From Rhizobiaceae bacterium (GTDB lineage Bacteria; Pseudomonadota; Alphaproteobacteria; Rhizobiales; Rhizobiaceae): a DNA stretch of 64,000 bases. Where the stretch lies: contig JARGOX010000003.1 of NCBI GenBank assembly GCA_029233925.1, positions 254,370-318,369 on the forward strand, in the 5' to 3' direction. The notes under the pieces are model-generated. The model saw nothing but the letters and a program-made list of their open reading frames with translations, searched no databases and had not been told where the DNA came from. Made by a program: the position numbers and the translations under genes. Below, piece after piece: positions 1 through 64,000 of this stretch (positions are counted from its first letter, which is position 1; each line of letters begins with the position of its first letter).

Positions 1-888
1 AATGACGCATTTGTCATCATCAAAGGATGCAGAAGACTGGCGCACGGTCGGCACGACTGCCCCCTGCAGCACATCCTGCTGACCTGCAACGCCAAAGCGA
101 TGCGTATCAATTCTGTTGTAGGTATGGGTGTGGTGCTTTTCCAACTTGTCGAGGATGGTCTGACGGAAGGCAGCCGGATCGGCATCATGGTTCAGCGATA
201 CCAGATCGGCCATATCGCCGCCGGGCACATTTTCCATCAAAAGAGCGGTTTTCATGCCATCATGAGTGAGCGTCGGTATGACAATCATTTCACCATGACC
301 GGGCGAGACAGAAAGTGTCACACCCCTCGGGTCAGCCTGCCCCGGGGCCCCATGGTCCACACCGTCCCAAAGCCCGACGCACAAAAGCCGTTGTGGCTGG
401 CTGTAGGGCGTATGCTCGGGCCGGTGCTGGAACAATCGTCCCAAGGGCCCTTTTCCGGTCGAGACCACCAACAGGTCAAACCGTGACACAATGCCAGCGA
501 CATCATTTTCCTGAATGGTTCTGTATTCAATCCGCCCGCCGCGATCGGTGAAATCACGCATCAATGCCGGAAGATAGAGCCGATAATCCACGGCCCGGCT
601 GGGTTTTTTGAAAGCCCCACGAAACAACAGGGGACCATCGGGCATGTTGAAGAAATGATCATGATGGTGGTAGATCAGGTCCGGATCGTCCCAATGGTTC
701 ACGCCCAGCGCGTTCTCACGGGCGATGGTCACGCTGTGATGGGCAACCGTGTTCATCAAACGCCCGGATGCCACGTCTTCCGGATCTCGATCCGTAATGA
801 CAGTCGCTTCAATGCCATGTTTCTGCAGATAAAGCGCCAGGTGAAGGCCTGCGATGCCTGCACCGATAATTCCAATGGACTTGTTCAT
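1..888 (-). CDS. StyA-like FAD-dependent styrene/indole monooxygenase, 3' end truncated by window edge
   Basis: Manual reverse-complement translation from ATG at 888 is open to base 1 (296 codons): MNKSIGIIGAGIAGLHLALYLQKHGIEATVITDRDPEDVASGRLMNTVAHHSVTIARENALGVNHW...KKPSRAVDYRLYLPALMRDFTDRGGRIEY...FDLLVVSTGKGPLGRLF. Resembles styrene monooxygenase oxygenase (GxGxxG FAD motif, LLNTVAHxxVT, PSRAVDYRLYxPxLM). Not in ORF track because no stop lies in the window. Confidence 0.85.
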   Translation of the reverse strand, partial: MNKSIGIIGAGIAGLHLALYLQKHGIEATVITDRDPEDVASGRLMNTVAHHSVTIARENALGVNHWDDPDLIYHHHDHFFNMPDGPLLFRGAFKKPSRAVDYRLYLPALMRDFTDRGGRIEYRTIQENDVAGIVSRFDLLVVSTGKGPLGRLFQHRPEHTPYSQPQRLLCVGLWDGVDHGAPGQADPRGVTLSVSPGHGEMIVIPTLTHDGMKTALLMENVPGGDMADLVSLNHDADPAAFRQTILDKLEKHHTHTYNRIDTHRFGVAGQQDVLQGAVVPTVRQSSASFDDDKCVI

Positions 889-980
889 GGGTTCCCTCCT
901 TCATTTTTTGAAAGCATAGACCGGAGGTTTAAATCTGTATATGGAATGTCAAGAATAGAACTTATTCCGGATGGGAATAC

Positions 981-1874
981 ATGGATCGCATCGACTTGCT
1001 CAGGACTTTCGTTCGGGTCATGGAAACCGGCAGTTTTTCACTGGTCGCCGAACAGCTGGAAATCGGCCAGCCAGCCGTCAGCAAGCGCATCGCACTGCTG
1101 GAAAACGAGTTCCGCACCCAGCTTTTTGTGCGCAGCACCCGCGCTTTGCGGCCGACATCTGAGGCAGAGGGCATCTTGAAGGTGGCAAGGGAAATTCTCT
1201 CCGCCTATGACAATGTGATGGCCCATGAGGCCCCTTCACCACCGCTCCCCACCGGCACATTGCGCATCGCCGTACCAACCTCCTTTGGCCGCAATTATTT
1301 CAGCAAAATCTTCACTGAGTATCGCAGGCGTTATCCCGATGTGCGGCTCGATATCCATTGTTCAGAGGACTATGTCGACCTGGTGGGAACGGGAACGGAA
1401 CTGGCGCTTCGCATCGGCAGCCTCAGTTCAAGTGCCTTGATCGCCCGCCGCATCGGGTCGGTGAAACGCCTGCTGGTGGCCTCTCCCGAACTCTTCCGGA
1501 AAAACCCGCCACCGCTGCTGCCTGAGCACCTGGCCGGGCTGCCGTGCATTTCCTATGCGCGGCTGACGCCCCAGAACCAATGGGTGTTTGAATCCGAAAC
1601 CGGGCGCCATGTGGTGTTGATCAACCCGAGCATCATCTGTGATGAAGCCGATGTCATGACCGAAGCGACACTTGAGGGACTGGGCTTTGCCATATTGCCC
1701 AGCTGGTGCGCCCGCAAGCCCATTGAGGAAGGCAGGCTTGTCGAGGTTCTGCCCGACTATTCCGTTCCCTCGCTACCCATGCAAATCGTTCTGCCCGATT
1801 CCCGCTGGAAATCAGATCGCGCCCGCCTGTTTCGCGATCTGGTCGTCGAACTCTCGGATGATTTGTATCTTTGA
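981..1874 (+). CDS. LysR-family transcriptional regulator
   Basis: 297 aa; N-terminal LysR HTH (MDRIDLLRTFVRVMETGSFSLVAEQLEIGQPAVSKRIALLENEF) plus substrate-binding domain. Confidence 0.93.
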   Translation: MDRIDLLRTFVRVMETGSFSLVAEQLEIGQPAVSKRIALLENEFRTQLFVRSTRALRPTSEAEGILKVAREILSAYDNVMAHEAPSPPLPTGTLRIAVPTSFGRNYFSKIFTEYRRRYPDVRLDIHCSEDYVDLVGTGTELALRIGSLSSSALIARRIGSVKRLLVASPELFRKNPPPLLPEHLAGLPCISYARLTPQNQWVFESETGRHVVLINPSIICDEADVMTEATLEGLGFAILPSWCARKPIEEGRLVEVLPDYSVPSLPMQIVLPDSRWKSDRARLFRDLVVELSDDLYL

Positions 1875-1932
1875 AACGTCCTGGCAATGGTTCCTGCCAT
1901 ACTGCCTGCACCGGTCAGCGCGGGTTCTTTAC

Positions 1933-3009
1933 TCATGGAAGCAGGGCCAGGGTGCGTTTCTCCATGGCTGAACGTGCTGCCGTGTCCACAATCCGCTGGC
2001 CGACAAGACCGATCGCGGGATCCAGAGGGCCAGTGATAGGCGCGCCGGTTCCTATGCAATGCAGGACGTATTCGATTGCATTGCGCCGCCCTTGCGGTAG
2101 CCGGTCGACAGGCACCGGCGTTGGTGTCGGTTCTGTCCGCGTCTGAACCGTCACATGATCGGCGTAGTCGGGACTGGCAATGGTGCCCTGGGTGCCGACA
2201 AAGGCAAATCCGCAGGTCGGCTGTGGCTGGATCATCCATGGATCTGTGAAGGTGCCCCAGCGGGTTTCCATTTTCGAAAGTCCCCGGGCGTAACGGCATA
2301 TGGTGATGGAGTGCTGATCGACTTCAATCCCCGGCGCCTCATCGATAACGGATGTAACCTCCAGAGGCGCCGCACCATCCATGTACCAGGTGCCCAGCGT
2401 TGCGCCATAGCCAAGGTAATCCAGCAGACTGCCGCCACCCGATGCCTTTTTGTACCACCAGCTATCCGGCTTTTGCCGCTCGACTTCGTCAGCGCTCACC
2501 TCAACCTTGTCGGCCAGATGATAAAGCGGTCCGCGGTTGCCGTCGTAGAAGTGAACCTCGATCAGGTCGCCAATCATGCCTTCATCAATCAGCCGTTTGG
2601 CTGTCAGATGGCTTTCCACCCACGCCAGAGGCCAATTGATCGCCATCAGCTTGCCGGTGCCGTCCATGGCGGCCAACATCCGCCGTGCATCCGCAATTGA
2701 CCCGGCAAAAGGTTTTTCAACGAAGACGTTTGTGTTGTAAGCGGCCAGACGTTCCGTGTAATCGGCGTGATCTGCAGTCGCAGCACAAAGGATAGCCAGA
2801 TCCGGCTGCGTGGCCGACATGCAGGCATCAAAATCGGTAAACACACGGTCTGCCGGGATGGCGAAATTTTCAATCGCGCTGGCCATTTGTTTTGGATCCG
2901 GATCATAAATTCCGGCAATTTCAGCCTCGGGATGGTCATGGACCATGCGCAGCAGATCACCCATATGCATATGGTCAAAGCTGATACCGACAACCCTGTA
3001 TTTCGACAT
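1933..3009 (-). CDS. Gfo/Idh/MocA-family oxidoreductase
   Basis: MSKYRVVGISFDHMHMGDLLRMVHDHPEAEIAGIYDPD...VFVEKPFAGS; Rossmann fold and EKP motif. ATG at 3009 chosen over the longer ORF. Confidence 0.88.
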   Translation of the reverse strand: MSKYRVVGISFDHMHMGDLLRMVHDHPEAEIAGIYDPDPKQMASAIENFAIPADRVFTDFDACMSATQPDLAILCAATADHADYTERLAAYNTNVFVEKPFAGSIADARRMLAAMDGTGKLMAINWPLAWVESHLTAKRLIDEGMIGDLIEVHFYDGNRGPLYHLADKVEVSADEVERQKPDSWWYKKASGGGSLLDYLGYGATLGTWYMDGAAPLEVTSVIDEAPGIEVDQHSITICRYARGLSKMETRWGTFTDPWMIQPQPTCGFAFVGTQGTIASPDYADHVTVQTRTEPTPTPVPVDRLPQGRRNAIEYVLHCIGTGAPITGPLDPAIGLVGQRIVDTAARSAMEKRTLALLP

Positions 3010-3017
3010 AATTTTTC

Positions 3018-3989
3018 CTAACGACTTTGTTCTGTCAACCGGATGTAGGTCGTTGTAACGGTCAGGATGATCAGGCCAAACAATATCCGCCGCAGCCCTT
3101 CTGGCATCTGCAGCAGCGTCAGCAGGGTGCCGAGCACCGTCAATATCAATGCGCCAAGGATCGTCCCGGAATAGCCGCCGCGCCCGCCGAAAATCGAGGT
3201 GCCGCCAATCACCGCAGCGGCGACCGAAGGCAACAAAAGCGGATTTACCAGGCTGAGAGACGGCGCCTTGATCAGACCGACATAAAGCAGGCCGGTGACG
3301 CCGGCGATCAGCCCGGACAACATGTAGAGCGCCAGAAAAACCTGCCACGAGCGTACGCCTGAAATCCGTGATGCGGTCTCATTTGACCCCAGGGCGTATA
3401 GCAGCCGTCCGAATCCGGTGCGTCGTTGCGCCCAGATAATCAGGATTGCAATCGGCACAAAAAGTATGAGTGCGTTGGGCAAACCCCATGTGCGCCCGGT
3501 GCCCAGCCATGCCAGCCCGTCAGGAATAACCGAGCCGCTGGCAATCACGAAGCGCTGGTAGACTTGCAGACATCCGGTGGCGATCAACCCGGTACCCAGC
3601 GTCATGATCAGCGGGTGAACCCGGCACACCGCCACACCAAAACCATTGACCATACCGATCATGATCGCCGGTATGAGACCGATGCAGATGGCCAGCGGGA
3701 CACCAACGATGGGGACTTGCGTTGCCATCACAAAGGCACTGATCGTGGCCGCAACGGCTGCCGACAAATCGATCCCGCCCGTCAGCATCGTCAAAGTCTG
3801 GCAGGCTGCAAGCATCGCCAGCGGGATGGCGAACTTGATGGTGTTTCCAATCCACCGCTCATTCACGATACCCGGACGCATGAATTCGAGCACGCCGACA
3901 AGCACCAGCAGCAGGATCAACAGCGGGACCAACGGATTGTTGCCGATGAACCGCCCGACTGACTTGAACATTGTGGTCTCAGACGTCAT
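3018..3989 (-). CDS. Sugar ABC transporter permease (RbsC/BPD_transp_2 type)
   Basis: 323 aa hydrophobic; GGIDLSAA...NGFGVAVCRVHPLIMTLGT motifs of ribose-type permeases. Confidence 0.9.
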   Translation of the reverse strand: MTSETTMFKSVGRFIGNNPLVPLLILLLVLVGVLEFMRPGIVNERWIGNTIKFAIPLAMLAACQTLTMLTGGIDLSAAVAATISAFVMATQVPIVGVPLAICIGLIPAIMIGMVNGFGVAVCRVHPLIMTLGTGLIATGCLQVYQRFVIASGSVIPDGLAWLGTGRTWGLPNALILFVPIAILIIWAQRRTGFGRLLYALGSNETASRISGVRSWQVFLALYMLSGLIAGVTGLLYVGLIKAPSLSLVNPLLLPSVAAAVIGGTSIFGGRGGYSGTILGALILTVLGTLLTLLQMPEGLRRILFGLIILTVTTTYIRLTEQSR

Positions 3990-4936
3990 TTATGCCTCCC
4001 CCGATAGGCGAGCACGCCGCCAAACATCACCACGACCACCATGATGGTGCCTTCCACGATGGTTGTCACATTGGGATCAACCGATAGCAGCGTGAGGTCC
4101 ATGCGCACCAGTCGCAGAATGATCACGGCAATGATCGGCCCCAACAGCGCACCCTTGCCGCCGCCCAGCACAACCCCACCCAAAACAACAGCTGCAACGC
4201 TTGCCATCAGGTAGGGACCGGGAATCGGCTCTCCATTGCCGGTGCTCATGGTCAGCGTCAGGCCGCCGATCGCTGCGAAGAGACCGCAAACCGCATAGGC
4301 CGCAATGCGCGTCCGCCCGACAGAAACACCTGATCGATAGGCGGCAAGATCATTGCTGCCAATGGCATAGATCGACAGACCGAGTTTCGACCGCTTCAAT
4401 GGAACCCAGACAGCCACCAGACAAACCGCAAGGAACACCAGCGAGCGCGGCAACCAGGGAACAATAAATGGACCAACGATCAGCTCGCGCAGCCAGGGTG
4501 TGGCGGAACCGCCAGGCCCATTAAGGATCAATAACGCCACGCCTTCCCAGACATAAAGCATGGCCAGCGTTACAACGATATCCGGCACCCGAGTGATGAC
4601 GATCAGCGCGCCATTGATCGCCCCCATCGTCAAACCGACCAAAAGCACAATGACAACCGCAACAGCCGTCATTCCGTCTCCGGCGCCGTCCATCAGGACA
4701 GCGGCCGTGACGCCTGCAACAGCCATCATGGAGGCCACCGACAGATCAATACCGCCGGCGATAACGACCACGGCCATCGCCGCTGTGGCAAAGGCAAAGG
4801 GCAACATTGCACGCGACAATGAATCCAGCCCGGACGTGCCAAAATCGGGCTGGATGATCTTGGTAAAGACGAACAACAGCGCAAGAATGGCCAGGAGCCC
4901 AGCGGTCCATCCGTGCCGTAAAAACTGCCGGGTCAT
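3986..4936 (-). CDS. Sugar ABC transporter permease (RbsC type)
   Basis: 316 aa; GGIDLSVASMMA, TRVPDIVVTLAMLYVWEG; overlaps the neighbouring permease by 4 bp. Confidence 0.9.
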   Translation of the reverse strand: MTRQFLRHGWTAGLLAILALLFVFTKIIQPDFGTSGLDSLSRAMLPFAFATAAMAVVVIAGGIDLSVASMMAVAGVTAAVLMDGAGDGMTAVAVVIVLLVGLTMGAINGALIVITRVPDIVVTLAMLYVWEGVALLILNGPGGSATPWLRELIVGPFIVPWLPRSLVFLAVCLVAVWVPLKRSKLGLSIYAIGSNDLAAYRSGVSVGRTRIAAYAVCGLFAAIGGLTLTMSTGNGEPIPGPYLMASVAAVVLGGVVLGGGKGALLGPIIAVIILRLVRMDLTLLSVDPNVTTIVEGTIMVVVVMFGGVLAYRGRHK

Positions 4937-6432
4937 GCGGAGACCGCCGCAGATGCAGTCAGGCCATAGGCCGCACGCATCAAAGTCTGTTCATCAGCAT
5001 CTGCCGCCTCGATGACGTCGACGACCTTGCCGTTGAAAATTACCATTGCCCGGTCGCAGGCCGCAGGCACTTCAGCCAACTCTGAGGTATAATAGAGGAC
5101 TGCGGCGCCCTGTTCGGCCAGTTCGCGCACCAGCAGGTAGATCTGGCGTTTTGTCCGCACGTCGATGCCGCGGGTCGGATCAAACAGCAAAAGCGTATCC
5201 ACGCCTGCGGCGATCCAGCGTCCGATGGTCACCTTTTGCTGGTTGCCGCCCGACAGGCGCTGCACTTCGCCCTGGGCGCGGGTATCAATTTGCAGCCGGT
5301 CGATGGCTTTTTTGACCGTCGCAGCCTCTTTCTTCATGCCGATTGCCCCCCATTTGGCAAAACGAGCGAGTTGCGGGAGTGCGATGTTTTCATGCACGGA
5401 TCGTTCCATCAAAAGTCCGTCTGCCCGGTCGCCCGGCACAAAGGACAGACCCGCCGCAATTGCATCAGCAGGATGGTTGAAACTGACGGTCTTGCCGTCC
5501 AGCGCGATCGTGCCGGCGGTAGGACTGTCCATGCCGGCAAGAACGTCAAACAGCTGATCCTGTCCCTGCCCCTCCAGTGCCACGACACCCAGCACTTCAC
5601 CCCTGTAAAGATCGAGCGAAACATCCTGCAGTTTTGTCCCTGCGGCCAGATTGCGAACCGTGACACGCGGCATGCCTTCGGGGCGGTGCGCGGCAGTGCT
5701 GGTGCGTGTCGGATCCTTGTCCAGAACCGCCCCCAGCATCAACTCAACGACTTTTTCCTCAACGCCGGGCGTGATCGGCAGATCACCGACCGTTGCACCA
5801 TCCCGCAGCACAGTGGCCCTGTCGCAAATCTCGGCGATTTCGGAAAAGCGGTGTGAAATATAGATGACGGACTGGCCTGCATCCGCCTGTTTGCGCACGG
5901 TGTCCAGCACCTTTTCCACAAGGTCAGTGGGCAATGCCGCGGTCATTTCATCAAGCAGTAGAACATCCGGTTTGACAGCCAGCGCACGTGCCAGATCAAG
6001 AATGCGCAGGGTCGCAAGAGGCAGTGCGCTGATCATGTCGTCCAGGTGCAAACCATCAATGCCAAGTTCGTGGACCCAGTGCTGAAAATCGGCCACCGGC
6101 GTGTCCCCAAGGCGCAGATTATCCGCAATGCTCAGATCAGGAATAAGCGATGGTTCCTGGTAGACCGGCACAAGGCCGGAACGCCGCGCCTCTGCCGGTG
6201 ATCCCACCCGGCGTTCGGTGCCCCGGATACGCACGTGTCCAGTGTCCGGCTTCAGGGCGCCGGTCAGAATCTTGACAAAGGTCGATTTGCCGGCCCCATT
6301 CGCCCCCATCAAGGCAACAATCTGCCCCGCCGAAATGGTCAGCGACGCGTCCTCGAGTGCCACAACTGCGCCAAAACGTTTTGAAACGCCCTTCGCATCC
6401 AAAAGCGGCGTTTGTGCCTGCTGATCCGTCAT
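4933..6432 (-). CDS. Sugar ABC transporter ATP-binding protein, two ABC domains (RbsA/MglA type)
   Basis: MTDQQAQTPLLDAKGVSKRFGAVVALEDASLTI...GANGAGKST...LLLDEMTAAL...SGGNQQKVTIGRW; start at ATG 6432. Confidence 0.92.
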   Translation of the reverse strand: MTDQQAQTPLLDAKGVSKRFGAVVALEDASLTISAGQIVALMGANGAGKSTFVKILTGALKPDTGHVRIRGTERRVGSPAEARRSGLVPVYQEPSLIPDLSIADNLRLGDTPVADFQHWVHELGIDGLHLDDMISALPLATLRILDLARALAVKPDVLLLDEMTAALPTDLVEKVLDTVRKQADAGQSVIYISHRFSEIAEICDRATVLRDGATVGDLPITPGVEEKVVELMLGAVLDKDPTRTSTAAHRPEGMPRVTVRNLAAGTKLQDVSLDLYRGEVLGVVALEGQGQDQLFDVLAGMDSPTAGTIALDGKTVSFNHPADAIAAGLSFVPGDRADGLLMERSVHENIALPQLARFAKWGAIGMKKEAATVKKAIDRLQIDTRAQGEVQRLSGGNQQKVTIGRWIAAGVDTLLLFDPTRGIDVRTKRQIYLLVRELAEQGAAVLYYTSELAEVPAACDRAMVIFNGKVVDVIEAADADEQTLMRAAYGLTASAAVSA

Positions 6433-6454
6433 ACATGCCTCTGCCCGGTAGGAA

Positions 6455-6480
6455 TGGGCCCCGACCAATGCCGGGGCCCA
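6455..6480 (-). promoter_or_regulatory. GC-rich hairpin between substrate-binding-protein and ATPase genes
   Basis: TGGGCCCCG (6455-6463) / CGGGGCCCA (6472-6480), perfect 9-bp arms just after the binding-protein stop codon. Confidence 0.6.
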
Positions 6481-6487
6481 GACTGTC

Positions 6488-7519
6488 TTATTCGCCTGGA
6501 CCTTTGCAGGCGATAATTTCATCCATCGAATAGTCTGTCCAACCGGGAATCTGCACCGAAACGGGCCATTCAGGATCAAGGTTGGGGTTTTGGGCAGCGG
6601 CGATCAAAGCCTTGCCTTCGGGATCATTGTTGGCCCAGATCGACGGGTCAACAAGCACGGTATTGCTCTCCGGCATTTTGCCATCAAGGATCTGCAGCGC
6701 CAGTGTCACGCCCGCACCACCGATTGAACCGGGGTTGGTGACAGCGGCGCCAGTGAAGCCTTCCACTGTGGCCAATTGCCCGACAAAACCGGCGTTATCG
6801 GCGCCAACAATGGGAACAAGCGGCACATCGGATTCGATAAATGCATCGACGATCACATTGTCGATCCCGCTGGTCCAGACACCATCCACCGGCAAACCGG
6901 TCGACAGGTAATCAAGGATCTGCTGCTTGCCCTGATCCTGCTGCCAGCCGGTAAAGACTTCATGCACGATCTTGATGTCGGGGTATTCTTCCATTGCGCG
7001 TTTGAAACCGGTATCGCGGTCATTGTCCGCCCCTGCACCGGCAGCCCCGCGCATATAGACCACACTGCCCGAACCGCCGAGCTGCTCGAACAGCCATTTG
7101 GCGCCAAGATAGGCATATTCTTCCTGATTGTTGGAAAGCACATAGGCCCCTTCAGCAGAAACCGCCTGATCGACTGCCACAACAACAATGCCTGCAGCGA
7201 TGGCTTCTTCAATGGCGGCGTTCACGCCATCAGAGTTGGACGGGTTGAGAACGATGGCATCCACGCCCGCCTGGATCAGGTTGCGCATATCTTCCAACTG
7301 GCCGGTTGCATCGGTATTGCGGTGCGCAATATTCAGGCTGTCGACCTTGCCCGATACCAGCGCCTGCGCTTTCATTGCGCAAACCATTTCCTCACGCCAT
7401 CCATTGCCCTGGACGGTATTGGAAATCCCGATTGTATAGCCATCAGCAGCCATTGCCGAACCGACAAAGCCGCCGGCCAACAACGCGACCGCTGCAACCT
7501 GTGTTAGTAATTTCCTCAT
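6488..7519 (-). CDS. Sugar ABC transporter periplasmic substrate-binding protein
   Basis: 343 aa; signal peptide MRKLLTQVAAVALLAGGFVGSAMA, then a ribose-binding-like fold. Confidence 0.92.
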   Translation of the reverse strand: MRKLLTQVAAVALLAGGFVGSAMAADGYTIGISNTVQGNGWREEMVCAMKAQALVSGKVDSLNIAHRNTDATGQLEDMRNLIQAGVDAIVLNPSNSDGVNAAIEEAIAAGIVVVAVDQAVSAEGAYVLSNNQEEYAYLGAKWLFEQLGGSGSVVYMRGAAGAGADNDRDTGFKRAMEEYPDIKIVHEVFTGWQQDQGKQQILDYLSTGLPVDGVWTSGIDNVIVDAFIESDVPLVPIVGADNAGFVGQLATVEGFTGAAVTNPGSIGGAGVTLALQILDGKMPESNTVLVDPSIWANNDPEGKALIAAAQNPNLDPEWPVSVQIPGWTDYSMDEIIACKGPGE

Positions 7520-7562
7520 GGTTCTTCCTCCGTTTGGGTTAATCTTGCAGTTTATTCTGCCC

Positions 7563-8474
7563 CTATTTGATGTAGGGGCTCAGAATGTCGCGGGCGAGGC
7601 AGAAGCCCCGTTTGATTTTTTTATCAGTCCCTTCAAAATCGCGGTCTTCGTGTTCAATGATGATCGGGCCGTCATAACCAACGCGGTAAAGCTGACCAAA
7701 GAAATCGCTCCAATCGACATCACCCAAACCACAAAGGCGCGGCACCTGCCACCCCATACCTGCCGACAATATGCCCCGCTCATAAAGTCCATCACGATCG
7801 ATCATCAGATCTTTGGCGTGAACATGAGCGAAACGGGCACCGAATTCGCGAATAAACCGCCCCTGATCGATCATCTGAAGCACCAGATGCGAGGGATCAA
7901 AATTCATACCGACCCCATCCCAGGTCTCCAGAATACGCCGCCAGATGAGCGGACTATAGGCGATGTTATGGCCGCCTGGCCATTCATCGTTTGAAAAGAT
8001 CATCGGGCAGTTTTCAAAGGCCAGCGTCACACCGCTGTCAGCCGCATGTTTGACGATATCGGGAAAAATAGCCGTGGCACGGGTCCAGTTGTCATCAACG
8101 GTCAATGCCCGATCCCCGCCGACAAAGGTGTTGACCACCTTCACACCCATCACACCGGCCGCCGTAATCACTTTTTTCAGATGCGCGATCACCGCATCAC
8201 GGTGATCTGCCTCCGCATGCAGCGGGTTGGGGTAATAGCCCAGAGCGGAAATACTGATGCCCTTGTCTGCCAATGCACCGATGATCTCGCTGCCCTGCGT
8301 GCGCGTCAGACCCTCGACGTTGATATGGCTTGTTCCGGCATAGCGGCGTTTCTCCCCGCCGGACGCAGGCCAGCACGCGACCTCAAGCGCCGACATGCCA
8401 TTTGCGGCAGTCCAGTCGGCCACGTCCATAAGATCTGTGTCCTCGAAAGGTGCGGTCAGCAATCCCAGTTTCAT
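7563..8474 (-). CDS. Sugar phosphate isomerase/epimerase (xylose-isomerase-like TIM barrel)
   Basis: 303 aa; MKLGLLTAPFEDTDLMDVADWTAANGMSALEVACW...GVGMNFDPSHLVLQ...HVHAKD...IIIEHEDRD. Confidence 0.88.
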   Translation of the reverse strand: MKLGLLTAPFEDTDLMDVADWTAANGMSALEVACWPASGGEKRRYAGTSHINVEGLTRTQGSEIIGALADKGISISALGYYPNPLHAEADHRDAVIAHLKKVITAAGVMGVKVVNTFVGGDRALTVDDNWTRATAIFPDIVKHAADSGVTLAFENCPMIFSNDEWPGGHNIAYSPLIWRRILETWDGVGMNFDPSHLVLQMIDQGRFIREFGARFAHVHAKDLMIDRDGLYERGILSAGMGWQVPRLCGLGDVDWSDFFGQLYRVGYDGPIIIEHEDRDFEGTDKKIKRGFCLARDILSPYIK

Positions 8475-8486
8475 CTGACTTGTCTC

Positions 8487-9632
8487 CTAAACATCGACCC
8501 AGCCACCCTTTTTGTCGCTGGTCAAAACGGCATCACAGACACGCATTTCATAGTGTCCATCATCAAAGCTTGCATAGGTCGCGGATGCTGAGCGCTGCCC
8601 CGCAGCCGCATCCTTATAGACCTGCCGAAACAGTGCAAAGAAGCTGTCGGCAAAACCTTCCACATGCCCGCCCGGCAGGCTGGCGGCGGCGGCACCGGTG
8701 GCATTCATCAAAGCCGCATCGCGCTGCAGGATCTGGTTGGGTGCATCACGATGCCCGATGAACAGATGATCAGGGGTCTCGCTGTCCCACGCGGCAGACG
8801 CCCGAGACCCGGCGATATCCCATTGCAGCGAATTCTTGCGGCCCATATTGATCTGGCTGGTGGACATCACACCTTTGGCTCCGCCATCAAAACGCAGCAT
8901 GATGATTGCCGCATCATCGGTTTCTATGGTGCGGGTTTCCGTGTCGCCAGTGGCCTGGGAAAAGGTCGCAACAGGGCCGACCGGTTTTTCACGCGTCGGA
9001 ATGAATGTCGTCAGATCAGCAAGAACGGAACAGACCTTCTGTCCCGCGATAAAACTGGTCAGGTCAATCCAATGGGTACCAATATCCCCGACCGAGCGCA
9101 GCGCGCCGCCCTCATCCGTTTCCAGTCGCCAATTCCAGTCTGTCGATTTGGCAAGCCAGTCCTGATGATAGTGACCGGTGATGAACCGTATATCACCAAG
9201 ATCGCCGTCCCGGACCATGCCCTGCGCGTGCTGGTTCAGCGGATAGAACCGTATGTTGTAGCAGACGGCGCAGACCCGGCCGCTGGCCTTTGCAAGTTCA
9301 ACCATCTCCGCCGATTGCGCCGCAGTCATCGCCAACGGTTTTTCACAAATCACGTGTTTGCCAGCCGCCAGGATTGCCTTGACCTGAGGGTAGTGCAGAT
9401 GATTGGGCGAGGTGACATGCACCACATCGACACTTTCATCGGCCAGAAGTTCATCGAGGCTGGCATAAGCATGACCAACCCCCATCGTGGCAGCGCCTTC
9501 TGCGCCCCGCTGCGGGCTTGATCCCAGAACGCCGCGCACGTCTGCGCCGAGGCGGCGCAAAGCCCAGGTGTGGACGGTGCCGATAAAACCCGTGCCGATG
9601 ATGGCAGCACCCATAGTTCTGAAATCAGTCAT
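8487..9632 (-). CDS. Gfo/Idh/MocA-family oxidoreductase
   Basis: 381 aa; GTGFIGTVHTWALRRLGADVRGVLGSSP...VICEKPLAMT. Confidence 0.92.
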   Translation of the reverse strand: MTDFRTMGAAIIGTGFIGTVHTWALRRLGADVRGVLGSSPQRGAEGAATMGVGHAYASLDELLADESVDVVHVTSPNHLHYPQVKAILAAGKHVICEKPLAMTAAQSAEMVELAKASGRVCAVCYNIRFYPLNQHAQGMVRDGDLGDIRFITGHYHQDWLAKSTDWNWRLETDEGGALRSVGDIGTHWIDLTSFIAGQKVCSVLADLTTFIPTREKPVGPVATFSQATGDTETRTIETDDAAIIMLRFDGGAKGVMSTSQINMGRKNSLQWDIAGSRASAAWDSETPDHLFIGHRDAPNQILQRDAALMNATGAAAASLPGGHVEGFADSFFALFRQVYKDAAAGQRSASATYASFDDGHYEMRVCDAVLTSDKKGGWVDV

Positions 9633-9659
9633 TTTTCAAGGATTCCCCTCGTCACAGCA

Positions 9660-10373
9660 TCACGCAACAGAATAGCCGCCGTCAACCGGGATGCACGCAC
9701 CGGTGATGAATTGTGCAGAGTCTGATGCCAGAAACAGTGTCGCTCCGGCAATATCCTCCGGCTGTCCCCAGCGCCCCAGCGGCGTACGCGCATTGACATT
9801 GGCCACATGCACCGGATCGGTCCGGCTTCTTGCCGATTGGGCCGTGACAATGAATCCCGGCGCGATGGCATTGACCCGGATCTTGTCCGCCGCCCAGGCA
9901 ATCGCCAGCGATTTGGTCAGTTGTGTTACAGCAGCCTTGCTTGCGCCGTAGGCCGGATTTTTGGGGCTTCCGAACTGGGCATACATGGACGCAATATTGA
10001 TCAGACTGCCGCCCTGCCTGGAAAGAAGCCCGTGAAACGCTTCTGCCACGCGGAAGGTGCCGTGCAGGTTGACATCCACAACCTTTTCAAAAAAAGCCGG
10101 GTCCATTTCCTCGCCACGGGCGGTGATCGCGGCTCCGTTGATCAGAATGTCGAGTCTTGATGTCTTTGCTGCCAATGCAACGACAGCCGCCGCATCGGTG
10201 ACATCAAGCTGGTGGTAGATGAAGGCATCACGATCCTCAGGTGCAGGCTGATCCTCCACCCCGGTTATGGCAACCTCGGCGCCTGCCTGTTTGAAGGCCC
10301 TTGCGATGGCCGCACCGATTCCGGCCTTGCTGGCTCCGACAACAAGCACGTGTTTATCCGCGAAATCAAACAT
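9660..10373 (-). CDS. SDR-family oxidoreductase
   Basis: 237 aa; NAD-binding GASKAGIGAAIA, catalytic YGASKAAV, C-terminal GACIPVDGGYSVA. Confidence 0.92.
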   Translation of the reverse strand: MFDFADKHVLVVGASKAGIGAAIARAFKQAGAEVAITGVEDQPAPEDRDAFIYHQLDVTDAAAVVALAAKTSRLDILINGAAITARGEEMDPAFFEKVVDVNLHGTFRVAEAFHGLLSRQGGSLINIASMYAQFGSPKNPAYGASKAAVTQLTKSLAIAWAADKIRVNAIAPGFIVTAQSARSRTDPVHVANVNARTPLGRWGQPEDIAGATLFLASDSAQFITGACIPVDGGYSVA

Positions 10374-11149
10374 CAGGCTGGTGCCCCCGTTACATGTTGT
10401 TCCAGGTCCAGTGCCAAACCTGTCATTGGTGCAGACACGTCACTGAGAAGATAAATGGCAAGCCGCGCCGCGTCCTCGGCCCTGATCAGTTGACCAAGTG
10501 GCAGCCGCGCCGCTGCTTCGGCGGCCCAGGCCTCACCGCGCGCCATGGTCACTGATTGCATCTGATGCTCATGGGGCGTGTTGACCCAGCCAAGATTGAT
10601 ACCGTTGACGCGGATGCGATCTGACAAATGGGCATGGGCGGCATTTTTGGTCAATGTCGACAATGCCCCTTTGCTTGCCGCGTAAATTGCCAGCTCCGGC
10701 GTACCACAATGCGCGTTCATCGACAGTATATTGACGATTGCGCCCGGCGATTTGCGGGCCAGCATGTCCTGCACGCTCGCCTGCATCAAGAAGAAAGCGG
10801 CCCTTGCGTTAATGGCGAAGATGTCGTCCCAGTCTTCGACAGATCCATCGCGAACGCCGCCACGAGTCGTCAAACCCGCCGCGTTCACCAGGCCATCTAT
10901 CCGTCCAAACGCCGCAATCGCTGCCTCCGCAACGTGTTTCGGTGCCGCCCGATCAGCCAGATCAGCGACACAGGTGCGCACGACTTGAGCAGGAAACCTT
11001 TCACGCATGCGCGCCAGTCCCGCAGCGTCCTTATCCGCCAGCAGCAACCCCACGGCTCCAGCCTCTGCTGCCGCCTCGGCGATGGCTGCGCCGATCCCGC
11101 TGGCAGCACCTGTCACCAGGATGACCTTGTCCGTCAGCCCTACGATCAT
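10373..11149 (-). CDS. SDR-family oxidoreductase
   Basis: 258 aa; GAASGIGAAIAEAAAEAGA, YAASKGAL. Confidence 0.92.
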   Translation of the reverse strand: MIVGLTDKVILVTGAASGIGAAIAEAAAEAGAVGLLLADKDAAGLARMRERFPAQVVRTCVADLADRAAPKHVAEAAIAAFGRIDGLVNAAGLTTRGGVRDGSVEDWDDIFAINARAAFFLMQASVQDMLARKSPGAIVNILSMNAHCGTPELAIYAASKGALSTLTKNAAHAHLSDRIRVNGINLGWVNTPHEHQMQSVTMARGEAWAAEAAARLPLGQLIRAEDAARLAIYLLSDVSAPMTGLALDLEQHVTGAPA

Positions 11150-11558
11150 GCACCGCCCCCTGCAAATCCAGGCCCTTCGTGATCACCAGAGAGCGCCTCT
11201 TTGCGAGCAGGTGCATGAACCGGAGCACTGATTGCCAGCGAGCCGCCGAGGGATGGGTGCCGACTACAGATCGCTGAACGCCAAGCAAAGGCACGGTCGC
11301 CAGCGTCGCGCGCGAATTTTTCAGACCGAACCGATTGTGAAAGGGGCGAATGAGATTCGCCGTATAGTGTCGCCATCGCCATCCTCCCTCTTCGTCCCAG
11401 CGCTGTTCCCGGATAAGGCTTGGAGCCAAATACATCATGAGTCAATCATATTCAGATGTTTTTTGATGTGTTTTTGATTCTTTTATACCAATATCCGCAG
11501 GTGATCCTATAATTGACATTACCTTTCCGATCTGAAATACCTCATTTTACCTCAATCC

Positions 11559-12581
11559 TTGATTGTGAACGCCATGTCCAATCCCACCCTCGCCGACGTT
11601 GCAGTGCATGCAGAAGTGTCTCTGGCGACCGTGGATCGTGTTTTACATGATCGGCCGGGCGTCAGTGAACGCATGAAGCGGCGGGTTTTCAAAGCAGCAT
11701 CCCAGATTGGCTATCTTGAAATAAAGGCGGATCTGCCAAGAGCCGTTCGCTTGGCCTTCATTCTGCCCGAAGGCACCAATACGTTCGTGCATGAGCTTGC
11801 CCGACATGTCGAAGAGCAGGCCGAGCTTATGCAGCAGGTCAGCGCGACCGTGGAACTGGTGCGCGGATTCGATCCCGTCGCACTGGTCGAAAAATTCACA
11901 TCCCTGCGCCATCGCGTCGATGGCATTGCAATGCTGGCCGTCGATCATCCCATCGTCCGCGAAGCCCTCAGAGGCCTCGTGTCGGCAGGCATGGCCGTTG
12001 CCACCATTGGCTCTGATGTCAGAACAGTTGACCATCTTGGTTATATCGGGATCGACGATATGCAGGCCGGCCGCATGGCCGGTTACCTGATTGGTCGATT
12101 GACCCGTGACCGACCCGGCAAGGTCGCGTTTTTTGCCGGATCACTCTCCTACAGGGGGCATCAGGAACGCGAAATGGGCTTTCGCCAGATCCTGCGCGAA
12201 GAATTCCCCGACCTTGAGGTCGTGGCCCATCGAGAGGTGCAGGACCGCCGTGCGATTGCCGAGATTGCAATGACTGAAATTATCGAACAGCACCCCGACC
12301 TGGATGCTGTCTACAATGCTGGTGGAGGGACGGCCGGGATCGCCACCGTGCTTGAACGGACAGGACGCGCCAAGGAAATCATCTTTATCGCCCATGATCT
12401 GACCGATGGAAACAAGAGCCTTTTGCTGCATGGCACGCTGGACGCACTGATTGATCAGAACGCACGTTTGGAAGTCCGCGAAGCACTGACAACACTGGTT
12501 CATGAAGTCAGAGGCGTTCCCTATCGCATGGTGCCTCCACGGTTGCAGATCGTCTTTCGGGAAAACCTGCCAAGCGAATGA
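11559..12581 (+). CDS. LacI-family transcriptional regulator
   Basis: LacI HTH (PTLADVAVHAEVSLATVDRVLHDRPGVSERMKRRVFKAASQIGYL) plus periplasmic-binding-like domain; ATG 11574 is an alternative start. Confidence 0.9.
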   Translation: MIVNAMSNPTLADVAVHAEVSLATVDRVLHDRPGVSERMKRRVFKAASQIGYLEIKADLPRAVRLAFILPEGTNTFVHELARHVEEQAELMQQVSATVELVRGFDPVALVEKFTSLRHRVDGIAMLAVDHPIVREALRGLVSAGMAVATIGSDVRTVDHLGYIGIDDMQAGRMAGYLIGRLTRDRPGKVAFFAGSLSYRGHQEREMGFRQILREEFPDLEVVAHREVQDRRAIAEIAMTEIIEQHPDLDAVYNAGGGTAGIATVLERTGRAKEIIFIAHDLTDGNKSLLLHGTLDALIDQNARLEVREALTTLVHEVRGVPYRMVPPRLQIVFRENLPSE

Positions 12582-12668
12582 CAGCAACATTCTCTGTATC
12601 CAATGGCCCCTTTTCTCCATGATTCAGTGGATCCTGGCGGACAGCACTCCTGGAGTTTAAAACATCCG

Positions 12669-14156
12669 TCACCGTTGCAACTGCCGGGCTTCAAGGTCAA
12701 TGGCCGATTGCATGCCCCCTTCGAGAATGACAGACAGGATCGCCTCGACCATTTCCCGCCAGGGCGCATGATCACGCAGCTCTGCCGAAAAGACATCCGA
12801 CAACCCATGCAGGGCGTCGGATATCGACCCGGCGTCCATCGTCGAAGCTGCAAGCGCGGCAGCGATGCGAGCCTCGCGCGGGTCACGCAAGGCATATCCT
12901 GTGCCGTCTTCCCGCTTGCCCAGACAATAGCGCATCCATGCAGCGACAGCGAAAGCAAAGGGGCGAAGGTCCTGCCCGTTGTCCAGCGCCCTGAGGGCCG
13001 GCTTGAGCAATCTCTGCGGCAGTTTCTCCGTTCCATCCATGGCGATCTGATAGGTCTCATGGGCTATTTCCGGATTGCAGAAACGCGCTGCAAGGGCCTG
13101 CCCATAGGCGTCCAGATCAATACCTGACAGCGGCTCAAGCGTCTCTGCCGCAGCGTTCAGATGCCGCGCCACCAATTGCGAAAGACCCCGATTGCCCATG
13201 GCATCGCGCACATAGGTGCAACCGGCCAGAAACCCCGCATAGGCAATCATTGAATGGGCGCCATTGAGCATGCTCAGCTTCATCTGCTCGTAAGGAGCCA
13301 CATCGTCGACGAAGATCGCACCACCGACCTCCCAGGCAGGGCGCCCCTGCGGGAAATGATCTTCTATAACCCATTGTATAAAAGGCTCTGTCTCAATGGC
13401 CGCCTGGTCTTCAGCCCCGACCATGCGCGCCACATCCAGCAAGGTTTTTTCCGTCGACGCCGGTGTAATGCGATCAACCATGGTGCTGGGAAATGCAACA
13501 TGAGAGGCGATCCAGTCTCCCAGATCCGTATCCACACGTTTGGCGAAATCCACCACGCAGGCGCGCACCATCTTGCCGTTCTCCGGCAGATTGTCACAAC
13601 AAAGAACAGTAAAAGGAGGCAAGCCTTCGGCGCGTCGCAACCGCAGGCCTTCACACAGAAAACCGATCACACCAATCGGGTTTTGCGGATCGGCAAGGTC
13701 ATGGGCAATCGCCGGATGGGCCAAATCAACGCGGCCGGTGTCGCGCTGAATGCCATAGGCTTTTTCCGTAACCGTCAGACTGACAATACGCGTCGCAGGA
13801 TCGGTCAATGCCTTCATGACACCGGCCCTGTCTCGTGTTGCGGCAATCACACGCGCAACGCTGGCGATAATCCGCGCATGGGTTCCCGCTTCACTGCGCT
13901 CAAGCAGCGTGTATAGCCCGTTTTGTGCATTGAGCGCATCGGCAACATCGGTTCCGCGCAGGCTGACGCCGATGATCCGCCAATCGCCGCCGCCATCTGC
14001 AAGCGCATCATCCGTATAGACAGCCTGATGGGCGCGATGAAATGCGCCGATGCCCAGATGCACGATGCCGGCGCCATGGGTTTGCGGCGCATAACCGGGC
14101 AATTGCACCCCGGCGGCAACATCCTTCAATGCGTCAAGACGAGGAACACGAGTCAT
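12669..14156 (-). CDS. uxuB: Mannitol dehydrogenase family protein; D-mannonate oxidoreductase/fructuronate reductase-like
   Basis: 495 aa; GIVHLGIGAFHRAHQAVYTDDAL, SMLNGAHSMIAYAGFLAG; 4-bp overlap with uxuA. Confidence 0.82.
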   Translation of the reverse strand: MTRVPRLDALKDVAAGVQLPGYAPQTHGAGIVHLGIGAFHRAHQAVYTDDALADGGGDWRIIGVSLRGTDVADALNAQNGLYTLLERSEAGTHARIIASVARVIAATRDRAGVMKALTDPATRIVSLTVTEKAYGIQRDTGRVDLAHPAIAHDLADPQNPIGVIGFLCEGLRLRRAEGLPPFTVLCCDNLPENGKMVRACVVDFAKRVDTDLGDWIASHVAFPSTMVDRITPASTEKTLLDVARMVGAEDQAAIETEPFIQWVIEDHFPQGRPAWEVGGAIFVDDVAPYEQMKLSMLNGAHSMIAYAGFLAGCTYVRDAMGNRGLSQLVARHLNAAAETLEPLSGIDLDAYGQALAARFCNPEIAHETYQIAMDGTEKLPQRLLKPALRALDNGQDLRPFAFAVAAWMRYCLGKREDGTGYALRDPREARIAAALAASTMDAGSISDALHGLSDVFSAELRDHAPWREMVEAILSVILEGGMQSAIDLEARQLQR

Positions 14157-15370
14157 GAATTCAATCCTGCTGTCGAATGGGAAAGTGCGGCGGCGACCCC
14201 GCGCAATTCGGCAAGGCCCTTCAACCGGCCGATGGACGGGTAACCCGGTTGCGTGCGCCGCGTCAGATCATCGAGAATATCCTGTCCGTGGTCCGGCCGC
14301 ATGGGAATCTGATGGTCCTTGCGCCCAGCCGTTTGGCGGCGCGCCTCTTCGCGCAGAACTTCGGCGATCAGCGCCACCATATCGGTGTCACCGCCCAGAT
14401 GCTCGGCTTCGTAAAAGGAACCTTGAATCGCCGCACTCTCGCGCTTGACGTTGCGCAGATGCAGAAAATGAACCCGGTCACCCAGTCGCCGCATCATGCC
14501 AGGCAAGTCATTGTCCGGTCGCACCCCAAGAGAACCGGAACAAAGCGTGATGCCATTGGACGGCGAATCGACAGCGTCGAGAATCGTTCGGTAGTCACTC
14601 TCGGTTGACATGACGCGCGGCAGACCGAGAAGTCCGAAAGGCGGATCATCCGGGTGGCAACACATACGAATACCGAGAGACTCGGCAACGGGAATAACGT
14701 CCTCGAGGAAAGCAATGTAATGCGAACGCAATTGTGCCTCGCTGATTGCGTCATACTCGCTCAAATGCAGGCGAACATCATCCAGCGTCAGTTTTTCTGC
14801 TGCACCGGGAAGACCAAAAGCAACGTTTTTGGCAAGCCTGTCGCAGGTTTCATCGCTCATGGCCGCGAAGCGCTGTTTTGCCTCAGCCACCACGTCAGCA
14901 GGGAAATCCGCTTCGGCGCCCGGTCGCTTGAGAATGTGAATGTCAAAAACGGCAAAATCCACATAGTCGAAACGCATGCAGGTACCGCCATGGGGCAGCC
15001 GCCAGGCAAGATCCGTGCGTGTCCAGTCAAGAACAGGCATGAAATTATAGCACAGGACCTCTATCCCGGCGGCGGCAATATTGCGCAGACTTTGCTTGTA
15101 ATGGGCAATATGTTCTTGCCAGTCGCCCTTCTGTTTCTTGATGTCCTCAGAAACGGGAAGGCTTTCCACCACGTCCCAGGCAAGACCCGAGGCAGAACCG
15201 TCCTTGAAGTGGCTGATGTCTGCCTGGCGTCTTGCAATCTCATCTGCCGTCCAGAGGGCCCCACTGGGAATGTGGTGCAATGCTGACACAATCCCTTCGG
15301 CTCCCGCCTGCGAAATGTCGTCAATGGACACGAGGTCACCGGGACCAAACCAACGCCAAGTCTGTTTCAT
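14153..15370 (-). CDS. uxuA: Mannonate dehydratase
   Basis: MKQTWRWFGPGDLVSIDDISQAGAEGIVSALHHIPSGALWTADEIARR...CCHPDDPPFGLLGLPRVMST...HLRNVKRE; start at ATG 15370. Confidence 0.93.
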   Translation of the reverse strand: MKQTWRWFGPGDLVSIDDISQAGAEGIVSALHHIPSGALWTADEIARRQADISHFKDGSASGLAWDVVESLPVSEDIKKQKGDWQEHIAHYKQSLRNIAAAGIEVLCYNFMPVLDWTRTDLAWRLPHGGTCMRFDYVDFAVFDIHILKRPGAEADFPADVVAEAKQRFAAMSDETCDRLAKNVAFGLPGAAEKLTLDDVRLHLSEYDAISEAQLRSHYIAFLEDVIPVAESLGIRMCCHPDDPPFGLLGLPRVMSTESDYRTILDAVDSPSNGITLCSGSLGVRPDNDLPGMMRRLGDRVHFLHLRNVKRESAAIQGSFYEAEHLGGDTDMVALIAEVLREEARRQTAGRKDHQIPMRPDHGQDILDDLTRRTQPGYPSIGRLKGLAELRGVAAALSHSTAGLNS

Positions 15371-15434
15371 CACCCCTCCAACAGTTTTCCTGACCGATGA
15401 CCATACATTGTCATCGCTCGTCAACACGACATCC

Positions 15435-15502
15435 AAATCACCCAGACCGGCAAATCACCCAGACCGGCAAATCGTCCAGACCGCCAAGTCTTCCGGACCG
15501 GC
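15435..15502. repeat. 17-bp tandem repeat, 4 copies
   Basis: AAATCACCCAGACCGGC x2 exact (15435-15451, 15452-15468), then AAATCGTCCAGACCGCC and AAGTCTTCCGGACCGGC. Confidence 0.85.
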
Positions 15503-15518
15503 TAAGCAATAGCTGTTC

Positions 15519-15543
15519 GTTAACATCAAAATTTGATGTTAAC
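15519..15543. promoter_or_regulatory. Perfect palindromic operator candidate between uxuA and the GntR regulator
   Basis: GTTAACATCAAA-A-TTTGATGTTAAC: two perfect 12-bp arms around one central base. Confidence 0.75.
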
Positions 15544-15586
15544 TAGTATGGTAGCATGGCATATAGGCTTAATTGGAGGATAATTC

Positions 15587-16282
15587 TTGGCCATTCAGAC
15601 GAACCCCGCATGGAAAATAGACCCGCGAACGCCGATAGGGCCACAACTCTTTCGCATTTTGCGTGAGCGGATCATCCGAGCGGACATCAGGCCCGGAACC
15701 CTGATATCAGAGGCGGAAATTGCCCGCACCTATACGCTGAGCCGTCAACCGGTTCGAGAAGCCTTCATCAAGCTGACCGAGCAGGGCCTGGTGCAAGTAC
15801 GCCCTCAGCGCGGCACATTGGTCCGGAAAATATCCATGGCAGCCGTCATGGATGCGCGCTTTGTGCGCGAAGCGATCGAGGCGGATATTGTCAAGATGGT
15901 CGCGACCAAGGCAGACCCGGCAGTGGTGGCGGAACTGAAGAAACAGATTCTGTTGCAGCAGAACACAGAGGAAAAAGACGGCTCCGGCTTCATGGAACTG
16001 GACGAACGCTTCCACCGCACTCTCGCGGAAGCCGCCGGAAAGACCTATGCATGGGGGGTCATCGAAGACATCAAGGCGCAGATGGACCGGGTGCGCTACC
16101 TGTCATTCATCCGCTTTCCCATGCGCAAATTGATCGCCCAACATGAAACAGTGGTCAATGCCATTGCCGCTGGCGACCCGCAAATTGCCGACAGGGCCAT
16201 GCGCGATCACCTTCGCGAAATTCTGTCGACACTGCCGGACATCGCAGCAGCGCAACCGGAATTTTTTGAGGTGCCGGAATGA
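15587..16282 (+). CDS. GntR-family (FadR subfamily) transcriptional regulator
   Basis: 231 aa (TTG start): wHTH IGPQLFRILRERIIRADIRPGTLISEAEIARTYTLSRQPVREAFIKLTEQGLVQVRPQRGTLV plus FCD domain. Confidence 0.9.
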   Translation: MAIQTNPAWKIDPRTPIGPQLFRILRERIIRADIRPGTLISEAEIARTYTLSRQPVREAFIKLTEQGLVQVRPQRGTLVRKISMAAVMDARFVREAIEADIVKMVATKADPAVVAELKKQILLQQNTEEKDGSGFMELDERFHRTLAEAAGKTYAWGVIEDIKAQMDRVRYLSFIRFPMRKLIAQHETVVNAIAAGDPQIADRAMRDHLREILSTLPDIAAAQPEFFEVPE

Positions 16283-16444
16283 ACAATCAAAGGGCCGAAT
16301 AGAACAAGTAAAAATGCATTGTCTCTATCGGGAGAAGTAACAAGAAGATGATTGTGAAAGTGAGTGCCGATGCGACCTTTGGCCTGGCTGATCAATCTTT
16401 GCAAACCGGCTCCCTTTGCGGTGCCAGACCCAGGATGTTGAAAA

Positions 16445-17485
16445 ATGAAAACGCGTGTCTGCAGATTATATGGCGTCAACGATATTCGCGTGGAAACGCA
16501 AGATGTCGAGGCCCCCGGCCCCGGACAGGTGCTTGTGCGCATTGCTGCCGGCGGTATATGCGGCTCTGACCTGCACTACTATCAGGACGGCGGCTTCGGA
16601 CCCATCCGTGTCCGCGAGCCCATCATTTTGGGCCATGAGGTCGCCGGAACGGTTGAAAAGGTCGGCGCGAATGTTGATCATCTTGCGCCTGGCGATCAGG
16701 TTGCGCTCAATCCCAGCCAGCCCTGCCACAATTGCAAACGCTGCGCGGAAGGCATCTATCAGCATTGCCTCAACATGCGCTTTTATGGCTCGGCCATGCG
16801 CTTTCCCCATGAGCAGGGTGCGTTTCGCGATCTGATTGTTGCGCAGGCAAGCCAGTGCGAAGCCATCAACCCGGATGTTTCTCTTGCGGAAGCGGCCTGC
16901 TGTGAACCACTTGCAGTCTGCCTGCATGCCCGCAATCGCGCCGGATCACTCAAAGGCAAACGCGTTCTCGTCACCGGGGCCGGCCCCATCGGTTCGCTCT
17001 GCGTTGCAGCCGCGCGCCAGGCCGGCGCTGCGCAGATTGTTGTGACCGACCTGCAGGACAGAACCCTGGAGGCGGCCATGCAGATGGGTGCGACGCAATC
17101 AATCAATGTCGCTGACAACAGCGCTGCGCTGGAAGCCTTTTTTGAAGATCGCGGCACCTTCGATGTCGCTTTTGAATGTTCGGCGGCGCCCGTAGCATTG
17201 AAAACGGCCATTTCAGCCATCCGTCCCCAGGGCACGATCGTGCAGGTGGGCGTCACCGGTGATATTGCCATTCCCCTCAATCTTCTGGTGGGCAAGGAAA
17301 TCACACTCAAGGGAACCCACAGGTTCCACGCGGAATTTGCCGAAGCGGCCGATCTGCTCAATACTGGACAAATCGATGTGAAGCCCATTGTCACCGCATC
17401 CTATCCGCTTGCGCAGGCAAGGGATGCTTTTGAGGAAGCAGGAGATCGCTCCCGCGCGGTCAAGGTGCAGCTCACCTTCGCATGA
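16445..17485 (+). CDS. Zinc-dependent alcohol dehydrogenase (L-idonate 5-DH / L-gulonate 5-DH-like)
   Basis: 346 aa MDR: GGICGSDLHYYQDGGFGPIRVREPIILGHEVAGTV, NPSQPCHNCKRCAEGIYQHC (structural zinc), GAGPIGSLCVAAARQAGA. Confidence 0.88.
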   Translation: MKTRVCRLYGVNDIRVETQDVEAPGPGQVLVRIAAGGICGSDLHYYQDGGFGPIRVREPIILGHEVAGTVEKVGANVDHLAPGDQVALNPSQPCHNCKRCAEGIYQHCLNMRFYGSAMRFPHEQGAFRDLIVAQASQCEAINPDVSLAEAACCEPLAVCLHARNRAGSLKGKRVLVTGAGPIGSLCVAAARQAGAAQIVVTDLQDRTLEAAMQMGATQSINVADNSAALEAFFEDRGTFDVAFECSAAPVALKTAISAIRPQGTIVQVGVTGDIAIPLNLLVGKEITLKGTHRFHAEFAEAADLLNTGQIDVKPIVTASYPLAQARDAFEEAGDRSRAVKVQLTFA

Positions 17486-17581
17486 GTGTCTGATCGGCTT
17501 TCCCACTTGGGCGCAGCCATGCGACAGGGGTGGACTTCACCCCGTCAATTGGCACAATGGCACCATCAGAGGAAAATCTGC

Positions 17582-18253
17582 ATGCACAGCAAATCCCGAA
17601 CCGGTTCGCCAACTGTAGCGACAGGAACAAAAGCGGCCCTCAGTCAGGATCCCCACAAGGTATCCGGTCACACGGAAAAGGTTCTGGAAGTTGCTATCGG
17701 TCGGGAAGTACGGGCCTTTCGCATACAGCAGGGCGTCACGGTTGCGGAACTGGCGAAGATGACCGGCCTGTCCATCGGCATGCTTTCGAAAATCGAAAAC
17801 GGCATCACCTCGCCATCCCTGACCACGCTCCAGACCCTGTCCAATGCCCTGAGCGTGCCATTGACATCATTTTTTCGCGGTTTTGAAGAGCGCCGTTCAG
17901 CGGTGCACACAAAGGCTGGTACCGGTGTCGAAATGGAACGCAGAGGAACCCGCGCCGGGCATCAATACAATCTGCTGGGGCATATTGGATCCAATTCGAG
18001 CGGCGTGATTGTCGAACCCTATCTCATCACCCTGTCGGAAGCTTCGGATGTTTTTCCAACCTTTCAGCATGAGGGAATGGAATTTCTCTACATGCTTGAG
18101 GGCGAAGTGGAATACCGCCACGGCGATACCGTCTATCTGCTCCAGCCCGGCGACAGTTTTTTCTTCGATGCCGACGCGCCCCACGGTCCGGAAAACCTGG
18201 TGAAACTGCCGGCGCGCTATTTGTCGATCATTTCCTATCTCCCGGGTGATTGA
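17582..18253 (+). CDS. XRE-family regulator with C-terminal cupin domain
   Basis: HTH_XRE VRAFRIQQGVTVAELAKMTGLSIGMLSKIENGITSPSLTTLQTLSNAL; cupin HEGMEFLYMLEGEVEYRHGDTVYLLQPGDSFFFDADAPHGPEN. Confidence 0.92.
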   Translation: MHSKSRTGSPTVATGTKAALSQDPHKVSGHTEKVLEVAIGREVRAFRIQQGVTVAELAKMTGLSIGMLSKIENGITSPSLTTLQTLSNALSVPLTSFFRGFEERRSAVHTKAGTGVEMERRGTRAGHQYNLLGHIGSNSSGVIVEPYLITLSEASDVFPTFQHEGMEFLYMLEGEVEYRHGDTVYLLQPGDSFFFDADAPHGPENLVKLPARYLSIISYLPGD

Positions 18254-18308
18254 ACTTTTTTGAGAGAACATCTGACAGCAAATTCGAACAGACAACGCCC
18301 CACGAAAT

Positions 18309-18328
18309 GCATGAAAGTATTTTCATGC
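18309..18328. promoter_or_regulatory. Inverted repeat upstream of mgsA (candidate operator)
   Basis: GCATGAAA-GTAT-TTTCATGC, perfect 8-bp arms, between the XRE-cupin gene and mgsA. Confidence 0.5.
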
Positions 18329-18390
18329 TAGTTGAATTTGTTTCTTGCCAGTGATATCCTGACTTTGCGACTGACAAAGGAACCAGGCAT

Positions 18391-19287
18391 ATGTGCGGCA
18401 TTGTTGGATTGTTTATCAAAGACCCTTCGCTTCGACCTGAACTCGGCTCCATGCTGACCGATATGTTGATCACCATGTCTGACCGTGGTCCCGACAGTGC
18501 CGGGATCGCGATCTACGGTGTCGACACGGACAACAGGACAAAAATCACCGTTCAGTCAAATGCCCCCGAAGTCGAATTTGCCGGGCTGGACAGCGATCTG
18601 GGAGACGCCATCAGCGGCCCGGTTTCCATGCGCATCAACGACACCCATGCTGTCCTCGAAATGAGCGATGACATCGCTGCAGCGGCACGCGAAGCGCTGG
18701 CGGAAATCAGACCATCTCTGCGCATCATGAGTGCCGGTGACATTATCGAGATATACAAGGAAGTTGGCCTGCCAAAAGACGTGGCTGCCCGTTTTCAATT
18801 GTCCCAAATGGGCGGCAGCCACGGGATCGGCCACACCCGCATGGCCACAGAATCCGCCGTGACGACCATGGGCGCCCATCCTTTTTCGACCGGACCGGAT
18901 CAATGTCTGGTACACAATGGCTCCCTGTCCAATCACAACAGCCTGCGCCGCAAACTGATCCGCAACGGCATGGTTTTCGAAACCGATAATGATTCCGAGG
19001 TCGCCGCCGCCTACCTGACCGACAAGATGCGCCAGGGCTGCAATCTGGGTGAAGCCATGGAAGCCAGCTTGCAGGACCTGGACGGTTTTTTCACCTTTGT
19101 CATTGGCACGAAGGCGGGCTTTGGCGTTCTGCGGGATCCGATTGCCTGCAAACCGGCGGTCATGGCCGAGACTGCGCAATATGTCGCCTTTGGTTCGGAA
19201 TACCGCGCCCTGGTCAATCTGCCTGGCATTGATGCCGCGCGCGTCTGGGAACCGGAACCTGCAACCGTCTATTTCTGGGAGCATTGA
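18391..19287 (+). CDS. mgsA: N-methylglutamate synthase subunit A (class II glutamine amidotransferase domain; GlxB-like)
   Basis: MCGIVGLF N-terminal nucleophile Cys, RGPDSAGIAIYG, GHTRMATESAVTTMGAHPF, VHNGSLSNHNSLRR; first gene of an mgs-gmaS-mgd string. Confidence 0.88.
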   Translation: MCGIVGLFIKDPSLRPELGSMLTDMLITMSDRGPDSAGIAIYGVDTDNRTKITVQSNAPEVEFAGLDSDLGDAISGPVSMRINDTHAVLEMSDDIAAAAREALAEIRPSLRIMSAGDIIEIYKEVGLPKDVAARFQLSQMGGSHGIGHTRMATESAVTTMGAHPFSTGPDQCLVHNGSLSNHNSLRRKLIRNGMVFETDNDSEVAAAYLTDKMRQGCNLGEAMEASLQDLDGFFTFVIGTKAGFGVLRDPIACKPAVMAETAQYVAFGSEYRALVNLPGIDAARVWEPEPATVYFWEH

Positions 19288-19292
19288 TACAG

Positions 19293-19982
19293 ATGAACCT
19301 GCAGATCATCGATATGGCCCATGTGAGCCTGCGCGAACTGAATACGACACTGCAAAAACCGGGAGACGCATCAGAGGCGACAAATTGGGAAGTCATCAAC
19401 TCCAAAGGCAGCCATGCGATTGCTGTTGGCCTGGATGCCCCCATCGATGTCACCATCAAAGGGTCAACCGGGTATTATTGTGCCGGGATGAACAAGCAGG
19501 CCACCATTCGTGTGAAAGGCTCAGCCGGGCCTGGCGTTGCTGAAAACATGATGTCGGGAACGGTGATCATCGACGGCGATGCAAGCCAGTACGCCGGCGC
19601 GACCGGACACGGCGGATTGCTGGTGATCAAGGGAAACGCTTCATCGCGCTGCGGAATCTCCATGAAGGGGATCGACATCGTCGTCCATGGCAATATCGGC
19701 CACATGTCGGCCTTCATGGCACAATCGGGCAATCTTGTCGTGCTGGGCGATGCCGGTGATGCGCTGGGCGACTCGCTCTATGAAGCCCGTCTGTTTGTGC
19801 GCGGCAAAGTCAAAAGCCTGGGTGCAGACTGCGTGGAAAAGGAAATGCGGCCCGAACATATCGCCATTCTCAAAGACCTGCTGGCGCGCTCCGGCGCGGA
19901 TGCGAAACCGGAAGAATTCAAACGCTACGGTTCTGCGCGGCAGCTCTACAATTTCCACATTGACAACGCGTCAAACTACTAA
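19293..19982 (+). CDS. mgsB: N-methylglutamate synthase subunit B (glutamate synthase GXGXG domain; GlxC-like)
   Basis: 229 aa beta-helix-type repeat: GSTGYYCAGMNKQATIRVKGSAGPGVAENMMSGTVIIDGDASQYAGATGHGGLLVIKG. Confidence 0.87.
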   Translation: MNLQIIDMAHVSLRELNTTLQKPGDASEATNWEVINSKGSHAIAVGLDAPIDVTIKGSTGYYCAGMNKQATIRVKGSAGPGVAENMMSGTVIIDGDASQYAGATGHGGLLVIKGNASSRCGISMKGIDIVVHGNIGHMSAFMAQSGNLVVLGDAGDALGDSLYEARLFVRGKVKSLGADCVEKEMRPEHIAILKDLLARSGADAKPEEFKRYGSARQLYNFHIDNASNY

Positions 19983-19992
19983 GGCCTGCTTC

Positions 19993-21333
19993 ATGGACGA
20001 TTTTTCAACCAAGGCGACGCCGCCAACCACGCCGCGCAAATCATGGACGTTCAGCGATGATGTCAATTCGGACATCCGGCGGGCGGCGGCCACCGGTATC
20101 TATGACATTCGTGGCGGCGGGGCCAAGCGCCGCGTGCCGCATTTTGATGACCTTTTGTTTCTGGGCGCGTCCATTTCACGCTATCCGCTGGAGGGATACC
20201 GGGAAAAATGCGACACCCGGGTGACGCTTGGCACACGGTTTGCCAAAAAGCCGATTGAGCTTGATATCCCGATCACCATTGCCGGCATGAGTTTCGGCGC
20301 GCTTTCCGGCCCCGCCAAGGAAGCCCTTGGCCGCGGCGCAACCGCTGCAGGCACATCGACCACCACCGGCGATGGCGGCATGACCGAAGAGGAACGCGGT
20401 CATTCCAAAAAGCTCGTCTATCAGTATCTGCCCTCGCGTTATGGCATGAACCCCGATGACCTGCGCCGCTGCGATGCAATCGAGATCGTGGTCGGTCAGG
20501 GGGCCAAGCCCGGCGGCGGCGGCATGCTGCTTGGACAGAAGATATCGGATCGTGTGGCGGAGATGCGCAATCTTCCAAAGGGCATCGACCAGCGCTCTGC
20601 CTGTCGCCATCCCGACTGGACCGGCCCGGACGATCTGGAAATCAAGATCCTCGAATTGCGTGAAATCACCAATTGGGAAAAGCCGATCTACATCAAGATT
20701 GGCGGTGCAAGGCCCTATTTTGACACGACCCTTGCCATCAAGGCCGGTGCCGACGTCATTGTACTCGACGGGATGCAGGGCGGAACGGCAGCCACCCAGG
20801 ATGTCTTCATTGAAAACGTCGGCCAGCCGACTCTCGCCTGCATACGTCCAGCCGTGCAGGCCCTGCAGGATATGGGGATGCACCGCCAAGTCCAACTGGT
20901 CATTTCCGGCGGCATTCGCACCGGCGCAGACGTTGCCAAGGCCCTGGCTCTGGGTGCCGACGCCGTGTCCATTGGAACGGCTGCACTGATCGCATTGGGG
21001 GACAATGATCCCCGCTGGGAGGCCGAATACAACAGCCTCGGAACCACCGCCGGCGCCTATGATGATTGGCAAGAGGGTCGTGATCCGGCTGGAATTACCA
21101 CTCAGGATCCCGAACTCATGGCACGACTTGATCCGATTGCCGCGGGACGGCGCCTTCGAAATTATCTCAATGTGATGACACTTGAGGCGCAGACAATTGC
21201 CCGCGCCTGCGGCAAGAACCATTTGCATAATCTTGAGCCGGAAGATCTGTGCGCTCTGACCATCGAGGCCGCCGCAATGGCCGGGGTGCCTCTGGCCGGA
21301 ACGGATTGGGTGCCCGGAGCAAAGGGTTTCTAG
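19993..21333 (+). CDS. mgsC: N-methylglutamate synthase subunit C (FMN-binding glutamate synthase domain; GlxD-like)
   Basis: MDDFSTKATPPTTPRKSWTF...PITIAGMSFGALSGPAKEALGRGA...GTSTTTGDGGM...IKIGGARPYFDTTLAIKAGADVIVLDGMQGGTAATQ; ATG 19993 chosen. Confidence 0.88.
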   Translation: MDDFSTKATPPTTPRKSWTFSDDVNSDIRRAAATGIYDIRGGGAKRRVPHFDDLLFLGASISRYPLEGYREKCDTRVTLGTRFAKKPIELDIPITIAGMSFGALSGPAKEALGRGATAAGTSTTTGDGGMTEEERGHSKKLVYQYLPSRYGMNPDDLRRCDAIEIVVGQGAKPGGGGMLLGQKISDRVAEMRNLPKGIDQRSACRHPDWTGPDDLEIKILELREITNWEKPIYIKIGGARPYFDTTLAIKAGADVIVLDGMQGGTAATQDVFIENVGQPTLACIRPAVQALQDMGMHRQVQLVISGGIRTGADVAKALALGADAVSIGTAALIALGDNDPRWEAEYNSLGTTAGAYDDWQEGRDPAGITTQDPELMARLDPIAAGRRLRNYLNVMTLEAQTIARACGKNHLHNLEPEDLCALTIEAAAMAGVPLAGTDWVPGAKGF

Positions 21334-21426
21334 CGGATCGAAAAGGACGAAACTTGACCGGGCGCGGCAATCGACGCAATCAATAGACAGGTTTGGCTGG
21401 GAGGCTGAAAAGAAGGGAACAATAAA

Positions 21427-22734
21427 ATGACACAGGATCTTGCAGCTTTCGCCAAGGAAAAAGGTGTCAAATATTTCATGATCACCTTTACCGACCTTTT
21501 TGGCGGACAAAGGGCAAAGCTTGTGCCTGCCCAGGCCATTGCCGACATGCAAAGAGACGGCGCCGGTTTTGCCGGATTCGCCACCTGGCTGGACATGACA
21601 CCCGCCCATCCCGACATGCTGGCGGTGCCTGATCCTTCTTCGGTGATGCAACTGCCATGGAAACCGGAAGTGGCATGGGTTGCAAGCAATTGCGTCATGG
21701 AGGATGAACCTGTTGCGCAGGCTCCGCGCAATGTTCTCAACCGGCTCATCGCGGAGGCAGCCCGCGAAGGAATGCATGTCAAAACCGGCATCGAGGCCGA
21801 ATTCTTCCTGCTGGCACCGGACGGAACACGTATTTCCGACGAATATGATACCGCGTCCAAGCCCTGTTACGATCAGCAGGCCATCATGCGCCGCTATGAC
21901 GTGATTGCCGAAATCTGTGATTGCATGCTGGAGCTCGGCTGGGGTCCCTATCAGAACGATCATGAGGACGCCAACGGCCAGTTTGAAATGAACTGGGAAT
22001 ACGACGGCGCCCTTCAGACAGCGGACAAACATTCATTCTTCAAATTCATGGTCAAATCCGTGGCCGAAAAACACGGCCTGCGCGCAACCTTCATGCCCAA
22101 ACCCATTGAAGGGCTGACCGGCAATGGTTGTCATGCCCATATTTCGGTCTGGGACATGGCAGGCAAGACAAATATTTTCGCCGACAGCAAAATGGACCTG
22201 GGACTGTCCGAAAAGGGCCGAAATTTTCTGGGTGGCATCATGAAACACGCCTCGGCGCTGGCTGCCATTACCAATCCGACGGTCAATTCCTACAAGCGTA
22301 TCAATGCGCCGCGCACGATATCGGGCGCCACATGGGCGCCCAATACCGTGACCTGGACCGGCAACAACCGCACCCACATGGTCCGTGTCCCAGGTCCTGG
22401 GCGCTTTGAGCTGAGGCTTCCCGACGGCGCCGCCAATCCCTATCTGCTGCAAGCCGTCATCATTGCCGCCGGTCTTGATGGTGTGCGCACCAGCGCAGAC
22501 CCCGGCAAGCGTTATGATATCGACATGTATCAGGAAGGCCACACGGTGACCGATGCGCCCCGATTGCCGCTGAACCTGCTCGACGCCTTGCGGGAGTACG
22601 ACAAGGACCTGTCACTCAAGGCGGCCATGGGTACGGAATTCTCCGCAGCCTTTCTGAAACTGAAAACGCAGGAATGGAATTCCTACGTCTCGCATTTCTC
22701 TCACTGGGAACGTGAGAACACGCTGGACATCTGA
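21427..22734 (+). CDS. gmaS: Gamma-glutamylmethylamide synthetase / type III glutamine synthetase-like
   Basis: 435 aa glutamine synthetase fold: GIEAEFFLL, NDHEDANGQFEMNWEYDGALQTADKHSFFKFMVK, GNGCHAHIS, NSYKRINAPRTISGATWAPNTVTWTGNNRTHMVRVPGPGRFELRLPDGAANPYL. Confidence 0.87.
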   Translation: MTQDLAAFAKEKGVKYFMITFTDLFGGQRAKLVPAQAIADMQRDGAGFAGFATWLDMTPAHPDMLAVPDPSSVMQLPWKPEVAWVASNCVMEDEPVAQAPRNVLNRLIAEAAREGMHVKTGIEAEFFLLAPDGTRISDEYDTASKPCYDQQAIMRRYDVIAEICDCMLELGWGPYQNDHEDANGQFEMNWEYDGALQTADKHSFFKFMVKSVAEKHGLRATFMPKPIEGLTGNGCHAHISVWDMAGKTNIFADSKMDLGLSEKGRNFLGGIMKHASALAAITNPTVNSYKRINAPRTISGATWAPNTVTWTGNNRTHMVRVPGPGRFELRLPDGAANPYLLQAVIIAAGLDGVRTSADPGKRYDIDMYQEGHTVTDAPRLPLNLLDALREYDKDLSLKAAMGTEFSAAFLKLKTQEWNSYVSHFSHWERENTLDI

Positions 22735-22776
22735 ACGCGTCCATATACTGATCACTGTGATGCAATAGGAAACACG

Positions 22777-24027
22777 ATGCGCTATTCCGGCTTCAGGATC
22801 ATCAAAGAGGCGCTCACCGGCAACCGGGGCTGGCAGCCGGCCTGGCGCAACCCCGAGCCCAAACCCCACTATGATTTCGTCATCATTGGTGGTGGTGGTC
22901 ATGGGCTTGCGACCGCCTATTACCTGGCGCGGGAATTCGGCAAAAGCCGCATCGCCGTGCTGGAAAAGGGGTGGATCGGCGGCGGCAATGTCGGCCGCAA
23001 CACCACCATCATCCGCTCCAACTACCTGCTTGATGGCAATGAACCCTTCTATGAATTCTCGCTGAAGCTGTGGGAAGGCCTTGAGCAGGTTTTCAACTAC
23101 AATGCCATGGTCAGCCAGCGCGGCGTTCTCAATCTGATGCATTCCGACGCACAGCGTGACGCCTACAGACGGCGCGGCAACGCCATGCACCTGAACGGCG
23201 CCGATGCACAATTGCTGGACGCCGCACAGGTGCGGGAGATGGTCCCGTTCCTCAACTTCGACAATGCCCGTTTTCCCATCAAGGGCGGCCTGCTGCAGCG
23301 CCGCGGCGGCACCGTGCGCCATGATGCGGTTGCCTGGGGCTATGCCCGCGGCGCCGATGCACGTGGCGTCGATATTATCCAGAATTGCGAGGTCACCGGG
23401 TTTCGCATGACCAATGGCAAGGTCCAGGGGGTCGAGACCACCCGCGGCTATATCGGCGCAAAGAAAATCGGCTGCGCAGTCGCCGGGTCCTCCGGTGCGC
23501 TTATGGCAAAAGCCGACCAGAGGCTGCCGATCGAAAGTCACGTCCTGCAGGCCTTCGTATCAGAGGGATTGAAACCGACCATCAAGGGCGTCATCACCTT
23601 CGGTGCGGGCCATTTTTATGTCAGCCAGTCGGACAAGGGTGGTCTGGTCTTTGGCGGCGATATCGATGGATACAATTCCTATGCGCAGCGCGGCAATCTG
23701 CCGACGGTCGAAGATGTCTGCGAAAGCGGCATGGCGCTGATGCCGATGATCGGCCGCGCCCGGCTTTTGCGCATGTGGGGCGGCATCATGGACATGTCGA
23801 TGGACGGCTCTCCGATCATCGACAAGACCGATATCGAGGGTCTCTATTTCAACGGTGGCTGGTGTTACGGCGGCTTCAAGGCCACCCCGGCGAGCGGCTG
23901 GTGCTTTGCCCATCTCCTGGCAACCGACACGCCGCATGAAACCGCCACAGCCTATCGTTTCGACCGGTTCCGCAAGGGACTGATGATCGATGAAAAAGGC
24001 GTGGGCGCGCAGCCCAACCTGCATTGA
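22777..24027 (+). CDS. mgdA: N-methylglutamate dehydrogenase subunit A / sarcosine oxidase beta-like
   Basis: 416 aa; DFVIIGGGGHGLATAYYLAREFGKSRIAVLEKGWIGGGNVGRNTTIIRSNYLLDGNEPFYEFSLKLWE. Confidence 0.88.
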   Translation: MRYSGFRIIKEALTGNRGWQPAWRNPEPKPHYDFVIIGGGGHGLATAYYLAREFGKSRIAVLEKGWIGGGNVGRNTTIIRSNYLLDGNEPFYEFSLKLWEGLEQVFNYNAMVSQRGVLNLMHSDAQRDAYRRRGNAMHLNGADAQLLDAAQVREMVPFLNFDNARFPIKGGLLQRRGGTVRHDAVAWGYARGADARGVDIIQNCEVTGFRMTNGKVQGVETTRGYIGAKKIGCAVAGSSGALMAKADQRLPIESHVLQAFVSEGLKPTIKGVITFGAGHFYVSQSDKGGLVFGGDIDGYNSYAQRGNLPTVEDVCESGMALMPMIGRARLLRMWGGIMDMSMDGSPIIDKTDIEGLYFNGGWCYGGFKATPASGWCFAHLLATDTPHETATAYRFDRFRKGLMIDEKGVGAQPNLH

Positions 24028-24040
24028 GGAAGGACCGTAC

Positions 24041-24328
24041 ATGATCATCAATCATCCGCTGCTCGGCCCCCGCGATGCACAGGAATTCACCTACCTCGGC
24101 GATGCAAGCCTGATCGATCGCCCGGACTGGAGCGCCGAGGATGCCAATGAGCAATACTATGCCTATGCCTATTTGCGCGACAATCCTGCGGGCCTGCACC
24201 GCGAACTCTGGTTCCACGAACAGGGCGACCGGTCCTGGCTGGTGGTAACCCGCAACACGCTGACCCATGAAATAACCCGGGTCGAACTTGCCAGCGATGT
24301 GGCGCGATTGGCAGGACGCAGCCGATGA
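24041..24328 (+). CDS. mgdB: N-methylglutamate dehydrogenase subunit B / sarcosine oxidase delta-like
   Basis: 95 aa; MIINHPLLGPRDAQEFTYLGDASLIDRP...LRDNPAGLHRELWFHEQGDRSWLVVTRNTLTHEI. Confidence 0.88.
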   Translation: MIINHPLLGPRDAQEFTYLGDASLIDRPDWSAEDANEQYYAYAYLRDNPAGLHRELWFHEQGDRSWLVVTRNTLTHEITRVELASDVARLAGRSR

Positions 24329-27279
24329 ATCAGCCAAACCGCCTGGCAGGTGGCCAGATCGACCGCTCGAAACAGCTGACCTTCCGCTTCGACGGCAAGA
24401 CTTACGCGGGACACCAGGGCGACACGCTGGCCTCTGCCCTGCTGGCCAACAACGTGCGTCTGATGGGACGCAGTTTCAAATATCACCGTCCACGCGGCGC
24501 ATTCACAGCCGGTTCGGAGGAGCCCAACGCTCTGGTTGAACTACGCAGCGGCGCGCGCCGGGAGCCCAATACGCGTGCCACCATTGCCGAATTGTTTGAT
24601 GGGCTTGAGGCGCAGAGCCAGAATCGCTGGCCCTCGCTGGCCTTTGACGCCATGGGCATCAATGATCTGTTTGCGCCCTTTCTCACCGCCGGTTTCTACT
24701 ACAAGACCTTCATGTGGCCGAAAGCCTTCTGGGAAAAAGTCTACGAGCCGATCATCCGGCGTGCAGCCGGTCTGGGCCGCCTGTCGATGCAGCCCGACCC
24801 GGACGCCTATGACAAGGGCTTTTTGCATTGTGACCTGCTGATTGTCGGTTCCGGTCCGGCCGGTCTTGCCGCCGCACTGACAGCCGGACGGGCAGGTGCA
24901 CGGATTATCCTGGCAGACGAGGATTTTGCGCTCGGGGGCCGTCTCAACGCTGAAACATTCAGCCTTGGAGACAGCAACGGCCCGCATTGGGTGGCGGCGA
25001 CCTTGGCTGAACTCGAGGCCATGCCCAATGTGCGCATCATGCCCCGCACCACCATTATCGGCGCCTTTGATCACGGCATAAGTGGCGCTGTCGAGCGGGT
25101 TTCGGACCATCTGCTCGCCCCCCTGCCCGGCAAACCGCGGCAGATCCTCTGGCGGATCTATGCCAAACGCACCCTCCTGTGCGCCGGGGCCACGGAACGC
25201 CCCATTGCCTTTGGCAACAATGACCGGCCCGGCATCCTTCTGGGTGGGGCGCTGCGGGCCTATGTCAATCGCTGGGCAGTCACGCCCGGAAAAACAGCGG
25301 CGATCTTCACCAACAATGATGACGGATTGCGCACCGCATCCGACCTTATGGCAAAAGGCATTGCTGTCGCAGCCATCATCGACACACGTTCTCAAGGCAC
25401 AAGAATTGAAGGCGCCAACCATATGTTTGGCGCAAGGATTGTCGACACCAAAGGCAGGCTTGGCTTGGAGGGCATTGTCGTCAGAAAGGCCGATGGGCAA
25501 ACACAGACAATCCCCTGCACGACATTGGGCGTGTCCGGCGGCTGGAATCCCAATCTGCATCTGACCGGTCACCAGCGCGGCCGCCCCGTCTGGAATGACG
25601 CCATTGCTTCCTTTGTACCGGGCGATTGCCCACCCGGCATGACAGTCGCCGGTGCCGCAAACGGCCAGATGAGCACCGCCGCTGCTCTCAACGGCGGTGC
25701 GCAGCAGGCCCTGACCCTGTTGAATGACCTGGGCTTCGCTACAAGCAGCCCCGAACTGCCACAGGCTGAGGATGCGGAGATCCGCCTGTCGCCGCTCTGG
25801 CACGTCCCCTCGGGCAAGGCGCGCGCCTGGCTGGATCTGCAGAACGACGTGACGGTCAAGGATGTCAAACAGGCCCATCAGGAAAATTTCCGGTCCGTCG
25901 AACACCTCAAACGCTACACGACGATGGGGATGGCGACCGATCAGGGCAAGACATCGAACATATCGGCTCTGGCCATCATGGCTGAGCTGAGTGGACAATC
26001 CATTCCCGACACGGGTACGACGATCTATCGCCCACCCTATACGCCGGTCTCCATCGGCGTCATGGCCGGCAGGTCCACCGACGGGCATTTCCGCCCGACC
26101 CGCCTGACACCCTCGCACAAATGGGCGCAGGAACAGGGCGCAAGTTTTGTCGAAACCGGCATGTGGTTGCGGGCGCAGTGGTTTCCCCGGCCCGGCGAGA
26201 CCCATTGGCGTGAAAGCGTCGACCGCGAAGTCCTGGCCACCCGAGGATCTGTCGGCCTATGCGACGTCACGACATTGGGTAAAATCGATATCCAGGGAAG
26301 CGATGCTGCCACATTCATCAACCGGGTCTATTGCAATGGATTTGCCAAACTTGCCGTTGGCAAGGCCCGTTACGGCTTGATGCTGCGCGAGGACGGCATC
26401 GTGATGGATGACGGCACGACCGCTCGACTTGCCGAAACACATTTCGTGATGACCACAACCACCGTCAACGCCGTTGCCGTCTTCCGCCATCTTGAATTTT
26501 GCCGTCAATGCCTCTGGCCGGATCTGGATGTGCAACTCATCTCTACCACAGAAGCCTGGGCGCAATACGCCGTTGCCGGACCCAATGCCCGCAAGCTGTT
26601 GCAAAAGCTGGTTGACCCCGAATTCGACATTTCAAATGACGCCTTTCCCTTCATGGGATGCGGTGAGATCACGATTTGCGGCGGATTGCGCGCCCGGCTG
26701 TTCCGGATCTCCTTTTCCGGCGAACTGGCTTTCGAGATTGCCATGCCGACACGCTACGGCGATGCACTGATCCGCAAGCTGATGGCGGCGGGAAAGGAGT
26801 TCGATGTCACGCCCTATGGTACCGAGGCATTGGGGGTGATGCGCATAGAAAAGGGACACGCAGCAGGCAACGAATTGAACGGCACGACAACGGCGCATAA
26901 TCTGGGCATGGGCCGCATGGTATCCCAGACCAAGGACTCCATCGGCGCCGTCCTGTCGCGTCGTGAGGGCCTGATGCGTGAAGACGCCTTGCGACTGGTG
27001 GGCTTTCGCCCGCTGAACAATCAGGATCCTCTGAAAGCCGGTGCGCATTTCATTGCAGGAACCAACCCCGAGGCCGCCACCCATGACGAGGGCTATATGA
27101 CATCGGTCGCCTATTCACCCAATCTGGGCCATGCCATCGGTCTTGGCTTCCTCAAAGATGGCGGCAATCGCCTCGGTGAAACCCTGCGTGCGGTCAATCC
27201 ACTTGGCGGAGATGCGGTCGCCGTAGAGGTTGTCAGTCCGCATTTCATTGATCCGCAAGGGGAGCGTCTTCGTGGCTGA
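24325..27279 (+). CDS. mgdC: N-methylglutamate dehydrogenase subunit C / sarcosine oxidase alpha-like
   Basis: 984 aa; N-terminal 2Fe-2S-type domain, NAD(FAD)-binding GSGPAGLAAALTAGRAGARIILADED, C-terminal aminomethyltransferase-like (GcvT) domain. Confidence 0.9.
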   Translation: MNQPNRLAGGQIDRSKQLTFRFDGKTYAGHQGDTLASALLANNVRLMGRSFKYHRPRGAFTAGSEEPNALVELRSGARREPNTRATIAELFDGLEAQSQNRWPSLAFDAMGINDLFAPFLTAGFYYKTFMWPKAFWEKVYEPIIRRAAGLGRLSMQPDPDAYDKGFLHCDLLIVGSGPAGLAAALTAGRAGARIILADEDFALGGRLNAETFSLGDSNGPHWVAATLAELEAMPNVRIMPRTTIIGAFDHGISGAVERVSDHLLAPLPGKPRQILWRIYAKRTLLCAGATERPIAFGNNDRPGILLGGALRAYVNRWAVTPGKTAAIFTNNDDGLRTASDLMAKGIAVAAIIDTRSQGTRIEGANHMFGARIVDTKGRLGLEGIVVRKADGQTQTIPCTTLGVSGGWNPNLHLTGHQRGRPVWNDAIASFVPGDCPPGMTVAGAANGQMSTAAALNGGAQQALTLLNDLGFATSSPELPQAEDAEIRLSPLWHVPSGKARAWLDLQNDVTVKDVKQAHQENFRSVEHLKRYTTMGMATDQGKTSNISALAIMAELSGQSIPDTGTTIYRPPYTPVSIGVMAGRSTDGHFRPTRLTPSHKWAQEQGASFVETGMWLRAQWFPRPGETHWRESVDREVLATRGSVGLCDVTTLGKIDIQGSDAATFINRVYCNGFAKLAVGKARYGLMLREDGIVMDDGTTARLAETHFVMTTTTVNAVAVFRHLEFCRQCLWPDLDVQLISTTEAWAQYAVAGPNARKLLQKLVDPEFDISNDAFPFMGCGEITICGGLRARLFRISFSGELAFEIAMPTRYGDALIRKLMAAGKEFDVTPYGTEALGVMRIEKGHAAGNELNGTTTAHNLGMGRMVSQTKDSIGAVLSRREGLMREDALRLVGFRPLNNQDPLKAGAHFIAGTNPEAATHDEGYMTSVAYSPNLGHAIGLGFLKDGGNRLGETLRAVNPLGGDAVAVEVVSPHFIDPQGERLRG

Positions 27280-27844
27280 ACATGGATTGACCCCGACACC
27301 ATCATTGCCTGATGGATCCACCGGCGACAGCCAGTTCGATGGATTGACAATCGCCTTGAACGATACGACCCATATGGCCTCTCTGGCCTGCCGCAAAGGG
27401 CAAGAGAAAGCCTTTGCCGCCGCGGCCAAAGAACTGTTTGGCTCCGCGCTCCCCGGCCCATCGGGTCTTGTGGAGGGCAAGGAATTCTCACTGTTCTGGA
27501 CCGGTCCGGACCAATGGTTTGTTGAAACAAGGCTGGACAAATACGAGGACATTGCCGCGATTCTCAAAGCGACCTTCGCCGACACGGCCTCGATTACCGA
27601 GCAATCCGGTGCCTGGGCTTGTTTTGAGCTGAGTGGCAGCGGTGCCTTGAAACTGCTTGAACGGCTTTGCATGGTGGATATCGAAAAGATGCCGACGGGT
27701 TCCGCCGTGCGCACGGTGATGGAACATCTCGGGGTCTTTGTGATCTGCCGGGAAGCCGGCAGTCGCTACACGATATTGGGTGCCCGCTCGTCCACCAGCT
27801 CCCTGCAACACGCGCTGGTGACCGCAGCAGCCAGTGCGCTGTAA
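27272..27844 (+). CDS. mgdD: N-methylglutamate dehydrogenase subunit D / sarcosine oxidase gamma-like
   Basis: 190 aa (GTG 27272) overlapping mgdC; SoxG-like (FWTGPDQWFVET; DQSGAW-type motif EQSGAWACFELSG). Confidence 0.85.
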   Translation: MAEHGLTPTPSLPDGSTGDSQFDGLTIALNDTTHMASLACRKGQEKAFAAAAKELFGSALPGPSGLVEGKEFSLFWTGPDQWFVETRLDKYEDIAAILKATFADTASITEQSGAWACFELSGSGALKLLERLCMVDIEKMPTGSAVRTVMEHLGVFVICREAGSRYTILGARSSTSSLQHALVTAAASAL

Positions 27845-27847
27845 ATT

Positions 27848-28162
27848 TCAGTCGGCCACATCCAGATCGAAAACGATGATCCCGTCATGACCGCCCACGC
27901 ACATTTCCACCAGCCGGGCACCCAGCGCCTGGTGAACCGGATGGTCCGCATAGGCTGAAAGCGCAGCATGATCGCGAAAACTTGCGATGAACCCCTCGCG
28001 GTACTTTGGTGATTTCCGCTCGAAATCCAGGTTGGGCCCGAATTCGAAGCTGACCATGCCATCGACCTCCTCCACCAGCGCGCCAAGTTCAGCCAGTATC
28101 TTCATGCGCTCATCAACTGAATGTGCGGCATCGAAGTTCAAAAACACGCAGTGGCGGAGCAT
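27848..28162 (-). CDS. Dabb-family (stress-responsive alpha/beta barrel) protein
   Basis: 104 aa; MLRHCVFLNF...MVSFEFGPNLDFERKSPKYREGFIASFRDHAALSAYADHPVHQALGARL. Confidence 0.85.
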   Translation of the reverse strand: MLRHCVFLNFDAAHSVDERMKILAELGALVEEVDGMVSFEFGPNLDFERKSPKYREGFIASFRDHAALSAYADHPVHQALGARLVEMCVGGHDGIIVFDLDVAD

Positions 28163-28185
28163 GGTTTAATCCTTTATTTGCTGAA

Positions 28186-29448
28186 TCAGGCCTTTGTTGG
28201 CTGAATCAGGAAGGCTCTGAAATCATTGACATTGGTCAGGGTCGGTCCGGTGATGAGCTGACTGTCGATCGCTTCAAAAAAGCTGTGGCTGTCATTTTTT
28301 GCCAGATAGGCCTCGGCGTCCAGCCCCAGGGCCCTGGCTTTATCCACTGTTTCCGGGCCGATGATGGCACCGGCAATCTCTGCCCTTCCATCCACACCGT
28401 CCGTATCACCGGCAAGGGCATAAATGCCGGCATGTCCGGCCAGTTGAATGGCAGCGGCCAGCGCGAATTCCGCATTAGGTCCGCCAATGCCGCCACCTTG
28501 CCCCGATACAGTGCATTCGCCGCCGGAAAGCAGCAGAACAGGCGCATCCCCCGGTGCAAGTTGCCTTTGGATTGCCTGCGCCTGGCGCGCCTGCGCAGCC
28601 CCCAATGCGCTGGCTTCACCTTCCAGGGCATCTCCCAGATCCCGCACAAGAATGCCCTGCGCCAGCGCGTTTTTTGCCGCCGCTGCCAGTGACTGGGATG
28701 GCGCCGAGATGATGCGGTTTTCCGTCCGCGACAGTCGCTCATCGTCCGGTGAAAGGACCCTGTTCGGGCCGTTCAGCACCTCGGCAATGGAAGCCGGTAT
28801 GGAAATGCCACATTGATCGAGAATCTGCGCCGCTTCTACAGGCTGCGTTTTTTCACCCACTGTCGGACCCGAGGCAATGAACGCCGGATCATCGCCCGGC
28901 ACGTCGGAGATCATCAGCGACAACAGCCGTGCCGGATAGGCAGCGGCAGCAAGCTGCCCGCCCTTGACCCGCGAAAGGTGCTTGCGCACTGCGTTCATCC
29001 GGTCGATCGGTGCGCCTGACGCCAGAAGGTCGGCGTTGAGTTGCTGTTTTTCCGCCAGCGTGATCCGCCCTGCCGGAGCGACCAGCAGCGCTGACCCGCC
29101 TCCGGAAATCAGCGCCAGAACAAAATCATCTTCACCAAGACCGTTCAGCAGGTCCAGCATCCTCTCCGTCGCCATCCGGCCTGCCTCATCGGGAACCGGA
29201 TGCGCCGCTTCGACGATCTCGATGCCCTTGCATGGGCGCGCGTAGCCATAACGGGTGATGACAAGGCCTTCACACGGCCCCCAAACACTTTCAACGGCTT
29301 CGGCCATGCGGGCCGAGGCCTTGCCTGCGCCAATGACCACGACCCGGCCTTCCGGCTTTTCCGGCAATGCGACGGGAACCGTCAGCATCGGATCGGCAGC
29401 AGCAACGGCGGCATCGAACAATTGACGCAGGAAATTGGGTTCATTCAT
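28186..29448 (-). CDS. Glycerate 2-kinase / hydroxypyruvate reductase (MOFRL family)
   Basis: MNEPNFLRQLFDAAVAAADPM...VVIGAGKASARMAEAVE...ALISGGGSALL...LLSGGECTV...GPNAEFALAAA...AGDTDGVDG; start ATG 29448. Confidence 0.9.
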   Translation of the reverse strand: MNEPNFLRQLFDAAVAAADPMLTVPVALPEKPEGRVVVIGAGKASARMAEAVESVWGPCEGLVITRYGYARPCKGIEIVEAAHPVPDEAGRMATERMLDLLNGLGEDDFVLALISGGGSALLVAPAGRITLAEKQQLNADLLASGAPIDRMNAVRKHLSRVKGGQLAAAAYPARLLSLMISDVPGDDPAFIASGPTVGEKTQPVEAAQILDQCGISIPASIAEVLNGPNRVLSPDDERLSRTENRIISAPSQSLAAAAKNALAQGILVRDLGDALEGEASALGAAQARQAQAIQRQLAPGDAPVLLLSGGECTVSGQGGGIGGPNAEFALAAAIQLAGHAGIYALAGDTDGVDGRAEIAGAIIGPETVDKARALGLDAEAYLAKNDSHSFFEAIDSQLITGPTLTNVNDFRAFLIQPTKA

Positions 29449-29580
29449 CAAGGTGCCTGTCCAATCTTGCTCGACTGCCGTTCCCGCAGCACATTCAGCA
29501 GCAGAAAAGCCCGCAACCAAGGGCCACGGGCTTCAATTCAAATGGTCATTTCAACCGCCAGTTGGCCGAGAAATGTACGA

Positions 29581-30126
29581 TCAGGAGAACCAGCCCGTCA
29601 CCTTGCCCCAAAGCGATTTTTCAGGCGCTGCTGCCGCATCACCTTTCACAGCTTCTGAACCCTTGATCTCGGGCAATGGTTCACCACCAAAATGTTCTTC
29701 ATCAGGCTGAATGCCGGCTTTCTTGACGATGCTGGCATCGTGGGTCGCGGCAAAGGATTTCATCTTGGAAAGCGTTGCGGGGCCAGCCATGCCGTCAGCA
29801 ACAAGCCCATTGGCTTTCTGAAATTCCATCACGGCCTTCTTCGTGCCTGAACCAAATTGTCCATCGGCATCTATGCCCAGTTCCTGCTGCATTTTCTTCA
29901 CGGCATCGCCGCGAGAGCCAACGCGCAAGAGAACAAGCTCATGCAATCCCATGGCCGTGAATGTATCCGGTCCGGCGATGCCATCAACAGCAAGCCCATT
30001 GGCTTTCTGAAATTCCTTGACGGCTTTCTGGGTGCCCGGGCCAAAATCCCCGTCTGCGCCAATGCCAAGTTTTTCCTGAAGACGTTTGACCGGTGCGCCT
30101 TTGAGGCCGCGTTTTAAAATAGACAT
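29581..30126 (-). CDS. Protein with two tandem peptidoglycan-binding (PG_binding_1) domains
   Basis: MSILKRGLKGAPVKRLQEKLGIGADGDFGPGTQKAVKEFQKANGLAVDGIAGPDTF and LRVGSRGDAVKKMQQELGIDADGQFGSGTKKAVMEFQKANGLVADGMAGPATL; no signal peptide or catalytic domain seen. Confidence 0.85.
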   Translation of the reverse strand: MSILKRGLKGAPVKRLQEKLGIGADGDFGPGTQKAVKEFQKANGLAVDGIAGPDTFTAMGLHELVLLRVGSRGDAVKKMQQELGIDADGQFGSGTKKAVMEFQKANGLVADGMAGPATLSKMKSFAATHDASIVKKAGIQPDEEHFGGEPLPEIKGSEAVKGDAAAAPEKSLWGKVTGWFS

Positions 30127-30331
30127 GGGAAATTCTCCTCTCCCTGAGCTGGACGATGTCGGCGCGTTAAAAGGCACGCCAGCACGCACCATTTGCCCCA
30201 AACTTACATGGCCCGTGAAGCCTGTATTTTCAAGTTTCTTTATACACAGGAAGGGCCCTGCGGTCCTGTTTACCAGTCAAAATGTGCAGAAAAATATAAA
30301 AATTGCTCTTTGGTGGTATATTTGCAGTATT

Positions 30332-31438
30332 TCAACCATTCAGTTGACTGATCTGGTAATGTGATTTTTCCAGCCACTGCGGTCTGACCTCGACACCCCA
30401 GCCAGGTGCATCCGTAACGGTAGCCTTTCCGTCGCGGATCGCGTAGGGTGATTCAACAAACAGGTCGTCCTGCCACGGATAATAATCTTCGCCCTCGATG
30501 GAGAATTCCAGATATTTTCCGGCATTTGGAATGGCGCGTAACAGATGCATGGTGAAAAGCGTCACCATCGATTGATTGGCCGCATGCGGCGTACAGGGAA
30601 TTCCTGCGACTTCCGCCATTTTGGCGACACGCAGGGTGCGGGTCAAACCGCCGAGATAACAGATATCCGGTTGAATAATGTCAACGACGCGATCATTGAT
30701 CATCCGCCGCCAGTCCGCTAGCGAGCAATCCTGTTCGCCGCCTGTCACATCAATTTCCAGGGCGTCGGTCACCTGCTTGGTCTGCGCGTACTCCCAATAG
30801 GGGCATGGTTCCTCATAATGGCTGATGCCGTTGTCCTGCAGCATGTGGCCAACCGCGATGGCCCGCTTTGGCGAAAAGCCCGAATTGGCATCCACCAGCA
30901 ATGCAACATCGTCATCCATCGCCTTGCGCATGGTCGGCACGATTTCCTCCGTGCGTCCGGGCCACTCGTCAATATCGTGACCACATTCAGCGCCAATTCG
31001 GAATTTGAAAGCGTCAAAACCGAATGCGTCGCGCAACCGCGACAAGCGCTCCGCCTCATCGTTCGGTGTAATATCCCGTTTCATCGACGACCCATAAGCC
31101 CTGATTTGACCCGGCGTGCCGCCGATCAGCGCACAGACCGGTTTGCCTTCCAGTTTGCCGCGCATATCCCATAATGCGGTATCGAGTCCGCAAATGGCGC
31201 GGCGCAGATAGGAACCGGGAAACTTGTGCTCGCGTTCCGTGACCAGATCGACAAGTGTGTCAATATCGAACGCATCCCGACCCAGCACGTGAGGCGCCAC
31301 CTGACGGTGCAGGACCTGCGCCGTGATATCGGCAAAATAGGGTGACACCTGACCCCAGCCCTGCGCACCGTCTTCCCGGGTTATCCGAACAAAACACACG
31401 TATTCATCGGTAAAGGTCTCGATCTTCTGAATCTTCAT
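30332..31438 (-). CDS. Enolase-superfamily (mandelate racemase/muconate lactonizing) enzyme
   Basis: 368 aa; [54 protein letters not shown]; divergent from the MocR regulator. Confidence 0.88.
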
Positions 31439-31490
31439 GGCGTCCTCGTCTATTCACGCAGCCTGTCGTCCCGCCGGCAGAATAAACGCA

Positions 31491-31536
31491 ATTGGTCTTG
31501 CGATAAGGTCCATTATAGCTATTTGTGTGGTCCAAT
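31491..31536. promoter_or_regulatory. Candidate MocR-type operator: direct repeat plus inverted copy
   Basis: ATTGGTCT (31491-31498), GGTCCATT (31507-31514) and GGTCCAAT (31529-31536); the latter two are offset exactly 22 bp. Confidence 0.5.
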
Positions 31537-31557
31537 TCACTTCGGGGGGGATCCAAC

Positions 31558-33054
31558 ATGAAGACTGAAGCCGGTGCATTGCTGTCGTCTCTGCGCATCG
31601 ACAGGGGTTCCGACCGCAAGATCAGCATCCAGCTTTATATGGGCCTGCGCGATATCATTCTGTCAGGCGGCGCCACACCCGGCGACCGGCTGCCGGCCAG
31701 CAGAACCCTGGCCCGGGAAGTGGGTGTATCGAGAACAACTGTCATTGATGCGCTCGACAGGCTGATTGCTGAAGGATTGCTGGAGTCGCGTGTCGGATCC
31801 GGAACCTATGTCAGCACGGCGCTGGCCAATCAGCCGCGCACCCAATTGGCGCCGCAAAGTGGTCCCGCGCCCGCAATCGAACCCCGATTGTCCCACGCCA
31901 CCACCCATGCGGCCCGACATTTCGCACCCCGCTCATGGCTGCCCCACCGCTCACAAACCTTTATTACCGCCCTGCCCGCGCTTGATGCTTTTCCCATGGC
32001 CCATTGGGCCCGTCTGTCGGCCCGCCATTGGCGCGGCAGCCGCGATGAAATCATGGGTTATGGCCATCCGCTTGGGCACGCCGGGCTGCGCCGCGCCATC
32101 GCGAGCCATCTCAATGCGGGGCGCGGCATCAAATGTGACCCGGAGCAGATCTTCATTGTGGCCGGGGCACAGCAGGCCTTTTCCCTGATCAGTTCGGTTC
32201 TTCTCAATCCCGGCGATCATGTCTGGTTCGAAAACCCCGGAGCAATCGGAGCCCGCAACGCGCTGGTTGCAAGTGGTGCTGATCTGGTTCCCGTGGATAT
32301 TGATGAAAATGGCCTTGTTGTTACCGATGGGCTGCAAAAGGCGCCACATTTTCGTTTGGCCTTTGTCACGCCGTCCCATCAGCAACCGCTGGGCCATGTG
32401 ATGAGCCTGTCACGGCGTCTGCAGCTTCTGCAGGCTGCAGAAAATGCTGATGCGATGATCGTTGAAGATGATTATGATGGTGAATTCTACTACGGAAATC
32501 AACCTCAACCGCCGCTCAAGAGCATCGATTCGCAAGGACGAGTCCTCTATGTCGGCACCTTCTCCAAATCGCTGTTTCCCTCGTTGCGTCTGGGTTTCAT
32601 TCTGTCACCGCCGGGACTGGTCGACACCTTTGAAAAGGTGACAGCCTCATGGCTGAGCGGCGTGCCGACTGCCACCCAGGCTATTGTCGCGGAATTCATG
32701 GAGGAGGGACAGTTTTCAACGCATATTCGCCTCATGCGCCGCACCTACAAGGCACGCCACGATGCCTTGCTTGAGGCCTCTTCGACCATGAAGCATCTCA
32801 TTCGCGTACAATCCACCGCAAGCGGCTTCCATACAGTGGGCTATCTTGATGACGCCAGTGACGAAAACCGGCTGGTCAAAAGGGCCGCTGAGGAAAATAT
32901 CATTGTCGCGCCGCTTAATCGTTATTGTCTGTCACCAATTTCACGCAAAGGACTGGTATTGGGGTTTGGCGGAACCAATCCTGATGAGATCAGGCGCGGG
33001 GTCGCAATTTTGAAAACGGTGGCAGAGTCTGACAGAAATAATTGGTCTGCTTGA
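31558..33054 (+). CDS. MocR-type GntR/aminotransferase fusion transcriptional regulator
   Basis: N-terminal GntR wHTH (LYMGLRDIILSGGATPGDRLPASRTLAREVGVSRTTVIDALDRLIAEGLLESRVGSGTYV) plus aminotransferase I domain (VEDDYDGEF..., VGTFSKSLFPSLRLGF). Confidence 0.93.
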   Translation: MKTEAGALLSSLRIDRGSDRKISIQLYMGLRDIILSGGATPGDRLPASRTLAREVGVSRTTVIDALDRLIAEGLLESRVGSGTYVSTALANQPRTQLAPQSGPAPAIEPRLSHATTHAARHFAPRSWLPHRSQTFITALPALDAFPMAHWARLSARHWRGSRDEIMGYGHPLGHAGLRRAIASHLNAGRGIKCDPEQIFIVAGAQQAFSLISSVLLNPGDHVWFENPGAIGARNALVASGADLVPVDIDENGLVVTDGLQKAPHFRLAFVTPSHQQPLGHVMSLSRRLQLLQAAENADAMIVEDDYDGEFYYGNQPQPPLKSIDSQGRVLYVGTFSKSLFPSLRLGFILSPPGLVDTFEKVTASWLSGVPTATQAIVAEFMEEGQFSTHIRLMRRTYKARHDALLEASSTMKHLIRVQSTASGFHTVGYLDDASDENRLVKRAAEENIIVAPLNRYCLSPISRKGLVLGFGGTNPDEIRRGVAILKTVAESDRNNWSA

Positions 33055-33086
33055 ATATCGGTAATGGATATATTTTACAGACCAAT
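33041..33086. promoter_or_regulatory. Inverted repeat upstream of PotD-like gene (candidate MocR site)
   Basis: ATTGGTCTG (33041-33049) and CAGACCAAT (33078-33086), perfect 9-bp arms, related to 31491-31498. Confidence 0.5.
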
Positions 33087-33159
33087 GTGATTCTAGACTT
33101 CCATCTGATCATCAGAAGGTTACTCTACAACCCAACGGTGACAACAAAGGGAGAATACA

Positions 33160-34236
33160 ATGCGATTGAAAGCGACACTGGCCACACTGCTGGCAGCCAC
33201 CATTCTGAGTACGGCATCAATGGCGCAGGCCGAAACCCTCAGACTATTGACCTGGGGCTCCTATGCGCCCGACGAACTGGTCAAGAAATTCGAAGCTGAA
33301 AATCCGGACATCAAGGTTGAAGTGACATTTTCCAACAATGAGGAAATGATCGCCAAGCTGCGCGCCACAGGCGGTGCGGGTTTTGATCTGGCCCAGCCAA
33401 GCCATGACCGCATTTATGCAGCCCAGCTTGAATACGACATCTACAAAGCGCTTGATCTTTCCAAAATCAATACCGATGCCATGGAAAAAAGCCTTCTGGA
33501 TGGCGTCAAGGCCAACACCACGATTGATGGCGGTGTCTATGCCGTTCCGCATCAGTGGGGAACCTCCGGCCTGATGGCCGACAAGTCAAAGGCGCCTGAT
33601 CTCAAGAGCTGGTCCGACCTTTGCGATCCGAAGTACAAGGGCAAGACTTCCATGCGCCTGAAGCGGACCATTCTGCTGGGCACAGCCTTTGCCATGGGCC
33701 ACGACCCGTTCGCAGCCTATAGCGATCTGGACAAATACCAGTCGATCCTCGACGAAGTCGTCGACAAGCTGATCGTCTGCAAGGACAACATCAAGGCCTA
33801 CTGGAAAGGTGGCGATGACCTGTCTGCAATGATGCTGTCGGGCGAAATTGTCGGTTCCGAAACATGGGATTCGACTGCTTACAAACTCTATGCTGAGAAT
33901 CCGAACATCGTTTTCGTACCCCCTACAACGGGTGCGCTGGCCTGGATCGATACCTTTGCAATACCACGCAAGGGCAAGGCTGATGATGCAGCTTACAAGT
34001 GGATCAACTTTGTCCTGCAGCCGGAAAATGTCACGATCATGTCCGGCAGCACCGGCGCGATTGCAGCGGTCAAGGGTGGTCTTGATCTCCTTCCTGCCGA
34101 CAAGAAAGCTGCGGTCAATGCATCTTTCACACCAGCCGATATCGACAATCTCAAGTTCTTCGCCAACATTCCTCCAGGTGTTGAGGATATGGAAGGCAAG
34201 GCTCTTGAAAAGATCAAGGCGTCAACAGGCGGCTGA
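33160..34236 (+). CDS. ABC transporter substrate-binding protein (PotD/polyamine-opine family)
   Basis: 358 aa; signal peptide then LRLLTWGSYAPDELVKKFEAENPDIKVEVTFSNNEEMIAKLRATGGAGFDLAQPS. Confidence 0.9.
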   Translation: MRLKATLATLLAATILSTASMAQAETLRLLTWGSYAPDELVKKFEAENPDIKVEVTFSNNEEMIAKLRATGGAGFDLAQPSHDRIYAAQLEYDIYKALDLSKINTDAMEKSLLDGVKANTTIDGGVYAVPHQWGTSGLMADKSKAPDLKSWSDLCDPKYKGKTSMRLKRTILLGTAFAMGHDPFAAYSDLDKYQSILDEVVDKLIVCKDNIKAYWKGGDDLSAMMLSGEIVGSETWDSTAYKLYAENPNIVFVPPTTGALAWIDTFAIPRKGKADDAAYKWINFVLQPENVTIMSGSTGAIAAVKGGLDLLPADKKAAVNASFTPADIDNLKFFANIPPGVEDMEGKALEKIKASTGG

Positions 34237-34251
34237 TCTGTAGCAACAATG

Positions 34252-34284
34252 GACGCTGCATTGCTCAACAGGCTTTGCAGCGTC
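34252..34284 (+). promoter_or_regulatory. Hairpin between substrate-binding-protein and ATPase genes
   Basis: GACGCTGCA (34252-34260) / TGCAGCGTC (34276-34284), perfect 9-bp arms. Confidence 0.55.
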
Positions 34285-34314
34285 TGACACCCCAGGGCAC
34301 TGCAAAGGCACTGA

Positions 34315-35430
34315 ATGACCACTTCACCGGCCTACGATCTCGAATGCATCAACCTTTCCAAGAATTTTGGTCCTGTTCGTGCTGTCGATGATGTCTCTTT
34401 CACGATTCCAAGCGGCTCGTTTTTCTCCATTCTCGGGCCCTCCGGCTGTGGCAAGACAACCCTGATGCGGATGATTGCCGGCTTTGAAGACCCCGCCTCC
34501 GGTGACATCAGGATCAAGGGCAAATCGGTCATAGACAAGGCCCCCAACAAACGCAACGTCAAAATGGTATTTCAGCATCTGGCTCTGTTCCCGATGATGA
34601 ATGTCTATGAAAACATCGCCTACGGACTGAAATGCAACGGCGCCAGCAAGGCCGAAATCGAAGCGCGCGTGCGCGATGTGCTGGATAGAATTGCGCTGCC
34701 TGATGTGGCCGAGCGCGAAATACATCAATTGTCCGGCGGCCAGAAACAGCGTATTGCCATCGCCCGCTGCATGGTGCTTGATCCCGACGTGCTGCTGCTG
34801 GATGAACCGCTGGGCGCGCTTGACCTCAAGCTGCGCGAAGCGATGAAGATTGAACTCAAGCTGTTGCAGCATCAGTTCAACACCACTTTCGTTTACATTA
34901 CCCATGACCAGTCTGAAGCACTTGTCATGTCCGATCACGTCGCGATCATGAACCAGGGCAAGTTTGAACAGATCGGGACGCCGCAGGAACTCTATCACGC
35001 TCCCAACACGTCTTTTGTTGCGGGCTTTGTCGGTGACAGCAATCGCTGGTCCGGTCGCATGACCGTAATCAATGGCGATACGGCAACAGTAGAAACCGAT
35101 GCAGGCCTGACGTTGCTTTGCAGTCCGGCAGGCAGCATAAGGCCCGAGGCTGGCCAGAGCGTCGAAATTTTTGTCCGCCCGGAATTCATCCATGCACATC
35201 GCCAGGACACCAGCCCTGCCGAGGACGAGCCAGCGCCCGTCAATCAGCTGGACGGCAAGGTTGACAGTCTGCTGTTCAACGGTGCCAACAGCCGCGTTCT
35301 GGTGCGCAGCAGTTCCGGTCAACTGATTGAAGCCGACGTCACCCTGACCGGCGGTACCGATGACCTGCGTCCGGGAGAAGCTGTTCGCCTCGTCTGGTCA
35401 CCGCAACAGACCATGTGTTTCAGAACATGA
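34315..35430 (+). CDS. ABC transporter ATP-binding protein (PotA type, TOBE domain)
   Basis: 371 aa; GPSGCGKTTLMRMIAG, LSGGQKQRIAIAR, VLLLDEPLGALD, C-terminal TOBE-like region. Confidence 0.93.
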   Translation: MTTSPAYDLECINLSKNFGPVRAVDDVSFTIPSGSFFSILGPSGCGKTTLMRMIAGFEDPASGDIRIKGKSVIDKAPNKRNVKMVFQHLALFPMMNVYENIAYGLKCNGASKAEIEARVRDVLDRIALPDVAEREIHQLSGGQKQRIAIARCMVLDPDVLLLDEPLGALDLKLREAMKIELKLLQHQFNTTFVYITHDQSEALVMSDHVAIMNQGKFEQIGTPQELYHAPNTSFVAGFVGDSNRWSGRMTVINGDTATVETDAGLTLLCSPAGSIRPEAGQSVEIFVRPEFIHAHRQDTSPAEDEPAPVNQLDGKVDSLLFNGANSRVLVRSSSGQLIEADVTLTGGTDDLRPGEAVRLVWSPQQTMCFRT

Positions 35431-35440
35431 GGCCCGCCTG

Positions 35441-36307
35441 ATGCAAAAAGACGTCAAGCGCCTCTCCCTGATCTTGCTGTTCACACCATTTGCGCTGTGG
35501 ATCCTGCTGTTGATCATCATTCCCCATATGGGCATGGTGGTTCTGTCCTTGCGCGAAAAAGTGGCGCCCCGGGTCTATGAATATGGTCTCGGCAATTATA
35601 TCGATTTCATCAACGAGCCAATCTATTGGAACACCCTGCTGCGCACCGGGTCAATGTCACTACTGGTAACGGTTCTGGCGTTGTTGATCGGATTTCCCAT
35701 TGCCTATTACATCGCCAAAATCGCCGGAAATCGAACACGCGGCGCGCTATTCCTTCTGTGCCTGGTGCCGCTGTGGGTCAGTGATCTGATCCGCGCTTTC
35801 GGCTGGATCCTGCTGTTGCGCGAAACTGGGGTGATCTCCTCTGTTCTTCAGTGGAGCGGCCTCGTCCACGAGCCGATCGAATTTCTCTACAATGATGTGA
35901 CCGTCATCATCGGGCTGGTCTATACGGTAATTCTGTTCATGATCGTTCCGCTGGTCTCCACCCTTGACGGGATGGACAATGCGATGATCGAGGCCGGCTA
36001 TAATCTCGGCGGCAGTGGCCCCACCGTTCTGCGGCGCATCATCATTCCCTATGCCATGCCGGGCATCGTTTCGGGATGCATTGTCGTATTCATGCTGACA
36101 GCCGGCAGCTATCTGACGCCGATATTGCTGGGCGGCAAGAATTCCAGTTGGTTTACCGAACAGATCTATGACCAGTTCATCACCCGGTTCAACTGGGAAT
36201 CAGGTGCTGCCTTCGGCTTCCTGCTGCTTGTATTTACCTCTTTTGTTGTCTGGCTCGGCCTGAAAATCACAGGCCAGACGCTTGCCAATACTGTTGCGAG
36301 GAGCTGA
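35441..36307 (+). CDS. ABC transporter permease (PotB type)
   Basis: Hydrophobic; EAGYNLGGSGPTVLRRIIIPYAMPGIVSG EAA loop. Confidence 0.9.
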   Translation: MQKDVKRLSLILLFTPFALWILLLIIIPHMGMVVLSLREKVAPRVYEYGLGNYIDFINEPIYWNTLLRTGSMSLLVTVLALLIGFPIAYYIAKIAGNRTRGALFLLCLVPLWVSDLIRAFGWILLLRETGVISSVLQWSGLVHEPIEFLYNDVTVIIGLVYTVILFMIVPLVSTLDGMDNAMIEAGYNLGGSGPTVLRRIIIPYAMPGIVSGCIVVFMLTAGSYLTPILLGGKNSSWFTEQIYDQFITRFNWESGAAFGFLLLVFTSFVVWLGLKITGQTLANTVARS

Positions 36308-36309
36308 CG

Positions 36310-37170
36310 ATGGCCTATCGCAATAAAAACGCCGCCTTCCTGTGGGGATACCGTCTCTATGTGCTCGCATTCTTCATTTTCCTGGCCGCGCCGCTGATTG
36401 CTGCCGGCAGTTTTGCCTTCAATGATTCACTCTTCCCTTCCCTGCCATGGCGGGGCTTCACACTGGACTGGTTTTTCAATGACAGCGAGCCGAAACTCGG
36501 CATGTTTCATGACCGGCGCCTGCTCAGTGGCCTCTATTATTCCTTTGTCATTGCGTCGATTGTCTCCATGCTTTCCGTCGCGGTCGGCACCTGCAATGCC
36601 TTCCTGTTTGTAAGAGGCCAGTTCCCGGCAAAGAACGCCCTCTATATTCTGATGATTCTGCCGCTGGTCATTCCCGGTGTCATTTTGGGTATTTCAATGC
36701 TTGTTCTGGCAAGCACCATTGCCAATGGTCTTGAAAACCGCTTCGACATCGAGATTGATGCCTTGCGACCGGGCATTGCACTGGTGGTTCTGGGTCAATT
36801 TGCCTTCATCACCACGATAACATCTCTGGTGATCACGGCGCGCCTGAAGAAATTCGATGAGTCCATGGAAGAGGCAGCCTTCAATCTGGGCGCCAGTCGT
36901 GCTCGGGTGCTCAGGACCATTACCCTGCCATTTCTCCGGCCTGCGATGATTGCTGCCGGCATTGTGGCCTTTCTGGTTTCATTCGAGAACTTCAATACAA
37001 CATTGTTTCTGGTCGGCTCCGAGTCCCCTTTGACAATCACCATGTATGACCGGATGGCCAAGGTCGGCTCGACACCCGTTCTCAATGCCGTCTCATTCGT
37101 CCTCATGTTGGGCTCGGGTCTGCTCGCACTTGTGACCATTGCAGTCCAGCGCGACAAGTCGAAAGGCTGA
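36310..37170 (+). CDS. ABC transporter permease (PotC type)
   Basis: 286 aa; EEAAFNLGASRARVLRTITLPFLRPAMIAAG EAA loop. Confidence 0.9.
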   Translation: MAYRNKNAAFLWGYRLYVLAFFIFLAAPLIAAGSFAFNDSLFPSLPWRGFTLDWFFNDSEPKLGMFHDRRLLSGLYYSFVIASIVSMLSVAVGTCNAFLFVRGQFPAKNALYILMILPLVIPGVILGISMLVLASTIANGLENRFDIEIDALRPGIALVVLGQFAFITTITSLVITARLKKFDESMEEAAFNLGASRARVLRTITLPFLRPAMIAAGIVAFLVSFENFNTTLFLVGSESPLTITMYDRMAKVGSTPVLNAVSFVLMLGSGLLALVTIAVQRDKSKG

Positions 37171-37202
37171 GGCCATCATGCCAAAAGGCAAGCGCTTATA
37201 CC

Positions 37203-38825
37203 ATGCCGACCTATGATTTCATCATCGTCGGAGCAGGCTCTGCCGGCTGTGTTCTTGCCAATCGCCTCTCCGCAAATGGCCGCCACAAAGTGCTGCTGCT
37301 GGAAGCCGGCGGCCATGATCTGAATGTCTGGATCTGGATGCCCATCGGGTACGGCAAGACCTTCTACAACAGCCATGTAAACTGGATGTACCAGACCGAA
37401 CCGGATGCAGGAACAGGCGGTCGTCGCAGTTACTGGCCGCGCGGCAAGGTGCTGGGTGGTTCCAGCGCCATCAATGCCATGGTCTATATCCGCGGTCATT
37501 CCAGCGATTTCGATGGTTGGGAGAGGCTCGGCAATCCGGGTTGGGGCTGGCAGGATGTCCTGCCCTACTTCAAAAGATCAGAGACCAATGACCTGGGGGG
37601 TGATGCCCTGCGCGGCGGCGATGGACCACTGCATGTGTCAACCATGGAACGCGACCTGCATCCCCTGTGTGACACCTTCATCCAGGCGGGAACGCAAAGA
37701 GGGCAGTCTCGTAATACGGATTTCAACGGCCAGACAAATGAGGGATTCGGTCTTTATCAGAACACCGTCAGGGATGGTCTGCGCATGTCTGCCGCCCGGG
37801 CCTATCTGCGCCCTGCCCGCAAACGCAAGAACCTGCAGGTCGAGACCCATGCCCATGCAACGCGCATCCTGTTTGAAGGCAAAAAAGCCGTCGGCATCGA
37901 ATATGAGCAGCATGGAAAACGCATTCAGGCGTTCGCCTCAAACGATGTGATCCTTTCTGCCGGAGCAATCAATTCGCCGCAATTGTTGCAATTGTCCGGC
38001 ATCGGCCCCGCCAGTCTTCTCAGCAAGCTGGATATCCCGATTGTCCACGATGCGCCGGGCGTCGGGCAGAATCTGCAGGATCATTTGTGCATCGATTACC
38101 TCTACCGATCCCGCGTGCCGACGCTCAACAACCAGCTCCACCCCTGGTGGGGAAAACTGCTGCACGGCTTGCGCTATGTCCTGACACGCCGTGGCCCGCT
38201 GTCACTCGGGGTCAATCAGGCCGGTGCATTCATTCGCTCGCGCGACGGCCTTGAAAAGGCGAATATGCAATTGTTTTTCTCGCCAGTGAGCTACACCAAG
38301 GCCCCACCAGGCAAAAGGCCGCTGATGAACCCGGACCCCTTCCCCGGCTTCCTGCTTAGCGCGCAGCCAACACGGCCAACCAGTCGCGGCCATCTGGAGA
38401 TACGCTCCAGCGATCCTTTCGAGGCGCCCGCCATCCATCCCAATTACCTCTCCACCGGGCACGATGTGGATGAAATGATGGAGGGGGCGGCCTTCCTGCG
38501 CAAGCTGGCAGCGGCACCCGCACTGGCTGAGGTCATCGAGGCTGAACTGGCACCCGGCCCTCATGTCCTGTCGCCAGAGGATTTACTCACAGATATCCGG
38601 CAACGTGCAGGTACGGTTTTTCACCCCGCCGGCACGTGTCGCATGGGACCGGACGCAGGCGCAGATGTGGTGGATCATCGCCTTCGGGTTCATGGAATTG
38701 ATGGGCTTCGTATCGTTGACGTATCGATCTTTCCGACACTTACAACCGGCAATACCAATGCACCCGCCATCATGGTGGGTGAAAAGGCATCCGACCTCAT
38801 TCTGGAAGACAATCAAGGAACCTGA
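37203..38825 (+). CDS. GMC-family FAD-dependent oxidoreductase
   Basis: 540 aa; DFIIVGAGSAGCVLANRLSANGRHKVLLLEAGG, GKVLGGSSAINAMVYIRGHSSDFDGW, C-terminal FHPAGTCRMG...VVDVSIFPTLTTGNTNAPAIMVGEKAS. Confidence 0.93.
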   Translation: MPTYDFIIVGAGSAGCVLANRLSANGRHKVLLLEAGGHDLNVWIWMPIGYGKTFYNSHVNWMYQTEPDAGTGGRRSYWPRGKVLGGSSAINAMVYIRGHSSDFDGWERLGNPGWGWQDVLPYFKRSETNDLGGDALRGGDGPLHVSTMERDLHPLCDTFIQAGTQRGQSRNTDFNGQTNEGFGLYQNTVRDGLRMSAARAYLRPARKRKNLQVETHAHATRILFEGKKAVGIEYEQHGKRIQAFASNDVILSAGAINSPQLLQLSGIGPASLLSKLDIPIVHDAPGVGQNLQDHLCIDYLYRSRVPTLNNQLHPWWGKLLHGLRYVLTRRGPLSLGVNQAGAFIRSRDGLEKANMQLFFSPVSYTKAPPGKRPLMNPDPFPGFLLSAQPTRPTSRGHLEIRSSDPFEAPAIHPNYLSTGHDVDEMMEGAAFLRKLAAAPALAEVIEAELAPGPHVLSPEDLLTDIRQRAGTVFHPAGTCRMGPDAGADVVDHRLRVHGIDGLRIVDVSIFPTLTTGNTNAPAIMVGEKASDLILEDNQGT

Positions 38826-38827
38826 GC

Positions 38828-40132
38828 ATGGCGTCACAATCGTCATTATTCACATCCGACTTCAAACCCGCACCCTATTGGTGGGACCATGCACAGCCGG
38901 AGCCGCAAACGGATGCGGCCCTGCCGCACGAGGCCGATGTGGTCATCATCGGGTCGGGTTATACGGGCCTCCACGCGGCAATCCAGACGGCACGCGAGGG
39001 ATTGTCCACCCTGGTCCTCGACGCCGAATCCGCCGGCTTTGGGTGCAGCACACGCAATGGCGGCCAGATTTCAACCAGCGTCAAACCGGACTTTGCCGCC
39101 CTGTCATCGCGTTTTGGGGAAAAGCACGCCACGGATATTCTCAAGGAGGGGCAAGCCTCTCTCGACTATATCGAGAACTTCGTGCGCGAAGAACAGATCA
39201 ATTGCGGATTTGAAAAGGTTGGCCGGTTTCACGGCGCCCATACGGCTCGTCTCTTTGACACACTGTCACGCGCATGCAAAGCCGAAAACCCGGCTTTCAA
39301 GAACGATGCTTACATGGTCTCCAAGGCTGACCAGCACACGGAACTTGCCACCGACATCTATCATGGCGGCGTGGTGTTCCCGCATCATGCAAGCATTGAC
39401 CCGGGCCAATATCACAAGGGACTGCTGCGGATTGCCCGCGAGGCCGGTGCCTGCGTCATCTCCCATTGTCGCGTGGCTCAATTGCAACGCACCGGGAATG
39501 CATTCCAGCTTGAAACCAGCCGAGGGCCGGTGCGTGCGGGGCGTGTCATTCTGGCAACCAATGGCTATACGGGACCATTGACACCCTGGCACCAAAGACG
39601 GGTGATCCCGATCGGTTCCTATATCATTGCAACTGAGGAAATTGCACCGGAACAGATGGACCGGCTGATGCCGAAGAACCGGATCCTGTCCGATACGAGG
39701 AAGCTGGTGTATTACTACCGGCCCTCTCCCGATCGCAAACGCATTCTGTTCGGTGGGCGCGTTTCACTCAGTGAGACAGATCCGCGCAAAAGCGGACCAA
39801 AACTTCATGCAGAATTGCTGCGCCTGCTGCCGCAACTCAAAGGAACCCGCATCAGCCATTCCTGGAATGGTTTTGTCGCCTTCAGTTTTGATACATTGAT
39901 GCATAAAGGTCAGGACAATGGCCTCTATTACGCGATGGGTTACTGCGGATCAGGCGTTGGCATGGCCAGTTATCTCGGCATGCGCATGGGCCGGCAGGCA
40001 GCAGGAAGGAAAGATGGCAAAACAGCATTTGACACGGTGCCGTTTCAAACACGTCCGCTTTACAAGGGCAATCCCTGGTTCCTTGCACCTTCCGTCCTTG
40101 CCTATCGGCTGCGCGATCGGCTGGGCGTCTAG
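38828..40132 (+). CDS. FAD-dependent oxidoreductase, PuuB (gamma-glutamylputrescine oxidase)-like DAO family
   Basis: 434 aa; EADVVIIGSGYTGLHAAIQTAREGLSTLVLDAESAGFGCSTRNGGQIS; ...NGFVAFSFDTLMHKGQDNGLYYAMGYCGSGVGMASYLG. Confidence 0.88.
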   Translation: MASQSSLFTSDFKPAPYWWDHAQPEPQTDAALPHEADVVIIGSGYTGLHAAIQTAREGLSTLVLDAESAGFGCSTRNGGQISTSVKPDFAALSSRFGEKHATDILKEGQASLDYIENFVREEQINCGFEKVGRFHGAHTARLFDTLSRACKAENPAFKNDAYMVSKADQHTELATDIYHGGVVFPHHASIDPGQYHKGLLRIAREAGACVISHCRVAQLQRTGNAFQLETSRGPVRAGRVILATNGYTGPLTPWHQRRVIPIGSYIIATEEIAPEQMDRLMPKNRILSDTRKLVYYYRPSPDRKRILFGGRVSLSETDPRKSGPKLHAELLRLLPQLKGTRISHSWNGFVAFSFDTLMHKGQDNGLYYAMGYCGSGVGMASYLGMRMGRQAAGRKDGKTAFDTVPFQTRPLYKGNPWFLAPSVLAYRLRDRLGV

Positions 40133-40176
40133 AGCATGTCTGGAAATCAAGTTATCATGAATGGAAAAATTGGAGG

Positions 40177-40212
40177 ACCACCCGTGCAAAATCGGAGTGA
40201 TGCACGGGTGGT
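40177..40212. repeat. Perfect 12-bp-arm hairpin downstream of the PuuB-like gene
   Basis: ACCACCCGTGCA (40177-40188), 12-nt loop, TGCACGGGTGGT (40201-40212), then AGGTCATTTT. Confidence 0.75.
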
Positions 40213-40573
40213 AGGTCATTTTGGAAGTCGGCTCAAACAAGTGACGTAAACATATCTGTCGTGGGCGGACGACAGACGTTCAACGCAGCCTTAATTTTCG
40301 GAGAGTTTCTGCATGCTTCCTTCGTGATTCCCATTAAGGTCCCTCAATCACGATAAAAACATCAAGATCCTCAACCAGAAAACTCCTCCTCCATGACGCA
40401 AGTTCACACTAGCGGATCGCCTATTGGAAGAATGTGGCATTTGTCACGTTCTTGCTTGAAATATCGCAAGCCATTGAAACTAAACATAATTGTAGAAAAA
40501 TTTGTCTTATCGGCTACATAAAAAGACTTGATGTGCCGCCCCGGGGCTCTATTGGGTCAAATGCACGGTCGCC

Positions 40574-43144
40574 TCAAACGCGCGCGACATGAAGGTTTTC
40601 ACCGGAAAAATACATCTGGGTGATTTCATCTGCCGGACGTGCCGCACTGAAAAGGAAACCCTGCATCTCGGTATAACCGGCGGCACTGACCTGATCACGT
40701 TGGCTTTGTGTCTCCACCCCCTCGGCAGTGGCTATCATGCCAAGATTTTGGCTCAAACTCGCAACCGCACTGACAATGACGGCCGTCTCGTCCCGCTTGG
40801 ACAAATCATTGATGAAGGACCGGTCGATCTTGATCTTGTCGAATGGAAAACTTCTCAAATAGCTCAGCGACGAATAGCCCGTCCCAAAGTCGTCCATGGA
40901 AATACGCACTCCCAGGTCTCGCAAAGCATGCAATGTAGCCAGTGTTTCGTCATTGTGATCAAGCAGCACCCGTTCTGTAATCTCCAACTCAAGTCGGCTG
41001 GGGGGCAAATGCGATTTGGCCAGCGCCTTGAACACCATCTCGATCAAGTTTTCGCTACGAAACTGCAGCGGCGACAGGTTGACGGCAATTTTTGTGTTGC
41101 CCGGCCATTGCTTCGCGTCCATGCAGGCCTTGTTTACCACCCATTCCCCCAAAGGAATAATCAATCCTATTTCCTCTGCTATGGGAATGAATTCAGTTGG
41201 CGACACACTGCCACGCAGTTCATGATTCCATCGCAGCAAAGCTTCAAATCCGGTTACCTCATTGGACGCCAGATTGACCAACGGCTGGTAATGCAGTTCG
41301 AATTCACCCTGATTGAAGGCGTTGCGCAGGTCGAGTTCAAGGCTTCTTCGCGCCCGCATCGAGGTATCCATCTCAAATTCAAAGAAGCGGAAATTGCCCC
41401 GGCCCTCGTTTTTGGCACGATAAAGCGCCATGTCGGCATTTTTCAAAAGCTGATCGGGATCCGTGCCGTCCTGTGGCGCGATGGCAACACCCACACTTGC
41501 ACCAACGACAACCTGATGGGTTTCAAGGACGAAGGGCTGGGCAAGACTTGCGCAAACCCGCTCTGCCAGATCCGATGCCGCACGCGGTTGATCTTCCGAC
41601 ACCTGAATGATCGCAAATTCGTCACCACCCAGTCGCACGATCGTGTCCGTCTCTTCAACGCAACTTTTCAAACGCGTGGCAACGGATTGCAGCAACTTAT
41701 CACCCATGGGATGACCAAGCGTGTCATTGACACTCTTGAAACGGTCAAGATCAAGGCACAGAATTGAAAATGCCTTGCCCTCCTCAGACAGCGGCAAACA
41801 TTGCTCAACCCGCTGGCGCAACACGGCCCTGTTTGGAAGCTGCGTTAATTCATCATGGTGCGCCATGTGCTCCAGGCGGGCCTGAATCTGTCGTAATTCT
41901 GTCCGGTCCTCGTGGGTCGCGACCCAACCGCCATTGGACATCCGCTTATGGGTTATGGTAATTGTGCGCCCGCCGGAAAGTTCCCGGGACCATGTATTTT
42001 GCCCCGACGACAATGTCCGTTTACGCCATTCATTCAAATAGGCCTCGGGTTCAACTCCCACAATGTCACCTCGCGCCAAAAGGAACATTATGATCTCTTG
42101 GCCATGTGTGCCCGGAATACAAAGGTGATCCGGCAGATCGTAAATTTCGCTGAAGCGCTTATTGCATACAACCAGCCGACGCTCGTTGTCGAACATGACG
42201 AGACCCTGGGTCATATTATCAATCGCTGTATTGAAAAGTTCGTTTTGCTCTGTCAGCTCCTGTTCTCTTTTGCGCAGAGTGTTTTCATTTGCCCTGCGTT
42301 CGGTGATATCGGTATAGGTTGTGACGAAACCACCGCTTGGAACGGGCGTCCCGCAAATTTGCATGACCTGGCCATTCGGTCGCGTTCGCTCAAAGCAATG
42401 GGGCTCAAATTTCCTGGCAAGTTCAACGCGTTCGGAAACCAGTTCCTCCACATCACCATCACCGTATTCGCCCCGTTCAGCATTGTATCTTAGAAAATGC
42501 TCGAAGGGGGTACCGGAGGCGCCCAGCTCGGGGGGGAATTCCAGCAGTTTATGAAACTGCTCATTGGCCACCACACAATCAAGATTGGCATCCATCATGC
42601 TGATACCCTGATTGACAGTCTCCATGATCACCCGGAATTGCTCTGATTTTGTTTCGATGGCAGCTTTCTGTTGATGAAGCGCAGTCATATCGACATGAAT
42701 GCTGATGATGTTTCCATCGCTGGTCACCTGTTCGGACGAATGCACGACACGCCCGCCTTTCAGCCGATGTTTGAAAGAACCATCGGGTGTTCCGCGAACC
42801 GCAAGACGCGTCTGAAACCAGGTGGGATCCTCCGACGCGTCAACACTCAGTTCGCTTTCGGCGAAAATCATCAAGAGTTCTTCATAGGACATGCCCGGAA
42901 CAATCCGATGGGAATTTTCAGGGAAAAACCATTCAAGATAACGGGAATTACAGACAACAAGGCGGTCGGTCGCATCAAACATCAGGAATCCGGCAGGTAT
43001 ATTTTCAACAATATCAGTCAGTTGACACTCGAAAGGCACATTACTGCCATCGCTGAAATGATTGGTATGTTTTGCGCGTGCACCCGGCGCAGCAACCTGA
43101 CCACGATCCAGCGCTTGCCCCAATTCCGCGATTTTCTCGGCCAT
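40574..43144 (-). CDS. Multi-PAS GGDEF-EAL cyclic-di-GMP signalling protein
   Basis: 856 aa; RLGGDEFAI, GFEALLRWNHE, MDDFGTGYSSLSYLRSF; several PAS-like segments upstream. Confidence 0.93.
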   Translation of the reverse strand: MAEKIAELGQALDRGQVAAPGARAKHTNHFSDGSNVPFECQLTDIVENIPAGFLMFDATDRLVVCNSRYLEWFFPENSHRIVPGMSYEELLMIFAESELSVDASEDPTWFQTRLAVRGTPDGSFKHRLKGGRVVHSSEQVTSDGNIISIHVDMTALHQQKAAIETKSEQFRVIMETVNQGISMMDANLDCVVANEQFHKLLEFPPELGASGTPFEHFLRYNAERGEYGDGDVEELVSERVELARKFEPHCFERTRPNGQVMQICGTPVPSGGFVTTYTDITERRANENTLRKREQELTEQNELFNTAIDNMTQGLVMFDNERRLVVCNKRFSEIYDLPDHLCIPGTHGQEIIMFLLARGDIVGVEPEAYLNEWRKRTLSSGQNTWSRELSGGRTITITHKRMSNGGWVATHEDRTELRQIQARLEHMAHHDELTQLPNRAVLRQRVEQCLPLSEEGKAFSILCLDLDRFKSVNDTLGHPMGDKLLQSVATRLKSCVEETDTIVRLGGDEFAIIQVSEDQPRAASDLAERVCASLAQPFVLETHQVVVGASVGVAIAPQDGTDPDQLLKNADMALYRAKNEGRGNFRFFEFEMDTSMRARRSLELDLRNAFNQGEFELHYQPLVNLASNEVTGFEALLRWNHELRGSVSPTEFIPIAEEIGLIIPLGEWVVNKACMDAKQWPGNTKIAVNLSPLQFRSENLIEMVFKALAKSHLPPSRLELEITERVLLDHNDETLATLHALRDLGVRISMDDFGTGYSSLSYLRSFPFDKIKIDRSFINDLSKRDETAVIVSAVASLSQNLGMIATAEGVETQSQRDQVSAAGYTEMQGFLFSAARPADEITQMYFSGENLHVARV

Positions 43145-43382
43145 TTCCCCACCTGTGTTCAGCGTATCGCCGTTGCTGATTGAACGATTGAAAAGCGCAG
43201 TTTTTCTGAATTACTTTTTGTCCCGTCAGAAAATCATTTATTGCTTTTCCGAAACACTATAGGAATGCAGAATAGAGATTGAATGCTTCGATATTGTTGA
43301 AATGCGTGGTAAACGAAATCTTAACATTTGATCTGGAAACGCACAGCCGCGCAGCAGATGGCAACGCAACGATGAAAGCCGC

Positions 43383-45158
43383 ATGACCACTGAACAAATC
43401 GAGCTTTTTGCATTATTCGCTGGCGTGTTCGGAATGCTTTTGTGGGGCCGCTGGCGTTATGATCTGGTTGCCTTTTCAGCGCTGATCATTGCTCTGGTCC
43501 TGGGGCTTGTACCGACCAGTCTGGCATTCTCAGGATTCGGTCACCCGGCGACCATCATCATTGCCCTGGTGCTTGTTGTCTCCCGAGGATTGCTCAATTC
43601 CGGTGCGATCGATCTGATCACGCGCCGACTGATCGACGTGGGCAGAAGCACAGCCTCCCATATCGCGATGATGAGCGGCGTCGGCGCGGTGCTATCGGCC
43701 TTCATGAACAATGTCGCCGCATTGGCGTTGTTGATTCCGGTGGACCTGCATGCCGCCCGAAAAGCCGGCCGTCCGGCAAGCCAGACCTTGATGCCACTGT
43801 CCTTTGCGACCATTCTGGGTGGTATGGTGACGTTGATCGGCACACCACCCAACATCATCATTGCCTCCTTTCGTGAAAAGGCGCTTGGCGAACCCTTTCG
43901 CATGTTTGATTTTGCACCGGTGGGTGCTGCAGTCGCCATCGTGGGCATCGCCTATGTTGCCACGATTGGCTGGCGTTTGATTCCGAAAGATGAAAGCCAG
44001 TCCGCAGTGGGAAAGAAACTTCTTACCCTTGATGGCTATCTCGCGGAGCTTCTTGTGCCCGAAACGTCCAAAGCGGTTGGTCAGGAAGTGCGTGCACTCT
44101 ACCCTCAGGGCGACGAGGAAGATGTTGCCATCCTTGGCGTCATCCGGAAGGGCAAACGGTTGGGCGGCTTTTCCTCGACCATCGAGTTGCGGGCCGGTGA
44201 CATGCTTGTGGTGGAAGCCACGGCTGAAGACATTGACAGGTTTCGCGGCACGCTCGGATTGGAGTTTTACGGAGAACGCACAAGCGACGAAATAGCCGCA
44301 GGTGATCTGAACCTGATGGAAGTGGTGGTTCCGCGCGACTCCCGGCTTGATGGTCGATCTGCAATCTCCTTGCGTTTGCGCGCCCGCCGCGGCGTGACAC
44401 TCCTGGGAATTTCCAGGCAGGGCAAACGCTTCAACAAACGTGTTCGCTATGAGAAAATTCGCGCCGGAGACATACTACTGCTGCTCGGAAATGCCGACGC
44501 GCTGCCGGATGTCGCCAGTTGGCTTGGTGTCCTGCCGCTGGCCGAGCGTGGTCTGTTTATCACCCAGCATCGCCGCGCCTGGTTTGCCGCCGGCATTTTT
44601 GCTGCTGCCATTGCCGTGTCCAGTTTCGGTTTTCTTTACCTCGCAACAGCGCTTGCCATCGTTGTGGCGCTTTATGTCGCGCTCGACATTGTTCCGATCC
44701 GCAATGTTTATGACCATATTGAATGGCCGGTCATCGTGTTGCTTGGCAGCATGATCCCGCTGGGCGTCGCTCTGGAAAACATCGGAGGCACTGAACTGAT
44801 CGCCGCCGAGATTGTCGCCCTGGCAGAAGGCATGCCATCCTGGGTCGTCTTGACCGTGCTGATGGTGGTGATCATGACGCTGTCCGACGTCCTCAACAAC
44901 ACTGCAACCGCTGTCATTGGCGCGCCAATCGCTGTCGAGATCGCCAACAAGCTGAACGCCAATCCCGATGGTTTTTTGATGGCCGTCGCCATCGCCGCTT
45001 CCTGCGCTTTCCTCACACCGATCGGCCACAAGAACAACACGCTGATCCTGGGTCCGGGCGGTTACAAGTTCGGTGACTATTGGCGCATGGGTCTGCCTCT
45101 GGAAATTCTTGTGGTGCTTGTCGCCGTGCCTGTCATTCTCGTCGTCTTTCCCCTATAG
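43383..45158 (+). CDS. SLC13-family permease with two RCK_C (TrkA-C) domains
   Basis: 591 aa; anion permease-type TM segments (SGVGAVLSAFMNNVAALALLIPV, GTPPNIIIASFR), central RCK_C pair. Confidence 0.9.
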   Translation: MTTEQIELFALFAGVFGMLLWGRWRYDLVAFSALIIALVLGLVPTSLAFSGFGHPATIIIALVLVVSRGLLNSGAIDLITRRLIDVGRSTASHIAMMSGVGAVLSAFMNNVAALALLIPVDLHAARKAGRPASQTLMPLSFATILGGMVTLIGTPPNIIIASFREKALGEPFRMFDFAPVGAAVAIVGIAYVATIGWRLIPKDESQSAVGKKLLTLDGYLAELLVPETSKAVGQEVRALYPQGDEEDVAILGVIRKGKRLGGFSSTIELRAGDMLVVEATAEDIDRFRGTLGLEFYGERTSDEIAAGDLNLMEVVVPRDSRLDGRSAISLRLRARRGVTLLGISRQGKRFNKRVRYEKIRAGDILLLLGNADALPDVASWLGVLPLAERGLFITQHRRAWFAAGIFAAAIAVSSFGFLYLATALAIVVALYVALDIVPIRNVYDHIEWPVIVLLGSMIPLGVALENIGGTELIAAEIVALAEGMPSWVVLTVLMVVIMTLSDVLNNTATAVIGAPIAVEIANKLNANPDGFLMAVAIAASCAFLTPIGHKNNTLILGPGGYKFGDYWRMGLPLEILVVLVAVPVILVVFPL

Positions 45159-45278
45159 ATTCTCCATAAGAACCTGCATTTCTGTTGCGCAAACGAAATC
45201 ATGCGCCAATGTCGGTACCAACTGATACAAGGCCGAAAAACTTGTAGCAATGCGCAAAGCGCGCCATGTCTGGAACAA

Positions 45279-47135
45279 ATGCCCGTGTCCACCACAACCG
45301 CCTTGAGTGACGAATCGATGGCTCAGCCGACGGCAAAAACAGTTCTTCAGCAAATCTTTGGCTTCAGCCAGTTTCGTGAAGGGCAGGAGAAAATCATAAA
45401 TCATCTCCTGCACGGTGATAATGTTCTGGCGATCATGCCGACAGGTGGCGGCAAATCGCTTTGCTATCAGATTCCGGCGGTTCTTTCCGAGACCATAACA
45501 GTGGTCATATCCCCTCTGGTTGCCCTGATGGACGATCAGGTGGCAGCGCTGCGCGCCATTGATGTCAACGCCGTATGTATTCATTCCGGCATGACACGAG
45601 ACGATCAGGTCGAGGCCTGGTTGGCGGTGCGCGACGGGCACAGCACAATCGTCTACATGTCACCCGAACGGCTGATGGCCGAGCGCATGCTCAATGCGCT
45701 GTCGTCGCTCAGCGTGGGAATGTTTATCGTTGACGAAGCCCATTGCATATCCAAATGGGGTGCAAATTTCCGGCCGGAATACGAAATGCTGTCGATGCTC
45801 AAGGAGCGTTTCCCGCAAAGCACATTTGGCGCCTTTACCGCCACAGCAGACGAAGCGACCCGCAGTGATATTGCCGGCAAACTGTTTCCCGATTCCGGCG
45901 AGATTATCGTCCAGGGCTTTGACCGGCCAAATCTGAAACTGGCCGTCGGCAACAAGGAAAACTGGCGGCGTCAGCTGACACATTTTCTTGAAGACAAGAA
46001 AGGCGATTGCGGCATCATCTATTGTCTGTCGCGCAAATATACCGAAGAGGTTGCGGGTTTTCTGAAAGATGAGGGATTCAACGCCATTGCCTATCACGCG
46101 GGCCAGGATTCTCAGGTGCGCAAGCACAATCAGGACCGCTTCATGAGCGAGAATGCCGTCATCATGGTGGCTACCATTGCCTTCGGCATGGGGATCGACA
46201 AACCGGATATCCGCTATGTCTGTCACCTCAACCTGCCGTCCAGTGTCGAAGCCTATTATCAGGAGATCGGCCGCGCCGGTCGGGATGGTGCACCGGCTGA
46301 AACCCTGATGCTTTATGGTCTCGACGACATCCGCATGCGGCGCATGTTCATTGATCAGGATGGCAAGGATGACGCGCACAAATTGCGTGAACACAAACGA
46401 CTGGACGGTCTCCTGGCCTATTGCGAAGCATCGCAATGCCGGCGCCGGACATTGCTGTCCTATTTTGATGAGAAGACAGACGCCTGCGGCAATTGCGATA
46501 CCTGTCTCAATCCGCCCAAGCGCGTCGATGGAACCGAACACGCCCGGATGGTGCTATCGGCCATACACCGTACAGGCCAATACTTTGGCGCCGCACATAT
46601 TATCGACGTGGTCAGAGGTTCGAATAATCAGAAGGTTCTGGAGCGCGGCCACGACAAGCTTCCGACATTTGGTGTCGGCAAGGATCGCTCAAAGCAATAT
46701 TGGCAAGCCTTCATCCGGCAAATGGTTGCCGGTGGCTCGCTCTCCATCAACATCCAGAAATACGGGTGTCTGGAAATATCCGACCAGGGCCATGAAATTC
46801 TGCAGGGAACCCATGGTTTTGAATTCCGGGAAATCCCGGCGGATGCCGGTCCGGAACGCAAAAAATCCAGAAAATCGGCAAAATCCACGGCCCAGACAAC
46901 ACATCTCTCCGATGCCGACGATCAGTTGCTGACAAGACTGAAGGCGCTGCGATTGGAACTGGCACGAACCCGCAATGTCCCCGCCTATGTGGTTTTCTCC
47001 GATAATACGCTGATTGAAATGGCATCTGAAAAACCAGCGACACTTGGAGCGCTTTCAGAAATCAACGGCGTTGGGCCGAAAAAACTGGAAGATTACGGCA
47101 AGATCTTTGTGGCAGCCATCAATGAAGACAATTAG
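45279..47135 (+). CDS. recQ: ATP-dependent DNA helicase RecQ
   Basis: FGFSQFREGQEKIINHLLHGDNVLAIMPTGGGKSLCYQIPA, DEAHCISKWGANFRPEY, GIDKPDIRYVCHLNLPSSVEAYYQEIGRAGRDG, C-terminal HRDC; start uncertain (45201/45279/45318). Confidence 0.93.
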   Translation: MPVSTTTALSDESMAQPTAKTVLQQIFGFSQFREGQEKIINHLLHGDNVLAIMPTGGGKSLCYQIPAVLSETITVVISPLVALMDDQVAALRAIDVNAVCIHSGMTRDDQVEAWLAVRDGHSTIVYMSPERLMAERMLNALSSLSVGMFIVDEAHCISKWGANFRPEYEMLSMLKERFPQSTFGAFTATADEATRSDIAGKLFPDSGEIIVQGFDRPNLKLAVGNKENWRRQLTHFLEDKKGDCGIIYCLSRKYTEEVAGFLKDEGFNAIAYHAGQDSQVRKHNQDRFMSENAVIMVATIAFGMGIDKPDIRYVCHLNLPSSVEAYYQEIGRAGRDGAPAETLMLYGLDDIRMRRMFIDQDGKDDAHKLREHKRLDGLLAYCEASQCRRRTLLSYFDEKTDACGNCDTCLNPPKRVDGTEHARMVLSAIHRTGQYFGAAHIIDVVRGSNNQKVLERGHDKLPTFGVGKDRSKQYWQAFIRQMVAGGSLSINIQKYGCLEISDQGHEILQGTHGFEFREIPADAGPERKKSRKSAKSTAQTTHLSDADDQLLTRLKALRLELARTRNVPAYVVFSDNTLIEMASEKPATLGALSEINGVGPKKLEDYGKIFVAAINEDN

Positions 47136-47228
47136 TGCGGTAATCATTGATCCCGGCCAATCTGCACACCATATAAAGTGTGTATGACAATCACATAGAG
47201 ACCGATGGCAGGCAGCCGATCCGCATTG

Positions 47229-47267
47229 CCATAAATCCGGGCCATAAATCCGGGCTATAAAACCGGT
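47229..47267. repeat. 13-bp tandem repeat, two exact and one degenerate copy
   Basis: CCATAAATCCGGG (47229-47241), CCATAAATCCGGG (47242-47254), CTATAAAACCGGT (47255-47267). Confidence 0.7.
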
Positions 47268-47459
47268 CTGTATTCCATGCCAGGGGGAAATCGCATTCGT
47301 CAAATTTCCAAACCAGACACCTTGTGGCCCAGCGCCTTTTCAGAAACAATACGATCAACAATGGGCCAATAGTTTGCTTAACCTGGAGCTGATCGGGTGA
47401 AGGTCCTATATCCCAAAGAGCAGCATTTGCTGCGATCAAATCCAACGGGAGGAATTCCG

Positions 47460-48170
47460 ATGCCACGACTACAAACCGGCGCACATGCAGCATTGATGAC
47501 AGCGGCTGCACTGAGCGCGTTTTTCGGCCTGACCATGGGTGCCAGCGCCGGCTGCAACAGCAAAGCCGCGGCAGAAGTCGATTGGTCCGATTGCCGCAAA
47601 CGCAACCTGATCATGAGCGGCAGCACGCTGACCAATGCAAATATCGAAGGCGCAGATCTGACTTCAACCGACTTGCGCGATTCAAATCTTGACGGTGCCA
47701 ATCTGACCAAGGCCGACCTGTCACGAACCTATCTGAGCGGATCGTCGCTTGTTGGTGCAGATTTCTCCAGGGCAGTCGCCTATCGCGCCCTGCTGGACAA
47801 AACGGATCTGACCGATGCGCAATTTGAAAAATCCGAAATGCTGCGCGCCGATTTCACCGATGCCATCTTTCGAAATACCGACTTTGCCAAAGCCGAACTG
47901 GGACGCGCACTGTTTGTCGGTGTAAAAATGGACGACGTGCTCTTTTCCTACAGCAATCTGGCACGGGCAGATTTCAGAGGCGCAAAGACACTGGGCAGCG
48001 TCGATTTCAACAATTCATTTCTATACAGAACATCCTTTGAAGGCGTTGATCTGAGCAAAGCCACGGGCCTGGTGCAATCTCAGCTCGACATCAGTTGCGG
48101 CAACAGCGAGACCCTCCTGCCGGAGGGATTGGTGCAGCCAGCAGACTGGCCATGTCAGACCGATGATTAA
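47460..48170 (+). CDS. Exported pentapeptide-repeat protein
   Basis: 236 aa; signal peptide (MPRLQTGAHAALMTAAALSAFFGLTMGASA) then A(D/N)LxX-type pentapeptides (NIEGADLTSTDLRDSNLDGANLTKADLSRTYL...). Confidence 0.85.
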   Translation: MPRLQTGAHAALMTAAALSAFFGLTMGASAGCNSKAAAEVDWSDCRKRNLIMSGSTLTNANIEGADLTSTDLRDSNLDGANLTKADLSRTYLSGSSLVGADFSRAVAYRALLDKTDLTDAQFEKSEMLRADFTDAIFRNTDFAKAELGRALFVGVKMDDVLFSYSNLARADFRGAKTLGSVDFNNSFLYRTSFEGVDLSKATGLVQSQLDISCGNSETLLPEGLVQPADWPCQTDD

Positions 48171-48238
48171 AACATGATTATCGTCAAAGTCGGGTTCCTT
48201 TGCGATAGAGCAACCTGACCTGACGGCGACCACATCGG

Positions 48239-51200
48239 CTATCCTAGCCGCACAACCACGTTGCGCGAGCGGTTCTTGCCTGGGAAGCGGATTGAGCTTC
48301 CGCGCAGACGCTTGCCATCGGCCGTGATCCACAGGACGCCCTTTCCCACGTGTTCAGGATCTTCAATGGTGATATTGATGCTGCCTCGGGTGTTCTTGAG
48401 TGTCAGTTGCGCGCCGCCCCATTTTTCGGGCAGACAGGGATCAACCTGGATGGCCCCGGCCACAAGCTTCAGGCCAAGGATGCCTTCGACGCCCAATTGC
48501 CAGGTCCAGCCAGCAGCACCAGTATACCAGGACCAACCGCCAAGGCCCTCTTTTGACTCCAGCGCGCTTACATCTCCCGTCAGGACATAGGGCTCACGGG
48601 CATAGCGCTCGGCTTCGATTTTTTTTGCGGCGCGCCTGATCGGATTGATGATATCGAACAGACGCCAGGCCGTGTCCCCGTCATCAAGCCCGGCAAAGGC
48701 CAGTCCCAGCCAGACTGCCGCATGCGTGTATTGCCCGCCATTTTCGCGAATGCCCGGGGGATAGGCTTTGATGTATCCCGGATCCCTCATTGTGTGATGG
48801 AACGGTGGATCCAGCAATTTGATCAGGCGTTTGTCATCATTGACGAGTCGTTTGGCAGCCGATGCCACGGCAGTTCTCATGCGATCTTCAACCGGCAGGC
48901 CGGAAAGCACGCTCCAGGACTGCGCAATGGAATCAATCTGGCATTCCTCGGCCATCTGCGAGCCCCACGCCTCACCATTGTCGTCAAAGGCACGAATGAA
49001 CCAGGCGCCATCCCACGCGTTCTCGTCGATTGCCAATTTCAGGTTTTGTGCATGCAGGCGCCATCCGTCTGCTCTGCTTTTGTCACCGTGTTTGTCCGCA
49101 ATTGAGCCGAATTTTCCAACAATCGCGATCTGAAACCAGGCCAACCAGACACTTTCGCCCTGTCCATTCATGCCAACCCGGTCCATGCCATCATTCCAGT
49201 CACCCGTGCCGATCAAGGGCAACCCATGCCTGCCGGTGACAACCATCCGGTCGAGCGCACGGGCACAATGTTCAAACAGGCTTTGGGTCTCACCGGTTGC
49301 AAAATGTGCATAGAGGTCTTGCTGATCGGGCCGCAATTCAGGCCCGCAGAGAAACGGAACGTCCACCTCAAGTATGGAGGTATCTCCCGTTGCCTCGATA
49401 TACCGACCAGTCACATAGACCAGCCAGAGATAATCATCGGAACAGCGGGTGCGTACGCCCCGACCGAAAGGTGGATGCCACCAGTGCAGCGCATCACCTT
49501 CCTCGAACTGATGGCTGGCGCTCCGCAGAATGTGCGCACGCACGCGGGCCGGTTCACTGTGAAGGAGCGCCAGCGAGTCCTGCAACTGGTCGCGAAATCC
49601 GAAAGCGCCGCCAGCCTGATAGAACCCGGCCCGCGCCATCACCCTTGAGGACAGGGTCTGGTAGGGCAGCCATTGATTGACCATCAGGTCGAAGGCGGGA
49701 TCCGGCGTTGTGACCTGAACGGTGTCAAGTCTTATTTTCCAGGACTGACGCAATGCCTCAAAGGCCATCTCGACTTTGTCGGGCTGCTGCCAGCGCCTGA
49801 TCAATGCTTCTGTTTCTGCGCGATCCGCCCCCTGACCGAGAACAAAAATGACTTCGGCTGTCTGCCCCGCGATCAGTTCAAGATGAACCTGATAGGCCGC
49901 GCAGGCATCTCCGCCGGGCGGAAACCCTCCACCCAAATCCCAATGACGCAGGGCCGCCGGGTCGTCGGGACCACCCTCGTGACCGAGAAATTCCTGCCTG
50001 TCGCCGGAAACGGAATGGGGCGGTTTGGATGCCGCCAGAAAGGCCAGGCGCGCAGCAAATTCGGGGTTCCACCCATTGTTGGCAAGAATGGCATGCAAGC
50101 CGGGATCATAGGTGCACAGAATGTGCGGCTTCGCTGTGCTTCCCAGTGCCCCAAGCAACCACTCGGCGTAGTAGGTTGCTGTTATTCTGCGGCTTTGCCC
50201 TGAGGTGTTTTGCAAGCGCAAACGAACGATTTTTACGGGATCATCAACTGGCACAAAAGCCAACATCTCCTGCTCAAGAGCATGGCTGTGCTGTTTCCAG
50301 GTTGTATATCCCAAGCCGTGGCTGATCTGGCAGGCCGTTTCATGTGACCGCGGTGCCGGTGAAACACTCCACACATCAGCTGTCGCTTCATCGCGCAGAT
50401 AGAGAACTTCTCCAGGGGTCTCCATCACCGGATCATTCGACCAGGGTGTCAACCGGTTTTCACCACTGTTGATGGCCCATGTAAATCCAAGTCCGGCTTC
50501 GGTTACGATGCTTCCGAATGTATCGTTTGCCAGAACGTTGCACCAGGGCGCCGGCGTGTGCATGCCCGGCTCAAGATGGATCACATATTCCTTTTTGTTC
50601 GTGTCAAAACCGCCGTAGCCATTGTCGAATTCAAGACCCTCGGGCCTTGCCAGCGGCACCGTTGTTTCAAATCGCGCAGGAACCGGTGGCTCAAAACGCG
50701 GCGGCACCCCGCGACGTTCCAGCACCCTGTCCAACGTCTCGGCAAGAGCCTCGTGACCTTCGTGAAGAACCACATGGGCGGCGGCCTCAATCGCCTTGCG
50801 GCTGTCGGCATCCATATGGCTTTCTGAAAGCAGATGTATGCCGCCCGAGCGTCCGAGAAATCCGTAGGCATGTGCATCGCGCAGGATAGACAGAATCCGA
50901 TCGCGTACCGGTTCTTCGTAGCCTGCAGTTCCCGTCCGCAACATGACAATATCAGCCTGCAGGCCGCTATGGCGCCACAATTGCTGGGCGCGAACCAGCA
51001 GATCGAGCAATGCCGATCCTTCCTCGTCACCAATCCGCATGAGCAGAATTGGCAAGTCGCCCGATATGCCAAAGCGCCACAGATCCGGTTGACCAAACCT
51101 GTTGGCCTCCAGCGACGCGGGCGGTTCCCTCAACCTTGATGACGGATGAACCAGCAGCGAGGACAGCGCCTGTAGTTCAGGCAATCTCCTCGGGTCGATT

Positions 51201-54200
51201 TCAAGGCGGCTGACCTCCCGCGCAAAATCACGTGATGCTTCACCAAAAACCCATTCAAGGTCCGGCGTCTGATATTTGCGCGCCACCTCAAGGACCGCAG
51301 CGCGCGTATTGGCAACGATGGTCAGCAGGGAAAATTCCTTGGTCTCCAGGGGCTTCAGCCGCATGCGGATCTGTAGCGCCATGATCGGATCGAGTGTCCA
51401 GCCCGTGGACCGGGACAGGCCCTCGCGCAACCCGCGTGGAGAGTCCATGGTGCCGTTGCGTCCGATGAAGTTCCCGCGCTCGGTTTCATAGGAGGAAATC
51501 CCGATATCCGGGTCATCAGTCAGAAGTTTGTGCAACAGGACCGGATACTGCATCTCGGGACGGCGCGGCCTGCGTTCAAACAACAGTCCATCCTGATCCG
51601 GCAGGTATGTACTGCCGACAAACATCTTGCTGAATGCAGGGTGCCGTTCATCATCAAGAGGCGGTGCCAACACCACCTCCGCATAGGTGGTAAACTCAAT
51701 GACCCGTTCGACATCCTGCTCATTCGTCACGGTGATATGGCGAATTTCAACATCATCGCCCGGCGCCACCGTTGCTTCCATATGCGTCGTGAGGCCGTGT
51801 TCTCGCCGAAGCATCTCTACTTTGTGCTGGTGAAAAATTGTATTTTCACTCCCGCTCGCAGTATCTGTCGGGCGCCGTCCCACTGACCAGAGCAATTTGC
51901 TCCGCACATCATGCACATAGAGCCAATAGCCGTGCGCATCACGGGTGGGGTCCGGGAGCCAGCGCGTCAATGCCATCTGGTTCCAGCTCAGCCCTCCGCC
52001 GCCGGCCTCGGAAAGCCTCATGGACATACGGCCATTCCCGATCAGATGGGATTGCGGAACCGTGGCGGCCGATGAGGGAATCCAGGGCGCAAGATGGGGC
52101 AGATCTCTGGTTTGTGCACCTGTATCCCATGCTTCATCCACGCGGCCTAATTCGGTCGGCAGACCCCACGGTATTCTTTCCTGCAAGAGGTATTCAACTG
52201 CTCTCAGTCGCTTCTCCTGGAGAACACGCCTGATGAGCACGTCACCGCCCAACACATTTGAAATGGCTGCAATTGTCATCCCGTGATGATGGGCCATGTA
52301 GGTTTTGACAGGAACAAAACCGCCACGCCTGGGAGCACGGTCGGGCGTAAAATCCAGCGCATCAAAAAATCCGTAGGTACCTGACGCGCCTGTATCCTTC
52401 AGAAGTTGCAGGTTTTCTACCGCCGCACCCGGCCAGACACATAAGGCAAGGGCGCTGGCGTAGGGGGCGACGACAAGATCATTGGTAAGTCCGCGGCGAA
52501 TACCCAGGCCAGGCGCGCCGAAAGCGCGATACTGATAATTGCCCTCTGCATCGGTCACCCCGAAAGCCGATTCGGAAATGCCCCACGGCACACCACGATC
52601 CCTGGCATATCTGCGCTGATACGTGACAGCCGTCGACTCGCTTTCGCCCAGCAACGTGTCACGTTTTCCAGGCAGGAACAGCGGCGGCATGAGGTATTCG
52701 AACATGGAACCGTTCCACGACAGGATGGACGGCTTGCCGTCCAGACGTGTTATCGGTCTTCCGAGATAGAACCAGTGCTCCATTGGCACGTCGAGCTTGG
52801 CAATCGCAAAAAAACTTGCAAGCCTGGCCTCGGTTGCCAGGAGGTCGTAACAGCTGGCATCCAAATGACCGCTGCTCAAATTGAACCCGATCCGAAACAG
52901 ACGGACCTCCGGATCATACAAAAACACGAAATTCATGCCGTAGGCGATCCCGTCTGCCCTCCTGGCAATCTCGACAAGATCTGCCTGCAAGGATTGTTGC
53001 GCTTCCAGCCCGTCCCCGATCGAGATTTTCAGTGCCTCCAGCCATGCCGATACAGGGCTGTCTGCTGGTTCCTGGCGCTGAGCTGCGTCAATCATCGCCT
53101 GACAACGGCTTTGATTGTCCTGAGTGGGAGCGATCGGGTGAAGGCATTCGAGCAGACCAACGATCAGATTTTCCTGCCCTGCAGGCGAATCTTCAAGTAT
53201 TTTCAACCAGGGCAGGAACATGTCGAAGTCCCGGCGCATCGCCCGAAGATGGTGTTCGAAACGTTCCAGCCAGACGTGGAGATCGCTCAGCGCCTGCGAT
53301 GCGGGCGCATCAGCTGTTTTCAGCGCCGCACCAATGGTCTTCTCGAATTGCGGCCAGAAGTGATTGCTGAGTTGATCGAGGATGGCTTGCCATTGCTCCG
53401 GCGAATCCGCGGCATCGGATAGATGCTTGCGAAAAACCTTTTCGGACGTCTCGATCTCATCGGAATTCGACAATTGGTGCAGTGCATCCAGCAAGAGGTC
53501 AAACGCGCAGCCCAGCCCGTTCCACAGCCTTTGCTCCGTGACAGGCCGGACAGCGGATTCAAGGCAGCCGTTTTTCAAGGCCAGCAGACATATGGCCAGG
53601 TTGCCACTGTCAACGGTTGAAACATAACGTGGCTCAAGCGGTTGAAGGTTGCGTGTATCATACCAGTTGAGGATATGACCGCGATAGGTTTCCATCCGGC
53701 CCAGGGTATCAAGAACGTGCCGGGCCCGCGATGCGAGGTCAGCTGTGCCAATGAAACCGAAGTCCCGCGCAGAAAGAGCAGAAACAAGATACAGGCCGAT
53801 ATTGGTCGGCGAGGTACGATGGGCAACCACCCCGTTCGGGTCTTCCTGATAATTGTCTGGTGGCAGCCAATTGTCCTCGGGACCGGCAAAGGTTTCGAAA
53901 TAGTGCCAGGTTCGCCGCGCAACATGCAGCAGGAAACGCGACTGATCTTCATCCAGTATTTCCTTGCGCAACAGGCGCGGCTTGCCGGACCAGGCCGCGA
54001 CTTCAGGAGCGACGAACCACAAAAAAAGCACCGGCGCCGCTGGCAGCAGCGCGGCCTGATCATACAGCATCAGGTCAATGGCAACGGCCACAGAGAACAG
54101 GGAGGAAGGCCACATGAATCGCCAGGCGGCCATGCGAGGATTGAGGTTGGAAACACCTGCAGCCGTGTCGGCAGCAGTGCGCCATTCAAGCAGGTGCCGC

Positions 54201-56650
54201 CGGCTTACCTTCAGTCGCCAGAGGGTACGGAAGATTGCATCAAGAGAAATTTGTGTATCGCTGACAAGAAATGCAATCGACAGGAACCAACGCCCACCGC
54301 GTTCCTTGAGCCGGTATACCATGTCACCGAAGAATTCCCGCTGCAGAGCTCTTGCCAGTCCTGTAAACAGTTCTCCCAGCAGATAGATGCCTGGCGCCGC
54401 AACCGCCAGCAGCGTCCACAGCCACGCATTGCCCGGCAGGACAATCCAACCGCCAACAAGGAACAGGAGCAAAGCAGGGGGAACAAGGCTGCGCCGCAGA
54501 TTATCAATGATCTTCCAGCGATCCAGTGCTGAAAGTGGGTTCTTTGCTTTCACACCTGCGCCCATGGGCACTTTTCCCGCAAGCCAGGGAATCAGCTGCC
54601 AGTCACCGCGCAACCACCGGTACAGGCGTTGTGCGTATTCAGAATAAGTGGAAGGAAAACTTTCATACAGGACGATATTGGTCACAAGTGCCGTGCGGCA
54701 GAACAGACCTTCAAACAGGTCATGGCTCAAAATGGCGTTTTCCGGCACGCGGTTCTGCAGGCAGCGTTGCACAGTTGCCACATCATAAATACCTTTGCCG
54801 ACGAATATCCCGGTCCCGAACATATCCTGGTACACATCCGACACGGCATTGGTATAGATATCAATCGCTGTATCGCCCGAACAAAGATGCGAAAACGGCG
54901 TTTCCAAACTGACGGACGGGAGAATTTCTATTCGTGGCTGCAGGATTGAATATCCAGAAGCAACACGTCCTGTATCCTCGTCATAAACTGCTGCATTCAA
55001 CGGATGCGCCAACGTTCCGACCATCTGGGCCGCAGTGCCCGGCGGCAACATCGTATCGGCATCCAGAGTGATAACAAAACGGCACTGCCGCAAGGCATCC
55101 GTCTCCCCGATGCAGATTGAAAAATCATCGGGTTGGCCACCAAGCACAACATTGTTGAACTGCTCAAGCTTGCCGCGTTTGCGCTCCCACCCCATCCAGC
55201 ATCCCTCCGCCGCATTGTAACGTCGCGAGCGATGCATCAAAAAGAACGGGCTTGCACTGGTCCCTCCATGGCGGGCATTGAGGTTGCGAATCTCCGCGAC
55301 GAGCGCCCCCTCGATTTCCCCGTCGCTGGGCAGTTTCTCCTGTGCTGCGTCCGATAAATCGCTCAAAAGAACATATTTCAGATTCGGATCGGGGTTTGCC
55401 AGCCAACGGGTTTCCAACAATTCGACAATACCGCGGATCGCCGCAGCATTCGAAATGATAAACGGCACAACGACGGCGGCAGAACAATTGTCCGGAATAC
55501 TTTTGCGAAAATCGAGCGCCGGAAGTGTCACTGGTGCTATTAAAAAGGGTATCAGCCAATGGACAACCGAAACACTCAACACAGATGCGGGAAGCAGCGA
55601 AAGAAGAATCCCGACAATCCAGGTCCAGACGGGTGCGTCGATCGAAGCCAGATGGATGATGGGAACGGCCAGGGCAAGCAGAACCACCAATAGGAGAGCC
55701 AGAACATAACCGATCTGTCGATAGGGTCGAAACCGGCGGCCAAGCCATTCACCAAGCGGCATTTTATAAGACGCACGCTTTTCAATCTCCGAACGCCCCT
55801 CCCCGATCAGCCAGTATCCCACATGATTTCTGGGTCCCTTCTGTGCACCATCCAGAGACAGTTCCAGCGCCAATCTCGCAATTTCGACATCCGTGAGGCT
55901 GGATCCATCGGCAAGATGCTCGACAATCTTGCGGTAGTTGTCACGTGTGCTGAAATTCATGTGCGCATAGACTTCAGCCGGATCATCCTTCAATGTTGCT
56001 TCAACAGGGCTGACCTGATCGAAGAAATCCTGCCAGGTAATGGCATGAACAGCACTCAGATTGGTGATGGCGCGGGCGACCAGATCGGCTGGCTCTCCAG
56101 CCACATCCTGACTACTTGGGACAAATGGCGGTTTAAGCTTTTCATCAAGCTGCAAAAAAGCGACCGCCAAAATCTCCAGATTTGCCAATCGGATCATCGA
56201 TGGCAAAGCCCAGAGCTCTGACGTCGACAGCAACGCAACCTGCTGGTAACCCCGCACATATTGCACGATATGGTGCATGGAAAGCTGCACACCTTCACGC
56301 GCTGACAGGGCACAAGCGATTTCAAATACCCGCGGTGTGGTGCCACCCAATGCATTTTCAACGACGGACAGTCGTTCAAAAAAATTCGGCGGAAGCCCCT
56401 CCGTCACCTGTTTTATGGCACGCATGACCTGATAGTCATTGTCCAGAAGCCAATCGGCCGCTCTTGAATGCGATGCATCCGGATCCCGGCAGTATTCGCG
56501 CAGCATAGCCAGCCAGTCGAGCAGTTTTTGACGATGCGTGTAAATATCCAGTTCCGGTCGCAAATCGGTCTTGATTGCGAGCGACTGCGCCAGCCTGCGG
56601 GCCGAACTTTTCAGCTCTGCATCCCGTCCAATACTGCTATCATCCATCAT
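48239..56650 (-). CDS. ndvB: Cyclic beta-1,2-glucan synthase (NdvB/ChvB family; GT84 plus GH94 domains)
   Basis: 2803 aa; N-terminal membrane glycosyltransferase with VVPFIISNAAAIRGIVELLETRWLANPD and TLDADTMLPPGTAAQMVGTLAHPLN; C-terminal phosphorylase-type GDWNDGMDRVGMNGQGESVWLAWF, NGGQYTHAAVWLGLAFA. Confidence 0.93.
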   Translation of the reverse strand: MMDDSSIGRDAELKSSARRLAQSLAIKTDLRPELDIYTHRQKLLDWLAMLREYCRDPDASHSRAADWLLDNDYQVMRAIKQVTEGLPPNFFERLSVVENALGGTTPRVFEIACALSAREGVQLSMHHIVQYVRGYQQVALLSTSELWALPSMIRLANLEILAVAFLQLDEKLKPPFVPSSQDVAGEPADLVARAITNLSAVHAITWQDFFDQVSPVEATLKDDPAEVYAHMNFSTRDNYRKIVEHLADGSSLTDVEIARLALELSLDGAQKGPRNHVGYWLIGEGRSEIEKRASYKMPLGEWLGRRFRPYRQIGYVLALLLVVLLALAVPIIHLASIDAPVWTWIVGILLSLLPASVLSVSVVHWLIPFLIAPVTLPALDFRKSIPDNCSAAVVVPFIISNAAAIRGIVELLETRWLANPDPNLKYVLLSDLSDAAQEKLPSDGEIEGALVAEIRNLNARHGGTSASPFFLMHRSRRYNAAEGCWMGWERKRGKLEQFNNVVLGGQPDDFSICIGETDALRQCRFVITLDADTMLPPGTAAQMVGTLAHPLNAAVYDEDTGRVASGYSILQPRIEILPSVSLETPFSHLCSGDTAIDIYTNAVSDVYQDMFGTGIFVGKGIYDVATVQRCLQNRVPENAILSHDLFEGLFCRTALVTNIVLYESFPSTYSEYAQRLYRWLRGDWQLIPWLAGKVPMGAGVKAKNPLSALDRWKIIDNLRRSLVPPALLLFLVGGWIVLPGNAWLWTLLAVAAPGIYLLGELFTGLARALQREFFGDMVYRLKERGGRWFLSIAFLVSDTQISLDAIFRTLWRLKVSRRHLLEWRTAADTAAGVSNLNPRMAAWRFMWPSSLFSVAVAIDLMLYDQAALLPAAPVLFLWFVAPEVAAWSGKPRLLRKEILDEDQSRFLLHVARRTWHYFETFAGPEDNWLPPDNYQEDPNGVVAHRTSPTNIGLYLVSALSARDFGFIGTADLASRARHVLDTLGRMETYRGHILNWYDTRNLQPLEPRYVSTVDSGNLAICLLALKNGCLESAVRPVTEQRLWNGLGCAFDLLLDALHQLSNSDEIETSEKVFRKHLSDAADSPEQWQAILDQLSNHFWPQFEKTIGAALKTADAPASQALSDLHVWLERFEHHLRAMRRDFDMFLPWLKILEDSPAGQENLIVGLLECLHPIAPTQDNQSRCQAMIDAAQRQEPADSPVSAWLEALKISIGDGLEAQQSLQADLVEIARRADGIAYGMNFVFLYDPEVRLFRIGFNLSSGHLDASCYDLLATEARLASFFAIAKLDVPMEHWFYLGRPITRLDGKPSILSWNGSMFEYLMPPLFLPGKRDTLLGESESTAVTYQRRYARDRGVPWGISESAFGVTDAEGNYQYRAFGAPGLGIRRGLTNDLVVAPYASALALCVWPGAAVENLQLLKDTGASGTYGFFDALDFTPDRAPRRGGFVPVKTYMAHHHGMTIAAISNVLGGDVLIRRVLQEKRLRAVEYLLQERIPWGLPTELGRVDEAWDTGAQTRDLPHLAPWIPSSAATVPQSHLIGNGRMSMRLSEAGGGGLSWNQMALTRWLPDPTRDAHGYWLYVHDVRSKLLWSVGRRPTDTASGSENTIFHQHKVEMLRREHGLTTHMEATVAPGDDVEIRHITVTNEQDVERVIEFTTYAEVVLAPPLDDERHPAFSKMFVGSTYLPDQDGLLFERRPRRPEMQYPVLLHKLLTDDPDIGISSYETERGNFIGRNGTMDSPRGLREGLSRSTGWTLDPIMALQIRMRLKPLETKEFSLLTIVANTRAAVLEVARKYQTPDLEWVFGEASRDFAREVSRLEIDPRRLPELQALSSLLVHPSSRLREPPASLEANRFGQPDLWRFGISGDLPILLMRIGDEEGSALLDLLVRAQQLWRHSGLQADIVMLRTGTAGYEEPVRDRILSILRDAHAYGFLGRSGGIHLLSESHMDADSRKAIEAAAHVVLHEGHEALAETLDRVLERRGVPPRFEPPVPARFETTVPLARPEGLEFDNGYGGFDTNKKEYVIHLEPGMHTPAPWCNVLANDTFGSIVTEAGLGFTWAINSGENRLTPWSNDPVMETPGEVLYLRDEATADVWSVSPAPRSHETACQISHGLGYTTWKQHSHALEQEMLAFVPVDDPVKIVRLRLQNTSGQSRRITATYYAEWLLGALGSTAKPHILCTYDPGLHAILANNGWNPEFAARLAFLAASKPPHSVSGDRQEFLGHEGGPDDPAALRHWDLGGGFPPGGDACAAYQVHLELIAGQTAEVIFVLGQGADRAETEALIRRWQQPDKVEMAFEALRQSWKIRLDTVQVTTPDPAFDLMVNQWLPYQTLSSRVMARAGFYQAGGAFGFRDQLQDSLALLHSEPARVRAHILRSASHQFEEGDALHWWHPPFGRGVRTRCSDDYLWLVYVTGRYIEATGDTSILEVDVPFLCGPELRPDQQDLYAHFATGETQSLFEHCARALDRMVVTGRHGLPLIGTGDWNDGMDRVGMNGQGESVWLAWFQIAIVGKFGSIADKHGDKSRADGWRLHAQNLKLAIDENAWDGAWFIRAFDDNGEAWGSQMAEECQIDSIAQSWSVLSGLPVEDRMRTAVASAAKRLVNDDKRLIKLLDPPFHHTMRDPGYIKAYPPGIRENGGQYTHAAVWLGLAFAGLDDGDTAWRLFDIINPIRRAAKKIEAERYAREPYVLTGDVSALESKEGLGGWSWYTGAAGWTWQLGVEGILGLKLVAGAIQVDPCLPEKWGGAQLTLKNTRGSINITIEDPEHVGKGVLWITADGKRLRGSSIRFPGKNRSRNVVVRLG

Positions 56651-57675
56651 CCGGCGGATCCAAGTGGCCGCCGCGCGCCCTTCGATTCAGCGCTTGAGTA
56701 AATATGATCTGCACCAACGACACCTGGCGTTCGCACCATCAGGACAGGAATATGCGAGCGGCTCAGAATGAACCGCGATACGTCTCCGGAAGGCACATCG
56801 CCATATCCGCTATGACCGTGAGATGACATCACAAGAAGATCAGCCGACTGAACAATGATCGCCTCGGCCAGAAGACGCCGCACATCTCCATTCTTGAGAA
56901 TCACAGTACGAACGACCACGTCACAATTGGCCAGGGATTGCCGTATCCGATCAAGATATTTCCGTGCGGCCAGATCATTTCGTTGCGACAATTGCCTGTA
57001 AAGTTCGACATCCTCAGGTTCAAGAGCCACATTCCGCAGGAATTCCGGTGTTGGTGTCGCGTGGATCAGGATCAGTTCGGCATTCTGATGGACCGCAATC
57101 CGCACGGCCGTGGAAATTGCACTTTCCGAACGCGGGGACCCGTCCAGAGAAACCAGTATTCGGCGGTAGATTGCCTCTTCCACCTCGGGAACGGCCGAAG
57201 GAACAAGCAGGATGGAACTGGCGGAATTCTCCAACACACCTCGGGCCGTTTCTCCGATATGATCCGCAACCAGATCATCATTGCTGCACAGCGCTGTAAT
57301 ATCGCTCACCCGGCCAGCGGTACATTCGCCTATCTGATCGGCAGATCGACCTTCCAGCAATTTGACTGCGATTTTATCTGCTTCATCACCGAACCGTTTC
57401 GCCAGCCGGGAAACATACATATGCGCTTGCCTTTTGCGAATATCCCACTCCACCGGATCGAATGGTGCATGTGATTTTCCGGGCTCAACGACGTGAAGCA
57501 AAGACAGTGCGCCACCGAGCGCCTGTGCTATTGCGCGCGCATGGGGAACGACCCGGGCCGAAACCGACGACGTGTCGACACAGGCAAAAACCCGCAGCGT
57601 TTGGTTGCTCGCAACTCTGATCGGAACAGATGGCTTCTCGCAAACAGTTTGTTTTGCTGTGGAACTCTTCGACAT
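56647..57675 (-). CDS. Tandem universal stress protein (two UspA domains)
   Basis: 342 aa; VFACVDTSSVSARVVPHARAIAQALGGALSLLHVVEPG... and ILVSLDGSPRSESAISTAVRIAVHQNAELILIHATP...DLLVMSSHGHSGYGDVPSGDVSRFILSRSHIPVLMVR; start ATG 57675. Confidence 0.9.
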   Translation of the reverse strand: MSKSSTAKQTVCEKPSVPIRVASNQTLRVFACVDTSSVSARVVPHARAIAQALGGALSLLHVVEPGKSHAPFDPVEWDIRKRQAHMYVSRLAKRFGDEADKIAVKLLEGRSADQIGECTAGRVSDITALCSNDDLVADHIGETARGVLENSASSILLVPSAVPEVEEAIYRRILVSLDGSPRSESAISTAVRIAVHQNAELILIHATPTPEFLRNVALEPEDVELYRQLSQRNDLAARKYLDRIRQSLANCDVVVRTVILKNGDVRRLLAEAIIVQSADLLVMSSHGHSGYGDVPSGDVSRFILSRSHIPVLMVRTPGVVGADHIYSSAESKGARRPLGSAG

Positions 57676-57840
57676 AGAATAATCTCCATTTTGAAAATGG
57701 ATCAACGGACAGGCGCAAAATCGCATCTCCGTAATCTCTATAATCCTGCTTTTGGTGTATCGCTGCGGTGCATCAGGTCTTTTCCGGGCCGAGCATGGAA
57801 GCAGAACCGGCTCAGTATCCACCTTAAAAACGGCATCACG

Positions 57841-57854
57841 TTGACATCGATCAA
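57841..57854. promoter_or_regulatory. FNR/FixK-type box upstream of the usp-ndvB operon
   Basis: TTGAC-ATCG-ATCAA, full match to TTGAY-N4-RTCAA; minus-strand GATACT (-10-like) at 57814-57819 puts box centre about -41. Confidence 0.6.
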
Positions 57855-57956
57855 TCTGCAACGGAAACGTGCAAGGCGAAGATAAGTTCCCTCATGACCG
57901 CAGACATTTATATTGCGGAAAGACGCACCTGACCGTGCGCAATTCAAATGATCAGA

Positions 57957-58883
57957 TCATGACCCGCCATCATCGACAAACAGGGCTTCAACGTCCTTGC
58001 GTCGGCACAATTGTGTTCCCGATGTCATGACCGCGGCGGCACCAGCGGCAACGCCGTAGCGAAATGCATGGGTGATGGGATGGCCTGTGGCCAGCGAAAA
58101 GACCATGGCACCGACAAAACTGTCGCCTGCCCCGACGGCGGAATGCACCCTGACATGCCTTGTCGGTAGTCGTATGACACCGTCCCTGTTGGCCAGAAAG
58201 GCACCTTCCACTCCCATCGATACAGCCACGTGGTCAGCACCGCCGGACTTTACAATATCAAGTGCCGCCTGCCTGGCGCCATCTTCGTCCAATTTGGTTC
58301 CCGAAAGCTTTTCCAGCTCCCCAAGGCTGGGTTTGACCAGAAAAACATGGGACATTGAAAGCGTTTCACGCAGGGCAGGCCCCGATGTGTCGAGGATGAA
58401 ACGAATGTTTTTCCGCGCCGCAATCTGGGCAATTTTCGCATAGGTGTCATCAGGCAAGCCGCGTGGCAGACTGCCACTTGCAACAATATAGTCTCCTTCA
58501 AATTGTTCGATATGGGCGATCGCCTTGGCCAGCTCACCCACATCGACCAATGGCCCCTCCGGCACAAACCTGTATTCAAAGCCGGTCTGTTGTTCGTGAA
58601 CCATGTAGGCAATGCGGGTCGGCTCTGCGATCTGCACCCGGTGCCCATTGATGGACGTCTGCTTCAGGCCCTCCTCAAGCAAGGCACCGGTCGCACCGCC
58701 CGACAGAAAAACCGTTTCCACCGAGCCACCAAGTTCGACAATGACACGGGCAACATTGATACCGCCGCCTCCGGGATAGCACTTCTGGTCCCGCGTGCGG
58801 ATTTTCCGTGTTGGCTGCACGATGTCCGTTTCTGACGAGACATCAACTGCAGGATTGAGTGCAATGGTAAGAATACCATTCAT
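57957..58883 (-). CDS. PfkB-family sugar kinase (6-phosphofructokinase II / 1-phosphofructokinase-like)
   Basis: 308 aa; MNGILTIALNPAVDVSSETD...YPGGGGINVARVIVELGGSVETVFLSGGATG...HSAVGAGDSFVGAMVFSLATG. Confidence 0.88.
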   Translation of the reverse strand: MNGILTIALNPAVDVSSETDIVQPTRKIRTRDQKCYPGGGGINVARVIVELGGSVETVFLSGGATGALLEEGLKQTSINGHRVQIAEPTRIAYMVHEQQTGFEYRFVPEGPLVDVGELAKAIAHIEQFEGDYIVASGSLPRGLPDDTYAKIAQIAARKNIRFILDTSGPALRETLSMSHVFLVKPSLGELEKLSGTKLDEDGARQAALDIVKSGGADHVAVSMGVEGAFLANRDGVIRLPTRHVRVHSAVGAGDSFVGAMVFSLATGHPITHAFRYGVAAGAAAVMTSGTQLCRRKDVEALFVDDGGS

Positions 58884-58985
58884 TGTGACACCTCAAAATG
58901 TTTGGTTCGAACTGATAGTATCATTGCCGACCAATGCAGGCCTAATCTTCCTCACTCAATTCTACAATCCGGGTGAAATGTTCAT

Positions 58986-58999
58986 TTGACCCGTATCAA
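58986..58999. promoter_or_regulatory. FNR/FixK-type box in the divergent pfkB / ABC-efflux intergenic region
   Basis: TTGAC-CCGT-ATCAA; -10-like TATCTT (59022-59027, +) and TAGAAT (58959-58964, -) lie at spacings giving about -41 in both directions. Confidence 0.62.
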
Positions 59000-59052
59000 T
59001 GCGGGGGTGCTTGCTACAGTCTATCTTTAGAAGAACATGGAAGGCACGATTG

Positions 59053-59760
59053 ATGAGCAAACCGGTTTTCCAGACACATGATCTGACAAAGATTTATCGT
59101 ACCGGCGATGTCGAGGTCCGGGCTCTCAATGGCGTTGATGTCACGCTCTATGAAGGCGAAATGACTGTTCTTCTGGGGCCATCGGGAAGCGGCAAGTCGA
59201 CCTTTCTCAACATTGTCGGCGGGCTTGATCGGGCAACCAGCGGCACAGTGCGTTTCAAGGATATGGAATTGACGTCTTGCAGCGAACGTCAGTTGACCCA
59301 ATATCGTCGCAACCATGTCGGGTTTGTATTTCAGTTCTACAATCTTATTCCCAGCCTCACCGCTTGGGAAAATGTCGCCATGGTAACCGAGATTGCCCGC
59401 GCGCCTATGACACCGGATGAAGCGCTGGCCATGGTCGGTCTGGAAAATCGCCAGACGCATTTTCCAGCGCAGATGTCCGGTGGTGAACAGCAGCGGGTTG
59501 CCATCGCGCGTGCCATTGCCAAACGGCCGGAAGTCCTGCTTTGCGACGAACCAACCGGTGCACTGGATTCCAAGACCGGTATTCTGGTTCTGGAGGCACT
59601 GGACAAGATCAACAGGGAACTGGGCACCACCACTGCAATCATCACCCACAATGCAGGCATTCAGGCGATCGCGCACCGTGTCGTGTCTTTCATTGATGGC
59701 AAAATTTCACAGACCCACGCCAATGAAATCCGCATCCAGCCAGCTGAAGTGGTCTGGTAA
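59053..59760 (+). CDS. ABC transporter ATP-binding protein (LolD/MacB/FtsE type)
   Basis: [38 protein letters not shown]...[36 protein letters not shown]; start ATG 59053. Confidence 0.92.
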
Positions 59761-59762
59761 CC

Positions 59763-62126
59763 ATGGCTATGCTTGACTTGAAGCTGATGAGAGATCTTGC
59801 CCGCCTATGGGCCCAGGGGCTGGCCATAGCGCTCGTCATGGCCTGCGGCGTCAGCACCATCATCATTTCTGTCGGCGCTTACCGTTCGCTTGAAGAAACC
59901 CAATCCGCATTTTATGAGCGCTATCGGTTCGGCACCGTTTTTGCCTCGGCGGTGCGCGCGCCCCGGCACCTGAAATCGCGAATAGAACATATTGCTGGCG
60001 TCACCTCCGCCGAGCTTCGCATTGTGCAGCCGGTGCTCATTGATGTGGCCGGAATGCGTGAACCGGCATCGGGACTGGCCGTTTCCGTGCCGGATTTTGA
60101 AGAAGCATCCGTCAATCGGCTATATCTGAGATACGGCAGGCTGCCCGAAGAGAGCCGCGAAAACGAAGTTGCCGTTGTCGAAACATTCGCCGATGCCCAT
60201 GGTTTTCGTCTGGGTGATTCATTTGACGCCATCATGAATGGCCGCAAGCAAAGATTGCTGATTGTCGGCGTCGTTCTTTCCCCTGAATTCATCTATGCAA
60301 TCGGCCCGGGCGACATGGTACCCGATCCACGACGATTTGGCGTTTTCTTCATGTCTCTCAAGAAACTTTCAGGCCTGTTCGACCTGGAAGGCGCCTTCAA
60401 CAGTCTCAGCCTGACAACCTTGAGAAACGCCGACACCAGAATCATCGTCGATGCGGTTGACGATATTCTCAAACCCTATGGCGGCAGCGGCGCCTATGAC
60501 CGCAAAGACCAGGTTTCCCATGCATTTCTTGATTCCGAGTTGGATCAGCTTCGCGCCATGTCATCAGTCATCCCACCCATATTTCTTCTGGTGGCCGCCT
60601 TTCTCGTCAATATGATCCTGTCGCGTCTGATCGCCCTTGAGCGCGAACAGATCGGCCTCCTCAAGGCGTTGGGTTATGGCAATGTCGCCATCGGCGGGCA
60701 TTTTGCCAAGCTTGTCGTTGTCATCGCGCTGGTCGGACTGCTCATCGGTTCGCTTTCCGGTTTCTGGCTCGGCAGGGGGCTGACACGACTCTATGCGACC
60801 TTTTATTCCTTTCCATTTCTCATCTTTCGACACAGCATTGATCTCTACCTGCTGGCAGGTGGCGTGACCGTGGCCGCGGCTCTGGCGGGCGCGGCCAAAG
60901 CGATCTGGACAGTTGTAATCCTGCCGCCCGCCGTTGCCATGCGCCCGCCGGCACCAACGACCTATCGCAGTTTTTTTGTGAGCCAACTGCAAAGGCTGGG
61001 CCTCTTTTCGCAATTGTCCATCATGGCCTTTCGGCATCTCATCCGATGGCCGGTCAGGTCCCTGCTGACAACACTGGGTACATCCCTCTCCGTCGCACTC
61101 TTGATAACCTCACTTTTCTCCTATGATTCCATCGACTTCATGATCGATGCCATCTTTTTCCGAGCCGACCGACAGGACGCATCCATGACCTTCGTGTCCG
61201 ATCAGGGTCTGGATGCCATTTCTGCGGTTGCCTCCATGCCGGGGATCCTGCGGGTGGAACCCTTCCGACAAACCGCCGTGACGCTTCGCAACACGCACCG
61301 CGAAAAGCGCATGGCAATTGTCGGCCTTGCGGAAGATACCGATTTGTCCCGCGTCCTGGACCTGGATCTGAACCCGGTGTCTCCAACATCATCCGGGGTC
61401 ATTTTGTCGGAAAGGGTGGCCGAGATACTCCATTTGAAGCCCGGTATGCAGGTCGAAGTGGAACTTCTGGAAAGAGACAAACGCACAGCGTCCCTGACCG
61501 TTACCGGACTGGCGCAAAGTTATGTCGGCTTGACCGCCTACATGCGCGATGATGCCCTTGATCGCTTGCTGCGTGACGGACGTCGCATATCGGGCGTGCG
61601 CGTCTCGATAGACAGCAATGAACTGGAAGGCCTATACGATTCGATCAAGCAAACCCCCATGGTGGCTTCCATTGCCCTGCAGGGTATCTCGCGCGTCCGC
61701 CTTCGTGAAACGGTAGAAGAAAATATAACCACCATGACGGCGATCTATGTGATTCTGGCCATCATCATTACATTTGGCGTTATCTACAATTCCGCCCGCA
61801 TTCAGCTTTCCGAACGCGCCCGCGAGCTTGCCAGCCTCAGGGTATTCGGATTTACCCGGAGCGAAGTCTCAAGCGTCCTGATGATCGAACTTGGTTTGAT
61901 CGTTCTGTTTGCGCAGCCCCTGGGTTGGATTGTGGGGTATCTTTTGTCCTGGAGCGTGGTGCAGGGATTTGAAAACGATATTTTCCGAATACCTCTGATC
62001 ATCAAGATTGCAACCTATGCCCTGGCCAGCCTGATTGTAACAGGCGCTGCGCTCTTTTCAGCGTTGATTGTCAGGCGCCGTGTCGACCGGCTTGATCTGA
62101 TCCGAGTCTTGAAAACGAGGGAGTGA
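59763..62126 (+). CDS. FtsX-family ABC transporter permease
   Basis: 787 aa; N-terminal TM plus large periplasmic domain, two FtsX-type TM blocks (ALEREQIGLLKALGYGNVAIGGHFAKLVVVIALVG; SERARELASLRVFGFTRSEVSSVLMIELGLIV). Confidence 0.9.
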   Translation: MAMLDLKLMRDLARLWAQGLAIALVMACGVSTIIISVGAYRSLEETQSAFYERYRFGTVFASAVRAPRHLKSRIEHIAGVTSAELRIVQPVLIDVAGMREPASGLAVSVPDFEEASVNRLYLRYGRLPEESRENEVAVVETFADAHGFRLGDSFDAIMNGRKQRLLIVGVVLSPEFIYAIGPGDMVPDPRRFGVFFMSLKKLSGLFDLEGAFNSLSLTTLRNADTRIIVDAVDDILKPYGGSGAYDRKDQVSHAFLDSELDQLRAMSSVIPPIFLLVAAFLVNMILSRLIALEREQIGLLKALGYGNVAIGGHFAKLVVVIALVGLLIGSLSGFWLGRGLTRLYATFYSFPFLIFRHSIDLYLLAGGVTVAAALAGAAKAIWTVVILPPAVAMRPPAPTTYRSFFVSQLQRLGLFSQLSIMAFRHLIRWPVRSLLTTLGTSLSVALLITSLFSYDSIDFMIDAIFFRADRQDASMTFVSDQGLDAISAVASMPGILRVEPFRQTAVTLRNTHREKRMAIVGLAEDTDLSRVLDLDLNPVSPTSSGVILSERVAEILHLKPGMQVEVELLERDKRTASLTVTGLAQSYVGLTAYMRDDALDRLLRDGRRISGVRVSIDSNELEGLYDSIKQTPMVASIALQGISRVRLRETVEENITTMTAIYVILAIIITFGVIYNSARIQLSERARELASLRVFGFTRSEVSSVLMIELGLIVLFAQPLGWIVGYLLSWSVVQGFENDIFRIPLIIKIATYALASLIVTGAALFSALIVRRRVDRLDLIRVLKTRE

Positions 62127-62131
62127 AGAAC

Positions 62132-63340
62132 ATGCGTATCTGGATCAAACGTTTCGGATTGCTGGTCCTGGTGCTGGCCGTTGCCGCAGGTTTCTATCTG
62201 GCCATGCGGGAACAGCCTGTCCCGGTGGATGTTGCCATCATCAAATCCGGTGAGATGAAGGTCACCATAGATGAAGAGGGGACGACACGGGTCAGGGATG
62301 TCTATGCCGTATCATCGCCCATCGATGGGCACCTTGATCGCACCACGCTGGATGAAGGGTACCTGGTCAAGGCGCACGAAACGATCATCGCATCCATCCA
62401 TCCGCTCGATCCGCCGTTCCTCAATCAACGCACGAGGGCCGAATTGCGCGCCGCGGCGGATGCCGCACGTTCCGCCATTGCCTTGGCACGGGTCGAGCAG
62501 ACACGCGCCCAGACCGCCTATGAACTCGCAGCATCAAACTATTCCAGAGCTGCCCAGCTCGCAGAAACAAAGACCATTTCAACCAGTCAGCTGGAACATG
62601 CCTATAGTGAGCAGCAACTCGCAGAAGCACAAATCGCCAGCACAAAGGCGACAATAGAACTGCGCAAGGCCGAGCTTGCCAGCGCGCAAGCGCGTTTACA
62701 ACAACCCGGCGATGTCAATATCCGCACATCTGAAGGCGATTGCTGCGTGCAGATCACCGCTCCTATTGACGGCGTCATCCTCAAGGTTCTGACACGCAGC
62801 GAACAGGCTGTCCTGTCGGGAACACCGATTGCCGAAATCGGCGACCCCGAGAACCTGGAGATCATTGTCGACCTTCTGTCGAGTGATGCGGCAAAGATCA
62901 GCAAGGGTGCAAAAGTCGCAATCACGGAATGGGGCGGAGATGAGGATTTCGAAGGCGTGGTGCGCCGGATCGAACCGGCCGCTTTCACCAAGGTTTCGTC
63001 CCTGGGTATCGAGGAGCAACGCGTCAATATTGTGATCGACCCGGCCCTGGTGCCGACAGGTCTCGGCCACAACTATCGTGTCCTGGCAAAAATCGAAATA
63101 TGGGAAAAGGACAACACCATAAGCGTGCCGATCAGTGCACTGTTCCGATCAGGCGGCAAATGGACCGTTTTCGTTGTGGAAGACAACAAGGCCCATTTGC
63201 GCCAGATCACCATAGGCAGATTGAACAGCAAACATGCGGAGGTCCTGAACGGGCTGAAGCAAGATGAAATCGTGGTGCTTTATCCCAATGATCTTCTGGA
63301 AGACGGCAGCCTGGTGGAAGAAAGACAGGCGACGCGATAG
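62132..63340 (+). CDS. HlyD/RND-type efflux periplasmic adaptor
   Basis: N-terminal TM anchor, barrel-sandwich/coiled-coil (RVEQTRAQTAYELAASNYSRAAQLAETKTISTSQLEHAYSEQQLAEAQIASTKATIELRKAELASAQARL); ATG 62132 or GTG 62123. Confidence 0.9.
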   Translation: MRIWIKRFGLLVLVLAVAAGFYLAMREQPVPVDVAIIKSGEMKVTIDEEGTTRVRDVYAVSSPIDGHLDRTTLDEGYLVKAHETIIASIHPLDPPFLNQRTRAELRAAADAARSAIALARVEQTRAQTAYELAASNYSRAAQLAETKTISTSQLEHAYSEQQLAEAQIASTKATIELRKAELASAQARLQQPGDVNIRTSEGDCCVQITAPIDGVILKVLTRSEQAVLSGTPIAEIGDPENLEIIVDLLSSDAAKISKGAKVAITEWGGDEDFEGVVRRIEPAAFTKVSSLGIEEQRVNIVIDPALVPTGLGHNYRVLAKIEIWEKDNTISVPISALFRSGGKWTVFVVEDNKAHLRQITIGRLNSKHAEVLNGLKQDEIVVLYPNDLLEDGSLVEERQATR

Positions 63341-63393
63341 AGCATTTTCCACAGATAGACAACGCATTGTGCTTCGCGTCGCTCCGGTTGATG

Positions 63394-63436
63394 GGAAACC
63401 GCCTCATGGCTTTTGATTTACCGCAAGGCGGTTTCC
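63394..63436 (+). promoter_or_regulatory. 11-bp inverted repeat in leader of the small secreted-protein gene
   Basis: GGAAACCGCCT (63394-63404) / AGGCGGTTTCC (63426-63436), perfect arms, 21-nt loop, 45 bp before ATG 63482. Confidence 0.6.
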
Positions 63437-63481
63437 GGCAGCAGGCGTAGACTTGTCTACGATCACAAAAGGAAATCGCCC

Positions 63482-63781
63482 ATGTTCATCTTCAAAAAAT
63501 CCATTCTGTTTTCCTTGGCGCTGGCAGCCGGCGCGGCCATGACTTCGCCCTTGTCTGCACAATCCTCCGACCCGGCCTGGCTTGACGACCTCAGGCAGCA
63601 GCTTGAACAGGATCAGGAATGTGAGGTCAGCTACTTTATCAATATGCGCGAGGGACAAATCGGCACGAACACCTACTTTGAAGCGCGCGTTCAATGCCTG
63701 GACGGGCGTATGTTCGACGCCAATAAAACCGAGCCGGAAAGCCAATTCACCATCAAGGCATGCGGCACTGCTGTCTGCTAA
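63482..63781 (+). CDS. Small secreted Cys-containing protein of unknown function
   Basis: 99 aa; signal peptide MFIFKKSILFSLALAAGAAMTSPLSAQ; mature part with 4 Cys (CEVSYFIN...VQCLDG...KACGTAVC); followed by a terminator. Confidence 0.75.
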   Translation: MFIFKKSILFSLALAAGAAMTSPLSAQSSDPAWLDDLRQQLEQDQECEVSYFINMREGQIGTNTYFEARVQCLDGRMFDANKTEPESQFTIKACGTAVC

Positions 63782-63812
63782 AGTATGTCTGACGGCATTG
63801 GTCAAACGCATT

Positions 63813-63845
63813 CCGCCGCAGATGGAGAGTCTGCGGCGGTTTTTC
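63813..63845 (+). terminator. Rho-independent terminator
   Basis: CCGCCGCAG-ATGGAGAGT-CTGCGGCGG followed by TTTTTC. Confidence 0.85.
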
Positions 63846-63884
63846 AAGTGGTTTCAGGCCGTTGAATATTGCGAGGTTACGCCC

Positions 63885-64000
63885 TTTTCGGATCTCGGCT
63901 TTTCACGACGCTCGATTTATCCGAAAACCGGTTCCCACTTTTCGAATCTCGGCTTTTCACGACGCTCGATTTATCCGAAAACCGGTTCCCACTTTTCGGA
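63885..64000. repeat. 54-bp tandem repeat, two copies plus start of a third, truncated by window edge
   Basis: TTTTCGGATCTCGGCTTTTCACGACGCTCGATTTATCCGAAAACCGGTTCCCAC at 63885 and again at 63939 (one substitution); third copy starts at 63993. TCCGAAAA/TTTTCGGA forms a hairpin. Confidence 0.9.

Follow-up and report, generated by a model that had tools for sequence, protein, structure and literature searches.

A single FNR/FixK box that may serve both an ABC-HlyD exporter operon and the divergent pfkB gene in a Rhizobiaceae bacterium

In a 64,000-nucleotide stretch of DNA from a Rhizobiaceae bacterium (called the window below), one 14-mer of the FNR/FixK type lies between a pfkB gene and an exporter operon that are directed away from each other, and the question arises whether this single site can activate transcription in both directions from class II distance. 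On the plus strand the exporter genes encode an ABC exporter ATPase (59053-59760, Pfam ABC_tran), an FtsX/MacB-type permease of 787 amino acids (59763-62126, Pfam FtsX and MacB_PCD) and a HlyD-family periplasmic adaptor (62123-63340, Pfam HlyD_3 / HlyD_D23). On the minus strand, pfkB (57957-58883, Pfam PfkB E=1.4e-48) encodes a PfkB-family sugar kinase and is followed by usp (56647-57675, start ATG 57675), which encodes a universal stress protein with two Usp stretches. The ATPase gene starts with ATG 59053, preceded by GGAAGG, and pfkB with ATG 58883, preceded by GAGGTG (58894-58889, minus). In addition, a 54-base tandem repeat of 2.1 copies (63884-63998) reaches the end of the window and is followed in the genome sequence by a run of N, which suggests that the repeat array is longer and unassembled past this point.

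The box and the regulon of the host

The box TTGACCCGTATCAA occupies 58986-58999 with no strand assigned (centre 58992.5), and it is accompanied on the plus strand by TATCTT (59022-59027) and on the minus strand by TAGAAT (58959-58964); reading of the sequence confirms all three elements as they were originally predicted. With the spacing of TATCTT, the exporter start is predicted at 59034 and the box centre then lies at -41.5, in agreement with the position near -41 that had been claimed for it. With the spacing of TAGAAT, the pfkB start is predicted at 58952 and the box lies at -40.5, so that the hexamer is where it was said to be while the claim that it does the same for pfkB is one base off. 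The two predicted start sites are separated by 82 bp, and the box stands at -67 from the start codon on the ATPase side and at -116 on the pfkB side. The pfkB leader also contains a palindrome, CTGATAGTATCAT (58912-58924), which is the perfect ATGATAGCATCAT in the closest genome, G002, and which could be the site of another regulator or a relic of a box on the ppsA side.

In this rhizobial genome the motif marks a working regulon. In the 64-kb window two perfect TTGAYN4RTCAA sites are present (58986 and 57841) versus 0.33 expected, and genome-wide there are 57 strict boxes versus 9 for the reversed-pattern control. Such boxes precede ccoN, the 5-aminolevulinate synthase gene (hemA), hemN/fnrL and usp genes, with hemN being divergent from an fnrL-type gene and the box lying between the two. 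The second perfect box of the window, TTGACATCGATCAA (57841-57854, no strand assigned), lies upstream of usp, and this box between pfkB and usp is also kept in G002, G003, G004 and G005. Elsewhere in the window a one-mismatch box, ATGATTATCGTCAA (48174-48187), is found just past the point where the cyclic glucan synthase gene ends, and the corresponding position in G002 (L054:6247) holds a perfect box, TTGATGACAATCAA.

The host has three Crp-family proteins, namely an FnrL-type protein with an N-terminal Cys-X2-Cys-X7-Cys, a FixK-type protein and a third one with a different recognition helix, where the names FnrL and FixK denote best NCBIfam matches, below the curated cut-offs of the models, together with sequence features. 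The recognition helices of the FnrL-type and FixK-type regulators read ETVSR and ETISR, respectively, and the box sequence fits either of the two as the activator without distinguishing them. Both the TTGAY-N4-RTCAA box and the FNR/FixK activators of the host are thereby present for a class II promoter on the exporter side. The FixK-type regulator gene is located 9 kb past the right-hand end of the window, in what appears to be a low-oxygen stress cluster just to the right of it (L049:2589-11872, contig G000:C13), with two usp genes, an M50 protease with CBS domains, a host-attachment protein, a PAS hybrid histidine kinase, a response regulator and two further perfect boxes. The hybrid kinase (L049:8629-10221) was considered as FixL and was not adopted as such, having R at the position that we take to be the haem-binding histidine of FixL. 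On another contig of the host (G000:C11), two boxes 491 bases apart (L100:1550 and L100:2041) have TATAAT and TAGAAT, respectively, at the exact class II spacing, and the gene after the box at L100:2041 matches no NCBIfam family.

The exporter side in relatives

The ATPase and permease orthologues came from the order and from named genome contigs, mostly of Rhizobiaceae, Phyllobacteriaceae and other Hyphomicrobiales. Within 500 bases upstream of the ATPase gene, a strict box occurs in 56 of the 98 distinct regions, while the reversed motif occurs in none of the 98. Of these boxes, 34 start at -70 to -58 before the ATPase start codon, with the mode at -68 and -67. When 47 of the upstream regions were aligned on the box alone, without reference to promoter elements, two columns stood out, with G at -33 in 41/47 and A at -11 in 36/47, and these fall exactly where a box at -41.5 in class II position predicts them. 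In the window, the G is at 59001, within the -35 region of the exporter promoter (58999-59004, plus strand), and the A has the same offset as in the -10 element TATCTT. Note that the 47 aligned sequences are related, so that binomial p-values overstate the evidence, and that in this GC-rich group the counting of TATAAT matches separated real -10 elements poorly, whereas the conservation of box-anchored columns succeeded. A chance palindrome is hardly tenable as an explanation of the 14-mer: the motif is short, as such an explanation would have it, but the contrast of 56 with 0 among the 98 regions and the fixed spacing of the box from both the gene and the -10 element argue against it.

A known operon is comparable. 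In B. diazoefficiens, the ABC-permease-HlyD operon bll7988-bll7987-bll7986 is FixK2-dependent, with a box that starts at -66 and with expression of the three genes 33-, 17- and 6-fold lower in the deletion mutant (PMC9104804). The ATPase, permease and HlyD adaptor come there in the same order and the box at -66 is to be compared with -67 here, while the box sequence differs (CTGATCTAAATCAA) and no divergent pfkB is described. As three candidate loci for Bradyrhizobium relatives (L244-L246) have no strict box before the ATPase gene, the putative link between the two operons is drawn from the order of the genes and the place of the box. Taken together, the dozens of relatives, the FnrL/FixK genes of the host and the published FixK2-dependent operon strongly support the predicted activation of the exporter operon by an FNR/FixK-family protein from -41.5, and by analogy with bll7988-bll7986 this activator would induce the exporter at low oxygen.

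The pfkB side and the probable history of ppsA

The pfkB half is weaker than the exporter half. The hexamer TAGAAT is a 5/6 match to TATAAT at class II distance and is identical at all six positions in G002, and the position of the box at -40.5 from the predicted start is within the range of -40.5 to -42.5 of the mapped alphaproteobacterial cases, i.e., the FnrN/FixK class II promoters of Sphingopyxis granuli (PMC7713065). That species has the same consensus, TTGA(C/T)N4(G/A)TCAA (PMC7713065), in front of other genes, and its start sites are mapped whereas those considered here are predicted. Among the 50 genomic boxes whose flanks were read, the present one is the only box that is flanked on each side by a TAnnnT hexamer at class II spacing. 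No G is found at -33 on the pfkB side. In the 47 exporter relatives, which have different divergent genes, the mirror positions are not conserved, and a general bidirectional signal around the box was sought in the relatives and not found. The footprint expected in the intergenic region of relatives is thus present for the box on the exporter side, while the pfkB-side elements are kept only in G002. The arrangement of exporter, box and pfkB occurs in only two genomes, the host and G002, and with a four-fold-site divergence of 15-22% these are too close to prove selection on six bases. Boxes near pfkB are uncommon in the family (5/36 loci).

The gene order in other members of the genus suggests how this arrangement arose. 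G003 and G004 have, in this order, the exporter, two boxes, ppsA, pfkB, a box and usp, whereas G005, which is without the exporter, has ppsA, pfkB, a box, usp and cyclic glucan synthase. Other parts of the family also have ppsA next to pfkB, and in G695 (L248) a box precedes ppsA; moreover, ppsA is FixK2-dependent in B. diazoefficiens (PMC9104804). The host and G002 each carry a single ppsA, which is located on a different contig and is separated by about 900 bases from the closest strict box upstream of it. The simplest history would be that ppsA left the locus and pfkB then faced the exporter across the exporter's box, where the direction of change is taken from how widespread the ppsA-pfkB adjacency is and not from a tree. 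Since ppsA-pfkB behind an FNR box of its own, beside the box of the exporter, is the likely ancestral layout, pfkB and the exporter have probably long been co-regulated at low oxygen, and the single box is the new part. The co-regulation of the exporter and the kinase that was originally predicted gains support from this two-box layout, with the sharing of one box being only plausible.

Possible activation of both sides and the alternative readings

Based on these data, we propose the following. The 14-mer would be the site of an FNR/FixK-family activator responding to low oxygen, and its original and main role would be the class II activation of the exporter operon from -41.5. Elsewhere in the genus, ppsA separates the exporter operon from pfkB and heads ppsA-pfkB behind its own FNR box. 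With ppsA now at another locus, pfkB is at class II distance from the remaining box in the host and its closest relative, and most likely pfkB is also activated through this box, at about -40.5 from the predicted start. We hold with moderate confidence that the exporter-activating 14-mer serves both genes in this way, and that the single box now drives both directions, pfkB included, is plausible from the sequence. As for the notion that one dimer activates the two directions, its exporter part is strongly supported, while simultaneous activation is doubtful because the predicted starts are only 82 bp apart, which poses a steric problem; it is more likely that RNA polymerase is recruited to either side at any one moment and that the two promoters are occupied alternately.

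A less probable but still considerable alternative is that the box serves the exporter only, with pfkB, once split from ppsA, using an unrelated promoter or being weakly transcribed, and with TAGAAT present by chance. This would be consistent with the directional signals, the G at -33 and the A of the -10 element, which across the relatives are on the exporter side only, and with the offset of -40.5 on the pfkB side. Chance alone would give a 5/6 match to TATAAT at class II spacing, counting any of three offsets, at 0.6% of genome positions and at 2.5% for the local composition, and the latter value also leaves room for coincidence. Against it are the unchanged TAGAAT in G002, the presence of TAGAAT at class II spacing beside another box of this genome (L100:2041) and the probably ancestral FNR control of pfkB via ppsA in the genus. 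Moreover, no other sigma-70-type promoter was found in 58700-59300, which is weak evidence as the same scan also misses the exporter promoter. Far less probable is that the bound box represses or excludes pfkB, with the polymerase held at the exporter promoter blocking it. Two polymerases at starts 82 bp apart would indeed overlap, but several relatives have a box at close spacing upstream of ppsA-pfkB, and in B. diazoefficiens microoxic conditions induce a kinase of the 1-phosphofructokinase family (PMC6515984), both of which speak against exclusion.

The reading that we prefer, activation of both the exporter operon and pfkB, has precedents. In B. diazoefficiens the listed motifs of bll4634/blr4635, phaC2/blr6074 and hemN2/bsr7087 are reverse complements within each pair, and all of these genes are FixK2-dependent (Table 2 of PMC9104804). 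By our own reading, each such pair apparently has one FixK2 box between divergent genes, with uneven motif-to-start-codon distances of -75/-150, -81/-143 and -140/-115, as compared with -67 and -116 here. In Sphingopyxis the authors suggest that the ccoN box may also serve the divergent ompW (PMC7713065), and promoters firing both ways are known more generally (PMC10268837). FixK boxes common to divergent genes are already documented, and the present locus joins them.

More tentatively, the relocation of ppsA may have removed a two-box divergent region, and a class II FNR site that had worked in one direction may thereby have come to work in two, so that the choice made by the polymerase at a single dimer would set the exporter-to-kinase ratio at low oxygen. 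The genomes with two boxes and ppsA and those with one box and no ppsA at the locus form a natural before-and-after pair for how divergent promoters come to share an activator. The conservation of the exporter box, in turn, ties the ABC-FtsX-HlyD exporter, which is poorly understood, to the low-oxygen regulon of rhizobia in dozens of genomes.
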